64,000 nucleotides of DNA from Methylosarcina fibrata AML-C10. GTDB taxonomy: Bacteria > Pseudomonadota > Gammaproteobacteria > Methylococcales > Methylomonadaceae. The stretch's first letter is position 1, and the number at the start of each line of letters is the position of its first letter. Under the pieces are notes generated by a model. It ran no database searches. It worked only from the letters and a program-made list of their open reading frames with translations, and had not been told where the DNA came from. The translations under genes and the position numbers were made by a program. Location: positions 4,485,786 to 4,549,785 of the forward strand of contig NZ_KB889965.1 in assembly GCF_000372865.1 (NCBI RefSeq), in the 5' to 3' direction. Of this stretch, positions 1 to 64,000 are shown piece after piece.

Positions 1-1930
1 TGGGGTCCTTGAAGAAATCCTGGCACCAGACCGGCCGGTTTTCACGGATGGCGACGCCGCTTGGGCCGTGACTGTAGGGATCCTCGGAATCGACGGAAAT
101 TTTCACGTCATGCAGATATTCGAGCCCCGTGCCGGCGCTGGCAATGGGTTTGACCTGGCGGCTCTCCCGATCGATGAGACCGATCCAGGCCATTGCCATG
201 TCGCCGATTTGCACCGAATCGCGGCAGATCTGTCCGAACAATTCCGCTTCGCTGGCGCACCGGACGATGGCCTGGTTGCACTGACTCAGCACTGCATAAA
301 GTTGGGCGAGACGCTGTAGTTGGGCTTCGGTCGTCTTACGCTCGGCGATTTCGCTTTCCAGTTCCCGGGTGCGGAGTTTTACCACGTTTTCCGTTTGCAT
401 CGTCCGGCCGGTCAACATGAGCAGGCCTATGCCTGTCAGCGCGGTAAACAAATAACATCCCAAAATCAGCCACCATACGTTCCAGGTCAACTGCTCCTGA
501 TAAAATTGCGGAGCGGGAGTATACGTTATCTTCCAGGAGCGGTCGGCTATGTCGAGCGGCAGCGATTTTTCCAGCTTGGGAAAATCCAGGGACAGGGTGG
601 GGACGTGAACTGTTTCATTGAACAGTTCGTCGTCGGCGTCGGTGATCTTCAACAACAGTTGCAAACGCTGGAATTGGCCTTTTACCTCGGCGATCTTTCG
701 ATGGACCTGAAAAACGTTCGCGACAAAACCGCTTAGATGATCGCGGCGTTCCTGTACCGTGCGCAACGGCTGGCGCGTTTGATAAATGGGCGTGTAGACG
801 ACCACGCCGAGCTGACCGGCAGGATCCTGAACCAGACGGAGCATTCTCGATACCGTGGTTGTGGCCGTGTCTACGGATTTTTGGATCGCTTCGAAAGAAT
901 ACGGCTTGGAAGAAATATCCAGGCCCAAAGCCCGCTCGTTGCCCTGAAGAGGCTCGACGAAGATGATGGGATAATAGTCGGCCTGACCGGCAGCCGGGCG
1001 AACGGCATTTTCATTGTCCGAAGCCTGACGGGTAAAAGAAATTTGCCATTGCCGCTCGTAATCGGCGCGTTTTTCGGCAGGAACGCGCGGTATCCATTCC
1101 AGCGCCTGAATGTCCGGATGGTCGTTTAAAAAGGCGCCGGTAAAATACTTGAACTCGTCGGCACTGACCGTATTTGAACTGTCGAAAAAGGTCTTGATGT
1201 TCTGGTTGATTTCCACGTAGCGGGTCAGTTCGTCCTGCAGGGCGTGGTGCAGCAGGCGGCAATGCTCTTCGAACAGCGTGGTGATGCGCGCCTGCTCCTG
1301 TTGTTTGCCGAAATGAAGGATGACGATGACCAGCAGGGATAGTATGGCCAGAGGCAAGGCCACCGGATTGACCCGCATGACCCGGCGGTTGCGCAGGGTG
1401 CCGATGAAGCACAGCAGCAGGGGAGCGAAGATCAGTACGCCGATCGTGTCGCCCGTCCACCAGGTCAGCCAGCTCGCCGAGATGTCTTCCCGAGTAACGG
1501 CGCCTTTGAAAAACAGGGTGACAACGCCCACCGAGGCGGAAACAACGCAACTGATCGGACCGCCCAGCGCCATGAAGCGCAGGATGCTGGCGTCATCGAT
1601 TAACGGATTGTCGGGACCGACGTAGCGCCGGGTCAGTTCGGCGCCCAGCACTGCTTGCAGCGTGGCGGCAATGCTGGCAATGGCGCCGACGACCAACGTG
1701 AACAAAAGACTTTCCTGATCGGTATGATCCAGAAACGAATAAATTTGCGTAATCAAAGCGCCCAGCCAGACGCCGGGTATGACTTTACGCCCGTACGTCA
1801 CCATGCCGGCAAAGGCAATGCCGGCGGCGGGCCAGATGGGGCTGGCGTGGCTGGGGGGAATGGACAATAACGTGCCGAAATAACCGCCCAGAAAATAGCC
1901 GGCGGCCAGGAAAATATTAATTCTTAACAT
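1..1930 (-). CDS. MASE1-CHASE-GAF membrane sensor protein (C-terminus outside window)
   Basis: The minus-strand frame is open from an ATG at 1930 to the left edge, so about 643 residues are present and the output domain is missing. The N-terminal ~300 residues are a multi-pass membrane region of MASE1 type, with an SIPPSHASPIWPAAGIAFA-like stretch near residue 25. A periplasmic CHASE domain follows (about 310-530; FFDSSNTVSADEF, then YYPIIFVEPL), then one membrane helix, a short coiled coil (RTRELESEIAERKTTEAQL) and the start of a GAF domain (AMAWIGLID). Family knowledge predicts that GGDEF/EAL or kinase modules follow. A c-di-GMP role is inferred because the divergent neighbour is a CHASE-GGDEF protein. 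No clear ribosome site precedes this ATG. Confidence 0.8.
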   Translation of the reverse strand, partial: MLRINIFLAAGYFLGGYFGTLLSIPPSHASPIWPAAGIAFAGMVTYGRKVIPGVWLGALITQIYSFLDHTDQESLLFTLVVGAIASIAATLQAVLGAELTRRYVGPDNPLIDDASILRFMALGGPISCVVSASVGVVTLFFKGAVTREDISASWLTWWTGDTIGVLIFAPLLLCFIGTLRNRRVMRVNPVALPLAILSLLVIVILHFGKQQEQARITTLFEEHCRLLHHALQDELTRYVEINQNIKTFFDSSNTVSADEFKYFTGAFLNDHPDIQALEWIPRVPAEKRADYERQWQISFTRQASDNENAVRPAAGQADYYPIIFVEPLQGNERALGLDISSKPYSFEAIQKSVDTATTTVSRMLRLVQDPAGQLGVVVYTPIYQTRQPLRTVQERRDHLSGFVANVFQVHRKIAEVKGQFQRLQLLLKITDADDELFNETVHVPTLSLDFPKLEKSLPLDIADRSWKITYTPAPQFYQEQLTWNVWWLILGCYLFTALTGIGLLMLTGRTMQTENVVKLRTRELESEIAERKTTEAQLQRLAQLYAVLSQCNQAIVRCASEAELFGQICRDSVQIGDMAMAWIGLIDRESRQVKPIASAGTGLEYLHDVKISVDSEDPYSHGPSGVAIRENRPVWCQDFFKDP

Positions 1931-2735
1931 AGGGTTTTAAAAATCTGTCGGGGCCGGCTGGCTGAGGTGCGTGCGCTGCAAATGTATTTTTCATTATTAT
2001 TCGGCAAGTTCCGGTGTTTCTTAAGCCCCTCACGGCGATCGAGCCGCCGCGAGAAAGGCGTCCGACAGAAGAAATTCCTGTTTTCTCAAGATCCGGCCGG
2101 TTACAGCGTAAACCCTTCTGCACATCATTTTAAGCATGGAAAGGGTAACGGGAGCATGGCAACTCTGCCTGGAGTAAAATTAAAAAACACTGCTTCCGTC
2201 ATGCCGATGTGCACAATGACAATCCTTTTCAAAATTAGGCTGGTATTTATTATAGTCAATGAAACGCATTAAAAAATCACGATACCCCTTACCCAAAACA
2301 GGCAGTCCGAAAACCTTCAAGGACGAATCGGCGGTCCTGCCGGGCGTTTCAATTCCTTCCGCAGGACAAGCCAAAGCGGTGCCGGCGCAAAATGCAGATT
2401 TTGGCGGGAGGTTGTTTCCGGCAGACGCCAGCCGGAGCAGATCGTATTTCAGCGGAAGAATAACGGAGACTCGAAGTCCTGCCGTAAGGAGCCGTGCAAG
2501 GGAATAATAACGGGGCCGGCGGCTGTTTCCAGCAGGATTAAAATGAAAACATTCTAATATTAATAATTTATAATAATATGGATTATAAGCTGAATGCGCG
2601 TTTACACCTCGGCTAATTCGAAATTAAACACTAGACTATATAACTAACTTCCGCCGCTTCCATCCCGGGCATGCCGGAAAACAAGCGAATCTCAAGCGGA
2701 TCCGAAATACTGAAACGGAACACGATTTGTTGATT
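1931..2735. other. Long divergent intergenic region, no supported gene
   Basis: About 800 bases separate the two divergent CHASE genes. The part at 2550-2640 is strikingly AT-rich (runs of TAATA and TTATAATAATA) and probably holds the promoter of the downstream cyclase. A short open frame at 2259-2507 has no ribosome site or recognisable composition and I do not call it. I see no riboswitch, tRNA or convincing terminator. Confidence 0.5.
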
Positions 2736-4268
2736 ATGTTCAAGTTGAAACCCTTATGGAGCTATGGGCTTGTCCTTGTCGCCTGGGGCACGGCAACCTT
2801 CGTTACGATGGCGCTGGTGTTCAAGCTGGTGCTGCAGGAGGTGAACGTTGCTTTCACCCAGAGGGTCGATCAACTGCACGACAGCATCGAACATATCGCC
2901 AGAGACAACGAAGCGGTTCTGGAAGGTTTCTCCGCGTTTTTGGGCGCCATCGAATACGCCGACCGAGAGAGCGCCTCCCGTTATGCCCAGCAAATTCTGG
3001 CCCGGTACCCTCATATTTATGGGCTCGAAGTCGCGCTGAAAGTAAAACGCAAGGAGTTGCCGAGGTTTATAGCAAGGCAAAGACAGTCGTGGTTTCCCGA
3101 GTTCAAATTGAAAGAGTTCAATGAAGACGCGAGCGGTACCCGGCCTTCGGTAACGAACAAACCGGTTTACTATCCCGTCATTTTTTTGGAACCGATGCAG
3201 TCCGATGCCCGGCAACGCATCGGCGCCGACATGAGTTCGGCGCCTTTTTTAAACGACGCCCTGCAGCAAGCGATAAAATCCCGGTCGTCGGTGGCGACCG
3301 TACCGTTCAAGTTTGCCGGCGGCCCTAGAGGATATATTCTTTTTCGGCCTGTCCCCAGCCCGCCCCAGGGCGCCCTCGCCAAGCGGAAAGAAGCCGTGGC
3401 ATTGCTCGAGGTGAATGCCGAAGCGATCGAGCAAGAAATCGCTTCCAGGGTGCACAATCTTGAATTCCGTCTCTATCCTGCCGATTCTTCCGGCAGCGCG
3501 AAGGATATGTTAATTCATATTCCGGCGCCCGCGCCGCAGCGGCTGGAAGCCAACTATTTTCCCAAACTGAATGCCGAAAGAAAGTTGAAAAGCCGCGGCC
3601 AGCCGTTTGTTCTGACTGTTCACAAACAATTGCTCTGGTCCGATCTGAACCTGCCTCTGGTCATTACCACCGCCTGCACTTCGCTCCTGTCCCTCGCCCT
3701 GATACTGGTTTTTCTGGCGGATCATTTTCGCCGCGAAAAAGAAAGGGAAAGATCGTCGGAGCGTTTGCTGCATATGGCCACGCATGATGCGCTAACCGGC
3801 CTCCCCAACCGAATCTTGCTGGCGGATCGGTTCAGCCAGGCCGGTTCCAGAGCGCAACGAAGCCATTCCGCGTTTTCGATAATGTTCATCGATCTGAACG
3901 GATTCAAGCAGGTGAACGACACTTACGGCCACGAAATGGGGGACGAGTTGCTCAAGTCCGTCGGCTTTTTACTCAAGGAATGCATCCGGGAAACCGATAC
4001 CCTGAGCCGGATCAGCGGCGACGAGTTCGTGATTCTGCTGGAAGATACCTCGCGGGAAAACGCGGAAAGAGTCGCCGGAAAAATTCAGACCCGGTTAAAG
4101 CGGCCTTTGTCGATTCGGGACGTTCAACTGAACGTCGGTCTCAGCCTGGGCATTGCGGTTTATCCCGAGGATGGCGCGACGATGAACGACTTGCTTAAAA
4201 TGGCGGACGAAAGAATGTACGCGGCCAAGGAGCAAAGCAGGCGGGGCAACATAACGAAATCGATCTAA
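2736..4268 (+). CDS. CHASE-domain diguanylate cyclase (SGDEF variant)
   Basis: Predicted to make cyclic di-GMP from GTP in response to a periplasmic signal. There is an N-terminal membrane helix (about 8-28), a periplasmic CHASE domain (about 60-270; YYPVIFLEPMQSDAR), a second helix (about 310-330) and a C-terminal GGDEF domain (about 345-505; ATHDALTGLPNR, FIDLNGFKQVNDTYGHEMGD). The signature loop reads S427-G-D-E-F, not GGDEF; the two acidic metal-binding residues are kept and SGDEF is known in active cyclases, so activity is plausible. I do not see the RxxD inhibitory site five residues before the loop. The ATG at 2736 is preferred; an in-frame TTG lies at 2727. Confidence 0.88.
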   Translation: MFKLKPLWSYGLVLVAWGTATFVTMALVFKLVLQEVNVAFTQRVDQLHDSIEHIARDNEAVLEGFSAFLGAIEYADRESASRYAQQILARYPHIYGLEVALKVKRKELPRFIARQRQSWFPEFKLKEFNEDASGTRPSVTNKPVYYPVIFLEPMQSDARQRIGADMSSAPFLNDALQQAIKSRSSVATVPFKFAGGPRGYILFRPVPSPPQGALAKRKEAVALLEVNAEAIEQEIASRVHNLEFRLYPADSSGSAKDMLIHIPAPAPQRLEANYFPKLNAERKLKSRGQPFVLTVHKQLLWSDLNLPLVITTACTSLLSLALILVFLADHFRREKERERSSERLLHMATHDALTGLPNRILLADRFSQAGSRAQRSHSAFSIMFIDLNGFKQVNDTYGHEMGDELLKSVGFLLKECIRETDTLSRISGDEFVILLEDTSRENAERVAGKIQTRLKRPLSIRDVQLNVGLSLGIAVYPEDGATMNDLLKMADERMYAAKEQSRRGNITKSI

Positions 4269-4371
4269 AGCCGGGGTTTCGGGATAACGGCAAGTGATCT
4301 GCCCAGTCTTTCTTTCATATTTCTTGCACATTCGTTTCCGATAATGAACGATTCTCTGACTGAGCGGCCGC

Positions 4372-5811
4372 GTGCTTAAATCGATCCGATTCAAACTGTT
4401 TTCAACCTTGCTGCTGACCACGATGCTGGTGGTCGTCGGCATGCATTTCTTCATGCGCTGGTCGCTGGACCGCGGATTTGCCGAGTTTGTCGCAAAGCGC
4501 CGCAGCGAGCATGTCGCCGCGCTGCTCGAGAATCTGAGCGAACATTACGCCTCCGATCCTGATTGGCGCAAACTGGCCGGCGACAAGCGGAAATGGATGG
4601 AACTGCTGGGGCAAAGCTCCGGCCATCGGCATTTTCCTCCGGCCCCCTGGTCCGAGCAGGCCCTAAAGGAACCGTCCGGCCTGTGGCCGCCCGATTTTCC
4701 CGAGCCGCGCACGAGCCGGCGCATCAAACCGCTGGAGCTCAGCGTGATGCTGTTGTCCGCCGACAAGTCCGTCGTATTCGGCCGCCAGGAGATGCTGGCC
4801 GATCTGACCCTGCATCCGATTCGCCGGCAAGGCCGGACAGTCGGTTACCTCGGCGTGTTGCCGGGCAAGCCGGCGCATCAGCCGAACGAACTTCAGTTCA
4901 TCGAGCGGCAGGCCCGTTCCTTCGTCTGGATTGCCGCGTCCATGGTCGTGCTGTCTGCCGCGCTGGCGTTCCTGCTGGCTTATTTTCTGGGCCGTCCACT
5001 CAAACAAATAGCCGCCGCGGTCAAAATGCTCGCCGTCGGCCGCTATCATCTGCGCCTGCCGGTCGAATCCGGCGACGAATTGGGCCAACTGGCGCGCGAT
5101 TACAACGACGTGGCGGCGGCGCTGGCGCAGTCCGAACAGGTACGCCGACGCTGGATCGCCGATGTTTCGCACGAACTGCGCACGCCGCTGGCGGTGTTGC
5201 GCGGCGAGCTGGAAGCGCTCCAGGACGGCATCCGTCCGTTCAGCCGGGAAGCGGTCGATTCGCTGTACGGCGACGTCATGCGTCTCAACCGCCTTACCGA
5301 GGACTTGTATCAATTATCGCTGTCCGATCAAGGCGCTTTAAGTTACCGGAAGGAGCGAATCGATCCGGTGGCGCTGCTGCAGGAAGATGTGGCTGCGTTC
5401 GCTCGCGACTTCGCCGACAAGCGGATTTCGGTTCAACTTGACGATCAACTGTCCGCACCGGTAAGGATTCATGCCGATCCCGACCGCCTGTCGCAACTGT
5501 ACCGAAATTTATTGAACAATAGCCTCAACTACACCGAAAGCGGCGGGCAATTGAGGATTACTCTGATGCGGCAGCCGGAGACGCTGGCGATCGAGTTCGC
5601 CGACAGCGCGCCCGGCGTGCCGGAGCCGGAACTGGCGCATTTGTTCGACCGTTTTTACCGTGTCGAAAGCTCGCGCAGCCGGCACTACGGAGGTGCCGGC
5701 CTGGGTCTTGCGATTTGCCGCAACATCGCCGAAGCCCATCGCGGCACGCTCACGGCCGGGCCGTCCGAATTGAACGGCCTGGCCATTCGCATCGAATTGC
5801 CGATCGACTGA
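4372..5811 (+). CDS. baeS: BaeS-like sensor histidine kinase
   Basis: Inner-membrane sensor of envelope stress that autophosphorylates and passes phosphate to the BaeR-like regulator starting one base downstream. Two transmembrane segments (about 8-28 and 180-203) flank a periplasmic loop. A HAMP segment follows, then HisKA with phospho-acceptor His267 (VSHELRTPLAVLRGELEAL) and an HATPase domain with N box (RNLLNNSLNYTE) and G boxes (ADSAPGVPEPE, GGAGLGLAICR). The length, 479 residues, matches BaeS (about 467 in E. coli). Translation starts at a GTG with a weak ribosome site. The stop at 5811 abuts the next ATG at 5813, so the pair is one operon. Confidence 0.85.
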   Translation: MLKSIRFKLFSTLLLTTMLVVVGMHFFMRWSLDRGFAEFVAKRRSEHVAALLENLSEHYASDPDWRKLAGDKRKWMELLGQSSGHRHFPPAPWSEQALKEPSGLWPPDFPEPRTSRRIKPLELSVMLLSADKSVVFGRQEMLADLTLHPIRRQGRTVGYLGVLPGKPAHQPNELQFIERQARSFVWIAASMVVLSAALAFLLAYFLGRPLKQIAAAVKMLAVGRYHLRLPVESGDELGQLARDYNDVAAALAQSEQVRRRWIADVSHELRTPLAVLRGELEALQDGIRPFSREAVDSLYGDVMRLNRLTEDLYQLSLSDQGALSYRKERIDPVALLQEDVAAFARDFADKRISVQLDDQLSAPVRIHADPDRLSQLYRNLLNNSLNYTESGGQLRITLMRQPETLAIEFADSAPGVPEPELAHLFDRFYRVESSRSRHYGGAGLGLAICRNIAEAHRGTLTAGPSELNGLAIRIELPID

Positions 5812-5812
5812 C

Positions 5813-6499
5813 ATGAATTCCATTTTGATTGTTGAAGACGAAGAGAAATTGGCACGGCTGATGGCCGATTATCTACAGAATGCGGGTTTCTCCCCCCAAA
5901 TTCTGAACGACGGCCTCAGGGTGCTGCCGTGGCTCGACGGCAATGCCGCCGATCTGATTCTGCTGGACCTGATGCTGCCGGGCCGGGACGGCCTGGATTT
6001 GTGCCGCGCGATACGCCGCTTCAGTGCGGTGCCGATCATCATGGTAACGGCGCGTATCGAGGAAGTGGACCGCCTGCTCGGGCTGGAACTGGGCGCCGAC
6101 GATTACATCTGCAAGCCGTTCAGCCCGAGGGAAATGGTGGCAAGAGTCAAGGCGGTATTGCGCCGCCTGGAGCCTCGGATATCGGAACACGGCGAGGCCC
6201 TCTTGAGGCTCGATCCGGAACGGTTCCGCATCCGGGCCGGCCGGCTCGAAGCGGAACTCACCGCGGTCGAATTTCAGTTGCTGCAAACGCTCTACCGGCA
6301 GCCGGGCCGGATTTTTTCCCGCGCCCGGCTGATGGATCTGATCTATCCGGATCAACGCATCGTTTCCGACCGCACCATCGACAGCCATGTCAAAAAGCTT
6401 CGAAAAAAACTGGCCGAGCTGTTGCCCGGACAGGAATTGATCCATTCGGTCTACGGAGCGGGTTACCGTTACGATCCGCAAGCGGACACCGGCGATTGA
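5813..6499 (+). CDS. baeR: BaeR-like OmpR-family response regulator
   Basis: DNA-binding partner of the kinase just upstream. The receiver domain (1-120) has the acidic pair EDEE, phosphorylation site Asp52 (LILLDLMLPG), and VTARIEEVDRLLGLELGADDYICKP, very close to E. coli BaeR. A winged-helix OmpR/PhoB domain (about 130-225) ends in DRTIDSHVKKLRKKL and SVYGAGYRY. In E. coli BaeR activates spy, acrD and mdtABC. Here a Spy-like gene is immediately downstream and two RND efflux operons follow, which supports the assignment by context. OmpR-family proteins bind direct repeats at one-turn spacing, and such repeats lie just after this gene. Confidence 0.9.
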   Translation: MNSILIVEDEEKLARLMADYLQNAGFSPQILNDGLRVLPWLDGNAADLILLDLMLPGRDGLDLCRAIRRFSAVPIIMVTARIEEVDRLLGLELGADDYICKPFSPREMVARVKAVLRRLEPRISEHGEALLRLDPERFRIRAGRLEAELTAVEFQLLQTLYRQPGRIFSRARLMDLIYPDQRIVSDRTIDSHVKKLRKKLAELLPGQELIHSVYGAGYRYDPQADTGD

Positions 6500-6513
6500 A
6501 AAATTCCTTATTG

Positions 6514-6542
6514 TTTGCACAATCGTTGCAAATTATTTGCAC
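6514..6542 (+). promoter_or_regulatory. Three TTGCA repeats phased at 11 bp
   Basis: TTGCA occurs at 6515-6519, 6526-6530 and 6537-6541, exactly 11 bp apart, one helical turn each. This geometry is what PhoB/OmpR-family regulators use (seen in sequence; the link to BaeR is inference). The repeats lie between baeR and the Spy-like gene. I cannot place a convincing -10 box downstream of them. Confidence 0.45.
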
Positions 6543-6560
6543 GGTTTGTCGTCAAACTAA

Positions 6561-6598
6561 AGGCCAGGAACGGAAAACAGCCGTTCCCGGCCTTTTTT
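6561..6598 (+). terminator. Strong intrinsic terminator or leader hairpin before spy
   Basis: GGCCAGGAACGG pairs with CCGTTCCCGGCC around a short AAAACAG loop (one mismatch) and is followed by six T residues, a textbook intrinsic terminator for baeSR. The spy ATG is only 22 bases after the T run, so any separate spy promoter would have to lie 5' of, or inside, this hairpin. Confidence 0.8.
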
Positions 6599-6620
6599 CA
6601 ATCACTCAAGGAGTAATAAC

Positions 6621-6965
6621 ATGAACAAAATCGTATCCGTGTTGGCCATCGTCTTTCTTCTTCCGTTAACCGCAGCGGCCAACCCCGGCGCCGGCGGCGG
6701 TCCCGGACCCGACGACTACCACGGCCGCAAAGTGGAGCGCCTGGCCAAGGATCTGAATCTTACGGCTGAACAGAAAACCCAGGTGGAAGCCCTGTTCAAG
6801 GAGCAGCACGAGAAATTCAAAGCCCTGCATGAGGAAACCAACAGCAAACTGAAAACCATTCTGACTCCGGAACAGATGACCAAAATGGAAGAAATGCAGA
6901 AACAGCATCAGGAAAAATGGAGCCACAAAAAAGGCATGAAAGAAGGCATGGGAAAGCCCGAGTAA
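6621..6965 (+). CDS. spy: Spy/CpxP-like periplasmic chaperone
   Basis: A 114-residue secreted protein. It has a cleavable signal peptide (about 1-20, ending LTAAANP) and a highly charged all-helical body with two LTxxQ-type motifs, LTAEQ (about residue 48) and LTPEQ (about 89), the hallmark of the Spy/CpxP family. Family members bind unfolded proteins in the periplasm, and CpxP also modulates a sensor kinase. The C-terminus is rich in Lys, His and Met (HKKGMKEGMGKPE), which may bind metal. A good ribosome site (AAGGAG) precedes the ATG. Its place after baeSR matches Bae control of spy in E. coli. The length is shorter than E. coli Spy (161). The symbol is by homology class, not proven orthology. 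Confidence 0.75.
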   Translation: MNKIVSVLAIVFLLPLTAAANPGAGGGPGPDDYHGRKVERLAKDLNLTAEQKTQVEALFKEQHEKFKALHEETNSKLKTILTPEQMTKMEEMQKQHQEKWSHKKGMKEGMGKPE

Positions 6966-7112
6966 TCGATCTTCAGGCAACTGCGCCGTCAGGGACGATG
7001 GGCGCAGGCTCGCAGTAACCGGCTATTGGGAGCGTTTTTACCGTGTGTAAGGGTAAATTGATTCGTCCGGGTTGCGGCGGAACCATGGACGCCTGCAACC
7101 GGCCGAGCCCTG

Positions 7113-7418
7113 TTAAATGGTCCCATTGTCGACCACCGGCATGACCCAGTAGCGGATGCCGGCTCCTGAGAATTCCTGCCTGAGCCGGGCCAGCAGGTCG
7201 GACAATACCGCTTCCTCGACATACATCTGGAAACGGAGCTTTTTCTGGCGTCCGGAGACCTGTTCGGCCAGCGACAGTCCTTCGTTGCGATGATCGTGCG
7301 CATACACCGCAAAACTGCTGAAGCCGTGTTCGGATTCGAACGTCAGCAGGCAATCGACGATGGCTTCTTCGAGACTCGGAGGCGCGTTCAGGGTGATCAG
7401 ATATTCTTTGTGATTCAT
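7113..7418 (-). CDS. DUF3240 PII-like protein of metal efflux operon
   Basis: A 101-residue soluble protein, last gene of the minus-strand efflux operon. It fits the DUF3240 family (small ferredoxin-like, PII-resembling proteins often encoded next to CusA/CzcA pumps): MNHKEYLITLNAPPSLEE at the N-terminus, then FSSFAVYAHDH and a C-terminal IRYWVMPVVDNG strand. Its start overlaps the pump stop by four bases (ATGA), implying translational coupling. Its function is not established; a sensory or regulatory role for the pump is inferred only from context. Confidence 0.75.
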   Translation of the reverse strand: MNHKEYLITLNAPPSLEEAIVDCLLTFESEHGFSSFAVYAHDHRNEGLSLAEQVSGRQKKLRFQMYVEEAVLSDLLARLRQEFSGAGIRYWVMPVVDNGTI

Positions 7419-10400
7419 GGCTGTCTCTCCGTCTGCTGTTGGCCGAACAACTTGAATAAAATCGGCAACAGAAACAGGGTTAAAAAGGTGGACGACACCA
7501 GTCCGCCGATGACGACGATGGCCAGGGGGCGTTGAATTTCGGAGCCCGGCCCCGTCGCGAACAGCAATGGGATCAGGCCGAAGGCGGCGATGCTGGCGGT
7601 CATCAGCACCGGACGCAAACGCCGCGCGGAGCCGACGACGACCACTTTGGCCAGGTCCATGCCGGTGGCCAGAAGCTGGTTGAAATAACTGACCATGACC
7701 ACGCCGTTGAGCACTGCGATGCCGAGCAGCGCGATAAAGCCGACGGAGGCCGGCACCGACATATAGTCGCCGGACAGCCACAGCGCGAAGACGCCTCCGA
7801 TCATCGCCAGCGGAATGTTGGCCAGCACCAGCACCGCCTGGCGCACCACGCCGAAGGTTGAGAACAGCAGCAAAAAGATCAGCCCCAGCGATACCGGCAC
7901 GACTAAGGACAGCGTCGCGGCGGCGCGCTGCTGGTTTTCGAACTGGCCGCCGAATTCGATCGTGTAACCGGTCGGCAACTGGATCCTTTCGGCGACCTTT
8001 TGCCGGGCTTCGTCGACGAAGCCGACCAGGTCGCGGCCCTGAACGTTGCTGCGCACCACGACGAAGCGCTGGCCGTGCTCGCGTCCGATCGAGACCGCGC
8101 CTTCGACCTTTTCTATTCTGGCGATGCCGGTAATCGGCACGTGGCCGCCGCCGGGCAGGGCGATCTGCAGATTGTCGAAGTTGGCGGTGTTGCTGTCGCC
8201 GCGCAGAATCAGCGGCGTGCGTTTGATGCCTTCCTGGACGATGCCGAGATTGAGCCCTTCGATTTGCGCGCGCAGCAGGGTTTCGATGCTGTCGGCGTCA
8301 AGGCCCAGGCGACCGGCGCGGCTCCGGTCGATGGTCAACTGCAGGAACTGCATGCCGCTGTTTTGCCTGATGAACACGTCCGAGGAGCCCGAAATGTGGC
8401 GCAGCACGTCGGCGATCTGTTCGCCTTTTTCGTTGAGGACGTCGAGATCGGAACCGAACAGCTTGACCGCGACGTCGCCGCGGGTGCCGGTCAGCATTTC
8501 GGACACGCGCATCTCGATCGGCTGGGTGAAACCGAAAGCGATGCCCGGCGTTTCCGCCATTACCTTCCGAATCGCTTCGATCAACTCTTCCTTGCTTTGC
8601 ATCCGCCACTGCTCTTTCGGCTTCAGCACCAGGAAGGTATCGGTTTCGTTCAGTCCCATCGGATCGAGCCCGAGTTCGTCCGAGCCGACCCGGGACACGA
8701 TGGTTTCGATTTCCGGTATGTTTTTCAGCAGATTTTTTTGCACCTGCCCGTCGAGGGCGACCGATTTGTCGAGAGAAATGGACGGGAGCTTTTCCAGTTG
8801 GACGATGATGTCGCCTTCGTCCATCGTGGGCATGAAGATGCTGCCGATCCGGGTAAAGGCGATAGCGGTTAAAATCAGCAGGACGCCGGCGCCGATGAAC
8901 AGTTTTTTGCTGTTGCCGAGACACCATATCAGCAGGGGCTGGTACAGCTTCAGCAATTGCCGGGGCAGCCACGGTTCTTCGTGCGACACTTCCTTGAGCA
9001 GATAAGAGGCCAGCACCGGAATGACGCTGAGCGACATGACCAGGGAACCGCTGAGCGCGAACACGATGGTCAGAGCGACCGGCGTGAACAGCTTGCCTTC
9101 CAGGCCCTGCAGGGTCAGAAGCGGCAGAAAGACGATGATGATGATCAAAATGCCGGAGGTCACCGGCACCGCGACTTCGCGCGCGGCCCGGTAAATCAGG
9201 TGCAGACGGGGCAGACGCCGGGCTTTTTCGACGTGCGCCAGATGGGTAATGACGTTTTCTACGACGACGACGGCCGCATCGACCAGCATGCCGATGGCGA
9301 TGGCGAGTCCGCCGAGGCTCATCAGATTGGCCGACATGCCCATTGCGTTCATCAGAATGAAGGTGAACATCGCGGCCATCGGCAGCGCCAGCGCGACGGT
9401 CAGGGCGGCCCGCAAATTGCCGAGGAACAGGATCAGCAGCACCACGACCAGAGCGATGGCTTCGATCAGCGCATGCAATACCGTATCGACCGCTTTGTCG
9501 ACCAGATGGCCGCGGTTGTAGAAGACCTGGGCTTTGACGCCGGGCGGAAAGCCGGGGCTGATCTCGGCTAGCTTTTTTTCAATGCCGGCGATCGTTTGCC
9601 GGGCATTGGCGCCGCGAAGGCTCAGCACCAGGCCGGTCACCGATTCGCCCTGGCCGTTTTTGCTGACGGCCCCGTAGCGGGTGAGGGCGCCGATTTTTAC
9701 CTCGGCCACGTCGCCGACCGTGATCGGAATGCCTTGATTGTTGGCGACAACGATGGCCCTGACGTCGTCCAGCGTTTTGATCCGGCCCTGGGCGCGGACG
9801 ATCAGGGCTTCTTCGCCGTCGGTCAGACGGCCCGCGCCGTCGTTGCGATTGTTGCTTTCGACGGCCTGCATCAGCTCATCCATGCCGATATCTCTGGAAG
9901 CCATGCGGATGTTGTCGGGCACGATTTCGAAGCTTCTGACCATGCCGCCGAGGGAGTTGACGTCGGCGACGCCGGGCACCGTCCGGAGCGCGGGCCGGAT
10001 CACCCAGTCCAGCAGCGTGCGCCGTTCCATCAGGCTCAGGTCGCCGCCTTCGATCGAGAACATGTACATTTCGCCGAGCGGCGTGGTCATCGGCGCGATG
10101 CCGCCTTCCACGCCGGCCGGCAGCGAGCTCCAGATGGCGTTCAGGCGTTCTGCGATCTGTTGGCGCGCCCAGTAGATGTCGGTGCCTTCGGCAAAGTCGA
10201 CGGTGATGTCGGTCAGGGCGTATTTGGCGATCGAGCGCAGCATGACCTGATGCGGAATGCCGAGCAGTTCGACTTCGACGGGACCGGTAATCCTTGCTTC
10301 GACTTCTTCCGGCGTCATGCCGGGCGCTTTGACGATGATCTTGACCTGGGTCGGCGACACTTCGGGAAAGGCGTCGATCGGAATATTTTTAAAGGCGTAA

Positions 10401-10480
10401 TAGCCGCTGCCTGCAAGCAGGACCACCGCCAGCAGGACGAGTATCCTTTGGCTTAACGCGAAACGGATCAGGGCCGACAT
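7415..10480 (-). CDS. CusA/CzcA-family heavy-metal RND efflux pump
   Basis: Proton-driven inner-membrane pump that exports metal ions through an adaptor and an outer-membrane channel. At 1021 residues with twelve predicted helices and two large periplasmic loops, it is full length. Helix 4 carries GGLAIAIGMLVDAAVVVVEN (390-409), with the conserved Asp and Glu of the proton relay. This resembles the HME4 (Cu/Ag) signature more than the DFG..DGA pattern of Zn/Co/Cd pumps, but it is not a perfect match, so the substrate is open. The gene sits third in the operon, touching the adaptor stop (TAATG) and overlapping the DUF3240 gene. Confidence 0.9.
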   Translation of the reverse strand: MSALIRFALSQRILVLLAVVLLAGSGYYAFKNIPIDAFPEVSPTQVKIIVKAPGMTPEEVEARITGPVEVELLGIPHQVMLRSIAKYALTDITVDFAEGTDIYWARQQIAERLNAIWSSLPAGVEGGIAPMTTPLGEMYMFSIEGGDLSLMERRTLLDWVIRPALRTVPGVADVNSLGGMVRSFEIVPDNIRMASRDIGMDELMQAVESNNRNDGAGRLTDGEEALIVRAQGRIKTLDDVRAIVVANNQGIPITVGDVAEVKIGALTRYGAVSKNGQGESVTGLVLSLRGANARQTIAGIEKKLAEISPGFPPGVKAQVFYNRGHLVDKAVDTVLHALIEAIALVVVLLILFLGNLRAALTVALALPMAAMFTFILMNAMGMSANLMSLGGLAIAIGMLVDAAVVVVENVITHLAHVEKARRLPRLHLIYRAAREVAVPVTSGILIIIIVFLPLLTLQGLEGKLFTPVALTIVFALSGSLVMSLSVIPVLASYLLKEVSHEEPWLPRQLLKLYQPLLIWCLGNSKKLFIGAGVLLILTAIAFTRIGSIFMPTMDEGDIIVQLEKLPSISLDKSVALDGQVQKNLLKNIPEIETIVSRVGSDELGLDPMGLNETDTFLVLKPKEQWRMQSKEELIEAIRKVMAETPGIAFGFTQPIEMRVSEMLTGTRGDVAVKLFGSDLDVLNEKGEQIADVLRHISGSSDVFIRQNSGMQFLQLTIDRSRAGRLGLDADSIETLLRAQIEGLNLGIVQEGIKRTPLILRGDSNTANFDNLQIALPGGGHVPITGIARIEKVEGAVSIGREHGQRFVVVRSNVQGRDLVGFVDEARQKVAERIQLPTGYTIEFGGQFENQQRAAATLSLVVPVSLGLIFLLLFSTFGVVRQAVLVLANIPLAMIGGVFALWLSGDYMSVPASVGFIALLGIAVLNGVVMVSYFNQLLATGMDLAKVVVVGSARRLRPVLMTASIAAFGLIPLLFATGPGSEIQRPLAIVVIGGLVSSTFLTLFLLPILFKLFGQQQTERQP

Positions 10481-11664
10481 TATTCATCGCTCCCGAGGCC
10501 CAGCCAGTTCGCCTTGAGCGCCACCGCGCCGGTGATCGCGACGTCTTCATTGCCGCTGAAATCGCCTTTGATGATCGTTTCTTCCCCCTGTTTGCCCATG
10601 ACGTCCACCGGTTTGACCAGAAAGCCGTCCCGGTTGCGGATGAAAATATAGGATTGGCCGGCGTTCTGGGCGATGGCGCCGTTCGGCACTTTAAACGCTG
10701 TCGTGTCCGTCGTATGGACGATTTGAATATTGATGCGCTGGCCGGGACGCACCGCCGTTTGTTTGCCTTCGATGAGCGCTCTGGCCAGAACGGTCTGATT
10801 TTCCGGATTCACGTTGGCGCCCAGCAGGCTGATGCGAGCGGTGACCGTCCGGCCGGCTTCTTCCTTTTGGAGATTGGCTTCGATCAGGACAAGGTCGCCG
10901 ATCTTGACGTCGGCAATGCGCTCCTGGGGAATGTTGATTTCCAGCCAGAGCTCGTCCAGATTGGCGATGCGGTACAAAGGCGCCAGTATGTCGACGCGGG
11001 AGCCGGCCGTCGCCAGGCGCTCGATCACGGTGCCGGAAATCGGCGCGTAGACGTTGAGCAAGCCGCTCAGCCGGTGGGTTTTTTTCAGCCGACCGATTTC
11101 CGCGTCGGACATGCCGGCGATCTTGAGCAACTGCCTGTGCTCGCTGGCTTCCGACTCGAAAGCCTGGTACTGGCTGCGCGTCTCCTGCCAGCGGCGTTCG
11201 GCGATGACCCCGTCCTCCAGGAGCTTTTTATCCCGCTGATAGGTGAGCCGGCCTAGCTGAAGTTCGCTTTCCGCCTTCAGGTAAAGTCGTTGCATCGACA
11301 AAAGATCCGGGCTGTTCAATTGGGCCAGAACTTCGCCCTTTTTCACCTTGTCCCCTATCGATGCATTCAATTGGGTAATCAAGCCGGGCTGGGAAGCGCT
11401 GACCAGATAATCATGGCTCGACGGAACCACCACCTTGGCCGGTGCGAACAGGACCGGAATTTGTTCGACCGGCACCGGTTTGCCGAGGGTGACGCCGAGA
11501 TTCCGGATATGCTCCGGAGACAGCTTGATTGCGTTTTCCGGGGTCACGGCTCCGGCATAAGCCGGGCAGGTCAGGATCAAGGCGACGGCTAAAATAGGGA
11601 AGGCCAGAGCCGATGGTTTTTTTCCGGCTTCTCGGGCTCGGGAAAACAGATGGATCGTGTTCAT
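10480..11664 (-). CDS. RND efflux periplasmic adaptor (CusB/CzcB type)
   Basis: Membrane fusion protein linking the inner-membrane pump with the outer-membrane channel. It has an N-terminal signal segment (about 18-40, LAFPILAVALILTCPAYAGAV), a lipoyl/barrel-sandwich half (VSASQPGLITQLNASIGDKVKKGEVLAQL), an alpha-helical hairpin (about 125-205), the second lipoyl half (NVYAPISGTVIERLATAGSRV) and a beta-barrel with RPGQRINIQI. The length, 394 residues, is usual. I see no N-terminal Met-rich metal-binding segment of CusB type. Its start overlaps the outer-membrane factor stop by four bases. Confidence 0.88.
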   Translation of the reverse strand: MNTIHLFSRAREAGKKPSALAFPILAVALILTCPAYAGAVTPENAIKLSPEHIRNLGVTLGKPVPVEQIPVLFAPAKVVVPSSHDYLVSASQPGLITQLNASIGDKVKKGEVLAQLNSPDLLSMQRLYLKAESELQLGRLTYQRDKKLLEDGVIAERRWQETRSQYQAFESEASEHRQLLKIAGMSDAEIGRLKKTHRLSGLLNVYAPISGTVIERLATAGSRVDILAPLYRIANLDELWLEINIPQERIADVKIGDLVLIEANLQKEEAGRTVTARISLLGANVNPENQTVLARALIEGKQTAVRPGQRINIQIVHTTDTTAFKVPNGAIAQNAGQSYIFIRNRDGFLVKPVDVMGKQGEETIIKGDFSGNEDVAITGAVALKANWLGLGSDE

Positions 11665-12971
11665 GGCAATACTCCTATCGCCTGATTGTATAAGGCAATG
11701 TCCCGCTGCAGCATGACGGCGCGTTCTTTGGCGGTCAATATGGCCTGTTGCGTTCGCGACTGGATTCTGAGCAAGTCCATCAGATCGATTTCGCCGACGG
11801 AAAAGGCCAGTTGGGTCATTTTGAGCAGTTCTTCGGAAACTTTTCTCTGCTGATTGGCCGTTTCCAGTTCGACTCGGTTCACTTCCAGATTGTGTTCGGC
11901 CTCGTGGTGCGCCTGTTCCAGATCCCGGTACAGTTGCTCGCGGTCGGCGATCAAGCGATTGAGTTCCACGTTGATCGCTGCAATCTGGGGGGCGAGATGA
12001 GCGCTTCCGCCGAAAGGGACGCTGATGCCGACATTGAAAAATTCGGCTTTATTGCTGCGGGAGTCGGTGCCTTCATCGCTCAGGATGCCGGCCGTGACGT
12101 GCGTTTGTCCGGAGCCGATCGATCGGGTGGCGTTGAGCTCGGCCTGTTTGCGCTCGATCTGGCTGTTGAGTGCGGCCAGCGCCGGATGGTTTTGCTCGAT
12201 TCCTGTCAGGGGCGCCAGTTTTTCTTCAAATAGGCGCGGCACTCGGGTCATTTGAGTCACCGTCGAATAACGCTTGCGGGCATGCATCAGTTCCGCCTCG
12301 GCCAGGGTCAGCGACGAGCGTTTTTGCAGCATTTCGGTTTGCGCCAGCAATTCGTCGGTACGGGGCAGATCGCCCGATTCCACGCGCCGCCGGATACTGG
12401 ACAAGAGCTTTTCGTAAATGTCCAGTTCCGCTTTGGCCTGATCATAGCGGATATTGGCCAGGGCCATATTCCACAAAGCACTTCTGACCAGGCCGGCGAC
12501 GCGCAGTTTGACCGCCGACGTTTGCCGTCCCGCGCTGGTTTCGGCTTCATTGGCCAGCCTCTGTTCCGCGTTCCGCTGCCCGAGATTCCATAACGGCACC
12601 TGAACACTTCCCGTGGCATAATTCAATCGAAGATTGTACATCGTCTCATAACCGACGCTTGCCTGGGAGGCGCCGGCCGTCCAGCTCTGACTGCGTTCCG
12701 AGATGGCCGCTGCTTCCTCTTCAAGCGCCTTCAGCCAGGTTGCGTCGGGATACTTTTCCAAAGTCAAATCGATCAATTTGGCCAGATTCAGGGAAGCATC
12801 GATTTCAATCGGGTCGACGTGGGAAACTATCGAGTCCGGTTCGTTGCCGCCCAAGGACGAATGGCCCTTCTCGGCGACGTCGGCGTGTTCGATCGGCAGG
12901 GAAAACGACGAGGCCGATGCGGTCAATAGAACGACAGGCAGACAGCGCCTGTAAAAATTTAGGGCAATCAT
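11661..12971 (-). CDS. Outer-membrane efflux protein (TolC/CzcC family)
   Basis: Forms the trimeric outer-membrane channel of the efflux complex. It has a signal peptide (about 1-24, ending SASSFSLP), then two repeated outer-membrane-factor halves, mostly helical, with LRVAGLVRSALWNMALANIRYDQAK and a C-terminal GEIDLMDLLRIQSRTQQA segment typical of the family. There is no lipobox, unlike the channel gene of the divergent operon. At 436 residues it is full length. The ATG at 12971 has only a weak ribosome site. Stop and next start overlap as ATGA, giving a tightly coupled channel-adaptor-pump-DUF3240 operon. Confidence 0.85.
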   Translation of the reverse strand: MIALNFYRRCLPVVLLTASASSFSLPIEHADVAEKGHSSLGGNEPDSIVSHVDPIEIDASLNLAKLIDLTLEKYPDATWLKALEEEAAAISERSQSWTAGASQASVGYETMYNLRLNYATGSVQVPLWNLGQRNAEQRLANEAETSAGRQTSAVKLRVAGLVRSALWNMALANIRYDQAKAELDIYEKLLSSIRRRVESGDLPRTDELLAQTEMLQKRSSLTLAEAELMHARKRYSTVTQMTRVPRLFEEKLAPLTGIEQNHPALAALNSQIERKQAELNATRSIGSGQTHVTAGILSDEGTDSRSNKAEFFNVGISVPFGGSAHLAPQIAAINVELNRLIADREQLYRDLEQAHHEAEHNLEVNRVELETANQQRKVSEELLKMTQLAFSVGEIDLMDLLRIQSRTQQAILTAKERAVMLQRDIALYNQAIGVLP

Positions 12972-13043
12972 GGAACAAAGCTCAATGCGGGTGCGCGCCG
13001 CTTTAATAATAAAAGTGACAATCCGGTCAGGCGGAATTCGGCT

Positions 13044-13445
13044 TTAAGGTGTGCCGGAATTGACGTTCGGCGGCGCGCGAGGCGACAGCAAACTATTCCC
13101 GGACTGCAAGGCGAGCTGCGGCGGCAGGAAAAAACTATCCGATGGAAAAGACAAGGATACGTTATTGATGGCGATATATCGAAGAATGAGCGGGCAGTCT
13201 TGCTGGGCCGGTTTATTTGGAATTGAACGGCTTTGTTTGATTCCGTCCTCCACGTTAAAAATGAAGTTTCCGGTATTCGATAAACAGTGGTCCGTTTGTT
13301 CGGCAAGTATCGAGTTGTCCGTGCGGACTGTTTCGAGGCCCGGAACATGCAAGCCGAAAACAGACTCTTGCTGAGCGGCGTGCGCATGCGCTAACGGTGC
13401 AATGATCTGCAACAAGGTCAGACAGGCCAGAAGAAATGGACGCAT
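13044..13445 (-). CDS. Small secreted protein heading the efflux operon, unknown function
   Basis: I do not recognise this 133-residue protein. It begins with a clear signal peptide (about 1-22, LLACLTLLQIIAPLAHAHA), keeps two cysteines (DHCLSNTG and QDCPLI) and ends in a proline-rich SPRAPPNVNSGTP tail. It is 72 bases upstream of the outer-membrane factor on the same strand, so it is probably the first gene of the operon. Small secreted proteins such as CzcI precede metal efflux genes in other bacteria, but I see no His-rich stretch and no convincing CzcI similarity. An overlapping frame at 12968-13387 lacks a signal peptide and looks like a shadow. Confidence 0.55.
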   Translation of the reverse strand: MRPFLLACLTLLQIIAPLAHAHAAQQESVFGLHVPGLETVRTDNSILAEQTDHCLSNTGNFIFNVEDGIKQSRSIPNKPAQQDCPLILRYIAINNVSLSFPSDSFFLPPQLALQSGNSLLSPRAPPNVNSGTP

Positions 13446-13833
13446 CAGTAAAAATAGGCAATGTAAAAGAAAAAAATGCTGCTGAAATTATACTCGTTAA
13501 ACTTAATTGAACCTGAATTAATTATTATGGGGGAAGTTGACAAACGGGAAAATTAAATGAACAAATAATTTACGGCAACGTCAGTATCCGGAACGGGGCC
13601 GTTAAGCGTTCATCCGGTCGGTTCGTCGTTTCCGCATTGCGCTGAAGATTAATCGGAAAAGTTGCTTGAAAGGGACTTATTCGACAGTGGCGTTGTTGGG
13701 GGAAGCGTTCAAGCCTGGGTAAAAACTGATTGATTCGCGTCTTGATTTGAGTAATATGAAAACGGATCATAAACCTTGTCTGCTTGTTCCAGAGGATCAT
13801 GCTGTAATAAATAAACCAGGTCGACGCTGCTTG
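13446..13833. other. Divergent promoter region between two efflux operons
   Basis: About 390 bases between the head-to-head operons. The segment 13455-13570 is very AT-rich and includes an inverted repeat TTAATT/AATTAA around GAACCTG (13503-13521), a possible operator. No metal-responsive regulator gene (MerR, ArsR, CusRS or CzcRS type) lies here or beside either operon. Confidence 0.5.
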
Positions 13834-15249
13834 ATGACTCATACCTTTCAGAACGGCATTCTTCTAGCTTGTGTATTTTTAAGCGGCTGCGCACCGGAGC
13901 ACAAGGCATTACCCGAAGCGCCTTCCTATCCAAATTTTTCCGATTTTCCGGCATCCCACGGCAGCGTCTCGGGTTGGACCGGAGCGAACCGGGAAGCCTA
14001 CGCTTCTCGATCCGGGGAAACTGCGGCGGAATCAAAAGAATTTACCCTGGATCAGGCAATAGATACCGCGTTGCGCGCCGACCCCCGCATCGGCGCGGCA
14101 ATGGAAAACATCAGGCAGGCCGAAGCGGATCTGGTCACGGCAGGACTTGTTCCCAATCCGGATTTGTCCGCCGGCGGCTCTTTATTGCCGCTCGATAGAA
14201 AATTCACTCCCGATCGCCAGGGAGGCCCGCCCCAAATGGACGTGGGACTCGCCATGCCCATCGACTGGTTTTTATTCGGCAAAAGAGCTGCGGCCATTTC
14301 GGCCGGGCAATACGCGGTCGATGCGGTATCGGCCGACGTCGCCAATACCGTCCGCCTTCGCATTGCCGCTACGATCGACGCTTTTTACGATGTGCTGGAG
14401 GCGCAAGCGATGCTGGAGCTGGCGCAGGAAAACCAGAAGAACCTGGCCGCCACGGAAAAAATCATACTCAACCGGGTGGCCTTCGGCGGCGTCGGCACCA
14501 TTGAAGCCGATCGCATAAAGCTCTCTCTGTTTTCCAGTCATAGAGAATTGCACGCCCAGGAGCTTAATCTGGCCGCCGCTCTGAACAAACTCCGGGCGGC
14601 GCTGGGCATCGGCGATAATGCCGAAATCGGCGTCAAAGGCACTCTTGACGTGATCCGTCCGGCCAAACCGATTACTATTGAAGAGGCGTTCCGGTGGGCG
14701 GAGGAGAACCGGCCCGACCTGATCGCCTTGCGGCGCCAGCTCGAAAAAACCGATGCCGACATAGTACTGGAAGAGCGCAAGGCCTATCCGCAAGTCACCC
14801 CGAGAATCGGCTATACCCGGCAGTTTCAGCAGCAGGCCATCGGTTTTCCGGACGTCAATTCCTGGGGCGCCGGCGTGGACGTCACCGTGCCTTTATTTGA
14901 CCGTAACCAGGGCAACATCGCCAGGGCGAAATCGGTCCATACTCAGGCGCAACGCAATCTTCAGGCTCAATTAGTGGATTTGCGGGCGGAAATCGATCAG
15001 GCCGTGAAAACGTTCGCTTCTGCGTATCAGTTTATAATCAACGACGATGCCGGGCAATTGGAAGCGGCAAGGACCGTGCGGGATAAGATCACTCAGGCTT
15101 ACGAATTGGGCGGAAAAACCCTGATCGAAGTTCTGGACGCCCAGCGCGCTTATCTTGAAACTTACAGAGTCCACATCAGCGCGCATTCCAGTTACTGGCA
15201 TGCCTTATACCAACTGAATGCGGCCATCGGCAAAGACCTGCTTCATTAA
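13834..15249 (+). CDS. Outer-membrane efflux lipoprotein (CzcC-like)
   Basis: Outer-membrane channel of the second efflux system. I start it at the ATG at 13834 because this places a lipoprotein signal at the N-terminus (LLACVFLSGC, lipid-modified Cys19); in-frame starts at 13747 and 13756 would add 29 or 26 residues and bury it. Two outer-membrane-factor repeats follow: EFTLDQAIDTALRADPRIG near residue 70, and FRWAEENRPDLIALRRQLEK in the second half. The C-terminal ELGGKTLIEVLDAQRAYLET is typical of CzcC/CusC relatives. It is only distantly similar to the channel of the divergent operon, so this is not a recent duplication. Confidence 0.83.
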   Translation: MTHTFQNGILLACVFLSGCAPEHKALPEAPSYPNFSDFPASHGSVSGWTGANREAYASRSGETAAESKEFTLDQAIDTALRADPRIGAAMENIRQAEADLVTAGLVPNPDLSAGGSLLPLDRKFTPDRQGGPPQMDVGLAMPIDWFLFGKRAAAISAGQYAVDAVSADVANTVRLRIAATIDAFYDVLEAQAMLELAQENQKNLAATEKIILNRVAFGGVGTIEADRIKLSLFSSHRELHAQELNLAAALNKLRAALGIGDNAEIGVKGTLDVIRPAKPITIEEAFRWAEENRPDLIALRRQLEKTDADIVLEERKAYPQVTPRIGYTRQFQQQAIGFPDVNSWGAGVDVTVPLFDRNQGNIARAKSVHTQAQRNLQAQLVDLRAEIDQAVKTFASAYQFIINDDAGQLEAARTVRDKITQAYELGGKTLIEVLDAQRAYLETYRVHISAHSSYWHALYQLNAAIGKDLLH

Positions 15250-15259
15250 TTCAGATTCC

Positions 15260-16432
15260 ATGTCCATCTTCCATTCGAAACCTTCCATACGCCTGAAGTG
15301 GATTCTGCCGGCCATAGGCCTGTTGATTGCCTTGCCGATCATTCTGGTCAGAGTATTGTCCGGTCATCCGGCCGGCCCGCCGGAGCCGCAGTACGTTCCC
15401 GTCGTCGGTTTGACCGGGCCGCGTCTGATTGCGGTTAAAACGGGCAGTCTGCTGGAAAAGAAACTCCATGTTGCAACGATACAAAAACAGCAGGTCAGTA
15501 CGCCTTTACTGATTGTAACCGGAGCCGTGGTGGCGAGGCTTCCCAAAGGCGACGGTCCCGCGGAAGACCGCTGGCAGTTTAATAGCCTGGATCTTGCCGC
15601 CGTTTACGCCGACTGGCAAAGAGCGGCCGCTGAAATGGATTTTAACCGGAAACGATTGGTGAAAATCCGTGAACTGACGTCCGCCCAGTATCAGTCGCAC
15701 AAATTGGCCGTGGAGCGACTTAGGAAGCTGGTGGCCACCGGTACCGAGGCCATTCGGGATTTGACGAGCGCCGAAGCCGCCCTGCTTCAGGTACAACTGG
15801 AAGGCCAAAAGGACGTTTACGAAGCGGAAACCGCGCTGACGGTCTCCGTCCGGACCCATGCCGCGCTGGAAAGAAAACTGTTTCAGGAAGGGGTCGATCC
15901 TCTGTTATTAGAGAGTTCGAGACCGGGCATTTCCCTGGTGATAGCCGACGTGCCGGAATTAAAGATTAGCGACGTGTCGGTGGGCCAGTCCTGCACCGCC
16001 CGGTTTTACGGGCTTTCGGACCGAACTTTTTCAGGCAAGGTGAAAAGCCTGGCGCCCACGCTTTCGCCGGAACGTCATACGTTGCGGGTATTTTTCGAAT
16101 TGGAAGACCTCTATAATCAATTCAAACCGGGCATGTATGCCGAAATCGGCCTGGGCACCGATCCCCGCTCGGCGATACTGGTCCCGACCGACGGCGTCCT
16201 GCATAGCCAGAATTCGGATTACGTCTTCGTCAATGCCGGGCCTGGCTTGTGGCGCATTGTCGAAGTTCGGGTAGGCGAAAGCGTCGACGACCGCGTTGAA
16301 ATTCTGGGAGGCTTGCAAGGCGGGGAAAACATGATAGGCAGCGGAGCGATTCTGCTGAAGCCGATGCTGGTGGAAGCGCTTCAGTATGAGGTGCCGCCCA
16401 AAGACGGCAGGGTTTCGGGAGATAAACGATGA
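15260..16432 (+). CDS. RND efflux periplasmic adaptor (CzcB-like)
   Basis: Membrane fusion protein of the second efflux system. The ATG at 15260 gives a short cytosolic start and one membrane anchor (about 12-34, WILPAIGLLIALPIILVRVL). A long helical hairpin (about 100-200; AAVYADWQRAAAEMDFNRKRL) and a beta-barrel with KPGMYAEIGLG and ILVPTDGVLHSQNSDYVFV follow. The first lipoyl half is poorly conserved: it reads VVARLPKGDGPAEDRWQF, where a diagonal glycine-rich lipoyl motif is usual. The gene follows the channel by 10 bases and overlaps the pump by four (ATGA). Confidence 0.82.
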   Translation: MSIFHSKPSIRLKWILPAIGLLIALPIILVRVLSGHPAGPPEPQYVPVVGLTGPRLIAVKTGSLLEKKLHVATIQKQQVSTPLLIVTGAVVARLPKGDGPAEDRWQFNSLDLAAVYADWQRAAAEMDFNRKRLVKIRELTSAQYQSHKLAVERLRKLVATGTEAIRDLTSAEAALLQVQLEGQKDVYEAETALTVSVRTHAALERKLFQEGVDPLLLESSRPGISLVIADVPELKISDVSVGQSCTARFYGLSDRTFSGKVKSLAPTLSPERHTLRVFFELEDLYNQFKPGMYAEIGLGTDPRSAILVPTDGVLHSQNSDYVFVNAGPGLWRIVEVRVGESVDDRVEILGGLQGGENMIGSGAILLKPMLVEALQYEVPPKDGRVSGDKR

Positions 16433-19400
16433 TTCCGCAGCTCATGAACAAAGCGATGCATCATCGCCTGTCCGTTCTGGGCTTCACCGTCTTCATTATG
16501 GCAGCCGGGCTTTGGTCGTTCTTCCATATGCAGATCGACGCCTATCCGGACATATCCTCCCAGATGGTGCAGGTCATTACGACGTATCCTGGACGCGCTC
16601 CGGAAGAAGTGGAACGCCAGGTCACCGTTCCGGTAGAAATTGCCATGCGCAACGTGCCGAAAGTGGACACCATCCGGTCGAGGACGATATTCGGACTGTC
16701 CGTGGTGCAGATGATTTTCAAGGAGGGCGTCGAAGCTTATTGGGCCAGACAGCGCGTTCAGGAAAAACTGTCCAATCTGGATTTGCCCGAAGGCGCATCG
16801 GCGCAGCTTGGCCCTTTGGCGACGGCCTATGGCGAAATCCTGCGTTACGAACTGGTGTCCGACGGCCGCTTCGATTTGACGGAGCTGCGTTCTCTTAACG
16901 ACTGGGTGGCCATTCCGCATTTGCTGCGCGCCGACGGCGTCGCCGACGTGTCCAACTTCGGCGGGTACGAAAAACAATATGCCGTGTTATTGAATCCGTC
17001 TCAACTGCAACGATTCGGGCTCTCGCTCAACGACGTAGTGGACGCCGTACAGTCCAACAACGAAAGCGCCGGCGGCAGCGTCTTGTCCCGCGGCAGCATG
17101 TCTTTCGTCATTCGCGGCCGCGGGGCTTTGCAGGACGTCTCGGAAATCGGCAGTATTTTCATCAAGACTTTCGGCGGAACGCCGATTTACGTCCGTGACG
17201 TCGCCGACGTCGAGGTGGATGCCAAAGTGCCGGCGGGCATTCTGAGCAAGGATCGCAAAAACGAAACGATCGAGGGCATCGTTTTGATGCGACGGGGTGA
17301 AAACACCTCGGAAGTGCTGAATCATGTTAAGGCCGTCATCGACGAGCTCAATCGGGTCGATTTGCCGGAAGGCGCCGAAATTCGGCCGTTTTACGATCGT
17401 TCGCAACTGGTCGAGAACACCCTGCACACCGTCGGCCACAGCGTTCTACTCGGCATCTCGCTGGTGACTCTGGTTTTGCTGTTTTTCCTGGGCCGGCCTT
17501 CGATGGCCATGCTGGTGGCGTTAACCATTCCTTTTTCCTTATTGTTTGCGCTTGTTTTAATGAACGCGTTCGGCATTCCCATCGGTTTGCTGTCCATCGG
17601 CGCCATCGATTTCGGCATTATCGTGGACGGCTCGGTGATCATGTCGGAAAACATAGCGCACCGGTTGCATCAGGCGGCCGGAACCGACAGTAAAACAAGC
17701 ACCGCCCAAACCGTGCTGAATGCCGCTCTTGAAGTCGAACGGCCGGTGTTTTTCTCGATCCTGATGATCGTGGGGGCGTTTTTGCCCTTGCTGACGTTGA
17801 CCCATATCGAAGGACTGCTGTTTCGCCCGATGGCCCTGACCATCTTGTTCGCCTTGATGGGAGCAATGTTTTTTGCGATTTTTGTCGTACCGGCGCTGTC
17901 GAGCCTGGCCTTTGAAAAAGGCTACCGCGATTGGGAAAATCCGGTCCTGACCTGGCTTTATCCGCGTTATTCGGGATTCCTTTCCCGGCTTTTGAAGTAT
18001 CGATGGCAGACGATAGGCCTGGCCTCGGGATTGCTGCTCGGCGTTTTGTTATTGATCACTCCCCGCCTCGGGACGGAGTTTCTGCCGTACATGGACGAAG
18101 GCGTCATCTGGGTGCGGGCCAATTTTCCCGAAGGCACCTCGCTGCAGCAGACGTCGAAATTCGGCCGGCGTCTGCGCGAAATTGCCCTGGAGTTTCCCGA
18201 CATCTCGTTCATCGTGGTTCAGGCAGGGCGCAGCGACAGCGGCACGGACCCTTATCCGCCGAGCCGCATCGAAATGCTGATCAGTCCAAAACCTCGGGAG
18301 CAATGGGTTCAATTTCGCCGAAAGCAGGAACTCCTGGCGGCTTTGGGCTCGCGCTTTCGCTCGGAATTTCCGACCACTCGCTTTAATTTCACCCAGCCCA
18401 TCATCGACAGCGTGACCGAGGACGCCAACGGAACGTCGGCCAATCTGGCGGTCGAATTCTCCGGAGCGGACTCGACGGTGTTGTTGAACCTGGCCAGAAA
18501 AACCCAGACTTTGCTGAACAAAGTGAAGGGCGCCGTGGATGTGAGCATCGAACAGGAAGGTCCTCAGCCGCAGTTGGTCGTCAATCCGGACCGGGCGCTG
18601 TGTGCCCGTTACAATGTCAACATCGAGGAAGTGACGAAATTGATCGACGTGGCTGTCGGGGGCGCGCCGATCGGCATCCTGTTCGAAGGCGAGCGGCGCA
18701 TCGACATCGTGGCCCGGTTCGACAAGGCGCATTTACGCTCGCCCGCAGCCATCGGACGCTTGCCGGTTTACAACACGGAAGGCATCCCCATCCCATTGGC
18801 CCAGGTGGCTCATATCGATATCATCGACGGCCAGACCATGATTGCTCGCGGCGACGGCAGGCGGCGATTGACGGTGCGTACGGACATTACAGGACGCGAT
18901 CAGGGCGGCTTCGTGGCCGAGGCCCAAGGTTTATTCAATCAAAACATCAAGGTTCCCGAAGGCTATCGGGTGGCCTGGCTGGGCATGTTCGAAAATCTGT
19001 CGCGCGCGGCCCGGCACTTCAAGATACTGGTTCCGGCCAGCATTACTGTGATCTTTGTTCTGTTGCTGGTCACCTTCGGCTCGTTGCGAGCGTCGCTGGT
19101 TTTGCTTCCGGCCATTCCTTTCGCGTTCGTCGGCGGAGCCTGCGCGCTTTATCTGCGGGGCATGAATCTGAACGTATCTTCCGGCGTCGGTTTTGCCGCG
19201 GTGTTCGGCGTCTCCATTATGAACGGCGTCCTGATCGTGCGCACCATCACCGAGTTGCGTTCGGGAGGGACGCCGATGGACCGGGCGATCGTCGAGGGCG
19301 CGGTGCGCTGCCTCCGGCCGATTCTGGTAGCCTCACTGGTGGCCATTCTCGGCTTGGTGCCCGCGTCCCTGGCTACCGGCCTGGGGTCCGACGTTCAGCG

Positions 19401-19539
19401 CCCTCTGGCTACCGTCATCGTCTGGGGATTGTTCAGCGCCACGGTCATGACGGTGCTGCTGATTCCGGTTCTTTACCGTTTATTCAGTCCGCCGGTCGTT
19501 GCCCCTACTGAGGCTCGGGCAGCGTCGGACGATCTCTGA
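16429..19539 (+). CDS. CzcA-family heavy-metal RND efflux pump
   Basis: Second full-length HME-RND permease (1036 residues) with twelve predicted helices. Helix 4 reads GAIDFGIIVDGSVIMSEN (391-408), the DFG..DGs..xEN pattern seen in HME1-3 pumps, clearly different from the pump at 7415-10480. Substrates of the closest classes are divalent or poorly defined cations, so no metal is assigned. Conserved features include the N-terminal QIDAYPDISSQMVQV, the WARQRVQEKL segment, and a C-terminal GVSIMNGVLIVRTI helix. It ends the channel-adaptor-pump operon; no DUF3240 gene follows. Confidence 0.9.
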   Translation: MIPQLMNKAMHHRLSVLGFTVFIMAAGLWSFFHMQIDAYPDISSQMVQVITTYPGRAPEEVERQVTVPVEIAMRNVPKVDTIRSRTIFGLSVVQMIFKEGVEAYWARQRVQEKLSNLDLPEGASAQLGPLATAYGEILRYELVSDGRFDLTELRSLNDWVAIPHLLRADGVADVSNFGGYEKQYAVLLNPSQLQRFGLSLNDVVDAVQSNNESAGGSVLSRGSMSFVIRGRGALQDVSEIGSIFIKTFGGTPIYVRDVADVEVDAKVPAGILSKDRKNETIEGIVLMRRGENTSEVLNHVKAVIDELNRVDLPEGAEIRPFYDRSQLVENTLHTVGHSVLLGISLVTLVLLFFLGRPSMAMLVALTIPFSLLFALVLMNAFGIPIGLLSIGAIDFGIIVDGSVIMSENIAHRLHQAAGTDSKTSTAQTVLNAALEVERPVFFSILMIVGAFLPLLTLTHIEGLLFRPMALTILFALMGAMFFAIFVVPALSSLAFEKGYRDWENPVLTWLYPRYSGFLSRLLKYRWQTIGLASGLLLGVLLLITPRLGTEFLPYMDEGVIWVRANFPEGTSLQQTSKFGRRLREIALEFPDISFIVVQAGRSDSGTDPYPPSRIEMLISPKPREQWVQFRRKQELLAALGSRFRSEFPTTRFNFTQPIIDSVTEDANGTSANLAVEFSGADSTVLLNLARKTQTLLNKVKGAVDVSIEQEGPQPQLVVNPDRALCARYNVNIEEVTKLIDVAVGGAPIGILFEGERRIDIVARFDKAHLRSPAAIGRLPVYNTEGIPIPLAQVAHIDIIDGQTMIARGDGRRRLTVRTDITGRDQGGFVAEAQGLFNQNIKVPEGYRVAWLGMFENLSRAARHFKILVPASITVIFVLLLVTFGSLRASLVLLPAIPFAFVGGACALYLRGMNLNVSSGVGFAAVFGVSIMNGVLIVRTITELRSGGTPMDRAIVEGAVRCLRPILVASLVAILGLVPASLATGLGSDVQRPLATVIVWGLFSATVMTVLLIPVLYRLFSPPVVAPTEARAASDDL

Positions 19540-19698
19540 CGGGACGGCTGAAAACCGGCATGGGCTTCGGGACGCAGGCTTGGTTTGAAGAGAAGGCGGC
19601 CGAACCGCTGCTGACGGTCCGAGCGGTCCTGTCCGTTCGGCAAGGGATCGATGCCCGACGTCGTCGGGACAGTCGGTCCGGTCTCCATCCGAGCCGGC

Positions 19699-20292
19699 TT
19701 ATTTATACAGCATCTTGACGTCTTCAGGCTTCGCATAATCGACGCCGACACTGATGACGAAACTCGAGACTTCCTCGATGTTCATCTGCGAATGCCTTAT
19801 CTTTGATTTGTCCACCATCACGGTAAAGCCGGAAGTCGGGTTGGGCGAGGTCGGGATGTACAGAATGTAGCAATCGCCGATGCGATTGGTCACGTAGGCG
19901 GGAACCCACATGCCGTCCTTCGGGTATTCCACGTAAACGGCTTCGCGAAGTTGCGATTCTTCGGCGGTCAGGAACAGCCGCAGCAACTTCCGGGTGACCC
20001 GGTAAATGCTGCCGATGACCGGAATCCGCTGGATCAGCGATTCCAGATAATAAAGCAAATGCGCCCGGTCCTGCTTCAGCAGCTTGCCGAAATAGGCCAG
20101 TAATCCGATCGCGGCGGCGAACAAGGCGAGAGTGACGATCGGATTGTCGTATCGGCCGTGCACGAGCAGAACGAAATTCTTCAAAAACCGCTCGACATAG
20201 ACGATGATCTGGAAGATCAGCACGATTGGAATGAAGCCGACGGTACCGATCAGAACATAGTCTACTAAAGTCTTAAGTTTTGTTTTCAGCAT
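19699..20292 (-). CDS. DUF502 integral membrane protein (copy 1)
   Basis: A 197-residue inner-membrane protein of the DUF502 family, function unknown. It has two membrane helices (about 10-32 and 50-70), a conserved IPVIGSIYRVTRKLL motif and the family signature PTSPNPTSGFTVMVDKSKI near residue 150. A strong ribosome site (AAGGAG) precedes the ATG. A second DUF502 gene sits at 36995-37600 with the same architecture; the two share the ribbon-like C-terminal half but differ at the N-terminus, so they are old paralogues. It is on the same strand as the recR cluster but 145 bases downstream of it. Confidence 0.85.
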   Translation of the reverse strand: MLKTKLKTLVDYVLIGTVGFIPIVLIFQIIVYVERFLKNFVLLVHGRYDNPIVTLALFAAAIGLLAYFGKLLKQDRAHLLYYLESLIQRIPVIGSIYRVTRKLLRLFLTAEESQLREAVYVEYPKDGMWVPAYVTNRIGDCYILYIPTSPNPTSGFTVMVDKSKIRHSQMNIEEVSSFVISVGVDYAKPEDVKMLYK

Positions 20293-20437
20293 GGTGTTCT
20301 CCTTCGCTGTTTATCGGACGAATGAAGGATCGGCCATTATGGCGACGTCAATCCATTCGCTACCCTGTTCTTTGCAATATTATGCTTTACGCCAGCGAAT
20401 TAGAAAGCTTTTTATAAAGGAACGGGGAAAGCCCGCC

Positions 20438-20776
20438 TCATCCGGGCGGCCAATGCATCGGACGTCCGCCCAGGAGGTGGAGATGCAGGTGATAAACGGC
20501 CTGGCCACCGTGGCTGTTGCAGTTGATCACCGTTCGGTAGCCTTCTTCGGCGAGGCCTTCCTCTTTGGCCAGTTCGACCGCGGTTTGCAACAGGCGGCCG
20601 GCCAGCAGCGGGTCGTCGATGTCGTTCAGCGTCGCGAAATGACGTTTCGGAATGATCAGTATGTGCACCGGCGCCTGCGGATGAATGTCGCGGAATGCCA
20701 GCACCGCATCGTCTTCGTACACCGTATCCGGTTTGATCTCGCCGCCGGCCATTTTGCAAAATAAACAATTCGTCAT
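20438..20776 (-). CDS. hinT: HinT-like HIT-family nucleotide phosphoramidase
   Basis: A 112-residue HIT protein, likely hydrolysing adenosine phosphoramidates or related nucleotides. The start at 20776 gives MTNCLFCKMAGGEI, the usual beginning; a longer frame from 20869 would overlap recR. A Zn-type CxxC (C4, C7) is followed by the catalytic histidine triad HLHLH (H96, H98, H100) in VYHLHLHLLGG. It differs from the HIT gene at 62321-62767. It lies 64 bases after recR on the same strand and may be co-transcribed. Confidence 0.88.
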   Translation of the reverse strand: MTNCLFCKMAGGEIKPDTVYEDDAVLAFRDIHPQAPVHILIIPKRHFATLNDIDDPLLAGRLLQTAVELAKEEGLAEEGYRTVINCNSHGGQAVYHLHLHLLGGRPMHWPPG

Positions 20777-20840
20777 CGTCTTCACCTGGGTTTCGGGTTG
20801 ATTAAGGAGACACGGTCCGGATGCTTCCGGAAAAGCCGGA

Positions 20841-21437
20841 TTATACCGCTCTTCGCCCGTTGAAGGCATGCAGCAGCGTGCCGCTGTCGATAAACTCCAG
20901 TTCGCCGCCCATCGGCACGCCGTGAGCGATCCGACTGGCCTGCACGTGATGTTTTTTGGCCAGTTCGCCGATGAAGAAGGCGGTGGCTTCGCCTTCGACG
21001 GTGGAGTTAGTGGCCAGAATCAGTTCCTTGACGTGGCCGTCCGCCAGTTGCCGTTCCAGTTGATCGAGGCCCAGTTCCTCCGGACCGATGCCGTCCAGGG
21101 GCGACAGCCGGCCGTGCAGGACAAAATAAAGCCCCCGGAAGACGCCGGTCTGTTCGATGATCCAGACGTCGGCCGGGCTTTCGACGATGCACAGCGCCGT
21201 CCGGTCTCTGGCCGGAGCGCTGCAGAGGTCGCAGAGGGTTTCCTCGGTCAGGGTACGGCATTGGCGGCAATAGCCTATCCGTTCGGTGGCGCGCATCAGC
21301 GTCTCGGCCAGGGTTTTGGCCGCCTGGCGGTCCCGCTGGAGCAAATGGAAGGCCATGCGCTGCGCGGTTTTAGGACCTACTCCGGGCAGGCAGCACAGGT
21401 TCTGAATCAGTTGTCCGATTAAGCCTTTTCTCTGCAT
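20841..21437 (-). CDS. recR: Recombination mediator RecR
   Basis: Acts with RecO (and RecF) to load RecA at gaps and breaks. All family parts are present in 198 residues: helix-hairpin-helix [17 protein letters not shown] (about 17-33), a four-cysteine zinc finger (C57, C60, C69, C72) and a Toprim domain ([25 protein letters not shown]). A Walker-B-like [11 protein letters not shown] segment lies near the C-terminus. One base separates its ATG from the ybaB stop. The dnaX-ybaB-recR order is widely conserved in bacteria. Confidence 0.97.
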
Positions 21438-21438
21438 G

Positions 21439-21762
21439 TCAGAACGGCATCTGGAACCCGGGAGGCAGCGGGATTCCGGCGGTTAACTGCGCCATTTTCT
21501 CTTTTTTCAGCTTGGCGACCTTGCCGACGGCGTCGTTAATGGCCGCCGCCACCAGGTCCTCGAGCATGTCCTTGTCTTCGCCGACCAGCGACGGGTCGAT
21601 ATGAACCTTGCGGGCTTCCCGTTTGCCGGTCATGACGATGGTCACCAGTCCGCCGCCCGCTTCGCCGGTCACTTCCAGGGCGGCAATTTCTTCCTGAGCC
21701 CGCTTGAAATCTTCCTGCATTTTTTGTGCTTGCTGCAGCATGTTGCCAAGTGCGCTTTTCAT
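21439..21762 (-). CDS. ybaB: YbaB/EbfC nucleoid-associated protein
   Basis: A 107-residue DNA-binding protein that forms a dimer on the nucleoid. The N-terminal amphipathic helix ([24 protein letters not shown]) and central [21 protein letters not shown] match the family, and the C-terminus ends in a Pro-Gly-rich [12 protein letters not shown]. It sits between dnaX (19 bases upstream) and recR, the conserved arrangement. Confidence 0.96.
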
Positions 21763-21781
21763 GATGGGTCTCCTTAATCGG

Positions 21782-23377
21782 TTAGACGGGCTCTATGGTG
21801 CCCGGCATTATCCTCGCGTCGAAATGTTCTTTCAACGCCTGGATGTTGTCGTCGGAATTGATCGCCTCAATCGCCGCCTGCTGCCGGTTTTCGCGGTCCT
21901 TGATCTGTTGCAGTGCGGGCGTGGCGATCGCCGTTTTTTCTGCGTTGATCACCAGTTTCAGCGGCGCTCCCCGATAGGTCTGCAGGGCTTTTTGCAAATT
22001 CTCTTCGCTGGCGGGACGGCGCAGATGTTTGTGACCTTCATCCAGAATCAGATTGCAGACTGTATCGTCCAGATGAGCCAGTACGCAGTTATTGGCCAGC
22101 TCCCGGGTGAATCCGGTCAGTTTCATCGCGGCGATCATGTCCGCCCAGTCGGTGTGGCCGGTACCGACCGCCATCGGTTCTTTGCCGGATTTCGGCGGTT
22201 CGGCCGAAAGCTGCGGCCGATCGGTTTTCGGCAGGGCATCGGACGGTGGTGCGGGACGAGCGCCATCCTGTCTTTTGACCACGGTTTTCTCCGTTGTATC
22301 CGGCCGGAAAGCCAGCATCCGGAGCAGGACCATTTCAAAGCCGCTCCTCGGGTCGGGCGCCAGCTCCAGATCGCGTTGGCCGATCAGGGCGATCTGGTAG
22401 TACAACTGGACGTCCTCGGGGGACATTTGCGCCGCCAGATCCTTCAATGTTTCGGTATCCATCTCGGGATCGCTGGCCCCCGGGATTTGCTGAAGCAGCG
22501 CGATCCGGTGCAGGATCTGCAGCATCTGTTTCAGGATGTCGCCGAAATCGGGCGTCAGGTTCGCCAGTTCGCCGATTTTGTCCAGAATGGCCGCGGCATC
22601 GAGCCTGGCCAGAGCGCCCAGGAGTTCGTACACCGGCTGTCTGGCCACGGTTCCGAGCATCGCATAAACATCTTCGGCCGCCACCTTGCCGCTGCCGAAG
22701 ACAATGGCCTGGTCGAGCAGGCTCAGGCCGTCGCGCATGCTGCCGTCGGCCGCGCGGGCCAGCAATTTGAGGGCGGGCGTTTCGAAATCGATGCCTTCCT
22801 GATTCAGGATGAATTCCATTTGCCGGAAAATCTGCTCCGGCAGCAGGCGCTTTAGATTGAATTGCAGGCAGCGCGACAGCACGGTCACGGGAATTTTATG
22901 GGGATCGGTGGTCGCCAGCAGAAATTTGACGTGAGGCGGCGGCTCTTCCAGCGTTTTCAGCAACGCGTTGAAGCTGTGTGCGGACAGCATGTGGACTTCG
23001 TCGATCAGGTAGACTTTGAAGCGTCCTTGATTGGGTGCGTATTGGACGTTGTCCATTAAATCGCGGGTATCGTCGACCTTGGTGCGCGAGGCGGCGTCGA
23101 CCTCGATCAAATCCAGAAAGCGCCCTTCGTCCAGACTGCGGCAGATGTCGCAGACGCCGCAGGGGTTATAATCCCTAAGGTCGGGGCAATTGATGGCTTT
23201 GGCTAAAATCCTGGCGAGCGTGGTTTTGCCGACGCCCCGGGTTCCGGTGAATAAATAGGCATGATGGAGTCTGTCGTGCTGCAAAGCGTGGATTAACGAT
23301 TTGACGACGTGCTCCTGACCGACAACTTCTGTGAAATTATGAGGACGCCATTTTCTGGCGAGAACCTGGTAAATCAT
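21782..23377 (-). CDS. dnaX: DNA polymerase III tau/gamma subunit DnaX
   Basis: Clamp-loader ATPase of the replicative polymerase. From MIYQVLARKWRP (ATG at 23377; an upstream in-frame start at 23398 adds seven residues) it has 531 residues. Walker A is GTRGVGKT (45-52), the zinc module uses C64, C73, C76 and C79, Walker B contains LIDEVHML and sensor 1 is LATTDPHKIP. The C-terminal tau domain is variable and ends GTIEPV. I looked for a programmed -1 slippery site and found only a six-A run (21934-21939) in an unsuitable frame, so a gamma product is not supported here. Confidence 0.96.
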   Translation of the reverse strand: MIYQVLARKWRPHNFTEVVGQEHVVKSLIHALQHDRLHHAYLFTGTRGVGKTTLARILAKAINCPDLRDYNPCGVCDICRSLDEGRFLDLIEVDAASRTKVDDTRDLMDNVQYAPNQGRFKVYLIDEVHMLSAHSFNALLKTLEEPPPHVKFLLATTDPHKIPVTVLSRCLQFNLKRLLPEQIFRQMEFILNQEGIDFETPALKLLARAADGSMRDGLSLLDQAIVFGSGKVAAEDVYAMLGTVARQPVYELLGALARLDAAAILDKIGELANLTPDFGDILKQMLQILHRIALLQQIPGASDPEMDTETLKDLAAQMSPEDVQLYYQIALIGQRDLELAPDPRSGFEMVLLRMLAFRPDTTEKTVVKRQDGARPAPPSDALPKTDRPQLSAEPPKSGKEPMAVGTGHTDWADMIAAMKLTGFTRELANNCVLAHLDDTVCNLILDEGHKHLRRPASEENLQKALQTYRGAPLKLVINAEKTAIATPALQQIKDRENRQQAAIEAINSDDNIQALKEHFDARIMPGTIEPV

Positions 23378-23408
23378 TGCAGGCTCGGGTGCTGGCATTC
23401 GAATTGGG

Positions 23409-23520
23409 CGGTAACCGCATCAGCCGCATCCCGGCACACGAATCCGCTGCTACCGTTGCTTCCTTCCGGACCTGGCGGGGTTTACAGCGTATCGTTGCGG
23501 GAGGACCGACACGATTACCA
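23409..23520 (-). ncRNA. ffs: Signal recognition particle 4.5S RNA
   Basis: Read on the minus strand, the hallmark apical hairpin CCAGGTCCGGAAGGAAGCA with its GGAA tetraloop is present (around 23455-23475). CTCCCGCAACG and GTGTGCCGGGATG, both conserved in E. coli 4.5S RNA, flank it. The ends pair: GGTAATCG at the 5' side with CGGTTACC at the 3' side, giving about 110 nt against 114 in E. coli. It lies just upstream of dnaX and divergent from hemL. The RNA binds Ffh and targets membrane proteins to FtsY. Confidence 0.95.
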
Positions 23521-23729
23521 TAATCAAAACAGCCGTGAGTGGCTGAAAGCGGACCATTATCTTTTAATTCGCGGCGGAATACAAGTCTTGACGAAATTAT
23601 TTTATCCGGAAAAAAGGTTCTTCCGGTTCAATTCGATTTCCCGGCCATTCGTCGGATAGGAAACGATCTTGCAAACATGATAAAGTTAACCCATTTCCTG
23701 ATCCATTTCCGACCGACTCATAAAACACC

Positions 23730-25010
<1,281 letters not shown>

Positions 25011-25338
25011 ATCGCGCCGTGGCATGCGGTTTCCGACTGGCCGAGTCGGACAGGACCCTTTGATCCGCCGTCACCGGCTTTGTCGACCGGGCCGTGGAAG
25101 CCGCGAAAACTCGGCCTAAACCGATAATCGAGCCGGTAGAGCCAGAGGAAGAGAAAGGTTGTAATTCGATAAAATCGGTTTGAGCTTGGCAATGCCGAAT
25201 TGGATGAGCCGAAGGTACGCAATATTACAATTTGTAATATTACAAATTGTGGTAGAATTGGTGCCGGTACATAATTATTAGAACAATAGTCATATACCGC
25301 TATATCTCTACATATATACACATGAGGACTAGTTAGAT
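25011..25338. other. Intergenic region holding a palindromic operator and promoter
   Basis: The first 200 bases after hemL show only a weak hairpin, TCCGACT/AGTCGGA (25032-25050), without a T run. The last 120 bases are very AT-rich and contain the perfect palindrome described separately, plus the presumed promoter of the small secreted protein. No open frame here looks real. Confidence 0.5.
25227..25258 (+). promoter_or_regulatory. Perfect 24-bp palindrome overlapping a candidate promoter
   Basis: ACAATTTGTAAT at 25227-25238 is followed by its exact reverse complement at 25239-25250. A further copy of the half-site (AATATTACAA) begins at 25221, so the array has three alternating half-sites. 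A -10-like TAGAAT lies at 25253-25258, and a poor -35 would fall inside the palindrome. This is the layout of a repressor operator. The cognate regulator is unknown. Confidence 0.6.
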
Positions 25339-25725
25339 ATGAAAACCTTGAAAAAAGTCGTATTCGCATTGTTGGTTGCTGTTTCTATCGGGGGTGTTTC
25401 AACTTCCGCAATGGCTGAAGCGTCGGAAGGTCGAATCATTTACAAGCCGGCTGATGCTATCGACTTGGTTTTGAAAAGAATACTGGCAGCCCAGAATGCC
25501 ATCGAAACCGGTTCGGATCCGGAAACTGTCTCAAAGTTGGTGAACGAAGCTTTGAACGGAAGCAAAGAAATCAACGCGAATGACAAGGTCGACATGGCGC
25601 GCATGAGAGCAAACAATATCCTGAAAAAAGCCAAAGGCCACGCGAAAGCCGGTTCTTTCCAGGAAGCGGATGCAGAGTTGAGAGAAGCTCACAAAGCGTT
25701 CAGCGATCTGAAAGGCATGCTGTAA
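25339..25725 (+). CDS. Small secreted all-helical protein, unknown function
   Basis: A 128-residue protein with a clear signal peptide (about 1-26, VVFALLVAVSIGGVSTSAMA). The mature part is predicted helical, rich in Ala, Lys and Glu, with a spaced pattern AAQNAIETGSDPETVSKLVNEAL ... AKGHAKAGSFQEADAELREAHKAF that suggests a four-helix bundle. It has no cysteine and a single His pair region. The spacing recalls small periplasmic metal-binding proteins such as SmbP, but the histidines are missing, so that is only a structural analogy. It is monocistronic: an operator-like palindrome lies in front and a hairpin behind, which hints at a regulated, possibly abundant product. Confidence 0.8.
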   Translation: MKTLKKVVFALLVAVSIGGVSTSAMAEASEGRIIYKPADAIDLVLKRILAAQNAIETGSDPETVSKLVNEALNGSKEINANDKVDMARMRANNILKKAKGHAKAGSFQEADAELREAHKAFSDLKGML

Positions 25726-25738
25726 AACATCCTTAGGA

Positions 25739-25775
25739 CCATATCAGGATAACCCGGCGTTGCCTGATATGGTTT
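25739..25775 (+). terminator. Terminator-like hairpin after the small secreted protein
   Basis: CCATATCAGG (25739-25748) pairs perfectly with CCTGATATGG (25763-25772) around a 14-base loop, beginning 13 bases after the stop. The T run is short (TTT), so termination strength is uncertain. Confidence 0.6.
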
Positions 25776-25917
25776 GACTCCTCCAGGCCGATCCTAAGTC
25801 TGTAAAGACGCCCGCTCTGATTCAAGTCGTCTTGCTGGGCTTGAACTCCAGAACAATGAAAAATTCGGCAATTTTCTTTCATTTAAAGAGCGGCCGCTTC
25901 GCTTGACCGCCTCTTAT

Positions 25918-26418
25918 TCAACCGGCCTGCCCGGGGCGGACCCACTTTAAAAAACTGTAATCGAATCCTGCCGCCGAGTCGTCCCGGACATCTTCTCTTT
26001 CGGTTTCGATCCAGTCGCCGGGATTGATTTCCGGAAAGAAGGTATCGCCCGGAAAATCCTTTTTAATCTCGGTTATATGAAGGGTGCCGGCCAAAGGCAG
26101 AGTGGCTTGGTACAGATCCGAACCGCCGATCACAAAAATTTCCCCCGCCATCCCGCAGCCGGCCTTGATGGCTTTTTCAAGATCGTTGAAAACCAGGCAG
26201 CCGGCCTGCCGATACTCGGGATTTCTGCTGATGACGATGTTGGTGCGTCCCGGCAAGGGTTTGCCGATCGATTCGAAGGTTTTTCTGCCCATCAGGATGG
26301 GCGATCCCATCGTTATCTTTCTGAAACGCTTCAGATCGGCCGGCAAATGCCAGGGCATCCGGTTATCGAGCCCGATGACCCGCTTGCTCGTCATCGCGAC
26401 GATAAGAGTAATTTTCAT
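25918..26418 (-). CDS. folA: Dihydrofolate reductase FolA
   Basis: NADPH-dependent enzyme that regenerates tetrahydrofolate and is the target of trimethoprim. It has 166 residues against 159 in E. coli. Diagnostic parts are LIVAMTSKRVIGLDNRMPWHLPADL with the substrate-binding acidic residue replaced in context by AD (ADLKRF), GRKTFESIGKPLPGRTNIVIS for NADPH, and FVIGGSDLYQATLP. It is divergent from the asparaginase gene with about 70 bases between. Confidence 0.96.
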   Translation of the reverse strand: MKITLIVAMTSKRVIGLDNRMPWHLPADLKRFRKITMGSPILMGRKTFESIGKPLPGRTNIVISRNPEYRQAGCLVFNDLEKAIKAGCGMAGEIFVIGGSDLYQATLPLAGTLHITEIKKDFPGDTFFPEINPGDWIETEREDVRDDSAAGFDYSFLKWVRPGQAG

Positions 26419-26488
26419 GTGAAGGCTGGTCTTGCCGTTTTGATTATTTTATAGTCTGACGATCGATAAAAAGAGGGTACATCATACT

Positions 26489-27544
26489 ATGAAAAACATT
26501 CTGGTGGTATTTACCGGCGGCACGATCGGCTCGATAGCCCATGAAGGAACCATCAAGCCCGGCGAGGAGGCGCCGTTCCAGTTGCTCGCCGAATATCGGC
26601 AACGCCATGCGAACGCCGAGGATATCCGATTTAAAACAATTCAGCCGATGCGCATTCTGAGCGAGAATCTGGCACCGCCGGCCTGGAAAATTCTGATCGC
26701 GGCCATCGAGGCCGAACAGCCGGAGCAATACGACGGCATCATCGTGACTCACGGCACCGATACCCTGGCGTATACGGCGGCGGCGCTCGGTTTTTATTTT
26801 TACCGGTTACGCAGGCCGATGCTTTTGGTTTCCAGCGATTATCCCCTGGCCCATGCCCAAGCCAACGGGGTCGACAATTTCGTCTGTGCGGTCGAGTTTA
26901 TCCTGAACGTCAAGGAATCCGGCGTCTTCGTGCCTTACCGCAATCAACGGCAAGCAACGATTCAGGTGCACAGAGGCGTGCGCCTGGTGTCCTCGCCGCA
27001 GCTTGGCGGAGATTTTTTCAGCGTGCGCGGAGAAAGTTATCTGGAATTCGACGGCCATCGATTTTCCCGGACGGGCCTGGCTCCGTTCACAGCGCAAGCG
27101 GAACTGCCGCCCTTGAAGCCCGAGTTTTCCGGCCGCATCCTCATGCTCAAACCGTATCCCGGCCTGGATTATTCCCATATCCATCTCGAGCGCACCGACG
27201 CCGTCCTGCATGACCTCTACCATTCCGGCACGGCTTGCACGACCGAGCGCTGGGGCGAAAATCATTCGCTGCCGGAATTTATCGCCCGCTGCCGGCAACA
27301 CGGCGTCGAGGTGTACTTGGCGCCGGCGCTTAAATCCACCGACGCTTATGAAAGCACCCGCTTCCTGCTGAAAGAGGGCGCCCGGATGATCTGGAACATG
27401 TCGATGGAGGCCGCCTATGTCAAACTGCTACTGGCTTACGGCAATTTTAACGACCCGAGCCGGATCCTGGAGTTTATCGAGCGCGACGTGGCCGGCGAAC
27501 ACGTGGAATGGCCGGATGAGCCGGCTTCGGATTACGGCAGATAA
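26489..27544 (+). CDS. ansA: Type I L-asparaginase
   Basis: Hydrolyses L-asparagine to aspartate and ammonia. Both asparaginase threonine motifs are present: TGGTIGS (9-15) and VTHGTDTLAYTA (86-97), the latter with the second catalytic Thr and Asp. There is no signal peptide, so it is cytoplasmic like E. coli AnsA (338 residues; 351 here). A C-terminal domain with ALKSTDAYESTR follows. It precedes clpB on the same strand, but clpB has its own promoter, so co-transcription is not needed. Confidence 0.9.
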   Translation: MKNILVVFTGGTIGSIAHEGTIKPGEEAPFQLLAEYRQRHANAEDIRFKTIQPMRILSENLAPPAWKILIAAIEAEQPEQYDGIIVTHGTDTLAYTAAALGFYFYRLRRPMLLVSSDYPLAHAQANGVDNFVCAVEFILNVKESGVFVPYRNQRQATIQVHRGVRLVSSPQLGGDFFSVRGESYLEFDGHRFSRTGLAPFTAQAELPPLKPEFSGRILMLKPYPGLDYSHIHLERTDAVLHDLYHSGTACTTERWGENHSLPEFIARCRQHGVEVYLAPALKSTDAYESTRFLLKEGARMIWNMSMEAAYVKLLLAYGNFNDPSRILEFIERDVAGEHVEWPDEPASDYGR

Positions 27545-27555
27545 GAAAAGTCCGC

Positions 27556-27584
27556 ATTGAAAAGCCGTCGCCGCTTCCCCATAT
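27556..27584 (+). promoter_or_regulatory. RpoH-type heat-shock promoter of clpB
   Basis: ATTGAAA (27556-27562) and CCCCATAT (27577-27584) are 14 bases apart. This matches the sigma-32 consensus CTTGAAA-N11-16-CCCCATNT almost perfectly and sits about 40 bases upstream of the clpB ATG. Confidence 0.8.
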
Positions 27585-27623
27585 CGGGTTTATCTTAAAA
27601 ATTCCCTGACAGAGGTAAACCAC

Positions 27624-30302
27624 ATGCGTATGGACAAATTAACCGCCAAATTTCAGGAAGCGCTGGCCGACGCGCAGAGCCTGGCTCTCGGCAAGGATCA
27701 TCAATTCATCGAGCCGGTGCACCTGATGATTGCTTTGATGGACCAGGAAGGCGGCACGATCAAGCCCCTGTTGACGCAGCTTAACGTCAATACCGTCGCG
27801 CTCAGGGCCGAGCTCGGCAAGGAATTGAGCCGGCTGGCGACGGTGTCGGGAGCGGGAGGCGACGTGCAGATCTCGAACGAGCTCGGCAGGCTTTTGAACG
27901 TGACCGACAAGCTGGCGCAAAAGCGGAAAGACAAATTCATCGCCAGCGAGTTGTTCCTGCTGGCCGTGTTCGAAGAAAGAAGCGCTCTTCAGGAGCTCCT
28001 GAAAAAAGCCGGCGTCGGCAGGCAGGCGGTCGAAAAAGCGATCGACGCGATGCGCGGCGGCTTGGCGGTCGAGGATGCGGGCGCCGAAGATCAGCGCCAG
28101 GCGTTGAAAAAATACACGATCAACCTGACCGAACGCGCCGAAGCGGGCAAGCTCGATCCGGTCATCGGCCGCGACGACGAGATCCGCCGCACCATTCAGG
28201 TGTTGCAGCGGCGCACCAAGAACAACCCGGTACTGATCGGCGAGCCCGGCGTCGGCAAAACGGCGATTGTCGAAGGACTGGCGCAACGAATCGTCAACGG
28301 CGAAGTGCCCGAAGGCATCAAGGGCAAGCAGGTTCTGGCGCTCGATATGGCAGCGTTGATCGCCGGCGCGAAATTCCGCGGCGAATTCGAGGAGCGGCTG
28401 AAAGCGGTCTTGAACGATCTGGCCAAACAGGAAGGGCAGGTAATCCTATTCATCGACGAACTGCACACGATGGTCGGCGCGGGCAAGGCCGAAGGCGCGA
28501 TGGATGCGGGCAACATGCTGAAACCGGCCTTGGCGCGCGGCGAACTGCACTGTGTCGGCGCGACGACGCTGGACGAATACCGGAAATACGTCGAAAAGGA
28601 CGCGGCGCTCGAACGCCGGTTCCAGAAAGTCATGGTCGACGAGCCGTCGGTCGAAGATACCATCGCGATTTTGCGCGGGCTCAAGGAAAAATACGAAGTG
28701 CATCACGGCGTCGAAATCACCGATCCTGCGATCGTCGCAGCGGCGGGGCTGTCGTACCGCTACATTTCCGACCGGCAGTTGCCGGACAAGGCGATCGATC
28801 TGATCGACGAAGCCGCCAGCCGAATCCGGATGGAACAGGATTCGAAGCCCGAGGCGATGGACCGTCTGGACCGACGCCTGATTCAATTGAAGATCGAGCA
28901 GGTCGCGTTGAAAAAAGAGTCCGATGCGGCTTCGAAAAAACGGCTCGAGATTCTCGAGGAAGAAATCGCCGAAGTCGAAAAGGAATATTCCGCGCTGGAA
29001 GAAATCTGGAAAGCCGAAAAAGCCTCCTTGCAAGGCTCCGCCTCGATCAAGGAAAAACTCGATCAGTCGAAAATCGATCTCGAATCGGCGCGGCGGACCG
29101 GCGATTTGAACCGGATGGCCGAGCTTCAATACGGCGTCATTCCCGAGCTCGAAAAGCAACTGGCGCAGGCGGGAACCGGCGGCACGCAGAAAATGACGCT
29201 GCTGCGCAACAAGGTGACCGAAGAAGAGATCGCCGAGGTCGTCTCCAAGTGGACCGGCATTCCGGTGTCGAAAATGATGGAAGGCGAGCGCGACAAGCTG
29301 CTGCGGATGGAAGAAGCCCTCAGCAAACGCGTGGTCGGCCAGGAAGAAGCGCTGAAAGCGGTCAGCAATGCGATCCGCCGTTCGCGGGCGGGGTTGTCCG
29401 ATCCGAACCGGCCGAACGGATCGTTCCTGTTCCTTGGGCCGACCGGGGTCGGCAAGACCGAATTGTGCAAGGCGCTGGCCGAATTCCTGTTCGACACGGT
29501 CGATGCGCTGGTGCGAATCGACATGTCCGAGTTCATGGAGAAGCATTCGGTCGCGCGTCTGATCGGCGCGCCTCCGGGCTACGTCGGCTACGAAGAAGGC
29601 GGTTATCTGACCGAAGCGGTGCGCCGGAAACCGTATTCGGTGATTCTGATGGATGAAGTCGAAAAGGCGCATCCGGACGTGTTCAACGTTCTGCTGCAGG
29701 TGCTGGACGACGGGCGTCTGACCGACGGCCAGGGGCGGACGGTCGATTTTCGGAATACCGTGGTCGTGATGACGTCGAATCTGGGCTCGAGCCGAATCCA
29801 GGAACTGGTGGGCGAAGCACAGGGACGTGCGAGTGCCGCGGAAGGCAGGACGCCGGAAGCGGCCGAAGCACAGGGACGTGCGAGTGCCGCGGAAGGCAGG
29901 ACGCCGGGAGCGGTCGAAGCGAACTACCAGGAAATGAAAGCCGAGGTGATGGAGATCGTCGGCATGCATTTCAGGCCCGAGTTCATCAACCGAATCGACG
30001 AGGTGGTGGTGTTCCATCCGCTCGAACGCGAACAGATCCGGGCGATTGCAAAGATTCAGATCGCGTATCTGCAAAAGCGTCTGGCGGAGCGCGAGATCGG
30101 CTTCGAAATCAGCGATGCCGCCCTCGACCGTCTCGGCGAAGCCGGCTTCGATCCGGTCTACGGCGCGCGACCGTTGAAGCGTGCGATCCAGCACCAGCTC
30201 GAAAATCCATTGGCTCAGGAGATTCTGGCAGGCCGGTTCGAATCCGGGGATATAATTAAAGTCGAGCTGGAAGATGGGCTTTTGCGGTTTGTAAAAGCCT
30301 GA
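27624..30302 (+). CDS. clpB: ClpB disaggregase with an in-frame repeated insertion
   Basis: Hexameric AAA+ chaperone that, with DnaK, pulls proteins out of aggregates. It has an N domain (1-150), the first ATPase with Walker A GEPGVGKT (about 206-213), a coiled-coil M domain (about 405-530) and the second ATPase with GPTGVGKT (about 605-612) and [15 protein letters not shown]. The length, 892, exceeds the usual about 857. The excess is a 34-residue insertion (about 731-764) made of two near-identical 17-residue units ([17 protein letters not shown], then [17 protein letters not shown]) between sensor 1 ([11 protein letters not shown]) and the arginine-finger region, a loop that varies in the family. 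The frame is intact, so the protein is probably functional. Start: MRMDKL; the second Met is also possible. Confidence 0.95.
29814..29915 (+). repeat. Two tandem 51-bp repeats inside clpB
   Basis: Units at 29814-29864 and 29865-29915 are identical except for two transitions near their ends. Both are multiples of three and keep the frame. The second ends just before GCGAACTACCAGG, where normal clpB sequence resumes. Confidence 0.95.
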
Positions 30303-30400
30303 TCCTCAACCCCTGGCAGGATAGGTTCAAACCCGGCTTGTCGCCATTCGCGCGGCATACAGTCTATCCATTTTCACTTGCCGAGGATTTGCTATGCTTT

Positions 30401-30434
30401 AGGTGCGGTGTTAGCCATGACTAACACCGCACCT
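30401..30434 (+). repeat. Perfect 14-bp inverted repeat after clpB
   Basis: AGGTGCGGTGTTAG and its exact complement CTAACACCGCACCT enclose a six-base loop CCATGA. It may be the clpB terminator, though no T run follows. It may instead fold at the start of the next gene, because an in-frame ATG (30417) sits in the loop. Confidence 0.7.
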
Positions 30435-30458
30435 ATCCTAATTGACAAGCATACGCAT

Positions 30459-30815
30459 GTGAAATATCTCGCCATCCTGCTGATTGTTTTCTATCAAAAA
30501 TTCATCTCGCCCTACAAGGGTTTTCGCTGCGCTCATGCCGCTCTCTATGGGGGCGATTCCTGCTCCGAGGCCGTCAGCAAAATTGTTGGAGCTCAAGGCC
30601 CTTTTGGCGGCTATCGGGACATCCGTGCCCGTTTTCAAGCCTGCAAGGAAGCCAACGAAACGTTAATCAGAAACGGTCAACGGCGGCGAGGGCGGAACGA
30701 TTGCGACGAGTGTCCTGACTGCGATTGTTCCGATGCCTGCCGCTCCAGAAAATGGGATGCCTGCGAGGGAATCAACTGCGATCTGCCGGAGTTGCCTTGT
30801 GACTGTTCTTTTTAG
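30459..30815 (+). CDS. YidD-like protein with cysteine-rich tail
   Basis: Related to YidD, the small membrane-associated factor that aids YidC-dependent insertion. The amphipathic start (KYLAILLIVFYQKFISPYKGFRC) and the SCSEA ... RARFQAC pattern match the family core (about 1-65). The canonical CRFTPTCS core is altered to CAHAALYGGDSCS. A 50-residue tail carries nine cysteines in DC, DEC, PDC and INC steps, suggesting metal binding or disulphides. I choose the GTG at 30459 because it gives the usual N-terminus; an ATG at 30417 would lie in the loop of an inverted repeat. It is not next to yidC, rnpA or rpmH, so the gene is a stray relative. Confidence 0.65.
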   Translation: MKYLAILLIVFYQKFISPYKGFRCAHAALYGGDSCSEAVSKIVGAQGPFGGYRDIRARFQACKEANETLIRNGQRRRGRNDCDECPDCDCSDACRSRKWDACEGINCDLPELPCDCSF

Positions 30816-30841
30816 CACGCAATAAGGATTGGACGGGAAAG

Positions 30842-31420
30842 TTATGGAATTACTTTTCGCTGATAAACCCCGATCAACTCCGCCCGGTCGAGAACATGGC
30901 CGTTCATTGCTTTCTCGAGTGTGGCGTAATCGGGCAGATGCAAATTCGGCAATACCTTGTCCAGAGCCAGCAGCTTGAAAAAATAACGGTGCCTGCCGAT
31001 CGGCGGGCACGGGCCTTTATACCCGGTTTCTTTCCAGTCGTTTTTGCCCAATAGCGCGCCTTTGGGCAATTCGTCCGGGCCGGCATTTTGGGGCAATCCG
31101 GAAGCGGACGGAGGAATGTTGTAAATCAGCCAATGGACCCAGCTCATCAGCGGTACGGCGGGAACGGGCGTATCGGGATCGTACATGATCAGGACAAGAC
31201 TCTTGGCGTTCTTCGGTACGTTCGTCCAGATCAGGCGCGGGGATAAATTCGCATCGTCGCAGGTAAATTGTTTGGGAATCGGATGTTGATGGGTAAATGC
31301 ATAAGATCGAAGAGTCAGACGCGGAGCGTTCGCTTGGTCCGCCGATAATAAATCGGTGGAACAAAAGAAGAGCATCAAGCCGATCAAGCGCAAGCTTTGG
31401 GTGATTTTTGTCGTTCGCAC
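30842..31420 (-). CDS. YbhB/YbcL-type PEBP family protein, secreted
   Basis: Member of the phosphatidylethanolamine-binding / Raf-kinase-inhibitor-like family; bacterial substrates are mostly unknown. The GTG at 31420 is chosen because AAGGAG lies seven bases before it; an ATG 33 bases upstream has no such site. An N-terminal hydrophobic segment (about 8-27, LRLIGLMLFFCSTDLLSA) predicts export. The family core is plain: LSPRLIWTNVPKNAKSLVLIMYDPD, SWVHWLIYNIPP, and the GPCPPIGRHRYFFKLLALD ligand loop. It is followed, on the opposite strand, by the YidD-like gene (convergent). Confidence 0.88.
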   Translation of the reverse strand: MRTTKITQSLRLIGLMLFFCSTDLLSADQANAPRLTLRSYAFTHQHPIPKQFTCDDANLSPRLIWTNVPKNAKSLVLIMYDPDTPVPAVPLMSWVHWLIYNIPPSASGLPQNAGPDELPKGALLGKNDWKETGYKGPCPPIGRHRYFFKLLALDKVLPNLHLPDYATLEKAMNGHVLDRAELIGVYQRKVIP

Positions 31421-31665
31421 GGGTGTCTCCTTGCATGCCAAGGCAATGGCCAACAGAAAGGGTGGGAAATGGACCGAAATAGCTCAAGCGGCCGGTCTTC
31501 TCGTCCGATTCCAAGAAATAATAGACGAAACCCGGTCCGCTCTTCGTTCAAATCCACTTTCTCAATGCATTATATTAGCCGCTTGAGCGCCGGAACAGGC
31601 AAGTCCTGAACCCGACATGAAATGCCATCGCTGAAATTCAGCTCCAGCCTTCGACTGAATTGGCG

Positions 31666-33078
31666 TTATCGTTCGGAAAACCGGATCTTCAAAGCGTCCG
31701 GCCTCATCGTGAACGAAAAGATCTCCCGGACCGGCGGCCCGGTTTCATCAGGATGGACGGAAAAATTCCTGCACGCCATCGCCGTCGCCATTTTAATTTC
31801 CAGCATTGCCAGCGTGCGTCCGGGGCAGAATCTGGGACCCGATCCGAACGGGACGAAAGCCTGACGGTTATGGGCGCAGCCGGAACGTTCCGGATCGAGC
31901 CAGCGCTCGGGTTTGAACCGGAGAGCCTCGGTGAAGTTTTCTTCCTGCAGAGCGCCGTAGCGAGTCAGCAGGATCAGAAACGTGCCTTTCGGAATCCGGA
32001 CGCCGCCCAGTTCGACGTCGTTGTTCGGCTCCAGATAAAGCATCGGCGTGACGCTTTTCAGCCGGAGCGTTTCCAGGGCGACCGCTTCAATATAGGTGAG
32101 GCGGTCGAGGACAAACGGGTTCGGCGCCAACGTTTCCGTTTCCAGTACGGCATCGACTTCCTGCTGCATCTTCCGTTGCACTTCCGGGTGCCCGGCGATC
32201 AGATACAGCAGCCAGGAGAGCGTATGCGCCGTGGTATCCTCGCCGGCCAGAAGCACGGTCAGAATATTGCCTTGAATTGCTTCATCGGACAAACCGGTGC
32301 CGTCTTCGCTCTGCGTTACCAGTAACGTTTCCAGGAAATTGGCAGGCTGCGCCGCGAGCTCGGGCTGTTGCCGCAGCCGAAGGCGGGTCTGATCGACAAA
32401 TCCGTTAATTGTGGCCTTGATGGCGTCGAGGGACTTTTCCATGGCGCGGTCGCCGGGCAGTTTGACGTAATGCCAGTAAGGAAACGGCGCATTGGCCCGG
32501 CGGTTGAAAGCCGGCAACTGGTGCTCCAGATGGCGCTGAAAATCGTCGTCTTCTTTTTCCAGCAGGTTGATGTCGAAACCGAAGGCAAACAGCGTGGTGA
32601 CGTCCACCGTGAAACGCATCCAGTCTTTTTCCACGTCGACGGACTGCGCGCTGCCGGCCAGATTTTTCCACCGGTTTTGCAGCCGTGCCGTGATCGTGCG
32701 CAGGTGCGGAAAAAAACGCCTCAAATTGTCCGGTTTGAACGCCTGGGCGACAAGAGCGCGCTGCTGCTGCCATTGTTCGCCCTCGGCGGTAAACACTCCG
32801 TGCGTGCCCAGTTCTCGCGCGACTCGTTCCATGGAACTCAGCCGGCGGTAACTTTGCGGACGATCCCGGAGTACGGCCTGGATCAGCTCCGGATTGCCGA
32901 TGACGACGGCGGACTTGCCGGCCAGCCTGACGCGGTAAAGATCGCCGTAAGTCCCGGCCCAGTCTTCGAGAATCCGATGCAGTTTCTGTAAATCGATTTG
33001 CAGTAGATTGCCCAGGAAAGGCAGTCCCGCAGGCCCAGGCAATTGGGCGATCGTACGCGGCCGGCTCGCGGTGGACAT
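31666..33078 (-). CDS. Cytochrome P450
   Basis: A 470-residue soluble P450 monooxygenase, substrate unknown. The ATG at 33078 is preceded by a perfect AGGAGG; upstream in-frame starts give an unstructured extension. It shows the oxygen-activation helix AGEDTTAHT (278-286), the ExxR pair (E336, R339), the PERW segment (FKPERW) and the haem loop FGSGPRFCPGR with axial Cys418. The first residues (PRTIAQLPGPAGLPFLGNLLQI) have the proline-rich hinge without a membrane anchor. No ferredoxin or reductase gene is adjacent, so its redox partner must be elsewhere. It resembles the CYP4/CYP102/CYP110-like clan more than CYP51 by its general motifs; I would not go further. Confidence 0.93.
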   Translation of the reverse strand: MSTASRPRTIAQLPGPAGLPFLGNLLQIDLQKLHRILEDWAGTYGDLYRVRLAGKSAVVIGNPELIQAVLRDRPQSYRRLSSMERVARELGTHGVFTAEGEQWQQQRALVAQAFKPDNLRRFFPHLRTITARLQNRWKNLAGSAQSVDVEKDWMRFTVDVTTLFAFGFDINLLEKEDDDFQRHLEHQLPAFNRRANAPFPYWHYVKLPGDRAMEKSLDAIKATINGFVDQTRLRLRQQPELAAQPANFLETLLVTQSEDGTGLSDEAIQGNILTVLLAGEDTTAHTLSWLLYLIAGHPEVQRKMQQEVDAVLETETLAPNPFVLDRLTYIEAVALETLRLKSVTPMLYLEPNNDVELGGVRIPKGTFLILLTRYGALQEENFTEALRFKPERWLDPERSGCAHNRQAFVPFGSGPRFCPGRTLAMLEIKMATAMACRNFSVHPDETGPPVREIFSFTMRPDALKIRFSER

Positions 33079-33273
33079 GAGAGCGCCTCCTGTGGCAGTT
33101 ACCGCAAGCCGGGCCGGGCTCTGCGGAGCACGGGTGGTGGCTGTTGTCGGCGGTCGGGTTTGATCATGGCTCCTCTTGCAATCCCGAAGGCTTTCCGGCT
33201 CTCCGAAGCCGAAAGCCTGCCGCATTGGTAAACGTTTCGGCAGTGGCAAAGAGAAGCTGCGGTTGGGCGTTTA

Positions 33274-33492
33274 CTATTTTAAATTTTTTTCCAGAGCGGT
33301 CTGGCAAGCCAGGCAGTATTTACAAGGAATGGCCTTTCTTCGGCTTTCCGGTATCGGATCTCCGCATTCTTCGCAGTGAGTGGCCGATTCACCCGTATAA
33401 ATCGATTTCCGTGTCTCTTCGATAAAGAGATTGGTCATTTGCTCCATTCTTTCCACGATGGCGTCCGTGCCGCCGGCCCATGCTGTCGACAT
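33274..33492 (-). CDS. Short DksA/TraR-type zinc-finger protein
   Basis: A 72-residue protein with a four-cysteine DksA/TraR finger: CEECGDPIP then CKYCLACQ. The N-terminal half is a short helix (TDAIVERMEQMTNLFIEETRKSI) in place of the long coiled coil of DksA, so it is the TraR-like short type often found on phages and plasmids but also on chromosomes. Such proteins bind the RNA polymerase secondary channel and can mimic DksA-ppGpp. It lies about 195 bases upstream of the P450 gene on the same strand. Confidence 0.85.
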   Translation of the reverse strand: MSTAWAGGTDAIVERMEQMTNLFIEETRKSIYTGESATHCEECGDPIPESRRKAIPCKYCLACQTALEKNLK

Positions 33493-33685
33493 AATAGTAT
33501 TGGCTCAAACTGTAGGTTAAAAATCATCAATGATGAGGTATTACCAAAAAAATTCGACTTTTTTCATGAGAAAAAGTTTCAATGCTTTTCCGGTCCCCTT
33601 CGAGCAGCGTAAGAAATCGCCCGTACGGATCGCGCCAAAAGGGTGACCTCTCAAGCTATCCCGCAGAACCGGAATTTCGAACAGG

Positions 33686-34090
33686 TTATTTTCTTTCCTT
33701 TAATAAATCCCGGATTTCCGTCAGCAGGATTTCTTCTTTCGAAGGGGCCGGAGGAGTCGCAGGGGCTACCGCTTCCGCTCTTTTAAATCGATTGATCAGT
33801 TTGATGACTAAAAAGATCGCGAAAGCGACAATGGTGAAGTCCACGATGGTTTGAATGAAATTGCCGTAATTGAGGGTGACGGCGGGCGCATCGGCCGACG
33901 CTGCCTTCAGCGTGACGGCAAGATCGGTGAAATCAACGCCGCCGATCAAGAGGCCGATGGGCGGCATGATCACGTCGGCGACGAAGGACGATACGATCTT
34001 GCCGAAGGCGGCGCCGATAATAATGCCGACCGCCATGTCGACCACGTTTCCTTTAACGGCGAATTCTTTAAATTCCTGCAAAACACCCAT
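33686..34090 (-). CDS. mscL: Large-conductance mechanosensitive channel MscL
   Basis: A 134-residue inner-membrane channel that opens under osmotic downshock. The N-terminal helix and first pore helix ([35 protein letters not shown]), the [17 protein letters not shown] turn and the second helix ([22 protein letters not shown]) are standard. The C-terminal bundle ends [13 protein letters not shown] strong AGGAGA site precedes the ATG. It is divergent from the deaminase gene. Confidence 0.97.
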
Positions 34091-34259
34091 CTTTTTTCTC
34101 CTATGGCAGCGATAAAATTATTAAAACTTCTTCAGCTTTTTTGAATATTTCCAAACGATTGATAAAGTATCCGTTTGAAAAATCGGAACGACGGCGAAAT
34201 AAAGATACCGCTTCCCGATCAAACATTCAATAAAATAACAAAAATCAAGGGGGAATTCG

Positions 34260-34739
34260 ATGAAGCATGCCGATTTTATGCGACGAGCCATTGCCCTGGC
34301 GGCCCAGGTTCCCGAATTTCCGTTCGGAGCCGTAATCGTCCGCCGTGCCGACGGGCATTGTATTGCCGAAGGTTATAATCAGTCGGCGCTTAATCCGACT
34401 TTTCACGGGGAAATGATGGCGATACACCGATGCGCCGAATTGTACCGCCCGGCCGACTGGAGCGGCTTCGATTTGTATACGACGGCGGAACCGTGCCCGA
34501 TGTGCCAGAGCGCAATCGAATGGGTGGGCATAGGGACGGTCTACTACGGGACGTCGATGCCTTATTTACGGGAACAGAACTGGTGGCAAATCGACATCCG
34601 CGCCAGCGAGGTGAGCCAAAGAACTTTTTTTCGCAATACCCGTATTGTCGGAGGGTTGTTGGAGGCGGAATGCAATGCGTTGTTCGATAATGCCCCGAGA
34701 GGCGCATATCACGTGAAGCCGAACCTGAGTCTATCGTAA
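34260..34739 (+). CDS. Nucleoside/guanine deaminase-family zinc hydrolase
   Basis: A 159-residue member of the cytidine/deoxycytidylate deaminase fold, closest in pattern to guanine deaminases and related nucleoside deaminases. Zinc ligands and catalytic Glu are present: HGE (H49, E51) and PCPMC (C79, C82). It lacks the extra C-terminal features of TadA. A good ribosome site (GGGGG) precedes the ATG. The substrate cannot be read from the sequence; it is isolated from purine or pyrimidine genes. Confidence 0.85.
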   Translation: MKHADFMRRAIALAAQVPEFPFGAVIVRRADGHCIAEGYNQSALNPTFHGEMMAIHRCAELYRPADWSGFDLYTTAEPCPMCQSAIEWVGIGTVYYGTSMPYLREQNWWQIDIRASEVSQRTFFRNTRIVGGLLEAECNALFDNAPRGAYHVKPNLSLS

Positions 34740-34779
34740 AATGGCTTTCTCCTTCATCAAGAGGCAGCGATCGCTTCGG

Positions 34780-34814
34780 TTGTCATCAAAGTGTCATAAA
34801 TCCTTTGTTACAAT
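34780..34814 (+). promoter_or_regulatory. Pho box and promoter of phoBR
   Basis: TTGTCATCAAAGTGTCAT (34780-34797) carries two TGTCAT repeats 11 bp apart, close to the E. coli Pho box. A -10 box TACAAT (34809-34814) follows 11 bases later, the spacing seen in PhoB-activated promoters. This predicts autoregulation. Confidence 0.85.
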
Positions 34815-34840
34815 CCGGTTTTGTTTATCTACATTCACTT

Positions 34841-35533
34841 ATGAATAAAAATAGCATTCTCGTTGTTGAAGATGAAGATGCCATTCGAGGAATGCTCACG
34901 GTAGTTCTCGAACAGGCCGGTTTTGAAACGATGGCGGTGGCCAGTGTGGCCGATGCACAGAAAACTCTGGAAAAGTCCATGGTGGACCTGATTCTGCTGG
35001 ACTGGATGCTGCCGGGAATCAGCGGCGCGGAATGGGCCAGGCGGCTGAAGAAAGAGGGCTTGTACCGGGAGCTGCCCATTATTCTATTGACGGCCCGCGG
35101 CGAAGAAGAGGACAAGGTAAAGGGCCTCGAGATCGGCGCCGACGATTATATTACCAAGCCTTTTTCGCCCAAGGAACTGGTGGCGAGGATCCGCGCCGTG
35201 TTGCGCCGGAGCGGTAAAATGCAGGGGCTGACCCAGATCACTCTGGGCGACATGATGCTCGATACGGAGCAGCATCGGCTGGCTATCGGCGAGAAGCAAC
35301 TGGAAGTCAGCCCCACCGAATTCCGCTTGATGCAGTTCTTCATGACCCATCCGGACAAGGTCTACAGCCGCACCCAACTCTTGGATCAGGTTTGGGGGCG
35401 CAGCGTTTATATCGAGGAACGAACGGTCGACGTGCATATTCGCCGGTTAAGAAAAATTCTTGCCGAATACGGCAGGGAGGATCTGGTGCAGACGGTGCGC
35501 GGTTTCGGCTACCGGTTTTCATTGATCGATTAG
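34841..35533 (+). CDS. phoB: Phosphate regulon response regulator PhoB
   Basis: Activates phosphate-starvation genes when phosphorylated by PhoR. From the ATG at 34841 it has 230 residues: a receiver with phospho-site Asp54 (LILLDWMLPG), LTARGEEEDKVKGLEIGADDYITKPFSPKEL, and a winged-helix domain with VDVHIRRLRKIL and VRGFGYRFS. An in-frame start at 34805 would lie upstream within the leader and is not favoured. Two bases separate its stop from phoR. Confidence 0.96.
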   Translation: MNKNSILVVEDEDAIRGMLTVVLEQAGFETMAVASVADAQKTLEKSMVDLILLDWMLPGISGAEWARRLKKEGLYRELPIILLTARGEEEDKVKGLEIGADDYITKPFSPKELVARIRAVLRRSGKMQGLTQITLGDMMLDTEQHRLAIGEKQLEVSPTEFRLMQFFMTHPDKVYSRTQLLDQVWGRSVYIEERTVDVHIRRLRKILAEYGREDLVQTVRGFGYRFSLID

Positions 35534-35535
35534 GC

Positions 35536-36816
35536 ATGATCGGACTCTGGCGCAGAGAGATAGGGATTTTCCTGCTGTTGGCGACGGTGACGTCGATCAT
35601 CGGCGGAGTGACCGGGCTGTTTTTTCCGTTGACTTGCGCGTTGCTGCTGGCCGTTCTGATGCGCCAGATTTTTCAGATCAACCGGTTCGAACGATGGATC
35701 AGCATGGGCGCGAGAGGCTCCTATCCCAAAACGAGAGGCATCTGGGAAGAAATCTATTACGGCGTCTACCGCATCAAAAAGAACGAAAAACGCCGGAAAA
35801 AGAAGCTGGGCAAAATGGTGGACCAGTTTCGCCAGTCGACCGAAGCCTTGCCCGACGCCGCCGTCGTGCTCGGGGCTTACGACGAGATCGAATGGTCCAA
35901 CAAAGCGGCCCGGGAGGTCCTGGGTCTGCAGACGTCGGACAAAGGCCAGCGCATCCCCAACCTGGTCCGGTTTCCGGAGTTCATCCGTTATCTCAAATCC
36001 GGCAATTATCAGGAAGACATCATTTTGCCGTCACCGGTCGACAGCCGCATCACATTGTCGGTCCGGATCGTCAGCTACGGCGCCGGATTGCGACTGTTGC
36101 TGGCGCAGGACGTGACTCAGTTGAAACAGATGGAGCGGATGCGCAAGGATTTCGTCGCCAACGTGTCTCACGAGCTGAGAACGCCGTTGACGGTTTTGAA
36201 AGGTTATCTCGAAACGTTGCAGGATCTGGACGACGGCACTTCCCCGTTGCTGACCGGTTCGCTGGAGCAGATGCGCGGACAAACCGAACGCATGCAGCAT
36301 CTGGTCGATGATTTGCTGCTGTTGGCGCGATTGGAAACCCAGAAGAAAAAATCGCAGTGCGTCAACGTTCCGGCCCTGCTCAATCAAATCTGCAGGGAAG
36401 GCGGCGACTTCGACAAAAGCGCCCGGCACATTGAATTGTCGCTGGCGACCGAGGAGAATATTTTCGGCGACGAGCAGGAACTGCGGAGCGCTTTTACCAA
36501 TCTGCTGGAAAATGCGATCAAATATTCTCCCGACGATACCGAGGTCAAGGTTCGCTGGTATCGAAACGGCGAGGCGGTCGTGCTGGAGGTCGAAGATTTC
36601 GGAGAAGGAATTGCTCCTGCCGACATTCCCCGGGTTACCGAACGGTTTTACCGGTCCGAAGTCAAACGCAATCGCAAGGTGGCCGGCACCGGCTTGGGCC
36701 TGGCCATCGTCAAGCACGTGCTGATGCGGCACGATGCCCGCCTGGCCATCGCCAGCGAACTCGGCAAAGGCAGCCGTTTCAGTTGCCATTTCCCGTTGAA
36801 CCGGGTTTGCAGTTAG
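35536..36816 (+). CDS. phoR: Phosphate regulon sensor kinase PhoR
   Basis: A 426-residue kinase for PhoB. It has two close hydrophobic segments at the N-terminus (about 7-40, IFLLLATVTSIIGGVTGLFF) with no real periplasmic domain, a charged linker, and a PAS domain (about 95-190, ALPDAAVVLGAYDEIEWSN). A HisKA domain has phospho-acceptor His212 (NVSHELRTPLTVLKGYLE) and the HATPase domain includes NLLENAIKYSP and VAGTGLGLAIVKHV. This is the usual PhoR layout. No PhoU or Pst gene is adjacent in the window. The true start follows phoB by two bases. Confidence 0.95.
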   Translation: MIGLWRREIGIFLLLATVTSIIGGVTGLFFPLTCALLLAVLMRQIFQINRFERWISMGARGSYPKTRGIWEEIYYGVYRIKKNEKRRKKKLGKMVDQFRQSTEALPDAAVVLGAYDEIEWSNKAAREVLGLQTSDKGQRIPNLVRFPEFIRYLKSGNYQEDIILPSPVDSRITLSVRIVSYGAGLRLLLAQDVTQLKQMERMRKDFVANVSHELRTPLTVLKGYLETLQDLDDGTSPLLTGSLEQMRGQTERMQHLVDDLLLLARLETQKKKSQCVNVPALLNQICREGGDFDKSARHIELSLATEENIFGDEQELRSAFTNLLENAIKYSPDDTEVKVRWYRNGEAVVLEVEDFGEGIAPADIPRVTERFYRSEVKRNRKVAGTGLGLAIVKHVLMRHDARLAIASELGKGSRFSCHFPLNRVCS

Positions 36817-36943
36817 GCAGGCTCTCCGAGTCGTTCAGATTCCTTTCCTTTTCATCGGATTTGTGACCTATAATAACCGGCGCCTGCAACCGCACCGGCG
36901 CTTGGGGATGAAGGCTCCTGCATTCAAATAATAATAAAAACGG

Positions 36944-36970
36944 AATCCTCATGGGTTTGAGGATTTTGTT
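36944..36970 (+). terminator. Terminator-like hairpin in the leader of DUF502 copy 2
   Basis: AATCCTCA (36944-36951) pairs perfectly with TGAGGATT (36958-36965) around a six-base loop, followed by TTGTT. The next start codon is at 36995. A perfect -10 TATAAT lies upstream at 36869-36874, so the hairpin may sit inside a 5' leader as well as end phoBR transcripts. Confidence 0.6.
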
Positions 36971-36994
36971 CACCATGAGAGGCGAAGTTATAAA

Positions 36995-37600
36995 ATGAAA
37001 ACGATGTTTAATTATTTCCTGATCGGCGTGCTTGCAGTCATTCCGATCGTGGTGGTTCTTCAGATCATGATCTTCGTGAAAGATCGGATTTCCGATCTGA
37101 TCGGGATGGTGTACGCCGTGGCCGATAATTATCTTTATACAATTATCGTGTTCGGCGTCAGCATCGCCTTGTTGATCTGGATCGGTCATAAAATCGTCAA
37201 GGAAGGGCGCCATTGGGTCATTGCCTGGTTTGATCAAATCATCGACCGGATTCCGTTGCTGAACACGATTTACCGGGTCATCAAAAAAGTCATCAACATG
37301 TTTTCGGGCCGCGACAAGGCCATCGCCAAGGAAGTGGTTTATGTGGAATATCCGAAAAAGGGCGTGTGGATGGCCGCATACGTGACCAACCGGTACGACG
37401 ACATGTACGTGCTGTTCATTCCTACTTCGCCCAACCCGACCTCGGGTTTCACCGTGATCGTCAACAAATCCCAGGTGATCAAGTCGGCGATGAACATCGA
37501 AGAAGCCAGCAGTTTGATCATCAGCGTGGGCGTCGATTATAACAAGGTGGCGGAAATCGCCGCGTTAAAAGGTGAAGCGAGCACTGCGGTTTCCGGATAG
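36995..37600 (+). CDS. DUF502 integral membrane protein (copy 2)
   Basis: A 201-residue paralogue of the gene at 19699-20292. It has two membrane helices (about 6-28 and 44-64), the family motif IPLLNTIYRVIKKVINMF and the signature PTSPNPTSGFTVIVNKSQV. Function is unknown for the family; copies often sit near aspS or cell-envelope genes. A TATAAT box about 120 bases upstream and a leader hairpin suggest separate transcription from phoBR. Near the C-terminus, MNIEEASSLIISVGVDY matches copy 1 closely. Confidence 0.87.
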   Translation: MKTMFNYFLIGVLAVIPIVVVLQIMIFVKDRISDLIGMVYAVADNYLYTIIVFGVSIALLIWIGHKIVKEGRHWVIAWFDQIIDRIPLLNTIYRVIKKVINMFSGRDKAIAKEVVYVEYPKKGVWMAAYVTNRYDDMYVLFIPTSPNPTSGFTVIVNKSQVIKSAMNIEEASSLIISVGVDYNKVAEIAALKGEASTAVSG

Positions 37601-37678
37601 CCGCCCGGCTTCAGAGCTGGCCGCATATATCTTTTCGACCCTGGCCGACCCGCTTCGGCGCCTACCAAACAAGATCTC

Positions 37679-38272
37679 ATGATAAAAATCCTGGCTTTTT
37701 CCGGAAGTGCACGAAAGGATTCGTTCAATCAACGGCTCGTGAAAATTGCCGCTCGCGGCGCCGAACAGGCGGGCGCGGAAGTCACTGTCGTCAATCTCGG
37801 CGATTTTCCGATGCCGCTGTTCAATCAAGACGACGAAGCCGAGTTCGGCCTGCCGGCGCCGGCCCGGGAATTCAAAAAACTATTGATCGAGCACGACGGT
37901 TTCTTGATTGCCTCGCCCGAATACAACAGCGCTTTCAGTCCCCTGCTGAAGAATGCGATCGATTGGGCTTCCCGGAAGGAACATCCGGACGAAGCGCCGC
38001 TTTTAGCCTACCGGGGAAAACTGGCGGTCATCATGGCGGCTTCCGCCGGCGCTTTGGGCGGTTTGCGGGGACTGGTTTTTCTGAGGCTGCTGCTCGGCAA
38101 TATCGGGGTGACCGTGCTGGCCAGGCAGCAGGCGGTGTCGCAGGCGGACAAAGCTTTTGATCCGGACGGCCGGCTCTTGGACGAAAAACTGCATGAAACC
38201 GTTGAAGGGCTGGGGCGGGAGCTGACGCAAATGCTGGCAAAGCTAACAGCCGGCCATACCGCTCGATCTTGA
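37679..38272 (+). CDS. NADPH-dependent FMN reductase-family flavoprotein
   Basis: A 197-residue flavodoxin-like reductase of the ChrR/YieF/SsuE group. The N-terminal phosphate loop is FSGSARKDSFNQRL (about 7-20). SPEYNSAFSPLLKNAIDWASR (about 79-99) is the conserved flavin and tetramer motif, and AASAGALGGLRGLVFLR the second flavin contact. Members reduce quinones, azo dyes, chromate or free FMN; the exact substrate cannot be told. It follows the DUF502 gene by 78 bases. Confidence 0.88.
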   Translation: MIKILAFSGSARKDSFNQRLVKIAARGAEQAGAEVTVVNLGDFPMPLFNQDDEAEFGLPAPAREFKKLLIEHDGFLIASPEYNSAFSPLLKNAIDWASRKEHPDEAPLLAYRGKLAVIMAASAGALGGLRGLVFLRLLLGNIGVTVLARQQAVSQADKAFDPDGRLLDEKLHETVEGLGRELTQMLAKLTAGHTARS

Positions 38273-38290
38273 AGGCTATCCGGCCGTTTT

Positions 38291-39283
38291 CTACGGTAAC
38301 TGCTCACGGATGAACTCGGGAATTCGTTGATCCAGCCAGTAACGAGGCCTGAACGGCAGATGGCCGTGGATGAATCCGACATGCCCGCCGCCCTGGGTGA
38401 TCTCCAGATCCACATGGGATGAAAGTTCGTCCACGGAAGGCAGCACCGCTTCAGTCATGAACGGATCGTCAACGGCCTGGATCAACAAGGTCGGCACGAC
38501 GATTCGTTTTAGAAATTGCCGCGAGCTGGAGCGCAGGTAATAATCGTGAACGTCTTTGAAACCGTGCAGCTTCGCCACGACCCGATCGTCGTATTGCCAG
38601 AACGAACGAATTCCGGACAAATCGCCCAGTTGCTCGATCTTTTCCGCTTCGGACACATTTCCGATCCGGTGCAAATGCCGCAATTTCAGTTTGATGTAGG
38701 TTTTTAATTCGCGCAGCAGACTGGCCCGATAGAGTTTGGAAAAACCGGTGTCCAGTTTCGAGGCGCAGGTGCTCAACACCAGCGGGACGGACACTGCCAC
38801 CGCGGCAAACAGCGATATGTCGGAGCCTTGCTCGCCCAGCCATTTCAGCAGAACGTTCCCGCCCAGCGAAAAACCGACCGCGGCCAGAGGCGTATCCGGC
38901 TCCCGCCGGCGCAGGGTCCGGTATAAAAAATCGATGTCCTGGGTCTCGCCGGAATGATAACACCGGGCCGAATTATTGGATTCTCCGCTGCATCCCCGGA
39001 AGTTCAGGGCGACGCTGCGGAATCCCTGTTTCAGCAGAATGCGCTGCAAGCTTTTGATGTAACCGGACCGGGAACTGCCGGTCAGCCCGTGCAACAGGAT
39101 GACGATGGGTTGCGGGCCTTCGCCGCAGCAGTCGACGTCGATGAAGTCGTGGTCCGGCGTCTCCAGCCTTTCGCGCGTGATCGCAACGGGAGGCGAGGGG
39201 CGGCGCAAAAAATCGGGATAAATCGTTTGCAGATGGCCGTTGTTCAACCACCAGGCCGGCCGGAATGAGGTTTTGATTAACAC
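38291..39283 (-). CDS. YheT-like alpha/beta hydrolase
   Basis: A 330-residue hydrolase of the YheT/ABHD family. The opening WWLNNGHLQTIYP is typical. VILLHGLTGSSRSGYIKSL gives the oxyanion region, GFSLGGNVLLKWLGEQG holds the nucleophile Ser, and TQGGGHVGFIHG carries the catalytic His; an Asp in VDDPFM completes the triad. The natural substrate (an ester) is unknown. It is convergent with the FMN reductase and divergent from the DUF1624 gene. Confidence 0.9.
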   Translation of the reverse strand: MLIKTSFRPAWWLNNGHLQTIYPDFLRRPSPPVAITRERLETPDHDFIDVDCCGEGPQPIVILLHGLTGSSRSGYIKSLQRILLKQGFRSVALNFRGCSGESNNSARCYHSGETQDIDFLYRTLRRREPDTPLAAVGFSLGGNVLLKWLGEQGSDISLFAAVAVSVPLVLSTCASKLDTGFSKLYRASLLRELKTYIKLKLRHLHRIGNVSEAEKIEQLGDLSGIRSFWQYDDRVVAKLHGFKDVHDYYLRSSSRQFLKRIVVPTLLIQAVDDPFMTEAVLPSVDELSSHVDLEITQGGGHVGFIHGHLPFRPRYWLDQRIPEFIREQLP

Positions 39284-39430
39284 GACTGTTGACTTTCTGT
39301 TGAATTGGAAAATAAAAAAAGAGCGTCCGACCGGAGACCATCCGGAATGGTTGGCTATTATTTATGCAAATCAAGCATTCATCAAGAGCTACAGGCTATG
39401 GGTCCGTTTATGAACCCTGAATGAACAACT

Positions 39431-39453
39431 TTATCCACAAATTCTGTGGATAA
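39431..39453. promoter_or_regulatory. Inverted pair of perfect DnaA boxes
   Basis: TTATCCACA (39431-39439) and TGTGGATAA (39445-39453) are both exact matches to the strongest DnaA 9-mer, in inverted orientation five bases apart. They lie in the intergenic space between the divergent YheT-like and DUF1624 genes, about 90 bases before the latter's ATG. No AT-rich unwinding element or dnaA/gidA neighbour is present, so this is not an obvious origin. Confidence 0.75.
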
Positions 39454-39543
39454 GCGTCGCGGCGGACCGCCTTCGGCTTTTTTCGGCAACTCCGATTTGA
39501 TATCATGCGCCGATTCGAACTTTGTTAAGTGAAAGGGGCGCCG

Positions 39544-40713
39544 ATGCATCGCCTGGAATCGATCGATATGCTGCGCGGATTGGTCATCGTCTTGATGGCG
39601 TTGGACCATACCCGCCACTTTTTCACGAGTGCGATGTTCAGTCCTACCGATCTTAACCAAACGACTCCTGCGTATTTTTTGACCCGCTGGATCACTCACC
39701 TGTGCGCGCCCACGTTTGTTTTCCTGGCCGGTACGGGCGCCTTTCTGTCCACCGGGCGCCGCCTTCTGAGTCCCGATCAACTGGCCGGCTATCTGGCCAG
39801 CCGAGGAATCTGGCTGATCATTCTCGAGCTGACCCTGGTGCGCTTCGGCTGGACCTTCAATTGGGACTTTCATTATTTTTTTGCTCAGGTGATCTGGGCG
39901 CTGGGCTGGTCGCTGTTGGCCCTGGCCGCTTTGATTTTTCTGCCGCGCCGGATAACGGCCTGGCTGGCGCTGGCGGTCATTGCCGGCCATAATGCCTTCG
40001 ACGGCGTTCGTTCCGAAGACCTGCCGGAATGGGGGTGGCTTTGGACGGTTTTGCACGCTCCCGGCAAAATCGAATTTTTGCCGGGTTACCGGATTTATAT
40101 ATCCTACCCGCTGATCCCCTGGGTTGCGGTCATGGCGGCGGGTTATTGCTTCGGGCCCGTGTTCCTGCGGGAGGACGCGCGCCGGAGAAGAATCTTGTTG
40201 CTGTTGGGAGGGGCGTGCCTCGGTTTGTTCCTGCTGCTTCGCCTGACCAACCTGTATGGCGATCCGAAGCCCTGGACGTTCCAGAAAAATTGGGTTTTTA
40301 CCCTGTTGTCGGTGTTGAACTGCACCAAATATCCGCCCTCGCTGCTTTATTTGCTGATGACTCTGGGCATGATGTTTTTCTGTCTCGCGGTATTCGATCA
40401 AGGCAGGATTCAACGGATGGGACGGCCCTTGATCGTCTTCGGCAAGGCGCCGCTGTTTTTCTATCTGATCCATCTGCCGCTCATTCATGGCGCCATGCTG
40501 GCGGCCACCCGGCTTAGGGGATTGCCGGCCGAGTGGCTGATAGGTACCGCCCATGCTCCCTTTCCGAAACTGCCGGCGCCCGAATTCGGCTACAGTCTGC
40601 CAGCGGTCTATGCCATTTGGCTGGGATTATTATTGCTGCTTTATCCGGTGTGCTACGGCTTCGTCGAGATCAAGCGAAAATTCCGGCATATCGTCTGGCT
40701 GACTTATCTGTAA
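39544..40713 (+). CDS. DUF1624 (heparan-glucosaminide acetyltransferase-like) membrane protein
   Basis: A polytopic inner-membrane protein of about 389 residues with the N-terminal signature RLESIDMLRGLVIVLMALDHTRHFF, seen in DUF1624/HGSNAT-related acyltransferase-like proteins. Around ten hydrophobic helices follow; APTFVFLAGTGAFLS and FFYLIHLPLIHG are conserved membrane motifs. The His in LDHTRHF corresponds to the family's presumed acyl-transfer region. The ATG at 39544 is preferred over a GTG at 39529 because AAAGGGG lies before it. Its substrate is unknown. Confidence 0.85.
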   Translation: MHRLESIDMLRGLVIVLMALDHTRHFFTSAMFSPTDLNQTTPAYFLTRWITHLCAPTFVFLAGTGAFLSTGRRLLSPDQLAGYLASRGIWLIILELTLVRFGWTFNWDFHYFFAQVIWALGWSLLALAALIFLPRRITAWLALAVIAGHNAFDGVRSEDLPEWGWLWTVLHAPGKIEFLPGYRIYISYPLIPWVAVMAAGYCFGPVFLREDARRRRILLLLGGACLGLFLLLRLTNLYGDPKPWTFQKNWVFTLLSVLNCTKYPPSLLYLLMTLGMMFFCLAVFDQGRIQRMGRPLIVFGKAPLFFYLIHLPLIHGAMLAATRLRGLPAEWLIGTAHAPFPKLPAPEFGYSLPAVYAIWLGLLLLLYPVCYGFVEIKRKFRHIVWLTYL

Positions 40714-40731
40714 GCGGTTGCCGTTTCCTTT

Positions 40732-42087
40732 CTAGTCCGGGGACGGCGTCCGCATCGTCACAAATTCTTCCGCCGCCGTCGGATGAATGCCGATGGTCGA
40801 ATCGAAAACGGCCTTGGTCGCGCCGGCCCGAATCGCCACCGCCATTCCCTGAATAATCTCGCCGGCGTCGGGACCGACCATATGCACGCCGAGCACTCGG
40901 TCGGTACTTTTTCTGACGACCATCTTCATCAGCGTTTTGTCGGCCAGACCGGAAAGCGTATGTTTCAACGGAGTGAACATCGTTTTATAAACTACGACGT
41001 CGGAGTAGCGCTCCTTCGCTTCCTTCTCGGTTAGACCGACTGTGCCGATGTTGGGCCGGCTGAAGACCGTGGTGGGAATGTGATCGTAATCGACCGGCGT
41101 CGGCCGAGGTCCGTAGAGCCCGTTCACGAAGGCCATGGCTTCGGCGATCGCCACCGGGGTCAGATTGAAGCGGTCGGTCACGTCGCCGAGCGCGTAAATG
41201 GAAGGAATATTGGTCCGGTAATCGGCATCGACCTTGATCGCGCCTTGATCGTTCAGGTCAACGCCGGCCGCTTCCAGGCCCAAACCGTCCGTATTCGGTC
41301 GGCGGCCGGTCGCATACAGCACAAGATCGGCGGCAATTTCGAAATTCCGGTCGGTATGAGCGGTCAGTTGTTCGTCGTTTTTCTCGATCTTGTCGATGCG
41401 GGTGTTCGGCAGCAGGAGGATGCCTTTTTTGCTCATTTCCCGGGCCGCAAATTCCCGGACGTCTTCGTCAAATCCTCTGAGCAGTTTGTCGCCCCGGTAG
41501 CCGATCGTCACGGCCACGCCCAGCCCCTGCATGATGCCGGCAAACTCGGCCGCAATGTAGCCGCCGCCGACGATCAACAGCCGCTCGGGAAGTTTTTCCA
41601 GTGCGAACATGTCGTTGGAAGTAACCGCCCATTCCTTGCCGGGAATATCGGGGACGGAGGGCCGGCCGCCGGTCGCGATCAGAATGCGTTCGGCGCGGAG
41701 CGAGCGCTCGCCGGCCTGTACGGTATGCGCATCCTGTAGTCTGGCCGTGCTTTCGAGGATTGTGACGCCGGAATCGGCCAGCATTTTTTGATAAAGACCT
41801 TGCAGCCGTGCGATTTCCTTGTTCTTTTGCGCCATCAGGCGGGACCAGTCGAACCGGGGTGGAGAAACCGACCAGCCGAAACCTGCGGCGGCCCTGAATT
41901 CTTCATCGAACTGCGACGCATAGACGAACAGCTTTTTCGGCACGCAGCCGACGTTGACGCAGGTGCCGCCCAGATGGCGGTGTTCGACAATGGCTACTCG
42001 TACGCCGAGTCCCGAAGCCATGCGTGCGGCGCGGACGCCGCCGGAGCCGGCGCCTATCACCAACAGGTCATAGTCAAAATGAGTCAT
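40732..42087 (-). CDS. gor: Glutathione-disulfide reductase
   Basis: FAD enzyme that regenerates glutathione with NADPH. It has 451 residues: dinucleotide fold VIGAGSGGVRAARMASGLG (10-28), redox disulphide CVNVGC (C43, C48), an NADPH fold GGGYIAAEFAGIMQGLG, ALGDVTDRFNLTPVAI, and the C-terminal GIHPTAAEEFVTMR with the catalytic His-Glu pair. The redox motif CVNVGC and the C-terminus fit Gor and not lipoamide dehydrogenase or mercuric reductase. It is convergent with the DUF1624 gene, 18 bases apart. Confidence 0.95.
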   Translation of the reverse strand: MTHFDYDLLVIGAGSGGVRAARMASGLGVRVAIVEHRHLGGTCVNVGCVPKKLFVYASQFDEEFRAAAGFGWSVSPPRFDWSRLMAQKNKEIARLQGLYQKMLADSGVTILESTARLQDAHTVQAGERSLRAERILIATGGRPSVPDIPGKEWAVTSNDMFALEKLPERLLIVGGGYIAAEFAGIMQGLGVAVTIGYRGDKLLRGFDEDVREFAAREMSKKGILLLPNTRIDKIEKNDEQLTAHTDRNFEIAADLVLYATGRRPNTDGLGLEAAGVDLNDQGAIKVDADYRTNIPSIYALGDVTDRFNLTPVAIAEAMAFVNGLYGPRPTPVDYDHIPTTVFSRPNIGTVGLTEKEAKERYSDVVVYKTMFTPLKHTLSGLADKTLMKMVVRKSTDRVLGVHMVGPDAGEIIQGMAVAIRAGATKAVFDSTIGIHPTAAEEFVTMRTPSPD

Positions 42088-42566
42088 TCGAGGTTTCCGT
42101 TGATCTGCTGCTATGAAATTGTGTTCTCATGAACTTCGGGCGGCTTCGTCGGGAAAAACCGGATAAGAGAAAGTCGTTTACCGTCGCTGCAAAACTTGCC
42201 TCCCGTTCGCCTTGAGCCGGGCAGGGAACCGAACGTCGGTTTTGCATACTTTACACGAAAAGGACCTGGGCATCATCCGAATCGGAAAACAAGGCTTTTC
42301 CGCCTTCGTTTAAGGTATTGAAGCGTTGGGAAGAAGCAGGCAAAAATGCGTGACGGCCGGAAATTTTTTTGAAGACTTCACGAAAGCCGTCATGAACTGA
42401 ATTCTTGAGGCCAAGCCCTGACCGCCCGCTATCCGGACGGAGAGCTTAATGCGACATCCTTGTCAAAAAGATCTCCTTTGAAGGAAGATATCCTTGGAGA
42501 CATGATTTTCATCATGGCGTTCAGTCCGTTGAACGAACGATCCCCTTCCTTTTCATCCCGGAACGG
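42088..42566. other. Intergenic region between gor and csbD, no gene seen
   Basis: About 480 bases with no plausible open frame. Small hairpins occur (AAGGC/GCCTT at about 42291-42306; AAGGA/TCCTT-type near 42475-42495). The latter, read on the minus strand, is followed by a T run and could end csbD transcripts. No known RNA family is recognised. Confidence 0.4.
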
Positions 42567-42767
42567 TTAATGGATCCGGTCCTCGAAATCCCTGATGCGG
42601 CGTTCCGCTTCGTCCCTTTGGATACCGTAACGTTCCTGAATTTTGCCCAGCAAAACGTCCCGTTTTCCGGCAATTTGATCGAGCTCGTCGTCGGTCAATT
42701 CGCCCCAGGTTTCCTTTACTTTTCCTTTGAACTGTTTCCAGTTGCCTTCTATTCGATCCCAAGCCAT
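42567..42767 (-). CDS. CsbD-family stress protein
   Basis: A 66-residue highly charged helical protein with the CsbD signature MAWDRIEGNWKQFKGKVKETWG and LTDDELDQIAGKRDVLLGKIQ. Family members are general-stress proteins in many bacteria, with unclear molecular role. A GGGAG ribosome site precedes the ATG. Just upstream (42800-42822) is an inverted repeat AATTTCC/GGAAATT that could be an operator. It is flanked on both sides by about 500 bases without genes. Confidence 0.92.
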   Translation of the reverse strand: MAWDRIEGNWKQFKGKVKETWGELTDDELDQIAGKRDVLLGKIQERYGIQRDEAERRIRDFEDRIH

Positions 42768-43304
42768 GTCGGTTCTCCCAAGAATTGATGAAAAGATGAA
42801 ATTTCCCGCTAATCAGGAAATTGAGTTTCGCGGCCACCCATGCCGGGCGCCTTCGTAAACTTGAGAAACACTTTATCGATGAAAGCCAAACAGATCTGTG
42901 CGGTGACCCACATAAGTCATACGCCCTGTTTTAATGCCGAACTGTCGCTCTTCCTGTAAGGGATCGGGCGGATTGGCGGTGGAAAGAAGATGGAGAGGAA
43001 AGCCTACAAATAGCGGTCCAACCGCGCCTGAAAGAAAAGAACGGCTCCGCTTTAATGAGGTCTGATAGTATATGTCCAGGTCGATCTCATGGATTCAGTC
43101 GGCCAACTCTCGGTGACGGAAGGAGTTTTTATCGAGGCGGTTTGAAGAAAGGTTCCGGCCAGGCCGGAAAACCCGTTCACTTTTCGCGGGATTGGGTATG
43201 TTTTGTCAAGAAGCTCGAAGGACTGAAAACATGATTGTCCGATCGAGATTAAAAACGGACGATTGTAAACGCCGCTTTTGCCTATCAAAAGGAAATGCAG
43301 GAAG
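42768..43304. other. Intergenic region between csbD and DUF4010 gene
   Basis: About 540 bases without a supported open frame. It contains the AATTTCC/GGAAATT inverted repeat near the csbD start and must hold two divergent promoters, but I cannot place their -10 and -35 boxes with confidence. No RNA gene is recognised. Confidence 0.4.
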
Positions 43305-44555
43305 ATGAACGAACTGGAAAATTTCAAACTTCTGGGAGTCGCCTTGGCGATCGGTTTGTTGATCGGTCTGGAGCGGGGCTGGCGGTTGCGGGAAAGCGAT
43401 GAAGGAACGCGCATCGCCGGCCTTCGCACCTACGGACTGATCGGTTTGATGGGCGGGGTAGGGGGACTGCTGGCGGAGCATATCGGACCGTTGTTGCCGG
43501 TAGTGATGTTTCTGGCTTTGACCCTGATTTTGCTGGTGGCATACAGCCTTAGTCTGGGTAAATTCGAAGACGTCGGCATTACCAGCATGATTGCTTCGCT
43601 GATGACCTTCCTGCTCGGCACATTGACCCTCTACGGCCATACTGTCCTGGCTTCCGCTACGGCCGTGATCATTACGCTGCTGCTGGGATTCAAGCCTTTA
43701 CTGCACTCGTGGGTCAACAAACTGGAACGGCGGGAGCTGGAAGCCACGCTGAAACTGCTGCTGATTTCGGTCGTCATGCTGCCGATATTGCCCGATCAGG
43801 GGTACGGCCCCTGGGAGTCGTTTAATCCTTATAAAATCTGGCTGTTGGTGGTGCTGATCGCGGGTATTTCTTACATCGGCTATTTTGCGGTCAGAATATT
43901 GGGCAATCGCCACGGAACGGTGGTGACCGGTGCGTTCGGCGGGCTGGTATCTTCCACCGTGGTCAGCCTGAATCTGGCCCGCCATGCCGCGCATTATCCG
44001 AAGATGGAAAATGCGCTGGCCTCCGGGATACTGATGGCCTGCGCCACGATGTTCGTCCGGGTGCTGCTGCTGCTGTCGATTCTCAATCAGGCGCTGGTGC
44101 GAACGCTGCTGCCGTCGCTGGCGGCGATGAGTGTTTTTACATATGCTGTCGCCCTGGTGCTGTGGAAAAAAGCCGGCGACGGGACCCCTCGCCACGAATT
44201 CGGGCTGGAAAATCCCTTTCAGTTGGGAATGGCGCTGAAGTTCGCCGCCTTTTTAACCCTGGTCCTGTTACTGTCCCGCCTGGTCAAGCAGTATTTCGGC
44301 GATATGGGAACTTATTTTCTGGCCGCCGTGTCGGGACTTGCCGACGTGGATCCCATCGTATTGTCCATGGCAAAAACCAGCAGCGGCGCCGCCGAACTGG
44401 CCGTGGCGGTGCGCGCCGTTCTGATCGCAGTATCGGTCAACTCGATTTTTAAAGGCATTCTGTCCTGGGTTGTCGGCGGTGCCGCCATCGGCTTGAGAGT
44501 GGTCGGGGCGCTGACAGGCGCCATCCTCGCCGGATTGGCCGTCAGCTTGGCGTAA
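43305..44555 (+). CDS. DUF4010 / MgtC-SapB-like membrane protein
   Basis: A polytopic membrane protein of 416 residues. The first third is MgtC/SapB-like: ALAIGLLIGLERGWRLRE and GTRIAGLRTYGLIGLMGGVGGLLAE. The rest is a DUF4010 domain with about eight more helices and GAFGGLVSSTVVSLNLARHA as its most conserved segment. The ATG at 43305 follows GCAGGAAG; an upstream start at 43278 is possible. MgtC relatives affect magnesium, phosphate or ATPase regulation, but DUF4010 proteins are not characterised. It is convergent with pyrC, 17 bases apart. Confidence 0.85.
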   Translation: MNELENFKLLGVALAIGLLIGLERGWRLRESDEGTRIAGLRTYGLIGLMGGVGGLLAEHIGPLLPVVMFLALTLILLVAYSLSLGKFEDVGITSMIASLMTFLLGTLTLYGHTVLASATAVIITLLLGFKPLLHSWVNKLERRELEATLKLLLISVVMLPILPDQGYGPWESFNPYKIWLLVVLIAGISYIGYFAVRILGNRHGTVVTGAFGGLVSSTVVSLNLARHAAHYPKMENALASGILMACATMFVRVLLLLSILNQALVRTLLPSLAAMSVFTYAVALVLWKKAGDGTPRHEFGLENPFQLGMALKFAAFLTLVLLLSRLVKQYFGDMGTYFLAAVSGLADVDPIVLSMAKTSSGAAELAVAVRAVLIAVSVNSIFKGILSWVVGGAAIGLRVVGALTGAILAGLAVSLA

Positions 44556-44572
44556 TTAAATCCGGGCCGGCG

Positions 44573-45610
44573 TCAGACCTTCAGTTGCCACGACAGTTGT
44601 TCCCCTGCTTTTAAAGGCGTAATCGCGACATTGTCTTCGCCGCGATAAACCGCAGGCACTTCCCAGCTTGTTTTCGTCAGCGTGACGGTGCCGGTATTTC
44701 TGGGCAGACGGTAAAAATCGGCGCCGTGAAAGCTGGCGAACGCTTCCAGTTTGTCGAGAGCGCCGGCGCTCTCGAACACCTCGGCATAAAGCTCCAGCGC
44801 GGCGGGAGCACTGAAACAGCCGGCGCAGCCGCAGGCGTTTTCCTTTAACGAAGTCAAATGAGGCGCGCTGTCGGTGCCGAGAAAAAATTTCGGATTGCCG
44901 CCAGTGGCCGCGGCCACGAGGGCCTGCCGATGAGATTCGCGCTTGAGGACCGGAAGGCAATAATGATGCGGCCGGATGCCGCCTGCGAGCAGCGCATTGC
45001 GGTTGAACATCAGGTGCTGGGGCGTGATCGTCGCGGCGATGCGCTCGCTTGCCGATTCGACGAACTGGACGGCTTCGCGGGTCGTCACGTGTTCGACGAC
45101 GATGCGCAAGCCCGGAAAATGGCCGGCGATCCCGGTCAGCGCGGTATCGACGAAGACGCGCTCCCGATCGAAAATGTCGCATTGCTCGTCGGTTACCTCG
45201 CCGTGTATCAGCAGCGGCACGTCGTGTTTTTCCATGGCCGCAAACAGCGGATAAGCCGACCGGACGTCGGCGATGCCGGCGTCGGAATGGGTCGTGGCGC
45301 CCGCCGGATACAGTTTGAAGGCGTAAACATGCTCGCATCGGGCGGCTTTTCCGATTTCCTCGACCGAGGTCGAGCCGGTCAGATAAAGCGTCATCAGGGG
45401 AGTGAAAGCCATGCCCTGGGGCAGGGCTCGTAGAATTTCTTCCCGGTACGCCAGGGCTTGTTCGACGCTGGTGACCGGCGGCTTCAAATTCGGCATGATG
45501 ATGGCCCGGCCGAATTGCCTCGCCGTATGCGGCAGAACGGCCTTCAGCAGAGCGCCGTTGCGGACGTGCAGATGCCAGTCGTCGGGGCGAACGAGGGTGA
45601 GTGTCTTCAT
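44573..45610 (-). CDS. pyrC: Dihydroorotase PyrC
   Basis: Zinc enzyme closing N-carbamoyl-aspartate to dihydroorotate in pyrimidine synthesis. It is of the class II, E. coli-like type: RPDDWHLHVRNG gives the two zinc histidines (H13, H15), AFKLYPAGATTHSDAG the carboxylated lysine, LIHGEVTD and VVEHVTTR further ligands, and FLGTDSAPH the catalytic Asp. 345 residues from the ATG at 45610; an in-frame ATG at 45622 would add four. Neither has a clear ribosome site. Confidence 0.96.
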   Translation of the reverse strand: MKTLTLVRPDDWHLHVRNGALLKAVLPHTARQFGRAIIMPNLKPPVTSVEQALAYREEILRALPQGMAFTPLMTLYLTGSTSVEEIGKAARCEHVYAFKLYPAGATTHSDAGIADVRSAYPLFAAMEKHDVPLLIHGEVTDEQCDIFDRERVFVDTALTGIAGHFPGLRIVVEHVTTREAVQFVESASERIAATITPQHLMFNRNALLAGGIRPHHYCLPVLKRESHRQALVAAATGGNPKFFLGTDSAPHLTSLKENACGCAGCFSAPAALELYAEVFESAGALDKLEAFASFHGADFYRLPRNTGTVTLTKTSWEVPAVYRGEDNVAITPLKAGEQLSWQLKV

Positions 45611-45719
45611 TATGATCGTCATTTTCTGTAAAATGGGCCGTTATTTTATAGGAAGTGACTTGAAAAACCAGTACGGTCCCCTATTGTAGTTATTATTTTT
45701 TTTGTTATCGGAGCGGTCA

Positions 45720-45995
45720 ATGCCAATATACGAGTATCAATGTCAATCCTGTGGTCATGAACACGAAGCGTTGCAAAAACTCAGCGATCCGCCGCTGCTT
45801 CATTGTCCTGCCTGCAGCAAGCCGGAATTGATGAAAAAGATTTCGGCCGCGGGATTCCGGTTAAAAGGCTCGGGCTGGTACGAAACCGATTTTAAAAGCG
45901 GTTCGAAGAAGAACGTGGCGGGGGAGAATACGTCGGGCGGTTCCTGCGACAGTTCCTCCAAGCCGCACAGTTGCGGCGGCGGTTGCAGCCATTAG
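45720..45995 (+). CDS. FmdB-family zinc-ribbon protein
   Basis: A 91-residue protein. The N-terminus MPIYEYQCQSCGHEHEALQKLSDPPLLHCPAC is the FmdB/CxxC zinc ribbon; the C-terminus is a low-complexity Ser-Gly-Cys-His tail (SCGGGCSH). Proteins of this family are often encoded directly upstream of aspS, as here (68 bases). The name derives from a putative regulator of formamidase; the actual role is unknown. A start six codons upstream (45702) is unlikely. Confidence 0.92.
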   Translation: MPIYEYQCQSCGHEHEALQKLSDPPLLHCPACSKPELMKKISAAGFRLKGSGWYETDFKSGSKKNVAGENTSGGSCDSSSKPHSCGGGCSH

Positions 45996-46063
45996 CATCG
46001 CTTGAACAAATCGGTTTTAGCGGTTAACATCGGTAATTTTTGGGATCAACAGGGAAATCAACA

Positions 46064-47848
46064 ATGCGTACTCACAAGTGCGGAGAATTAACCAGACATC
46101 AGCTGGCCCAGGCCGTTGAGTTATGCGGCTGGGTGCATCGGCGCCGGGATCATGGCGGGGTCATCTTCATTGATCTGAGAGACCGGTCCGGCCTGGTTCA
46201 AGTTGTCTTCGACCCGGTTGCGCCCGAGCCTTTCGCGCTGGCCGAGAGCGTGCGCAGCGAGTATGTGCTGAAAGTGGCGGGAACCGTTCGCGAGCGGCCT
46301 CTGGGCACCGTCAACGCCAATATGAAAACCGGCGAAATCGAAGTGCTGGTCAGCGGCATGGAAGTGCTGAACGAATCCGAAACCCCGCCTTTCCCGGTGG
46401 AAAGCGAAATCGAAGTCAATGAGGAACTGCGTCTTCGCTACCGCTACATCGATCTGCGCCGTTTCGCGATGCAGGAAAAAATGAAGGTGCGCCGGGACGT
46501 GGCGCGAGTCCTCCGCAATTTTCTCGACGATCACGACTTTTTCGAGATCGAAACCCCTTATCTGACCAAAGCGACTCCGGAAGGCGCCCGCGACTACGTC
46601 GTGCCAAGCCGGACTCACGAAAACGCCTTTTTCGCGTTGCCGCAATCGCCGCAGTTGTACAAGCAGATCCTGATGGTGGCCGGCATGGACCGGTATTATC
46701 AAATCGTCCGCTGTTTTCGCGACGAAGACCTGCGTGCGGACCGGCAGCCGGAATTCACCCAGCTCGATATCGAGACGTCGTTCATGGACGAAGACGAAAT
46801 CATGCACGTCATGGAGGAAATGATCCGGCAACTGTTTGCGAAAGTGATCGGCGTCAATCTGGGCGCGAAATTTCCCCGGATGACGTATCAGGAAGCCATC
46901 TCCAGATACGGCATCGATCGTCCGGACCTTCGCATTCCTCTGGAACTGGTCGATATCGCCGAGGACATGAAAGAAGTCGACTTCAAGGTCTTTTCGGCGC
47001 CCGCCAACGATCCCCAGGGCCGGGTGGTGGCGATGCGCCTGCCGGGCGGCGGCGACTTGAGCCGCAAGGAGATCGACGAACTGACCAAATTCGTCGGCAT
47101 CTACGGCGCCAAGGGTCTCGCTTACATCAAGGTCAACGATCTTTCGGCGGGTATCGACGGGCTTCAGTCGCCGATCGTCAAATTCGCTCCGGCCGAGGTC
47201 TGGGACAGCGTCCTGGCGAAGACGGGCGCGCAGAACGGTGATTTGATCTTTTTCGGTGCGGATAAGGCCGCGATCGTCAACGAAGCGATGGGAGCGCTCC
47301 GGGTCAGGCTCGGGCACGATCTGAATCTGCTGGAAGGCGAATGGAAACCGGTCTGGATCATCGATTTTCCGATGTTCGACTGGGACGAGAAGAGCCGCCG
47401 CTGGAATGCGATTCATCACCCTTTCACCGCGCCGAAGTGCTCGGCTGAAGAATTGCAGGCCAATCCGGGCCAAGCCTTGTCCAGGGCCTATGATCTGGTG
47501 CTGAACGGCACCGAAGTCGGCGGCGGCTCGATCCGGATCAATCGTCCTGCGATGCAGCAGACGGTTTTTAAAATTCTGGGCATCGAAGAAGAGGAAGCCA
47601 GAGAAAAATTCGGTTTTCTCCTGGACGCCCTCAAATACGGAGCGCCTCCTCACGGCGGTCTGGCGTTCGGCCTCGATCGACTGGTCATGCTGATGACCGG
47701 CTCGCAGTCGATCCGCGACGTCATTGCTTTTCCTAAAACCCAGTCGGCGGCCTGTCCTCTGGTCAATGCGCCGGCCCCGGTGTCCGACGAACAGTTGCGG
47801 GAATTGGGCATCAAACTGGTGAAATCTTCCGTAAAAGACAAGAGTTGA
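46064..47848 (+). CDS. aspS: Aspartyl-tRNA synthetase
   Basis: Class II synthetase charging tRNA-Asp. 594 residues from the ATG at 46064: an OB-fold anticodon domain ([28 protein letters not shown]), class II motif 2 ([20 protein letters not shown]), a GAD insertion domain (about 290-410) and motif 3 ([15 protein letters not shown]). The length and GAD domain mark the bacterial type. It follows fmdB and converges on the DUF1249 gene; a GC-rich hairpin with a TCTTCG loop (about 47865-47887) lies between. Confidence 0.97.
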
Positions 47849-47959
47849 TTCAATGCTTGAAGGGGAGGGCGGTCTTCGCCGTTCTCCCCGACCGCGCGAA
47901 GGATGGACCGGAGGATCCGGCAAGGAAACTTTCGGAATGAGGCGCCGGCCTCGGCTGAA

Positions 47960-48436
47960 TTAAATCAGGATTTCTCTGGCCGTCTCTCTATCGGTCGGCT
48001 TGATTGACGGCTCGTTGAACCGGTAGTTTTTGTTCAGACAATGATCCAGCCATTTCTGCAGAAAATAATTCAAACGCCATTTGTAGTTCATGATGTCGTA
48101 ACTGCGTCCGGGATCCTTAAACACCAGCGAGACGGCCGCCCGGGCGTGATCGCTGATGACCTCGGCCAGCTCCGCGTCCAGATAAAGCCTGATCCTGACC
48201 GCAGGCGTCGGCAGTTCTCCGGCGTTTTTGTTAAAGCGGTGAGTCAGTTCGACGGTCATCGTGTAAGGAGACCTCTCGATTACTTCAAGGTGCAAGGCCG
48301 AATGGTTGGCCGTTTCGCCGATGGCCTCTTCCTTGTATTCAAACAGGTAAGGGATCAGCTTGAGCAATTTCCGGTAGTTGGAGGCGCAGATCTGCTCCAG
48401 CAGATAAGATTTATTGACGGGATTGATCAAGGCCAT
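47960..48436 (-). CDS. DUF1249 (YqiB-like) protein
   Basis: A 158-residue protein matching the DUF1249 family (E. coli YqiB), function unknown. From the ATG at 48436 it begins INPVNKSYLLEQICASNYRKLLKLIP. A conserved YLDAELAEV segment and a C-terminal NYFLQKWLDHCL helix are present. It is the third gene of an operon after pilZ and queD, with eight bases between queD's stop and this start. In E. coli yqiB lies by cpdA and the Nudix gene nudF, a different setting. Confidence 0.87.
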   Translation of the reverse strand: MALINPVNKSYLLEQICASNYRKLLKLIPYLFEYKEEAIGETANHSALHLEVIERSPYTMTVELTHRFNKNAGELPTPAVRIRLYLDAELAEVISDHARAAVSLVFKDPGRSYDIMNYKWRLNYFLQKWLDHCLNKNYRFNEPSIKPTDRETAREILI

Positions 48437-48444
48437 GGCAATCG

Positions 48445-48855
48445 TCAGTTTTCGCTGTAGCGGGCATTGGCGCTGGCGGTTTCCCACAAAGTCACGTGCG
48501 CAACGTTGAAGCCGGCTTCCTGCAGGTATCGATAAATCATTTTACTGAGCACTTCCGCGGTAGGATGTTCATCGAGGGCAAGAAACCGTTCGTTGTTCTG
48601 AATCAGCATCGGGATTAACGGGTCGTCTTTGTGAAGCAATAAATTATGATCGAGGTGACGGTCGATATACGCCTCGACACAGTCCCTGATTTCGGCAAAA
48701 TCGCAGACCATGTCCTGATCGTTCAATTGCGGCTGCTGAATCGAAATGGATGCCTTCACGCTATGGCCGTGCAGATGCCTGCATTTGCCGGAATGCTTCA
48801 TGAGCCGGTGTCCGTAACAAAAATACACCTCTTTGGTAATCGTAAACATAGACAT
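48445..48855 (-). CDS. queD: 6-carboxytetrahydropterin synthase (QueD/PTPS family)
   Basis: Queuosine-pathway enzyme that turns dihydroneopterin triphosphate into 6-carboxytetrahydropterin. Zinc histidines H16, H29 and H31 lie in CYGHRLMK and CRHLHGHS, and the nucleophile Cys25 precedes HLHGH, as expected for QueD. DFAEIRDCVEAYIDRHLDHNLLLH and HPTAEVLSKMIY complete the fold. At 136 residues it is slightly longer than E. coli QueD (121). Other queuosine genes are not adjacent, and a PTPS-like role cannot be excluded. Confidence 0.88.
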   Translation of the reverse strand: MSMFTITKEVYFCYGHRLMKHSGKCRHLHGHSVKASISIQQPQLNDQDMVCDFAEIRDCVEAYIDRHLDHNLLLHKDDPLIPMLIQNNERFLALDEHPTAEVLSKMIYRYLQEAGFNVAHVTLWETASANARYSEN

Positions 48856-48870
48856 TTCAACGTTCAGGGA

Positions 48871-49179
48871 TTAGTTTCCCTTGATGCTTTTAATTATGGC
48901 TGCAATTTCGTAATGATTATCGGGCTGCCGGGTAATCCTGAGCACTTCGATAAAAGCAATGATTGACGGGACCGTCGAATATTTGGATATGACATTGATT
49001 TCCAAAGCCTTGCCCTGATCTATGGCCCGGTCGGCAATGAACGACACGCCGGCGCCGCTGATCGACTTGCAGTGACCGCGATAGACTTCCGCCGAGTCGG
49101 CGAGCTTGAAAGTAATGTCGCAGTCCAAATGCATTCGACCGTAGTTTCGTTTTTCATCACAGTGGAGCATGTGTTTCAC
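48871..49179 (-). CDS. PilZ-domain protein, candidate c-di-GMP receptor
   Basis: A 102-residue single-domain PilZ protein. The c-di-GMP motifs are RNYGR (R11-R15, RxxxR) and SISGAG (39-44), where the usual first Asp/Asn of (D/N)xSxxG is Ser, so binding may be weakened. The remaining beta-barrel strands (ALEINVISKY, SIIAFIEVLRI) fit the family. It precedes queD by 15 bases on the same strand and likely leads the operon. The c-di-GMP-making neighbours in this window are far away, so no specific pathway is implied. Confidence 0.82.
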   Translation of the reverse strand: MKHMLHCDEKRNYGRMHLDCDITFKLADSAEVYRGHCKSISGAGVSFIADRAIDQGKALEINVISKYSTVPSIIAFIEVLRITRQPDNHYEIAAIIKSIKGN

Positions 49180-49467
49180 ATTTTGTTGGCAAATGATTCC
49201 GGCTGCGGGGCCTTATTGAAGTGGTTAAAGTTTACTATAAAAACCATCGCGATGGCTCAAGAATTAATAGATTCTTCAGCAACTTGTTCTTGCGCTGAAA
49301 ATTGGCCAGAAGTTAATTAATATGGTGCAATATGCATCGTCTGCTCATCAATCGAACAAAACACGTTTCCGATGCTTTTTTACCCGAAGAAAAATAGAGA
49401 TACAGCATCGAGGTGAAACGTTTGGAGCCCATGCATTAAAATCAACCCAACCATTGAGCGTCAAATA

Positions 49468-50481
49468 ATGAACAAAGCAACTATTTTAACGGGAATTACC
49501 ACGACCGGCACGCCGCATTTGGGCAATTATGTCGGTGCCATCCGGCCGGCGATTGCCGCCAGTAAAGACGACAATGTCCGGCCTTTTTATTTTCTTGCCG
49601 ATTATCACGCGCTGATTAAATGCCAGGAGCCCGAGCGTGTCAGGCAGTCCAGTCTGGAAATTGCCGCCTCCTGGCTGGCCTTGGGGCTCGACACTGCCAA
49701 TGCGGTTTTTTACCGACAGTCGGACGTGCCCGAGATTATGGAACTGACCTGGATACTCACCTGCGTGACGGCCAAGGGATTAATGAACCGGGCGCACGCC
49801 TACAAGGCGGCGGTGGCCGATAATGAGCAGGGCGGCGAGAGGGATGCCGATAAGGGCATCACCATGGGCTTGTTCAGTTACCCGATTTTAATGGCGGCCG
49901 ATATTCTGATGTTTAATGCCAACAAGGTTCCGGTCGGCAAGGATCAGGTTCAGCACATCGAAATGGCGCGGGATATCGCCGCCCGCTTCAATCATATTTA
50001 CGGCGAACATTTCACCTTGCCCGAAGCGGTCGTCGAGGAAAACAGCGCGACGTTACTCGGTCTAGACGGACGAAAGATGAGCAAGAGTTACAACAACACC
50101 ATCCCGCTGTTCGAGCCGGAGAAAAAATTAAAAAAACTGATAAGTAAAATCAAAACCAATTCGCTCGAGCCGGGCGTGCCCAAGGAGACCGAAGGCTGTA
50201 CTCTGTTCGGCATTTACAAGGCGTTCGCCACGCCTTCGGAAGTGGCCGAAATACGCCGACGCTACGCCGAAGGCATCGGCTGGGGCGAAATGAAGCAGAT
50301 TCTGTTCGACTATATCAACGACCATATCGCGCCGGCCAGGGAACGTTACGAAGCCTTGCTTGAGGCGCCCGATCACATCGAACAGCAATTGCAGGAAGGT
50401 GCGGAAAAAGCCAGAGCGATCAGCATTCCGTTTCTCCGGGAAATCCGCAAAGCGGTCGGGATTTCGAGGATCTCTTCGTGA
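49468..50481 (+). CDS. trpS: Tryptophanyl-tRNA synthetase
   Basis: Class I synthetase charging tRNA-Trp. 337 residues: the HIGH-like TPHLGN (15-20), [11 protein letters not shown], the tryptophan-pocket segment [36 protein letters not shown], and the KMSKS signature [10 protein letters not shown]. Its last four bases overlap the GTG start of the following membrane protein, so the two are translationally coupled. About 290 AT-rich bases lie in front. Confidence 0.97.
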
Positions 50482-51194
50482 AGAAAGGGCAATTCGGCGA
50501 CTGGCTTAGAGAAAGCCTGCTGTTTATCGCTCGCGGTCCTTTGGTGTGGGTCGGCTACACCCTGGCGACCGGCGTCATTTTATTGGTAGGACGTATTTCC
50601 CTGGCGTTAGGCATTTTTTTCTCGGTCACCTCGTTATTTGTCGGGGTCGGGATTGCGAAATACATCGACCTTAATTATTCGGGCGACAATCCGGTCCCTT
50701 TGGCATGGGCGATCAGGAAAAGCCTGCCTCTGGCCGTTCTGGCGGCGGCCAGCCTGGTTGTCTGCTGGTTCGGCATCAATGTCGTGGCCAATCTTGTCTC
50801 GGGCGATCTTCTGAAGACCGGACGCTTTTTCTTTTACTGGGAGCTGACCCCGGAGAATCTGCACCGCCGGCCGATGCGGGAAATCGCGAGCTGGTTTTAT
50901 ACCTACGCCAACGTCGCGCTTGTTTTTGTGCTGGTCATGTTGTCCACCTTTGCCAGTTGGTTCAGTTATCCGCTCATGCTGTTCAGAAACTACAGTTTCA
51001 GTCAGGCCAGAGAGCGGGGCGTTCACGAGATCTCTCGAAACCGGGGCGCTTTTTATAAACTCTACGGTTTTATCGTTCTGGAAGCGCTGCTCTGCTCCTC
51101 GGTGACGCCCTTGTTGACGCCCGTTTTGTACATGCTGGTATCCACGCTGATGTATGTTACGTATCAGGATCTTTTGGGCGTCAAGGACGGCTAG
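50478..51194 (+). CDS. Polytopic membrane protein, unknown function
   Basis: A 238-residue protein with about five predicted membrane helices (for example [60 protein letters not shown], and a C-terminal hydrophobic pair). I do not recognise a family with certainty. The GTG start overlaps the trpS stop (GTGA), implying coupled translation, an odd partner for a tRNA synthetase. Its stop overlaps that of yigZ on the opposite strand in a shared CTAG. Confidence 0.72.
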
Positions 51195-51787
51195 AACGGC
51201 CGGGCTTCAGGCAGGAAGTCCGCCGCTGCAGGGAAGGACTGCAACAAGACGCTTAAATGTTCGGCGGGCAGTTCAACGACAAGCCGGACCCGTTCGGTAA
51301 AATCCTGCTTCAGGATGCGTCCTTCCCATTTTTTCAGGGCGTATTCCAACGGCTGCATCTGGCCGTAATCGAGAGTCATCGGCACTTGGACCCATTCGAC
51401 GTAGTCCGAGATTTCCGCCGCTTCGATCGCTTTTTTCGCGGTATTGCCGTAAGCGCGAGTCAGACCGCCGGCGCCGAGTTTGATGCCGCCGAAATAGCGG
51501 ATGACGGCGACCAGCACGTTGATCAGGTCCTTGCCTTCCAGGTGTTGGAAAATCGGTTTGCCGGCGGTTCCGGCCGGCTCGCCGGCGTCGTGGCAGCGGT
51601 AGACGAAGCCCTGTTCCGTTTTCAGCCGGTAAGCGTACGCGACGTGAGTGGCGTGAGGATGCTCAAGATGCAGAGAACGCAGATGCTCCATCGCTTCCCG
51701 TTCGCTCCGGCAGGGCATGACGATGCCGATAAAACGGGATTTTTTAATTGTGTCTTCAATTGTTTGCCTGCTTTTGACACAATACAC
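51191..51787 (-). CDS. yigZ: YigZ/IMPACT family protein
   Basis: A 198-residue UPF0029/IMPACT protein; eukaryotic relatives modulate GCN2, bacterial function is unclear. The GTG at 51787 is chosen since GAGGAG sits seven bases before it. Conserved parts: KKSRFIGIVMPC, HPHATHVAYAYRL, the signature HDAGEPAGTAGKPIFQHLEG, and AVIRYFGGIKLGAGGLTRAYG. The C-terminal ferredoxin-like domain (DUF1949) ends FLPEARPF. It diverges from glcD with 31 bases between their starts. Confidence 0.92.
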   Translation of the reverse strand: MYCVKSRQTIEDTIKKSRFIGIVMPCRSEREAMEHLRSLHLEHPHATHVAYAYRLKTEQGFVYRCHDAGEPAGTAGKPIFQHLEGKDLINVLVAVIRYFGGIKLGAGGLTRAYGNTAKKAIEAAEISDYVEWVQVPMTLDYGQMQPLEYALKKWEGRILKQDFTERVRLVVELPAEHLSVLLQSFPAAADFLPEARPF

Positions 51788-51818
51788 GGAAGCACTCCTC
51801 AAAATACGAACAACGTCT

Positions 51819-53318
51819 ATGAAAATCGTCAGGCCGCATACTTCCGAAACGATTCGTCATCAGGTAGACCGCCGCCTTTTGATTGACGAGTTTAAAACAT
51901 TTTTACCGGCCGCATCGATTATTTCCGAAACGGAAGCGCTCAGGCCTTTCGAATGCGACGGCTTGTCGGTGTATCATTGTCTGCCCTGGCTGGTTCTGTT
52001 GCCGGATACCGTCGAGCAGGTGCAGCGCATCCTGGCGATCTGCCATCGATACGGGGTGCCGGTCGTGGCGAGAGGCGCCGGTACGGGACTGGCCGGAGGG
52101 GCGCTGCCGTTGGAAAACGGTGTATTGTTGAGTCTCGCCAGGCTCAATCAAATTCTCGAAATCGACTGCGCCAACCGGCTGGCGAGGGTTCAGCCGGGGG
52201 TGCGCAATATCGCCATTTCCCAGGCCGTGGCTCAACAAGGCTTGTTCTACGCTCCCGATCCGTCGTCGCAGATCGCCTGCACGATCGGCGGCAACGTCGC
52301 CGAAAACTCCGGCGGAGTGCACTGCCTTAAATACGGCCTCACGACCCATAATATTCTACAGGTCAGGATCGTGACGATGGACGGCGCCCTGGTTACCGTG
52401 GGAAGTCACGGCCTGGACGGCCCCGGACTGGATTTACTGGCTTTAATGGCCGGTTCGGAAGGCTTGCTCGGCGTGGTGGTCGAAGTGACTGTCAAGTTGT
52501 TGCCCCTGCCCGAACATTGCGAAGTCATTCTGGCTGCCTTTGCAGACGTCGAACAGGCGGGCTCGGCGGTGGCGGCCATCATCGCTTCGGGTCTGCTGCC
52601 GGCCGGATTGGAAATGATGGACCAAGCCGCCATTAAAGCCGCGGAAGATTTTATTCATGCCGGCTATCCGGTAGAAGCCGAAGCCATTCTGTTATGCGAA
52701 CTGGACGGTACTCGAAAGCAGGTCGAAGAAGAACTCGACCGGGCCTGCGAGGTATTGAAATCGAACGGGGCTTATGAATTAAGACGGGCCGGAAGTCGGG
52801 AGCAAAGACAGGTTCTCTGGGCAGGACGCAAGGCCGCATTTCCGGCGGTCGGGCGGATTTCTCCGGATTATTATTGCATGGACGGCACGATTCCCCGACG
52901 GTTTCTGGTAAAAGTGCTGAAATCCATAGCGGAATTGTCCGAGCGTTACGGTCTGGCGGTAGTCAACGTGTTTCATGCCGGCGACGGCAATCTGCATCCT
53001 CTCATCCTGTACAATGCCGACCGTCCGGGGGAACTGGAAAAAGCGGAACGGTTCGGCGGCGACATTCTCGAACTCTGCGTGGCCGTCGGCGGCACGATCA
53101 CCGGCGAGCACGGGGTGGGCGTGGAAAAGATCGATCAGATGTGTTTCCAGTTCAGCGAAAACGAGCTGGCCCAATTTCGGGCCGTGAAAGAAGCGTTCGA
53201 TGAAAAAGGGTTGCTCAACCCCGGAAAAGCCGTGCCGTCTTTGCACCGGTGCGCGGAACTGGGGGCCATGCACGTGCATCGGGGCGTGTTGCCGCATTCC
53301 GAACTGGAACGGTTTTAA
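51819..53318 (+). CDS. glcD: Glycolate oxidase subunit GlcD-like FAD enzyme
   Basis: FAD-linked 2-hydroxyacid dehydrogenase subunit, 499 residues from the ATG at 51819, the length of E. coli GlcD. The FAD domain shows PVVARGAGTGLAGGALPLENGVLLSL and IGGNVAENSGGVHCLKYGLT. The C-terminal half has NVFHAGDGNLHPLILY with metal-binding His, and GGTITGEHGVGVEKI. GlcE and GlcF normally follow in the same operon but are absent here, so the partner subunits must be elsewhere or the enzyme works alone, as some D-lactate dehydrogenases do. A longer frame from 51717 overlaps yigZ. Confidence 0.88.
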   Translation: MKIVRPHTSETIRHQVDRRLLIDEFKTFLPAASIISETEALRPFECDGLSVYHCLPWLVLLPDTVEQVQRILAICHRYGVPVVARGAGTGLAGGALPLENGVLLSLARLNQILEIDCANRLARVQPGVRNIAISQAVAQQGLFYAPDPSSQIACTIGGNVAENSGGVHCLKYGLTTHNILQVRIVTMDGALVTVGSHGLDGPGLDLLALMAGSEGLLGVVVEVTVKLLPLPEHCEVILAAFADVEQAGSAVAAIIASGLLPAGLEMMDQAAIKAAEDFIHAGYPVEAEAILLCELDGTRKQVEEELDRACEVLKSNGAYELRRAGSREQRQVLWAGRKAAFPAVGRISPDYYCMDGTIPRRFLVKVLKSIAELSERYGLAVVNVFHAGDGNLHPLILYNADRPGELEKAERFGGDILELCVAVGGTITGEHGVGVEKIDQMCFQFSENELAQFRAVKEAFDEKGLLNPGKAVPSLHRCAELGAMHVHRGVLPHSELERF

Positions 53319-53824
53319 ACGATCTGGCCCAGTCCGAACGCTCCGAAATAAGTCGTAATGAAATAGAGTAGCGACAGGGCCATGCTGGCCAATACATTGA
53401 TGCCGACCACTTTTTTAATGATGTAGGTCACCAGGGCATAATCCCAGAGGATTAATGAAAAGGTAATGTAGTAGCTGAGAGGATCGTCGCTTACCGTCAG
53501 CCAGATGATGACCGGCACGATGAACAAGGACACCACGTTCGCGCACAGTATCAGCGCTGTCGCCACCTGTACGAAAGCATACAGCGTCTTGTTGAAGAAC
53601 AGCAAAATACCGATGAACAGCAGCGTCAGCAATGTTTCAAAGCTGACTTCATAAAATGACTCGATCGGATCGTCGGTCATGTTCGCCTGCATGAAATACT
53701 CGACCAAATAATAAAAGATCAGGTTTTGTTTGAAAAAACTGGTCGATCTCGTTAACTCCAACGGGTTGTGTTTAAACCAGCAAAGAGGTAGGTATTGTTT
53801 TATCAGGTCGACGTAGGCTACCAT
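53315..53824 (-). CDS. Yip1-like polytopic membrane protein
   Basis: A 169-residue membrane protein with about five helices (FETLLTLLFIGILLFFNKTLY, VATALILCANVVSLFIVPVIIWLTV, and a C-terminal ALVTYIIKKVVGINVLASMALSLL). The arrangement, with LTVSDDPLSYYI in a loop, resembles the bacterial Yip1 domain, but the call is by pattern only. It is next to the dynamin-like GTPase on the same strand (about 80 bases), so the two may work together at a membrane. Its stop overlaps that of glcD in a shared TTAA. Confidence 0.6.
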   Translation of the reverse strand: MVAYVDLIKQYLPLCWFKHNPLELTRSTSFFKQNLIFYYLVEYFMQANMTDDPIESFYEVSFETLLTLLFIGILLFFNKTLYAFVQVATALILCANVVSLFIVPVIIWLTVSDDPLSYYITFSLILWDYALVTYIIKKVVGINVLASMALSLLYFITTYFGAFGLGQIV

Positions 53825-53905
53825 GATCCGGTGAGTAGGTTAGGCAAGGTCAGTATCTGTTACAACGTTTATGTCCTTTGATTGTTCTGACGGTGAAGGA
53901 ATGCT

Positions 53906-55303
53906 TTAGTGTCCCGAAGTATCCGAAAAACCCGGAACGAGATGCTCGTTATAAGCACTGAAGCTGTCGTTCAGGGCCTGCACCAGCTCCTGGGTTTTGG
54001 CCGAAAGCTGTGCCAGGCGGGATTTGGTTTTCTTGTTCCATCCGGCCGGCTCCGAGATGGGCAGCACGATGCGGGCGAAGGTCAGATTTTTTTCGAATAA
54101 ATTGCTCAGGTTTTCGAGCAAATGCAGTTCTTTTTGCCGTGCATTGAGCTGATTGATGATGACCTTGGCGTGAAGTTTGCTGATGACCAGATGAATGGGA
54201 ATCATGAAGGCTATCAGCACCAGGAGCGAAATCGGGCCTAGAATCGGATCCACCAGCGTGGCCAGGACTATCCCTGAATTAATTTCGGCAAACAGGCTCA
54301 ACACGATGATAAAGCTCAGGATCAGCAAGCTCGACATGGTGGCTCTTTCTTTCCAGGTGGTGATGCCTTTCTTTACTTCCGGAATAACCACGCCTTCAAT
54401 TTCGCGAATGTTTTGTTCCAGCGATTGCAGGATACGGTAGGTGCGGTTATTCGCTACCGTAGCCAGGTACTGGTCCATTGAAGAAAAATCGGTTTTGGTG
54501 GTTTGCGGTATGAAACTGGCTTCCTGACCGGGAAGGATAAGAAACTGGCCGCCGGTGATGCCTTTTTCTGCCAGCTTTCGCTGCCAGGAAGCGATGATCT
54601 CGCTGTGGCGGGAAGAGCTCAGCGCGGCTCCCGGCGCATCGATGAGATAGGTGAATTTGCTGGAATCCTGAGCGGAAGCAATGTTCGCCAGCAATTCGTC
54701 CACCATCGGAGAAGAGGAGTCGAACGTATCGGTAAATATCAGTACCAGATCGGAATGCTCGATGCTGTATCGGGTCAGATAACGGGTGATCGGGCTGACG
54801 GAAGCGCTGTCGATATCGGGCGCATCGATAAAAAGCCGGCCTTTTAACCGTTCGCTCGGGATGGTTTTTAATTCAAGATAAGAATTGATTCGGCCGCCTT
54901 CGCCGGGCTGTTGCTGCTCAATTTTCTGGCTGATCTGATAAAACGGGAAGCGGTGATCGACGTCCAGCGCGGTGCCGGGCAGCGTGGCGGAGTTCGGCTG
55001 GGCGTTATGCAGCAGGACGGTAAATTTTTGGCCGGAGGTCTGGATTCCCGACAGTTGCATGTCGGAGCCGAAATAGCCGTTCATGAACCGGGATTTGGCG
55101 GTCGAACTGCCGCCTATCAGGGTGATGATGGGCCACCAGGAGTTTTTGACGGCGGTTGTTTCATCGGTATCGAGAAGACTCAGATCGTATTCGAGTTGGT
55201 CGAGTTCATGAAACACTCTGGAAGCTTTTTGCAATATCGGATTGTCATTGGCAAAATATTTTTCAAGGTTGAGCAGATACTTGCTCACTGTTTTTTCAGC
55301 CAT
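53906..55303 (-). CDS. Dynamin/EHD-like membrane GTPase with degenerate P-loop
   Basis: A 465-residue protein with a P-loop-like GGSSTAKS (64-71); the glycine before the lysine is alanine. A probable switch I (SGQKFTVLLHN, 90-100) recalls the TTDRFTVLM of EHD proteins. RLFIDAPDIDS (156-166) is a degenerate DxxG with D160, followed by LVLIFTDTFD. A second conserved block is QFLILPGQEAS. Two adjacent membrane helices (about 322-345 and 355-378) and a helical C-terminus follow. I infer a dynamin-superfamily protein anchored in the inner membrane; a pseudo-enzyme is possible. Start MAEKTVSKYL. I cannot name the family. Confidence 0.55.
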   Translation of the reverse strand: MAEKTVSKYLLNLEKYFANDNPILQKASRVFHELDQLEYDLSLLDTDETTAVKNSWWPIITLIGGSSTAKSRFMNGYFGSDMQLSGIQTSGQKFTVLLHNAQPNSATLPGTALDVDHRFPFYQISQKIEQQQPGEGGRINSYLELKTIPSERLKGRLFIDAPDIDSASVSPITRYLTRYSIEHSDLVLIFTDTFDSSSPMVDELLANIASAQDSSKFTYLIDAPGAALSSSRHSEIIASWQRKLAEKGITGGQFLILPGQEASFIPQTTKTDFSSMDQYLATVANNRTYRILQSLEQNIREIEGVVIPEVKKGITTWKERATMSSLLILSFIIVLSLFAEINSGIVLATLVDPILGPISLLVLIAFMIPIHLVISKLHAKVIINQLNARQKELHLLENLSNLFEKNLTFARIVLPISEPAGWNKKTKSRLAQLSAKTQELVQALNDSFSAYNEHLVPGFSDTSGH

Positions 55304-55864
55304 TATTTTTTACACCCTGTTTGTAGTTTTTATTTTTGATTAGAAAGCCAAGCTGATTCACGTTCCGGAAAGGCGGGGGAGAGTCTCGATTCTCTATTGC
55401 CTGCCGGTCACGTTTGCTGCTTCCGAGATTAATGATATTGCTCTCGTTTTGTGGCATTGCTTCTTTATAAATTGCCGACGGATAGAAGAAATAGCCATTT
55501 TCATCGTTTTAGGATGATACAAAAAACAGAGAAAATAGCAAAGGTATTTTATCTTGGGAAAAGATCGGCGCGGAGAGACGCCGTGGTTGTCCTTCTTCAC
55601 CTGGGATTTTCTCTAAAAAGAAGAGTGGACCGAAGGACTGGATACAGAAATCGCCGAGACGATCACGTAACAAAGCAAAAGCCACATGCCCGCCGGCTTC
55701 GGCTTACTGCAGACTTTTTTGCAGGGATCTTTCTTCGTCCGTTCCGCCATTGTGATAAAAGACGTCATTCACTAAAATGAGCCGGTAGGACTTGGCCGCA
55801 TTTTCAGGCTAAAATTGAACGGCGTATTATTATCTTGAACAGATCGACTGGTGCAATTTATTTC
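55304..55864. other. Intergenic region, no gene supported
   Basis: About 560 bases divergent between the GTPase gene and a lipoprotein gene. Frames at 55451-55780 (plus) and 55394-55600 (minus) are basic, lack ribosome sites and look random. The only structure I see is a small GCCG/CGGC hairpin near 55691. Confidence 0.45.
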
Positions 55865-56263
55865 ATGGCAAGGCAAAATAACAATTTGAGTTATCTTAGA
55901 ATCGCGATGCTGGCTTTATTTATGGCGGCGTTGCCGAGTTGCACGGCCCCTTTGTTCGGAGCATACGGTCCGATCGGCCATTCCAGGGAAGAGTTCGAGC
56001 ATTATGTGGAAGAAGTCTTCCGGTTTCAGAACGAGATGACCACCAAGGTGATGATGCTTCTTGAAACCGGGGAGAAAAGCAATATGGAGCAGATCTTGCA
56101 ATCCGAACAGCACATGCACCAGATCTGTGAACCGCTCAACGTGTATGTTTCCCGTGAAATGGACGGTTTAAGCGAGCCGTTTTCATTGCGGCGCCAGGTC
56201 ATGAAATCCACTACCGATTGCGATCATGCCGCGCACGAACTGGACAAATTGCTGGAAGAATAA
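55865..56263 (+). CDS. Small outer-envelope lipoprotein, unknown function
   Basis: A 132-residue protein starting at the ATG at 55865. A lipoprotein signal (LRIAMLALFMAALPSC, Cys26 as lipid site) is followed by TAPLFGAYGPIGHSREEFEHYVEEVFRFQ. The mature part is helical and acidic with two further cysteines (HQICEPL and TTDCDHAAHEL) that could form a disulphide. I do not recognise a family. It is convergent with nadB. Confidence 0.7.
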   Translation: MARQNNNLSYLRIAMLALFMAALPSCTAPLFGAYGPIGHSREEFEHYVEEVFRFQNEMTTKVMMLLETGEKSNMEQILQSEQHMHQICEPLNVYVSREMDGLSEPFSLRRQVMKSTTDCDHAAHELDKLLEE

Positions 56264-56483
56264 GACCTTCTTTATTCGGTATCAAAATGCAGAGCGCGAT
56301 TTAGCGAAGTTCACCTTGTTGGGTCCGGCTATGATTCTGTTTTTATGGGTGGCGTCGGAAGCGCCTTGTTTAAAAAGGGCGAAGCGGCTCATTTTATAAG
56401 TTAGAATCCGGCTTATGGCCGAACCCCGGTTTTTGCGCTTTAGTCCAGTCCTCAAGCCGCTTTTCCTTAAGTCGGAGTCCGGC

Positions 56484-58118
56484 TCACTGCTCTTTAATCC
56501 TGGCTTCCGGAGTTAATACCGTATTCTGCGCCGGGTGGGCATCGTCTGTGTACGGATAATCCAGCGTATAATGCAGCCCGCGGCTTTCCTTGCGCTGCCG
56601 GGCGCAGCGGATGATCAATTCCGCCACAATCACCAGATTGCGCAACTCGAGCAGATCGCTGGTCACCCTGAAATTTCCGTAATATTCGGCAATTTCCTTT
56701 TTGAGCAGTTCCACGCGATGCAGGGCTCTGGCCAGGCGTTTATCGGTTCTGACGATGCCCACGTAGTCCCACATGAAATTACGTAATTCGTTCCAGTTGT
56801 GGGAGACGACGACTTCTTCATCGGAATCGCTGACCAGCGATTCGTCCCAATCCGGTATTTCCGGCACCGGCTCGATCGAAGGAAAACGGTTTAATATGTC
56901 TTCATAGGCGCGCTCGGCAAACACCAGGCATTCCAGTAATGAATTGCTGGCCATGCGGTTGGCCCCGTGCAACCCGGTACAGGCGGCTTCTCCGATGACG
57001 TACAGATTAGCGATGTCGGTACGGGCATAACTGTCGGTCAATACGCCGCCGCACGTATAATGAGCGGCGGGCACGACCGGAATCGGCTGTCGGGTGATGT
57101 CGATGTTGAATTTTAGGCACTGCTGGTAAATCGTAGGGAAGTGGCTGCGAATGAACTGCTCGGATTTATGGCTGATGTCGAGATAGACGCAGTCGATGCC
57201 GCGTTTTTTGATTTCGTGGTCGATCGCCCGGGCAACAATATCGCGGGGTGCCAGTTCGCCTCTCGGATCGAATCGCTGCATGAACGGCGAACCGTCGGGC
57301 AGGATCAGCCGGCCGCCTTCGCCCCTGACTGCTTCGCTGATTAGAAAGGAGCGGGCTTCCGGATGATACAGACAGGTTGGATGGAACTGCATGAATTCCA
57401 TATTGCTGATCCGGCATCCGGCCCGCCAGGCCAGGGCGATGCCGTCGCCGGTGGCGCTTTGCGGATTGGTGCTGTAAAGGTAAACCTTGCTGGCGCCGCC
57501 GGTCGCCAGCGCCACGACGGGCGCTCCGAAGGTCATGACCTGCTGATGTTTGCTGTCCAGAACGTAGGCGCCGACAACGCGTTTGTGGGCCGGGAATGGG
57601 GTGTTGCTGAGGGTGGAGCGAGTGATCAGTTCGACGACGTTGTGGAATTCGAATAATTCTATGTTTTCGTGTTCCCGGGCGCGTTCGATCAACGACAAGG
57701 ATACGGCTTTACCGGTCGCATCGGCGGTATGTACAATACGCCGGTGGGAATGGCCTCCTTCCCGGTTGAGATGGAGTTTGGTCTCTCCGGATTGAGTCTG
57801 TTCTTCGGTAAAGACGACGCCTTGTTGACGGAGCCAGTCGATCGAGCTTTTGCCATGAGTAACGGTAAGCCGTACGATTTCGGGATTGCACAGTCCGGCG
57901 CCGGCATTCAGGGTGTCTTCTATATGGGATTCAATCGAGTCTTCGGCATCGAATACGGCGGAAATGCCGCCTTGGGCATAATAAGTGCTGCCGGCCGTTA
58001 ACGCAAACTTGGACAGTACGGCAATGCGCAGGGAATGGTCGGCGAGTTTGAGGGCCAGACTTAGTCCGGCACCGCCGCTGCCAATAATAAGAACGTCGTA
58101 ATTTTTGGAAATCTGCAT
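56484..58118 (-). CDS. nadB: L-aspartate oxidase NadB
   Basis: FAD enzyme for the first step of NAD synthesis, oxidising aspartate to iminoaspartate. 544 residues from the ATG at 58118 ([23 protein letters not shown]); a frame starting at 58307 would add a basic, unrelated extension. Signatures: [15 protein letters not shown], the substrate motif [26 protein letters not shown], and the C-terminal [25 protein letters not shown]. The catalytic Arg lies in [12 protein letters not shown]. It diverges from rpoE, a neighbourhood common in gammaproteobacteria. Confidence 0.96.
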
Positions 58119-58221
58119 AAAATGGGCATAAAAAGGGTCACTCTTCTCGTTTCCACCGGTCAATAGGCAAGGCGGAAACGGATGATTGACGCCATTACAA
58201 GAATAGCTTTGTCTACTGGAT

Positions 58222-58300
58222 TGACGGATAATAACGTTTTTTATAGTGATGGCAATTTTTTTTGCAACCAGAGAACTTATGACTTTGAATTCTGTCCATT
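58222..58300 (+). promoter_or_regulatory. Candidate rpoE promoters
   Basis: A sigma-70-like TTGACG (58222-58227) is 15 bases from TATAGT (58243-58248), a short spacer. Closer to the gene, GAACTT (58273-58278) matches the RpoE/AlgU -35 box, but the -10 position 16 bases on reads TCCAT, not TCTGA. A dual promoter with self-activation would fit the family; the sequence support is moderate to weak. Confidence 0.35.
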
Positions 58301-58317
58301 TTAACAAGGAATAACTA

Positions 58318-58914
58318 GTGAATAGTCATACCCGAGCAGGCGAACAATTAGATGAAGAGTTGGTTTTGCGTGTGCAGCAGGGCGATAAATCGGCTTATGA
58401 TCTGCTAGTGATTAAATATCAACACCGGATTATTCAACTGGTTAATCGCTATATCAAAGATCCGAGTGATGCCCAGGACGTGGCGCAGGAAGCATTTATT
58501 AAAGCCTATCGGGCACTCGGCAACTTCCGGGGAGAAAGTGCGTTCTATACTTGGTTATACCGGATTGCCATCAACACGGCAAAGAATTATCTGATGTCCC
58601 GGTCACGCAGAAGCGCGGACGCTCAAGTGGATGTTCTGGACGCAGAGCAGATCGAAAAAGCGCCTCAGTTGCAGGGCATGGAAACCCCTGAAAGACAGCT
58701 ATTAAACGAGGAAATTGTGGAAACGATTAAAACGGCCATCGCTAAATTGCCGGAAGAAATGCGCGTTGCGATCATGTTGCGAGAGTTTGAAGGAATGAGC
58801 TATGAAGAAATAGCGGAGGCGATGGATTGTCCTGTAGGTACGGTGCGTTCACGGATATTCAGAGCTCGTGAAGCCATCGATAGTAAATTAACCCCTTTGC
58901 TCGATTTACGGTGA
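58318..58914 (+). CDS. rpoE: Envelope-stress sigma factor RpoE/AlgU
   Basis: Extracytoplasmic-function sigma factor (198 residues) controlling envelope repair. It has region 2 ([60 protein letters not shown]) and region 4 ([32 protein letters not shown] in outline). The GTG start follows AAGGAA. The gene is first in an operon with the anti-sigma factor (7 bases downstream) and RseB, the E. coli rpoE / Pseudomonas algU arrangement. Confidence 0.95.
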
Positions 58915-58921
58915 ACATTCA

Positions 58922-59455
58922 ATGCATGAAGATTCGACACAAAAAATTTCTCAACTACTGGATAATGAACTTGACCGGAACGAGGCATTGATTCTTCTGA
59001 AAAAAATCCAGTCTTCTGCCGATTTGAAAGACAAACTGAATCGGTACGAAGCGGTCAGTCAGGCATTAAAAACAGATGTTTTTTTTATGCCTGATCCTGA
59101 TTTTTCTGCAAAAATCAGCGAGAAGCTCCGGCAGGAGCCGACTTATTTATTACCCCAATCCAGGGACGTCAAAATCAGCCGTAAAATTTTCGCCACCGCG
59201 GCGTCCATTGCTTTAGTCGCAATGATCGCGGGATTGAAAATCAACAGACCCTCGGAAGAAATCAGAACGGCCTCGGCAATCCAGACCTCCATCACCCCTT
59301 CTAGGCCGGCCGGAGAAACCAATCCGCAAATTGACCAAAGCTCGATCAATAAACAAATCAACGATTATCTGCAGGCGCACAACAGCAGTGTTTATATCAA
59401 TGGTCAGGCTAATTTTCAGCCGTACGCCCGCGTTACCGCTTATAACCAGCAATGA
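58922..59455 (+). CDS. rseA: Anti-sigma-E factor RseA/MucA
   Basis: Inner-membrane protein (177 residues) that holds RpoE until cleaved by DegS/RseP. The N-terminal cytosolic domain (KISQLLDNELDRNEALILLKKI, DLKDKLNRYEAVSQAL) binds sigma. One membrane helix (about 84-102, KIFATAASIALVAMIAGLKI) and a periplasmic tail ending YARVTAYNQQ follow. The C-terminus does not end in the strong YxF-type DegS signal. The stop overlaps the rseB ATG (ATGA). Confidence 0.9.
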   Translation: MHEDSTQKISQLLDNELDRNEALILLKKIQSSADLKDKLNRYEAVSQALKTDVFFMPDPDFSAKISEKLRQEPTYLLPQSRDVKISRKIFATAASIALVAMIAGLKINRPSEEIRTASAIQTSITPSRPAGETNPQIDQSSINKQINDYLQAHNSSVYINGQANFQPYARVTAYNQQ

Positions 59456-60453
59456 CAATCTTTAAGCGTTTTTTTCTTTCCTTCTTTTTATCGACAGGGA
59501 CTGTATCGGCGCAAGACACTGGCATGACTGCCCGACAGACTTTGACTAAAATGAACAATGCGATGCAAGTCCTCAATTATCAGGGAACGGTCGCGTTTTT
59601 CAAAAACGACAAGCTGGAAACGATGAAGTATTTCCATGCGGTTAAAAACGGTAAGGAGCAGGAGCGTTTGTTATCGTTGAATTCTCCGTTGCGGGAGGTC
59701 GTCAGGGAAGTCGGCAAGGTGCAATGCCGGTTCAACAATAATCGGCAAATGATGGTCGATTACCGCCCTTATGAAAGCTCCTTTCTCATAGACATGCCGA
59801 AAAATCTGGACGACCTGGCCGGCATCTACCAGTTCGAGCTGGACGGCGAGGAAGACATCGCGATGCTGCCGAGTTACGTCATTGCGATAAAACCGACCGA
59901 TGAATTCAGATATGCCCGGAAGGTCTGGGTCGAGAAAAAGAAGTTCCTGCCTCTTAAAGTCGTTGTGTTCGATCCCTCCGGGGCGATTCTGGAACAGATC
60001 ATTTTCACCGAACAACACGTTACGGAACAACTGGCCTTTGTCGATCTAAAGCAGCCCGACGCGGATACCGCAGGATCGATGCTGCAGGGCCGGCAGACGT
60101 TTCAGAATCAACCGCCGGACCGGGCGCCGTTTGAAGCAGTTCAATTGCCGCCGGGATTCAAAGAAATATTTTTTAACCGGAAGCCCATGCACAATGTCGA
60201 TCAATTGGTCGATCATCTGGTACTCAGCGACGGTTTTGCTTCGGTTTCGGTCTATTTGGAAAATAAAAAGCTCGCGATACCGGCCGGTTTTCGATCGGCC
60301 GGAGCCATCAATTCCTTCAGCCGGGTTCTGGATGATTATTTGATAACCGTTATGGGCGAAGTGCCCGCGGCAACGGTCCGGATGATTGCCGAAGGAGTCA
60401 GGCTAAAGAGCCCGCCGGCGGTTTCCAATGAGGAGACTTCCAAAAAGGATTGA
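59452..60453 (+). CDS. rseB: RseB/MucB periplasmic regulator
   Basis: Periplasmic protein (333 residues) that binds RseA and shields it, and senses lipopolysaccharide and lipoproteins. A signal peptide (about 1-20, FLSFFLSTGTVSA) precedes the two-domain MucB/RseB fold: LNYQGTVAFFKNDKLETMKYFHAV and the lipid-binding-like YVIAIKPTDEFRYARKVW. The C-terminal domain includes GFKEIFFNRKPMHNVDQLVDHLVLSDGFASVSVY. It is coupled to rseA by a four-base overlap. Confidence 0.92.
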   Translation: MTIFKRFFLSFFLSTGTVSAQDTGMTARQTLTKMNNAMQVLNYQGTVAFFKNDKLETMKYFHAVKNGKEQERLLSLNSPLREVVREVGKVQCRFNNNRQMMVDYRPYESSFLIDMPKNLDDLAGIYQFELDGEEDIAMLPSYVIAIKPTDEFRYARKVWVEKKKFLPLKVVVFDPSGAILEQIIFTEQHVTEQLAFVDLKQPDADTAGSMLQGRQTFQNQPPDRAPFEAVQLPPGFKEIFFNRKPMHNVDQLVDHLVLSDGFASVSVYLENKKLAIPAGFRSAGAINSFSRVLDDYLITVMGEVPAATVRMIAEGVRLKSPPAVSNEETSKKD

Positions 60454-60845
60454 GCCGCCGGCGGCATGAAGCAAAAAATTCTACCGCCGCGAGGCCGGCC
60501 AGCCGAAACGGCGACCAAAGCCGATACTATTACCGTAAGGGTGAAATGCAGGATGCGTGCGTTTGCAGGCTGTGGTCAACAATCGCCGAACTGAGTTTCA
60601 GAAAGTATGGAGCCTCATGTAAGCAAGTGGCTGGTGCGGCCCAAGGGAAATTTTGCCGTTATTCGACGGCATCGGCTGGTTTATCTGTTACGGAAATCAA
60701 TCGGAAAACTTCAGTTTGTCCGGAAGATGCGCAGTCTTCCTTTCGGAGAGGCCGGACGTCGACAGGAAGCGTAATATCGGTCCGGTCGAACAAAATAAGA
60801 TGCAGTATTTAAATTTACATATTCAAAGTTGAAACTGGAGTTGAT
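60454..60845 (+). other. Gap between rseB and mucD, no RseC/MucC gene seen
   Basis: In many relatives rseC/mucC sits here. An open frame at 60450-60812 (TTG start, overlapping the rseB stop) has no transmembrane helix and no RseC cysteine cluster, and its composition is basic and irregular. I treat the interval as a leader or a decayed remnant. A GGAG site precedes the mucD ATG. Confidence 0.55.
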
Positions 60846-62249
60846 ATGCTCAAAAAGCTAAGGTGGTGTCTTTTCTTAGTGATTCTGATAAATCACAACG
60901 CATGGGCGCAAGTGCCTAATTTACCTCAAATGGTAAAAACCAAAGGAGCTGCGGTGGTCAACGTCAGCACCACGCAAAAAGCGCCGCCCGAATCCGACAA
61001 ATTGCCCAACGATCAGCAATTACCCGAAGGACTGCCGCCTGAAATGGAAGAATTGTTCAAGCATTTTTTCAATGGTCCGGGCGGAGATTACATTCCAAGG
61101 GATACTCAATCCCTGGGTTCGGGATTTATTATTTCCCAGGACGGTTATGTGCTGACCAACCATCACGTCGTGAAAGATGCCGACGAGATCGTCGTCAAAT
61201 TGTCGGACCGGCGCGAATTACTGGCTAAAGTCATCGGCTCCGACGCCCGCACCGACGTGGCTTTGTTAAAGGTGGACGCCAACGATCTGCCGGTGGTCAC
61301 CATCGGTTCCGCCGACAAGCTGGAGGTCGGTGAGCCGGTATTCGCCATCGGTTCGCCCTTCGGGTTCGAACAGTCGGTGACCGACGGCATCGTCAGTGCC
61401 AAGGGCCGTAGTTTGCCGGGAGGCAATTACGTTCCGTTCATCCAGACCAATGTGGCGATCAACCCGGGCAATTCAGGTGGGCCGTTATTCAATAAGGACG
61501 GCGAGGTAGTCGGCATCAATTCCCAGATTTATAGCCGAACCGGCGGGTTTATGGGCTTGTCGTTCGCCATTCCGATGGACGTCGTCATGAACGTCGTGTC
61601 CCAATTGAAATCCACCGGCAAGGTCGCCAGGGGGTGGCTGGGCGTTCAGATCCAGGACGTCACGCGGGAACTGGCCGAATCGTTCGGCATGCAAAGACCG
61701 CAAGGCGCTCTGGTCTCCAAAATTATTCCCGGCAGTCCGGCAGAGAAAGCCGATCTGCATATCGGCGACATCATCATCGAATTCAACGGAAAAGAAATCG
61801 AGACGTCGGGTGAATTGCCGCCTATGGTGGGCATGACGCCCATTAACGAGAACGCCAAGCTTAAAATCATCAGGCAGGGTGAAACCAAGACCGTTCCTAT
61901 TATGATCGGATTGCTGCCGGAGCAGGAAGAGAAATTGGCCGAAGCCCAAACGGAAGACAAGCCTTCCAATAAACTCGGCATCAGCGTGGTTGAACTGACC
62001 GGCGAGCAAAGAGAAGCGCTCGACGTGGCCAAAGGCGGCGTTTTAGTGAAGAACGTAGCGAACGGCCCGGCTAAAAATGCAGGCATCCAGCCCGGTGACG
62101 TGATCCTCAGGATTCAGGGCACGGTCATCCGTAACGTCTCGGATTTCAATAAATCCGTGAGCAATCTGCCCGTCGGCAAGTCCCTGGCGCTCCTGGTTCA
62201 GCGCCGAGGAAATCCGATGTTCCTGGCGCTTAAAATCGATAAAAACTGA
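60846..62249 (+). CDS. mucD: Periplasmic serine protease/chaperone MucD (DegP family)
   Basis: A 467-residue HtrA protease that degrades misfolded envelope proteins. A signal peptide (about 1-21, ending NAWA) is followed by the trypsin-like domain with triad H107 (LTNHHVV), D137 (ARTDVALL) and S210 (NPGNSGGPL), then two PDZ domains (about 260-350 and 375-460; ARGWLGVQIQDV, LGISVVELTGEQ). Both PDZ domains mark it as MucD/DegP and not DegS. It closes the sigma-E locus. Confidence 0.95.
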   Translation: MLKKLRWCLFLVILINHNAWAQVPNLPQMVKTKGAAVVNVSTTQKAPPESDKLPNDQQLPEGLPPEMEELFKHFFNGPGGDYIPRDTQSLGSGFIISQDGYVLTNHHVVKDADEIVVKLSDRRELLAKVIGSDARTDVALLKVDANDLPVVTIGSADKLEVGEPVFAIGSPFGFEQSVTDGIVSAKGRSLPGGNYVPFIQTNVAINPGNSGGPLFNKDGEVVGINSQIYSRTGGFMGLSFAIPMDVVMNVVSQLKSTGKVARGWLGVQIQDVTRELAESFGMQRPQGALVSKIIPGSPAEKADLHIGDIIIEFNGKEIETSGELPPMVGMTPINENAKLKIIRQGETKTVPIMIGLLPEQEEKLAEAQTEDKPSNKLGISVVELTGEQREALDVAKGGVLVKNVANGPAKNAGIQPGDVILRIQGTVIRNVSDFNKSVSNLPVGKSLALLVQRRGNPMFLALKIDKN

Positions 62250-62274
62250 GCCGGATTGAGTTTTGAGCCCGGAA

Positions 62275-62307
62275 CCGCCGATGGAAGCAGGAGCCTTCCA
62301 TCGGCGG
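62275..62307. terminator. Bidirectional hairpin between mucD and HIT gene
   Basis: CCGCCGATGGAAG (62275-62287) pairs perfectly with CTTCCATCGGCGG (62295-62307). The 13-bp stem with a seven-base loop sits between two convergent genes. There is no T run on either side, so it may act with Rho or as an mRNA 3' stabiliser. Confidence 0.6.
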
Positions 62308-62320
62308 CTCGGAAGAATGA

Positions 62321-62767
62321 TCAGGTTTCCCCCGTCGCAGTCCAGGGATGCAGCCGGCCTTTCAACTGGTTCTTGACGAGAATTTTTTTGTCGCTTATTT
62401 GTTTTTCCGTGTAGGGAATCTTCTCCGTCTTTCCCCAAATCGCAGCGGGCCAGACTTTATCGGTCTTGTATCGGACGATGTGATGGACGTGGAGCTGAGG
62501 CACCATGTTGCCGATGGCGCCGATATTCATCTTGTCCGCGAGAAACAGCTCCGACAAATTTTTTGCGAGAAAACTCGATTCTTCGATCAGCAGAATCTGA
62601 TCCTCTTTGCTCAACTGATAAATTTCAGTCACGTCCGGCTTTTCCGGGACCAGGATAAACCAGGGATAAAGGCTGTCGTTCATCATCAGCAAGCGGCAGA
62701 GCTCAAAACGGCCTAACGGGATGCAATCCTGTTCCAACTGTGGGTGTAGACGAAAAGATTTAGTCAT
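62321..62767 (-). CDS. HIT-domain nucleotide hydrolase (Ap4A hydrolase-like)
   Basis: A 148-residue HIT protein with the triad LHVHHI and the family sequence FILVPEKPDVTEIYQLSKEDQ, QLHVHHIVRYKTDKVWPAAIWG. This is the longer HIT group annotated as diadenosine-polyphosphate hydrolases or galactose-1-phosphate-uridylyl-like, distinct from the HinT copy at 20438-20776. It starts four bases inside the stop of the upstream hydrolase (overlap 62764-62767), so it is coupled to it. Whether its substrate is linked to that partner is unknown. Confidence 0.85.
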   Translation of the reverse strand: MTKSFRLHPQLEQDCIPLGRFELCRLLMMNDSLYPWFILVPEKPDVTEIYQLSKEDQILLIEESSFLAKNLSELFLADKMNIGAIGNMVPQLHVHHIVRYKTDKVWPAAIWGKTEKIPYTEKQISDKKILVKNQLKGRLHPWTATGET

Positions 62768-63828
62768 GAGCATAGGGATCGCGCAAGGGAAGGGTTCTCG
62801 GCAAGATGAATCCGTTCCATTAAATAGCACAGGCAGTCCTGCCTGATAATCCGCTCGTCCAGGGTCAGCATCGAAGGCATGAGAGGACGGATAATCTGCA
62901 AGTCCCGATCACTCAGGCAAAAAAATGCCTCGGTCACGATATTGCCGGATTCATCCTGAACGATCAGCGGCATGTCTACGTCGGCTTTGGTCTTGCCCAG
63001 GATGGTGCCCGGCGTTACTTCGGTGAAATTCATGCGTTCGAGGTCCTCGGAAAGCAAAAGATCGGCATCCGTTTCGTGAAAGCTGAATTTGATTTTCTCG
63101 TCGACTTTGACCAGGGCGACGGTATGAAAAAGATCGACGTCTTGCGGATACACCCGATGTTCATGAAATTCATTCAACTTCAGGCTGCACTCCAGAAATT
63201 CCAGGGCGTGCTCGATGCCGTATTGTTGGCCCGGCCGCCCGCATTCCAGAGTAACCGCAGGGCAGATTTCCGCAAAAGCGGCGGATTGCACTCCTTTAGG
63301 CTGGGTAAAATAGACGATCAGGCGGCCGAACAGGGAAGCCAATTGTAAAAAACGGTTGTCGAGCCGGTTGATGCAGGCATAATGAGGGTTCATGCCGCTA
63401 TTGTTGTGTATGTCGATGCTGGCGAAAACCCGGCGCTGATGCATGATCGAGACCACGGCTTGCGCCATCTCGGTTTCCGCAGAGGCCGGCAAGACGGAGC
63501 CGGGCCATATGCGGTTGTAATCGGGCTGGTCGTCCAGCCGCCTCAAATTGTCACGGGCCGCCGCGATATTGCCCAGGAATATCGACAAGGAACGGGGCAG
63601 TTCTTTGTTTTGATATTTTTTCAAAAGCAACTGGACCGCCTTGAAACCGGTCGGTTCATTGCCGTGCAGCAAGACGGAAATGAACAGCGGTTCCGCCTGG
63701 CGTCCCGCCAAATGGATCAAGGTGGGGCCGGGCAAGATCGTATGCAAAGTTTCGGTGTCCGCTTCCAGCAGGCCTTCGGGAATGGCGTCGAATTGGGCAA
63801 GGTTCGGTTTATTCACTGAAATATCCAT
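62764..63828 (-). CDS. Succinylglutamate desuccinylase / aspartoacylase-family zinc hydrolase
   Basis: A 354-residue M14-like amidohydrolase. Zinc ligands lie in LLHGNEPTGFKA (His, Glu) and SIDIHNNSGMNP (His); the catalytic Glu is in VTLECGRPGQQYG. No signal peptide is seen, so it is cytosolic. Family members remove N-acyl groups from amino acids or act as carboxypeptidases on gamma-glutamyl-type bonds. From ATG 63828 its start overlaps the stop of the upstream gene by 16 bases. With a ligase-like gene before and a HIT protein after, it appears to belong to a small conserved-looking operon of unknown purpose. Confidence 0.82.
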   Translation of the reverse strand: MDISVNKPNLAQFDAIPEGLLEADTETLHTILPGPTLIHLAGRQAEPLFISVLLHGNEPTGFKAVQLLLKKYQNKELPRSLSIFLGNIAAARDNLRRLDDQPDYNRIWPGSVLPASAETEMAQAVVSIMHQRRVFASIDIHNNSGMNPHYACINRLDNRFLQLASLFGRLIVYFTQPKGVQSAAFAEICPAVTLECGRPGQQYGIEHALEFLECSLKLNEFHEHRVYPQDVDLFHTVALVKVDEKIKFSFHETDADLLLSEDLERMNFTEVTPGTILGKTKADVDMPLIVQDESGNIVTEAFFCLSDRDLQIIRPLMPSMLTLDERIIRQDCLCYLMERIHLAENPSLARSLCS

Positions 63829-64000
63829 TCGCTGACAGGATGTCCGGCGTTTTGATTGACGAGGTATTGTTCGGTCATTCCGGTGAAGTCGCCATGACAC
63901 TCCTTGATGAAGCGGCGCTGCCAGTCGCAGCCGTTTTGTTTCGAGACAATCCGCCGACGGATGACGCCAAGGTAGTTGTCGATGTCCGAGGCGTCGACTC
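63813..64000 (-). CDS. Glutamate-cysteine-ligase-like protein, C-terminal fragment
   Basis: The minus-strand frame from the right edge ends at a TGA at 63813-63815. The last 62 residues read in part CDWQRRFIKECHGDFTGM and TEQYLVNQNAGHPVSEWIF. I recall this WQR ... YL..Q..G.PV.EW ending from GshA/YbdK-type carboxylate-amine ligases, some with CBS domains; the match is from memory. Its last 16 bases overlap the aspartoacylase start. The catalytic part is outside the window. Confidence 0.45.
   Translation of the reverse strand, partial: VDASDIDNYLGVIRRRIVSKQNGCDWQRRFIKECHGDFTGMTEQYLVNQNAGHPVSEWIFQ

Follow-up and report, generated by a model that had tools for sequence, protein, structure and literature searches.

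The window, a stretch of 64,000 nucleotides from Methylosarcina fibrata AML-C10, encodes a protein of EHD/dynamin descent, here termed G, in which sequence constraint has moved from the nucleotide pocket to a predicted membrane hairpin. We consider G to be a pseudo-GTPase that probably works as a nucleotide-independent membrane scaffold, a reading to which we assign a probability of roughly 0.6. Membrane shaping by dynamin-type proteins is commonly attributed to assembly driven by nucleotide. The loss of the nucleotide site across many genera, in a protein otherwise kept under strong selection, provides a natural experiment in which the scaffold can be viewed apart from the motor. Moreover, methanotrophs matter for the methane cycle, and G is a candidate, open to experimental test, for a factor that acts upon their membranes; to our knowledge, no shaping factor has been described for methanotroph internal membranes. 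Our search of the open-licence literature revealed no description of G, nor is it described in the available parts of PMC5827413 and PMC12136173.

Fold and descent of G

G (53906-55303, 465 aa) and a second open reading frame, Y (53315-53824, 169 aa), are encoded on the minus strand and separated by 81 bp. The predicted architecture of G comprises N-terminal helices, a G-domain fold and a helical domain with a transmembrane hairpin. The earlier note had proposed a membrane GTPase of possible dynamin/EHD type, a kinship that is supported by the fold, by profile matches in the PDB and by homologues in sister families. A Foldseek search with the predicted structure recovered a P-loop GTPase fold, EHD4 and EHD2 being the best matches (EHD4 E 2.1e-9), and a structural comparison with EHD4 gave a Z score of 17.2 over 253 residues at 5.9 Å. 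Ranks 1-34 were occupied by dynamin-family chains, with eIF5B starting at rank 35. Given an overall pLDDT of 59, with most G-domain blocks reaching 75-86 but values of no more than 43-67 at residues 81-90 and 101-140, the model lends moderate support to a dynamin G-domain fold with a helical domain. At the sequence level, a 36-sequence profile of G likewise retrieved EHD4 (E 0.0022) and EHD2 (E 0.0051) as best PDB chains. The Pfam Dynamin_N model matched G itself weakly (E 0.022, 15.2 bits, below the cut-off of 27) and was its sole match at E≤10, no EH domain being found. Among other family members, L050 and L049 scored 15.9 and 26.8 bits, and four more gave no match. Two sister-family homologues, however, were matched at E 3.7e-15 and 3e-16 (56.8 and 60.3 bits), and a profile of the canonical homologues defined below matched G at E 2.4e-94. 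According to this homology and the fold match, G is of EHD/dynamin descent. NCBIfam returned no match for G or Y. A defence system was also considered and rejected, as PADLOC contained no match for either protein at E≤1; one canonical homologue of G gave weak LeoBC/LeoA matches there.

Degeneration of the nucleotide motifs

The P-loop of G reads GGSSTAKS (residues 64-71; 55091-55114, minus strand), carrying Ala69 where glycine precedes the lysine, and its DxxG motif reads DAPD (residues 160-163; 54815-54826, minus strand), both as the earlier note had pointed out. On the same strand, the switch I stretch (residues 86-92; 55028-55048), mostly GxQAVDD in homologues elsewhere, and the base-recognition motif, which reads IDAPG (residues 221-225; 54629-54643) in place of LNQxD, are lost. 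We compared these motifs across the window's family and the wider phylum, where the P-loop, DxxG and base-recognition motif were all intact in 99/99 homologues read (128 found), referred to here as canonical. The P-loop pattern GxxxxGK[ST] occurred in 0/132 family members read as compared to 69/69 and 30/30 homologues read elsewhere, and an alignment-free scan gave 0/132 versus 68/69 canonical homologues. DxxG (G3) was retained in 1/132 family copies and the fourth motif (G4, LNQxD) in none of the 132, each being present in 69/69 homologues read elsewhere. The mean entropy of the switch I stretch was 2.13 bits in the family versus 0.13 in canonical homologues. The suggestion that the alanine-for-glycine change raises the chance of lost catalysis was therefore an understatement, the change being lineage-wide in the family and three motifs being degenerate in nearly every member read. 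The alanine before the lysine occupies the position mutated in RhoA G17A. This mutant is termed 'nucleotide-free' in the available part of PMC3359313. Judged by these motifs, nucleotide binding or hydrolysis by G has most likely been lost.

The residues that persist could also be read differently, with G still acting as a nucleotide-dependent remodeller that uses an atypical AKS P-loop, binds nucleotide weakly or another ligand altogether, and switches shape. Lys70 is present in 117/132 copies, Ser71 in 86/132 and D160 in 102/132; the AKS form occurs in 75/132, and Gly-Lys followed by Asn or Ala in 6/132. Because of the retained lysine and the AKS and Gly-Lys forms, weak or altered nucleotide binding by G is conceivable, and since EHDs are ATPases, as stated in the available part of PMC13427840, loss of the guanine motif would by itself be immaterial. 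Against such a working remodeller, the subclades lost different parts of the P-loop (ASS, SKT, VKK, GKN, GAE), a pattern that looks like drift rather than the making of a new conserved site, and switch I and G4 disappeared along with the full P-loop. Weighing both sides, we regard a remodeller that still depends on nucleotide as unlikely.

In contrast to the true switch I, another segment was maintained. The earlier note had recognized an EHD-like switch segment; it is EHD-like in that it corresponds to the KPF-loop region with its Pro-Phe pair, but the actual switch I lies elsewhere and is not conserved. The KPF-loop region covers residues 107-124 (TLPGTALDVDHRFPFYQI; residues 108-124, LPGTALDVDHRFPFYQI; 54932-54985, minus strand) and aligns to VDPKKPF of EHD4; it lies in a part of the model with low confidence (blocks 43-62). 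P120 was found in 132/132 and F121 in 131/132 family copies. The preceding residue is Tyr, Leu or Phe in the family and never the Lys of EHDs, which is absent in canonical homologues too, and the entropy of the region is about equal in both groups (0.60 bits in the family, 0.67 in canonical homologues). In the available part of PMC13427840, the KPF loop is described as an oligomerisation interface in EHD2/EHD4.

Selection and the shift of constraint to the hairpin

Estimates of dN/dS for G ranged from 0.034 to 0.181 across 34 non-overlapping pairs (simple NG86; dS above 1 in 11 of them). These values, together with reading frames that most genomes keep uninterrupted along the match, led us to reject a decaying pseudogene. 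A single stop codon lies inside the matched stretch in genomes G137, G014, G009, G117, G126 and G034. By its predicted fold, its motif counts and its dN/dS, G combines a GTPase fold that lacks the catalytic motifs with continued selection, as is characteristic of a pseudoGTPase.

We then asked where constraint resides. With pocket and hairpin boundaries set after the sequences had been inspected, near-invariant positions made up 1/35 of the nucleotide pocket in the family versus 25/35 in canonical homologues, and 6/55 of the hairpin versus 0/55. Compared to the canonical homologues, entropy increased 9-fold at the P-loop and 17-fold at switch I and was lower in the helical and membrane parts, the latter decrease being partly due to the narrower taxon that the family represents. 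The two adjacent membrane helices noticed earlier were borne out as hydrophobic helices at residues 321-339 and 356-374, within a transmembrane hairpin spanning residues 321-375 (54179-54343, minus strand). Its residues E340, D352, P353 and P369 were each present in 132/132 family copies, as opposed to 1, 3, 30 and 0 of 69 canonical homologues, and the pattern E-x10-13-DP occurred in 132/132 versus 8/69. Constraint in G has thus moved from the nucleotide pocket to the hairpin.

Distribution in a methanotrophic family

G was matched in 139/151 genomes of the window's family, its own included, and in 28/29 sampled genera, the homologues in the other genomes sharing 39-67% identity. A second, canonical copy was not found by the homology search, which gave one match per genome in 138/139 cases and two split pieces in G072. 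Elsewhere in the order, matches came from 17 genomes of two families (f4 and f6) and from none of the remaining genomes sampled beyond the window's family; the 10/17 that were read were all canonical. Because the PmoA/AmoA family PF02461 is present in 129/151 genomes, and in 29/29 genera, the window's family can be called methanotrophic by its genes. A strict link of G to methane oxidation or internal membranes was unsupported, as genus g22 carries PF02461 in 3/5 genomes and G in 0/5.

The downstream partner Y and a proposed membrane scaffold

The adjacency noted in the window proved to be conserved, with Y directly downstream of G on the same strand in 103/132 loci at a median gap of 42 bp. 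The pair is not obligate, as Y was missing from the flanking sequence read in 28/132 fetched G loci, in one of which this flank was just 9 bp long. In 18 wide loci, the window included, Y was common to 14 by clustering (14/17 plus the window by BLAST), and the genes that we take to be trpS, nadB and glcD occurred in 8, 8 and 4, contig ends cutting some loci. A small lipoprotein-like gene of uncertain association lies divergently upstream of G (55835-56263, plus strand); conserved in part of the family, it was present in 30/50 loci whose orientation was compared and divergent in 30/30.

Y was modelled with high confidence (pLDDT 92.4) as an N-terminal helix followed by five predicted transmembrane helices (28-50, 53-77, 81-112, 115-141, 144-168), a number fitting Yip1 proteins. 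The earlier description of Y as Yip1-like may hold by way of an intermediate, below threshold, but not for Y itself. Pfam Yip1 (PF04893) matched 0/22 Y members, and no Yip1 match was found in the window's own genome at E≤10, the same search being positive in 11/14 control genomes. The intermediate is L262, a distant relative (Y profile E 1.5e-19) with a nearly full-length Yip1 match (3.6e-5, 24.1 bits versus a cut-off of 28.6); of the six relatives scanned, L256 also matched at 0.049 and four did not. In the PDB, the Y fold had no Foldseek match at E≤0.001 and a best VIA Z score of 6.4, which is background for helical bundles, and Yip1 structures were absent among the matches listed, which excludes nothing. 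We consider Y a distant candidate for the Yip1 superfamily.

Because the motifs were lost, strong selection was kept and Y usually adjoins, we infer a nucleotide-free membrane scaffold. G would be anchored in the membrane by its two-helix hairpin and assemble via the retained KPF-loop region and contacts of the helical domain, to which the newly conserved acidic hairpin (E340...D352-P353) may add; in most genomes, Y would join as a five-helix membrane protein, probably in physical contact with G. In EHD filaments, according to the available part of PMC13427840, assembly that depends on ATP is ascribed to one interface crossing the nucleotide pocket; a protein such as G, whose pocket has probably ceased to work, may therefore assemble in another manner or fail to assemble. 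Its site of action might, as a conjecture, be the inner membrane or the internal membranes of methanotrophs. A bolder version, in which an entire bacterial family gave up the mechanochemical site of an EHD-type dynamin and turned the protein into a nucleotide-free skeleton, whose new acidic hairpin docks on a Yip1-like Y and which helps to build or hold the stacked internal membranes that gammaproteobacterial methanotrophs possess, appears rather doubtful to us.

The adjacency itself could be inherited synteny devoid of functional meaning, leaving Y with a separate job. Y-family homologues occur in 117/274 gammaproteobacterial genomes, three being Methylococcales, and many of these genomes lack G, as expected from such independence, which the G loci without adjacent Y would also reflect. 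However, the other neighbours were shuffled more than Y in the wide loci, and the G-Y gap remained short. We judge mere synteny to be rather improbable. Alternatively, G may have been co-opted into another membrane process, such as putting together a membrane-bound enzyme complex, where it would act as a receptor or regulatory subunit while Y does the work and no membrane shaping takes place. The invariant acidic residues of the hairpin, the conservation of Y beside G and the methanotrophic gene content of the family would suit such a role, which is at odds with a PF02461 gene about 660 kb from G in its own genome, with conserved wide-locus neighbours that are presumably housekeeping genes (trpS and nadB) and with the retained KPF-loop region, suggesting that self-assembly was kept. 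Such a subunit role seems quite unlikely, and the nucleotide-independent scaffold remains our preferred reading.

Comparison with known systems

G resembles the eukaryotic dynamin-related ATPases EHD1-4 in its predicted G-domain fold, the Pro-Phe of the KPF-loop region and the helices flanking the G domain. Unlike them, it has no EH domain match, nucleotide motifs or KPF lysine and carries a predicted membrane hairpin. The canonical Pseudomonadota homologues, for which the literature searched held no description, share with G the WWP start, the PF loop and a helical tail with hydrophobic helices, but differ in their intact G1, switch I, DSPGFDA and LNQxD and in their neighbours, which are ParA-like, TPR, DUF302-like and coiled-coil membrane proteins. 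Y, in turn, is similar to the Yip1 family (PF04893) in its five predicted membrane helices, but has no Yip1 match itself. Bacterial dynamin-like proteins have the superfamily fold in common with G, at scores below those of EHD (IniA Z 13.7, SynDLP 12.6, BDLP 12.4, LeoA 11.5). These and other members of that group have intact GTPase sites. Conversely, pseudoGTPases such as CENP-M, the p190RhoGAP domains and Rnd have kept the fold and lost catalysis, and sometimes nucleotide binding too, and according to the available part of the source (PMC10211241), none of these is a dynamin/EHD-type membrane protein like G.

The gene pair and the kinship of G

The GTPase-like protein G is encoded by a 465-aa open reading frame (53906-55303, minus strand), followed after an intergenic gap of 81 bp by Y, an open reading frame of 169 aa on the same strand (53315-53824). 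The degenerate P-loop and DxxG and the two adjacent membrane helices that the earlier note ascribed to G are evident in its sequence: GGSSTAKS replaces the consensus at the P-loop position, DAPD occupies the DxxG position, IDAPG stands at the fourth-motif position, where homologues have LNQxD, and the hydrophobic helices span residues 321-339 and 356-374.

The proposed dynamin/EHD kinship held up in both sequence and fold searches. Pfam Dynamin_N matched the window's G alone only at E 0.022, and a profile of 36 sequences, the window's included, ranked EHD4 and EHD2 first among PDB chains (E 0.0022 to 0.0056), with LPGTALDVDxRxPF of G aligned to the EHD loop that bears the KPF motif. A structure predicted from 17 sequences had a mean pLDDT of 59, with most G-domain blocks at 75-86 and residues 81-90 and 101-140 at only 43-67. 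Its top Foldseek match was EHD4 (E 2.1e-9), which was also best in VIA-align (5mtv, Z 17.2, rmsd 5.9, 253 aligned), where mitofusin was the best non-EHD chain (Z 14.2), followed by IniA (13.7) and BDLP (12.4).

Loss of the nucleotide motifs across the family

A protein search found G in 139 of 151 genomes and 28 of 29 genera of the window's family, the methanotroph family usually named Methylomonadaceae; the source genome measures 4.98 Mb, and its named relatives include Methylobacter and Methyloglobulus. PF02461 occurs in 129/151 of these genomes, by which gene content the family is methanotrophic. G is absent from 12 genomes, among them all five sampled members of g22, a small-genome genus (G021, G046, G068, G086, G100). 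Three of these five nevertheless carry PF02461, so G is not required for possession of that enzyme. In the rest of the order, homologues occur in two families (f4, f6; 17 genomes). Searches with a profile of ten of these 17 recovered homologues in 65/274 genomes at class level, of which two belong to the window's family, one was already counted in the order and 62 were additional, and in 50/398 of the phylum (the window's genome and 49 others).

Of the 139 copies in the family we read 132; four of the other seven are fragments. In the alignment, the full P-loop GxxxxGK[ST] was present in 0/132, DxxG in 1/132 (locus L049) and N/T-x-x-D in 0/132; six copies have Gly-Lys followed by Asn or Ala. 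Outside the family, in contrast, all three motifs were present in each of the 99 homologues read out of 128 (10/17 from the order, 59/62 from the class and, of the 49 found in the phylum, the top 30 by score). These searches used a canonical profile, yet the degenerate form was also detected (own genome, E 2.4e-94). An alignment-free P-loop pattern within the first 260 residues gave much the same division, 0/132 versus 68/69. A tree of 63 representatives split family and canonical sets (the latter being the intact-motif relatives) with full support (100/100); as its root is a midpoint, the tree does not prove loss after an orthologous split.

P-loop remnants (GKA or GKN, for example) survive in members of genera g7 and g21, and GAE, SKT, VKK or ASS are seen in other branches, which indicates, at the level of sequence, that erosion took different courses in different branches. 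The commonest form is AKS (75/132), in which Ala replaces Gly before Lys, and this Ala presumably corresponds to the position of RhoA G17A. In PMC3359313, RhoA G17A is a mutant used as a nucleotide-free form. The earlier note's view that the exchange makes lost catalysis more likely is too cautious, the three motifs being degenerate in almost all family copies read.

Shift of constraint in G

Judged by its sequence, G is a live gene and no dead one. Its dN/dS was 0.034-0.181 over 34 non-overlapping pairs of 80-98.5% identity, and that of Y 0.027-0.310 over the 26 of these pairs with Y in both, one pair with saturated dS omitted. Measured as mean column entropy, in bits, constraint relaxed from canonical homologues to family in the P-loop (0.18 to 1.58), switch I (0.13 to 2.13), DxxG (0.00 to 1.56), the stretch just past it (0.65 to 2.87), the fourth motif (0.27 to 2.07), the stretch past that motif (0.94 to 2.03) and SDLVLxF (0.17 to 0.69). 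The KPF-loop region was about unchanged (0.67 versus 0.60), and entropy was lower in the family for the N-helices, helical domain and membrane helices, a drop that must in part be owed to comparing a single family with a wider set.

With region boundaries set after the sequences had been viewed and a threshold of 98% identity or more, conserved positions numbered 1/35 in the family versus 25/35 in canonical homologues for the nucleotide pocket, 6/55 versus 0/55 for the hairpin (residues 321-375) and 6/18 versus 7/18 for the KPF-loop region. E340, D352, P353 and P369 are each identical in 132/132 family copies (canonical: 1, 3, 30 and 0 of 69), and the alignment-free pattern E-x10-13-DP past residue 280 occurs in 132/132 versus 8/69. 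Hydropathy counted two helices in 124/132 family and 60/69 canonical sequences. The count is a rough one (one of the two helices scored in L083, for example, falls within the G domain), and a two-helix hairpin ancestral to both forms is therefore no more than likely.

The partner Y and gene neighbourhoods

The pairing noted in the window recurs across the family. Y lies downstream of G on the same strand in 103/132 loci (median gap 42 bp) and in one more at 501 bp; it is missing from the flank read in 28, in one of which the flank is just 9 bp long. With the Y profile, 107/151 family genomes gave a close copy (E<1e-50), 106 of them with G, the sole exception being G129, where Y sits at a contig end. 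The nearest Y relatives in genomes of g7 and g20 lie on contigs other than that of G. Y is also one of several paralogues. A second, Y2 in the window's own genome (L232 1492-2004; G000:C1:2110002-2110505), is flanked by what are presumably an lpxB-like gene on one side and a gene for a PAS/SpoIIE-like phosphatase on the other, and has relatives in other family genomes. The wider Y family has homologues in 117/274 class genomes, three of them Methylococcales.

The model of Y shows five membrane helices (pLDDT 92.4) and matched no PDB structure in Foldseek at E<=0.001, nor any beyond background in VIA-align. Of six Y relatives scanned with Pfam Yip1, one had a sub-threshold match (3.6e-5) and another a match at 0.049; Y itself gave no match. 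'Yip1-like', the label of the earlier note, is therefore a fair description of Y, not a statement of membership.

BLAST clustering found Y beside 0/70 canonical loci, with short flanks and G missed in nine by ORF picking. The intact dynamin outside the family often ends its gene row (L105, L110, L113, L127, L138, L091). Within these short flanks, canonical rows include at least 7/70 with a ParA-like ATPase, 12/70 with a DUF302-like protein, 14/70 with a TPR protein bearing an N-terminal hydrophobic segment and 17/70 with a membrane coiled-coil protein; what we take to be mreC/mreD-like genes lie convergent downstream in some. Among Methylococcales genomes, the DUF302-like partner gave weak, partial matches in 16/121 (best E 1.1e-8) and none in the window's own genome, so the canonical module looks dismantled in this order.

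Two further window genes lie near G. A 238-aa membrane protein (50478-51194, plus strand; best Pfam 0.071) is near it in 7/18 wide loci, and a small lipoprotein-like gene (55835-56263, plus strand), divergent from G in 30/50 of the loci compared in the family, could have a promoter region in common with it.

A possible mode of action and comparison with known systems

In the simplest mechanism, G would assemble on the membrane, constitutively or under partner control, without a nucleotide switch, and the hairpin and Y would provide anchoring or control. Assembly, contact between G and Y and the membrane effect are what we infer, and the site of G action in the cell is conjecture. PseudoGTPases such as CENP-M, Rnd and p190RhoGAP are already known (PMC10211241), as are dynamin-like proteins in bacteria; in the open-licence literature we found no account of a dynamin/EHD protein lacking its nucleotide motifs family-wide.

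As described in PMC13427840, EHD2/EHD4 filaments have three interfaces: an EHD-specific dimer, packing of the KPF loop on the helical domain of the neighbour, and a contact across nucleotide pockets, the likely source of ATP dependence. Unlike EHD2/EHD4, G is without the sequence hallmark of the pocket-to-pocket contact; like them, it retains part of the hallmark of the KPF-loop interface, namely Pro-Phe without the Lys.
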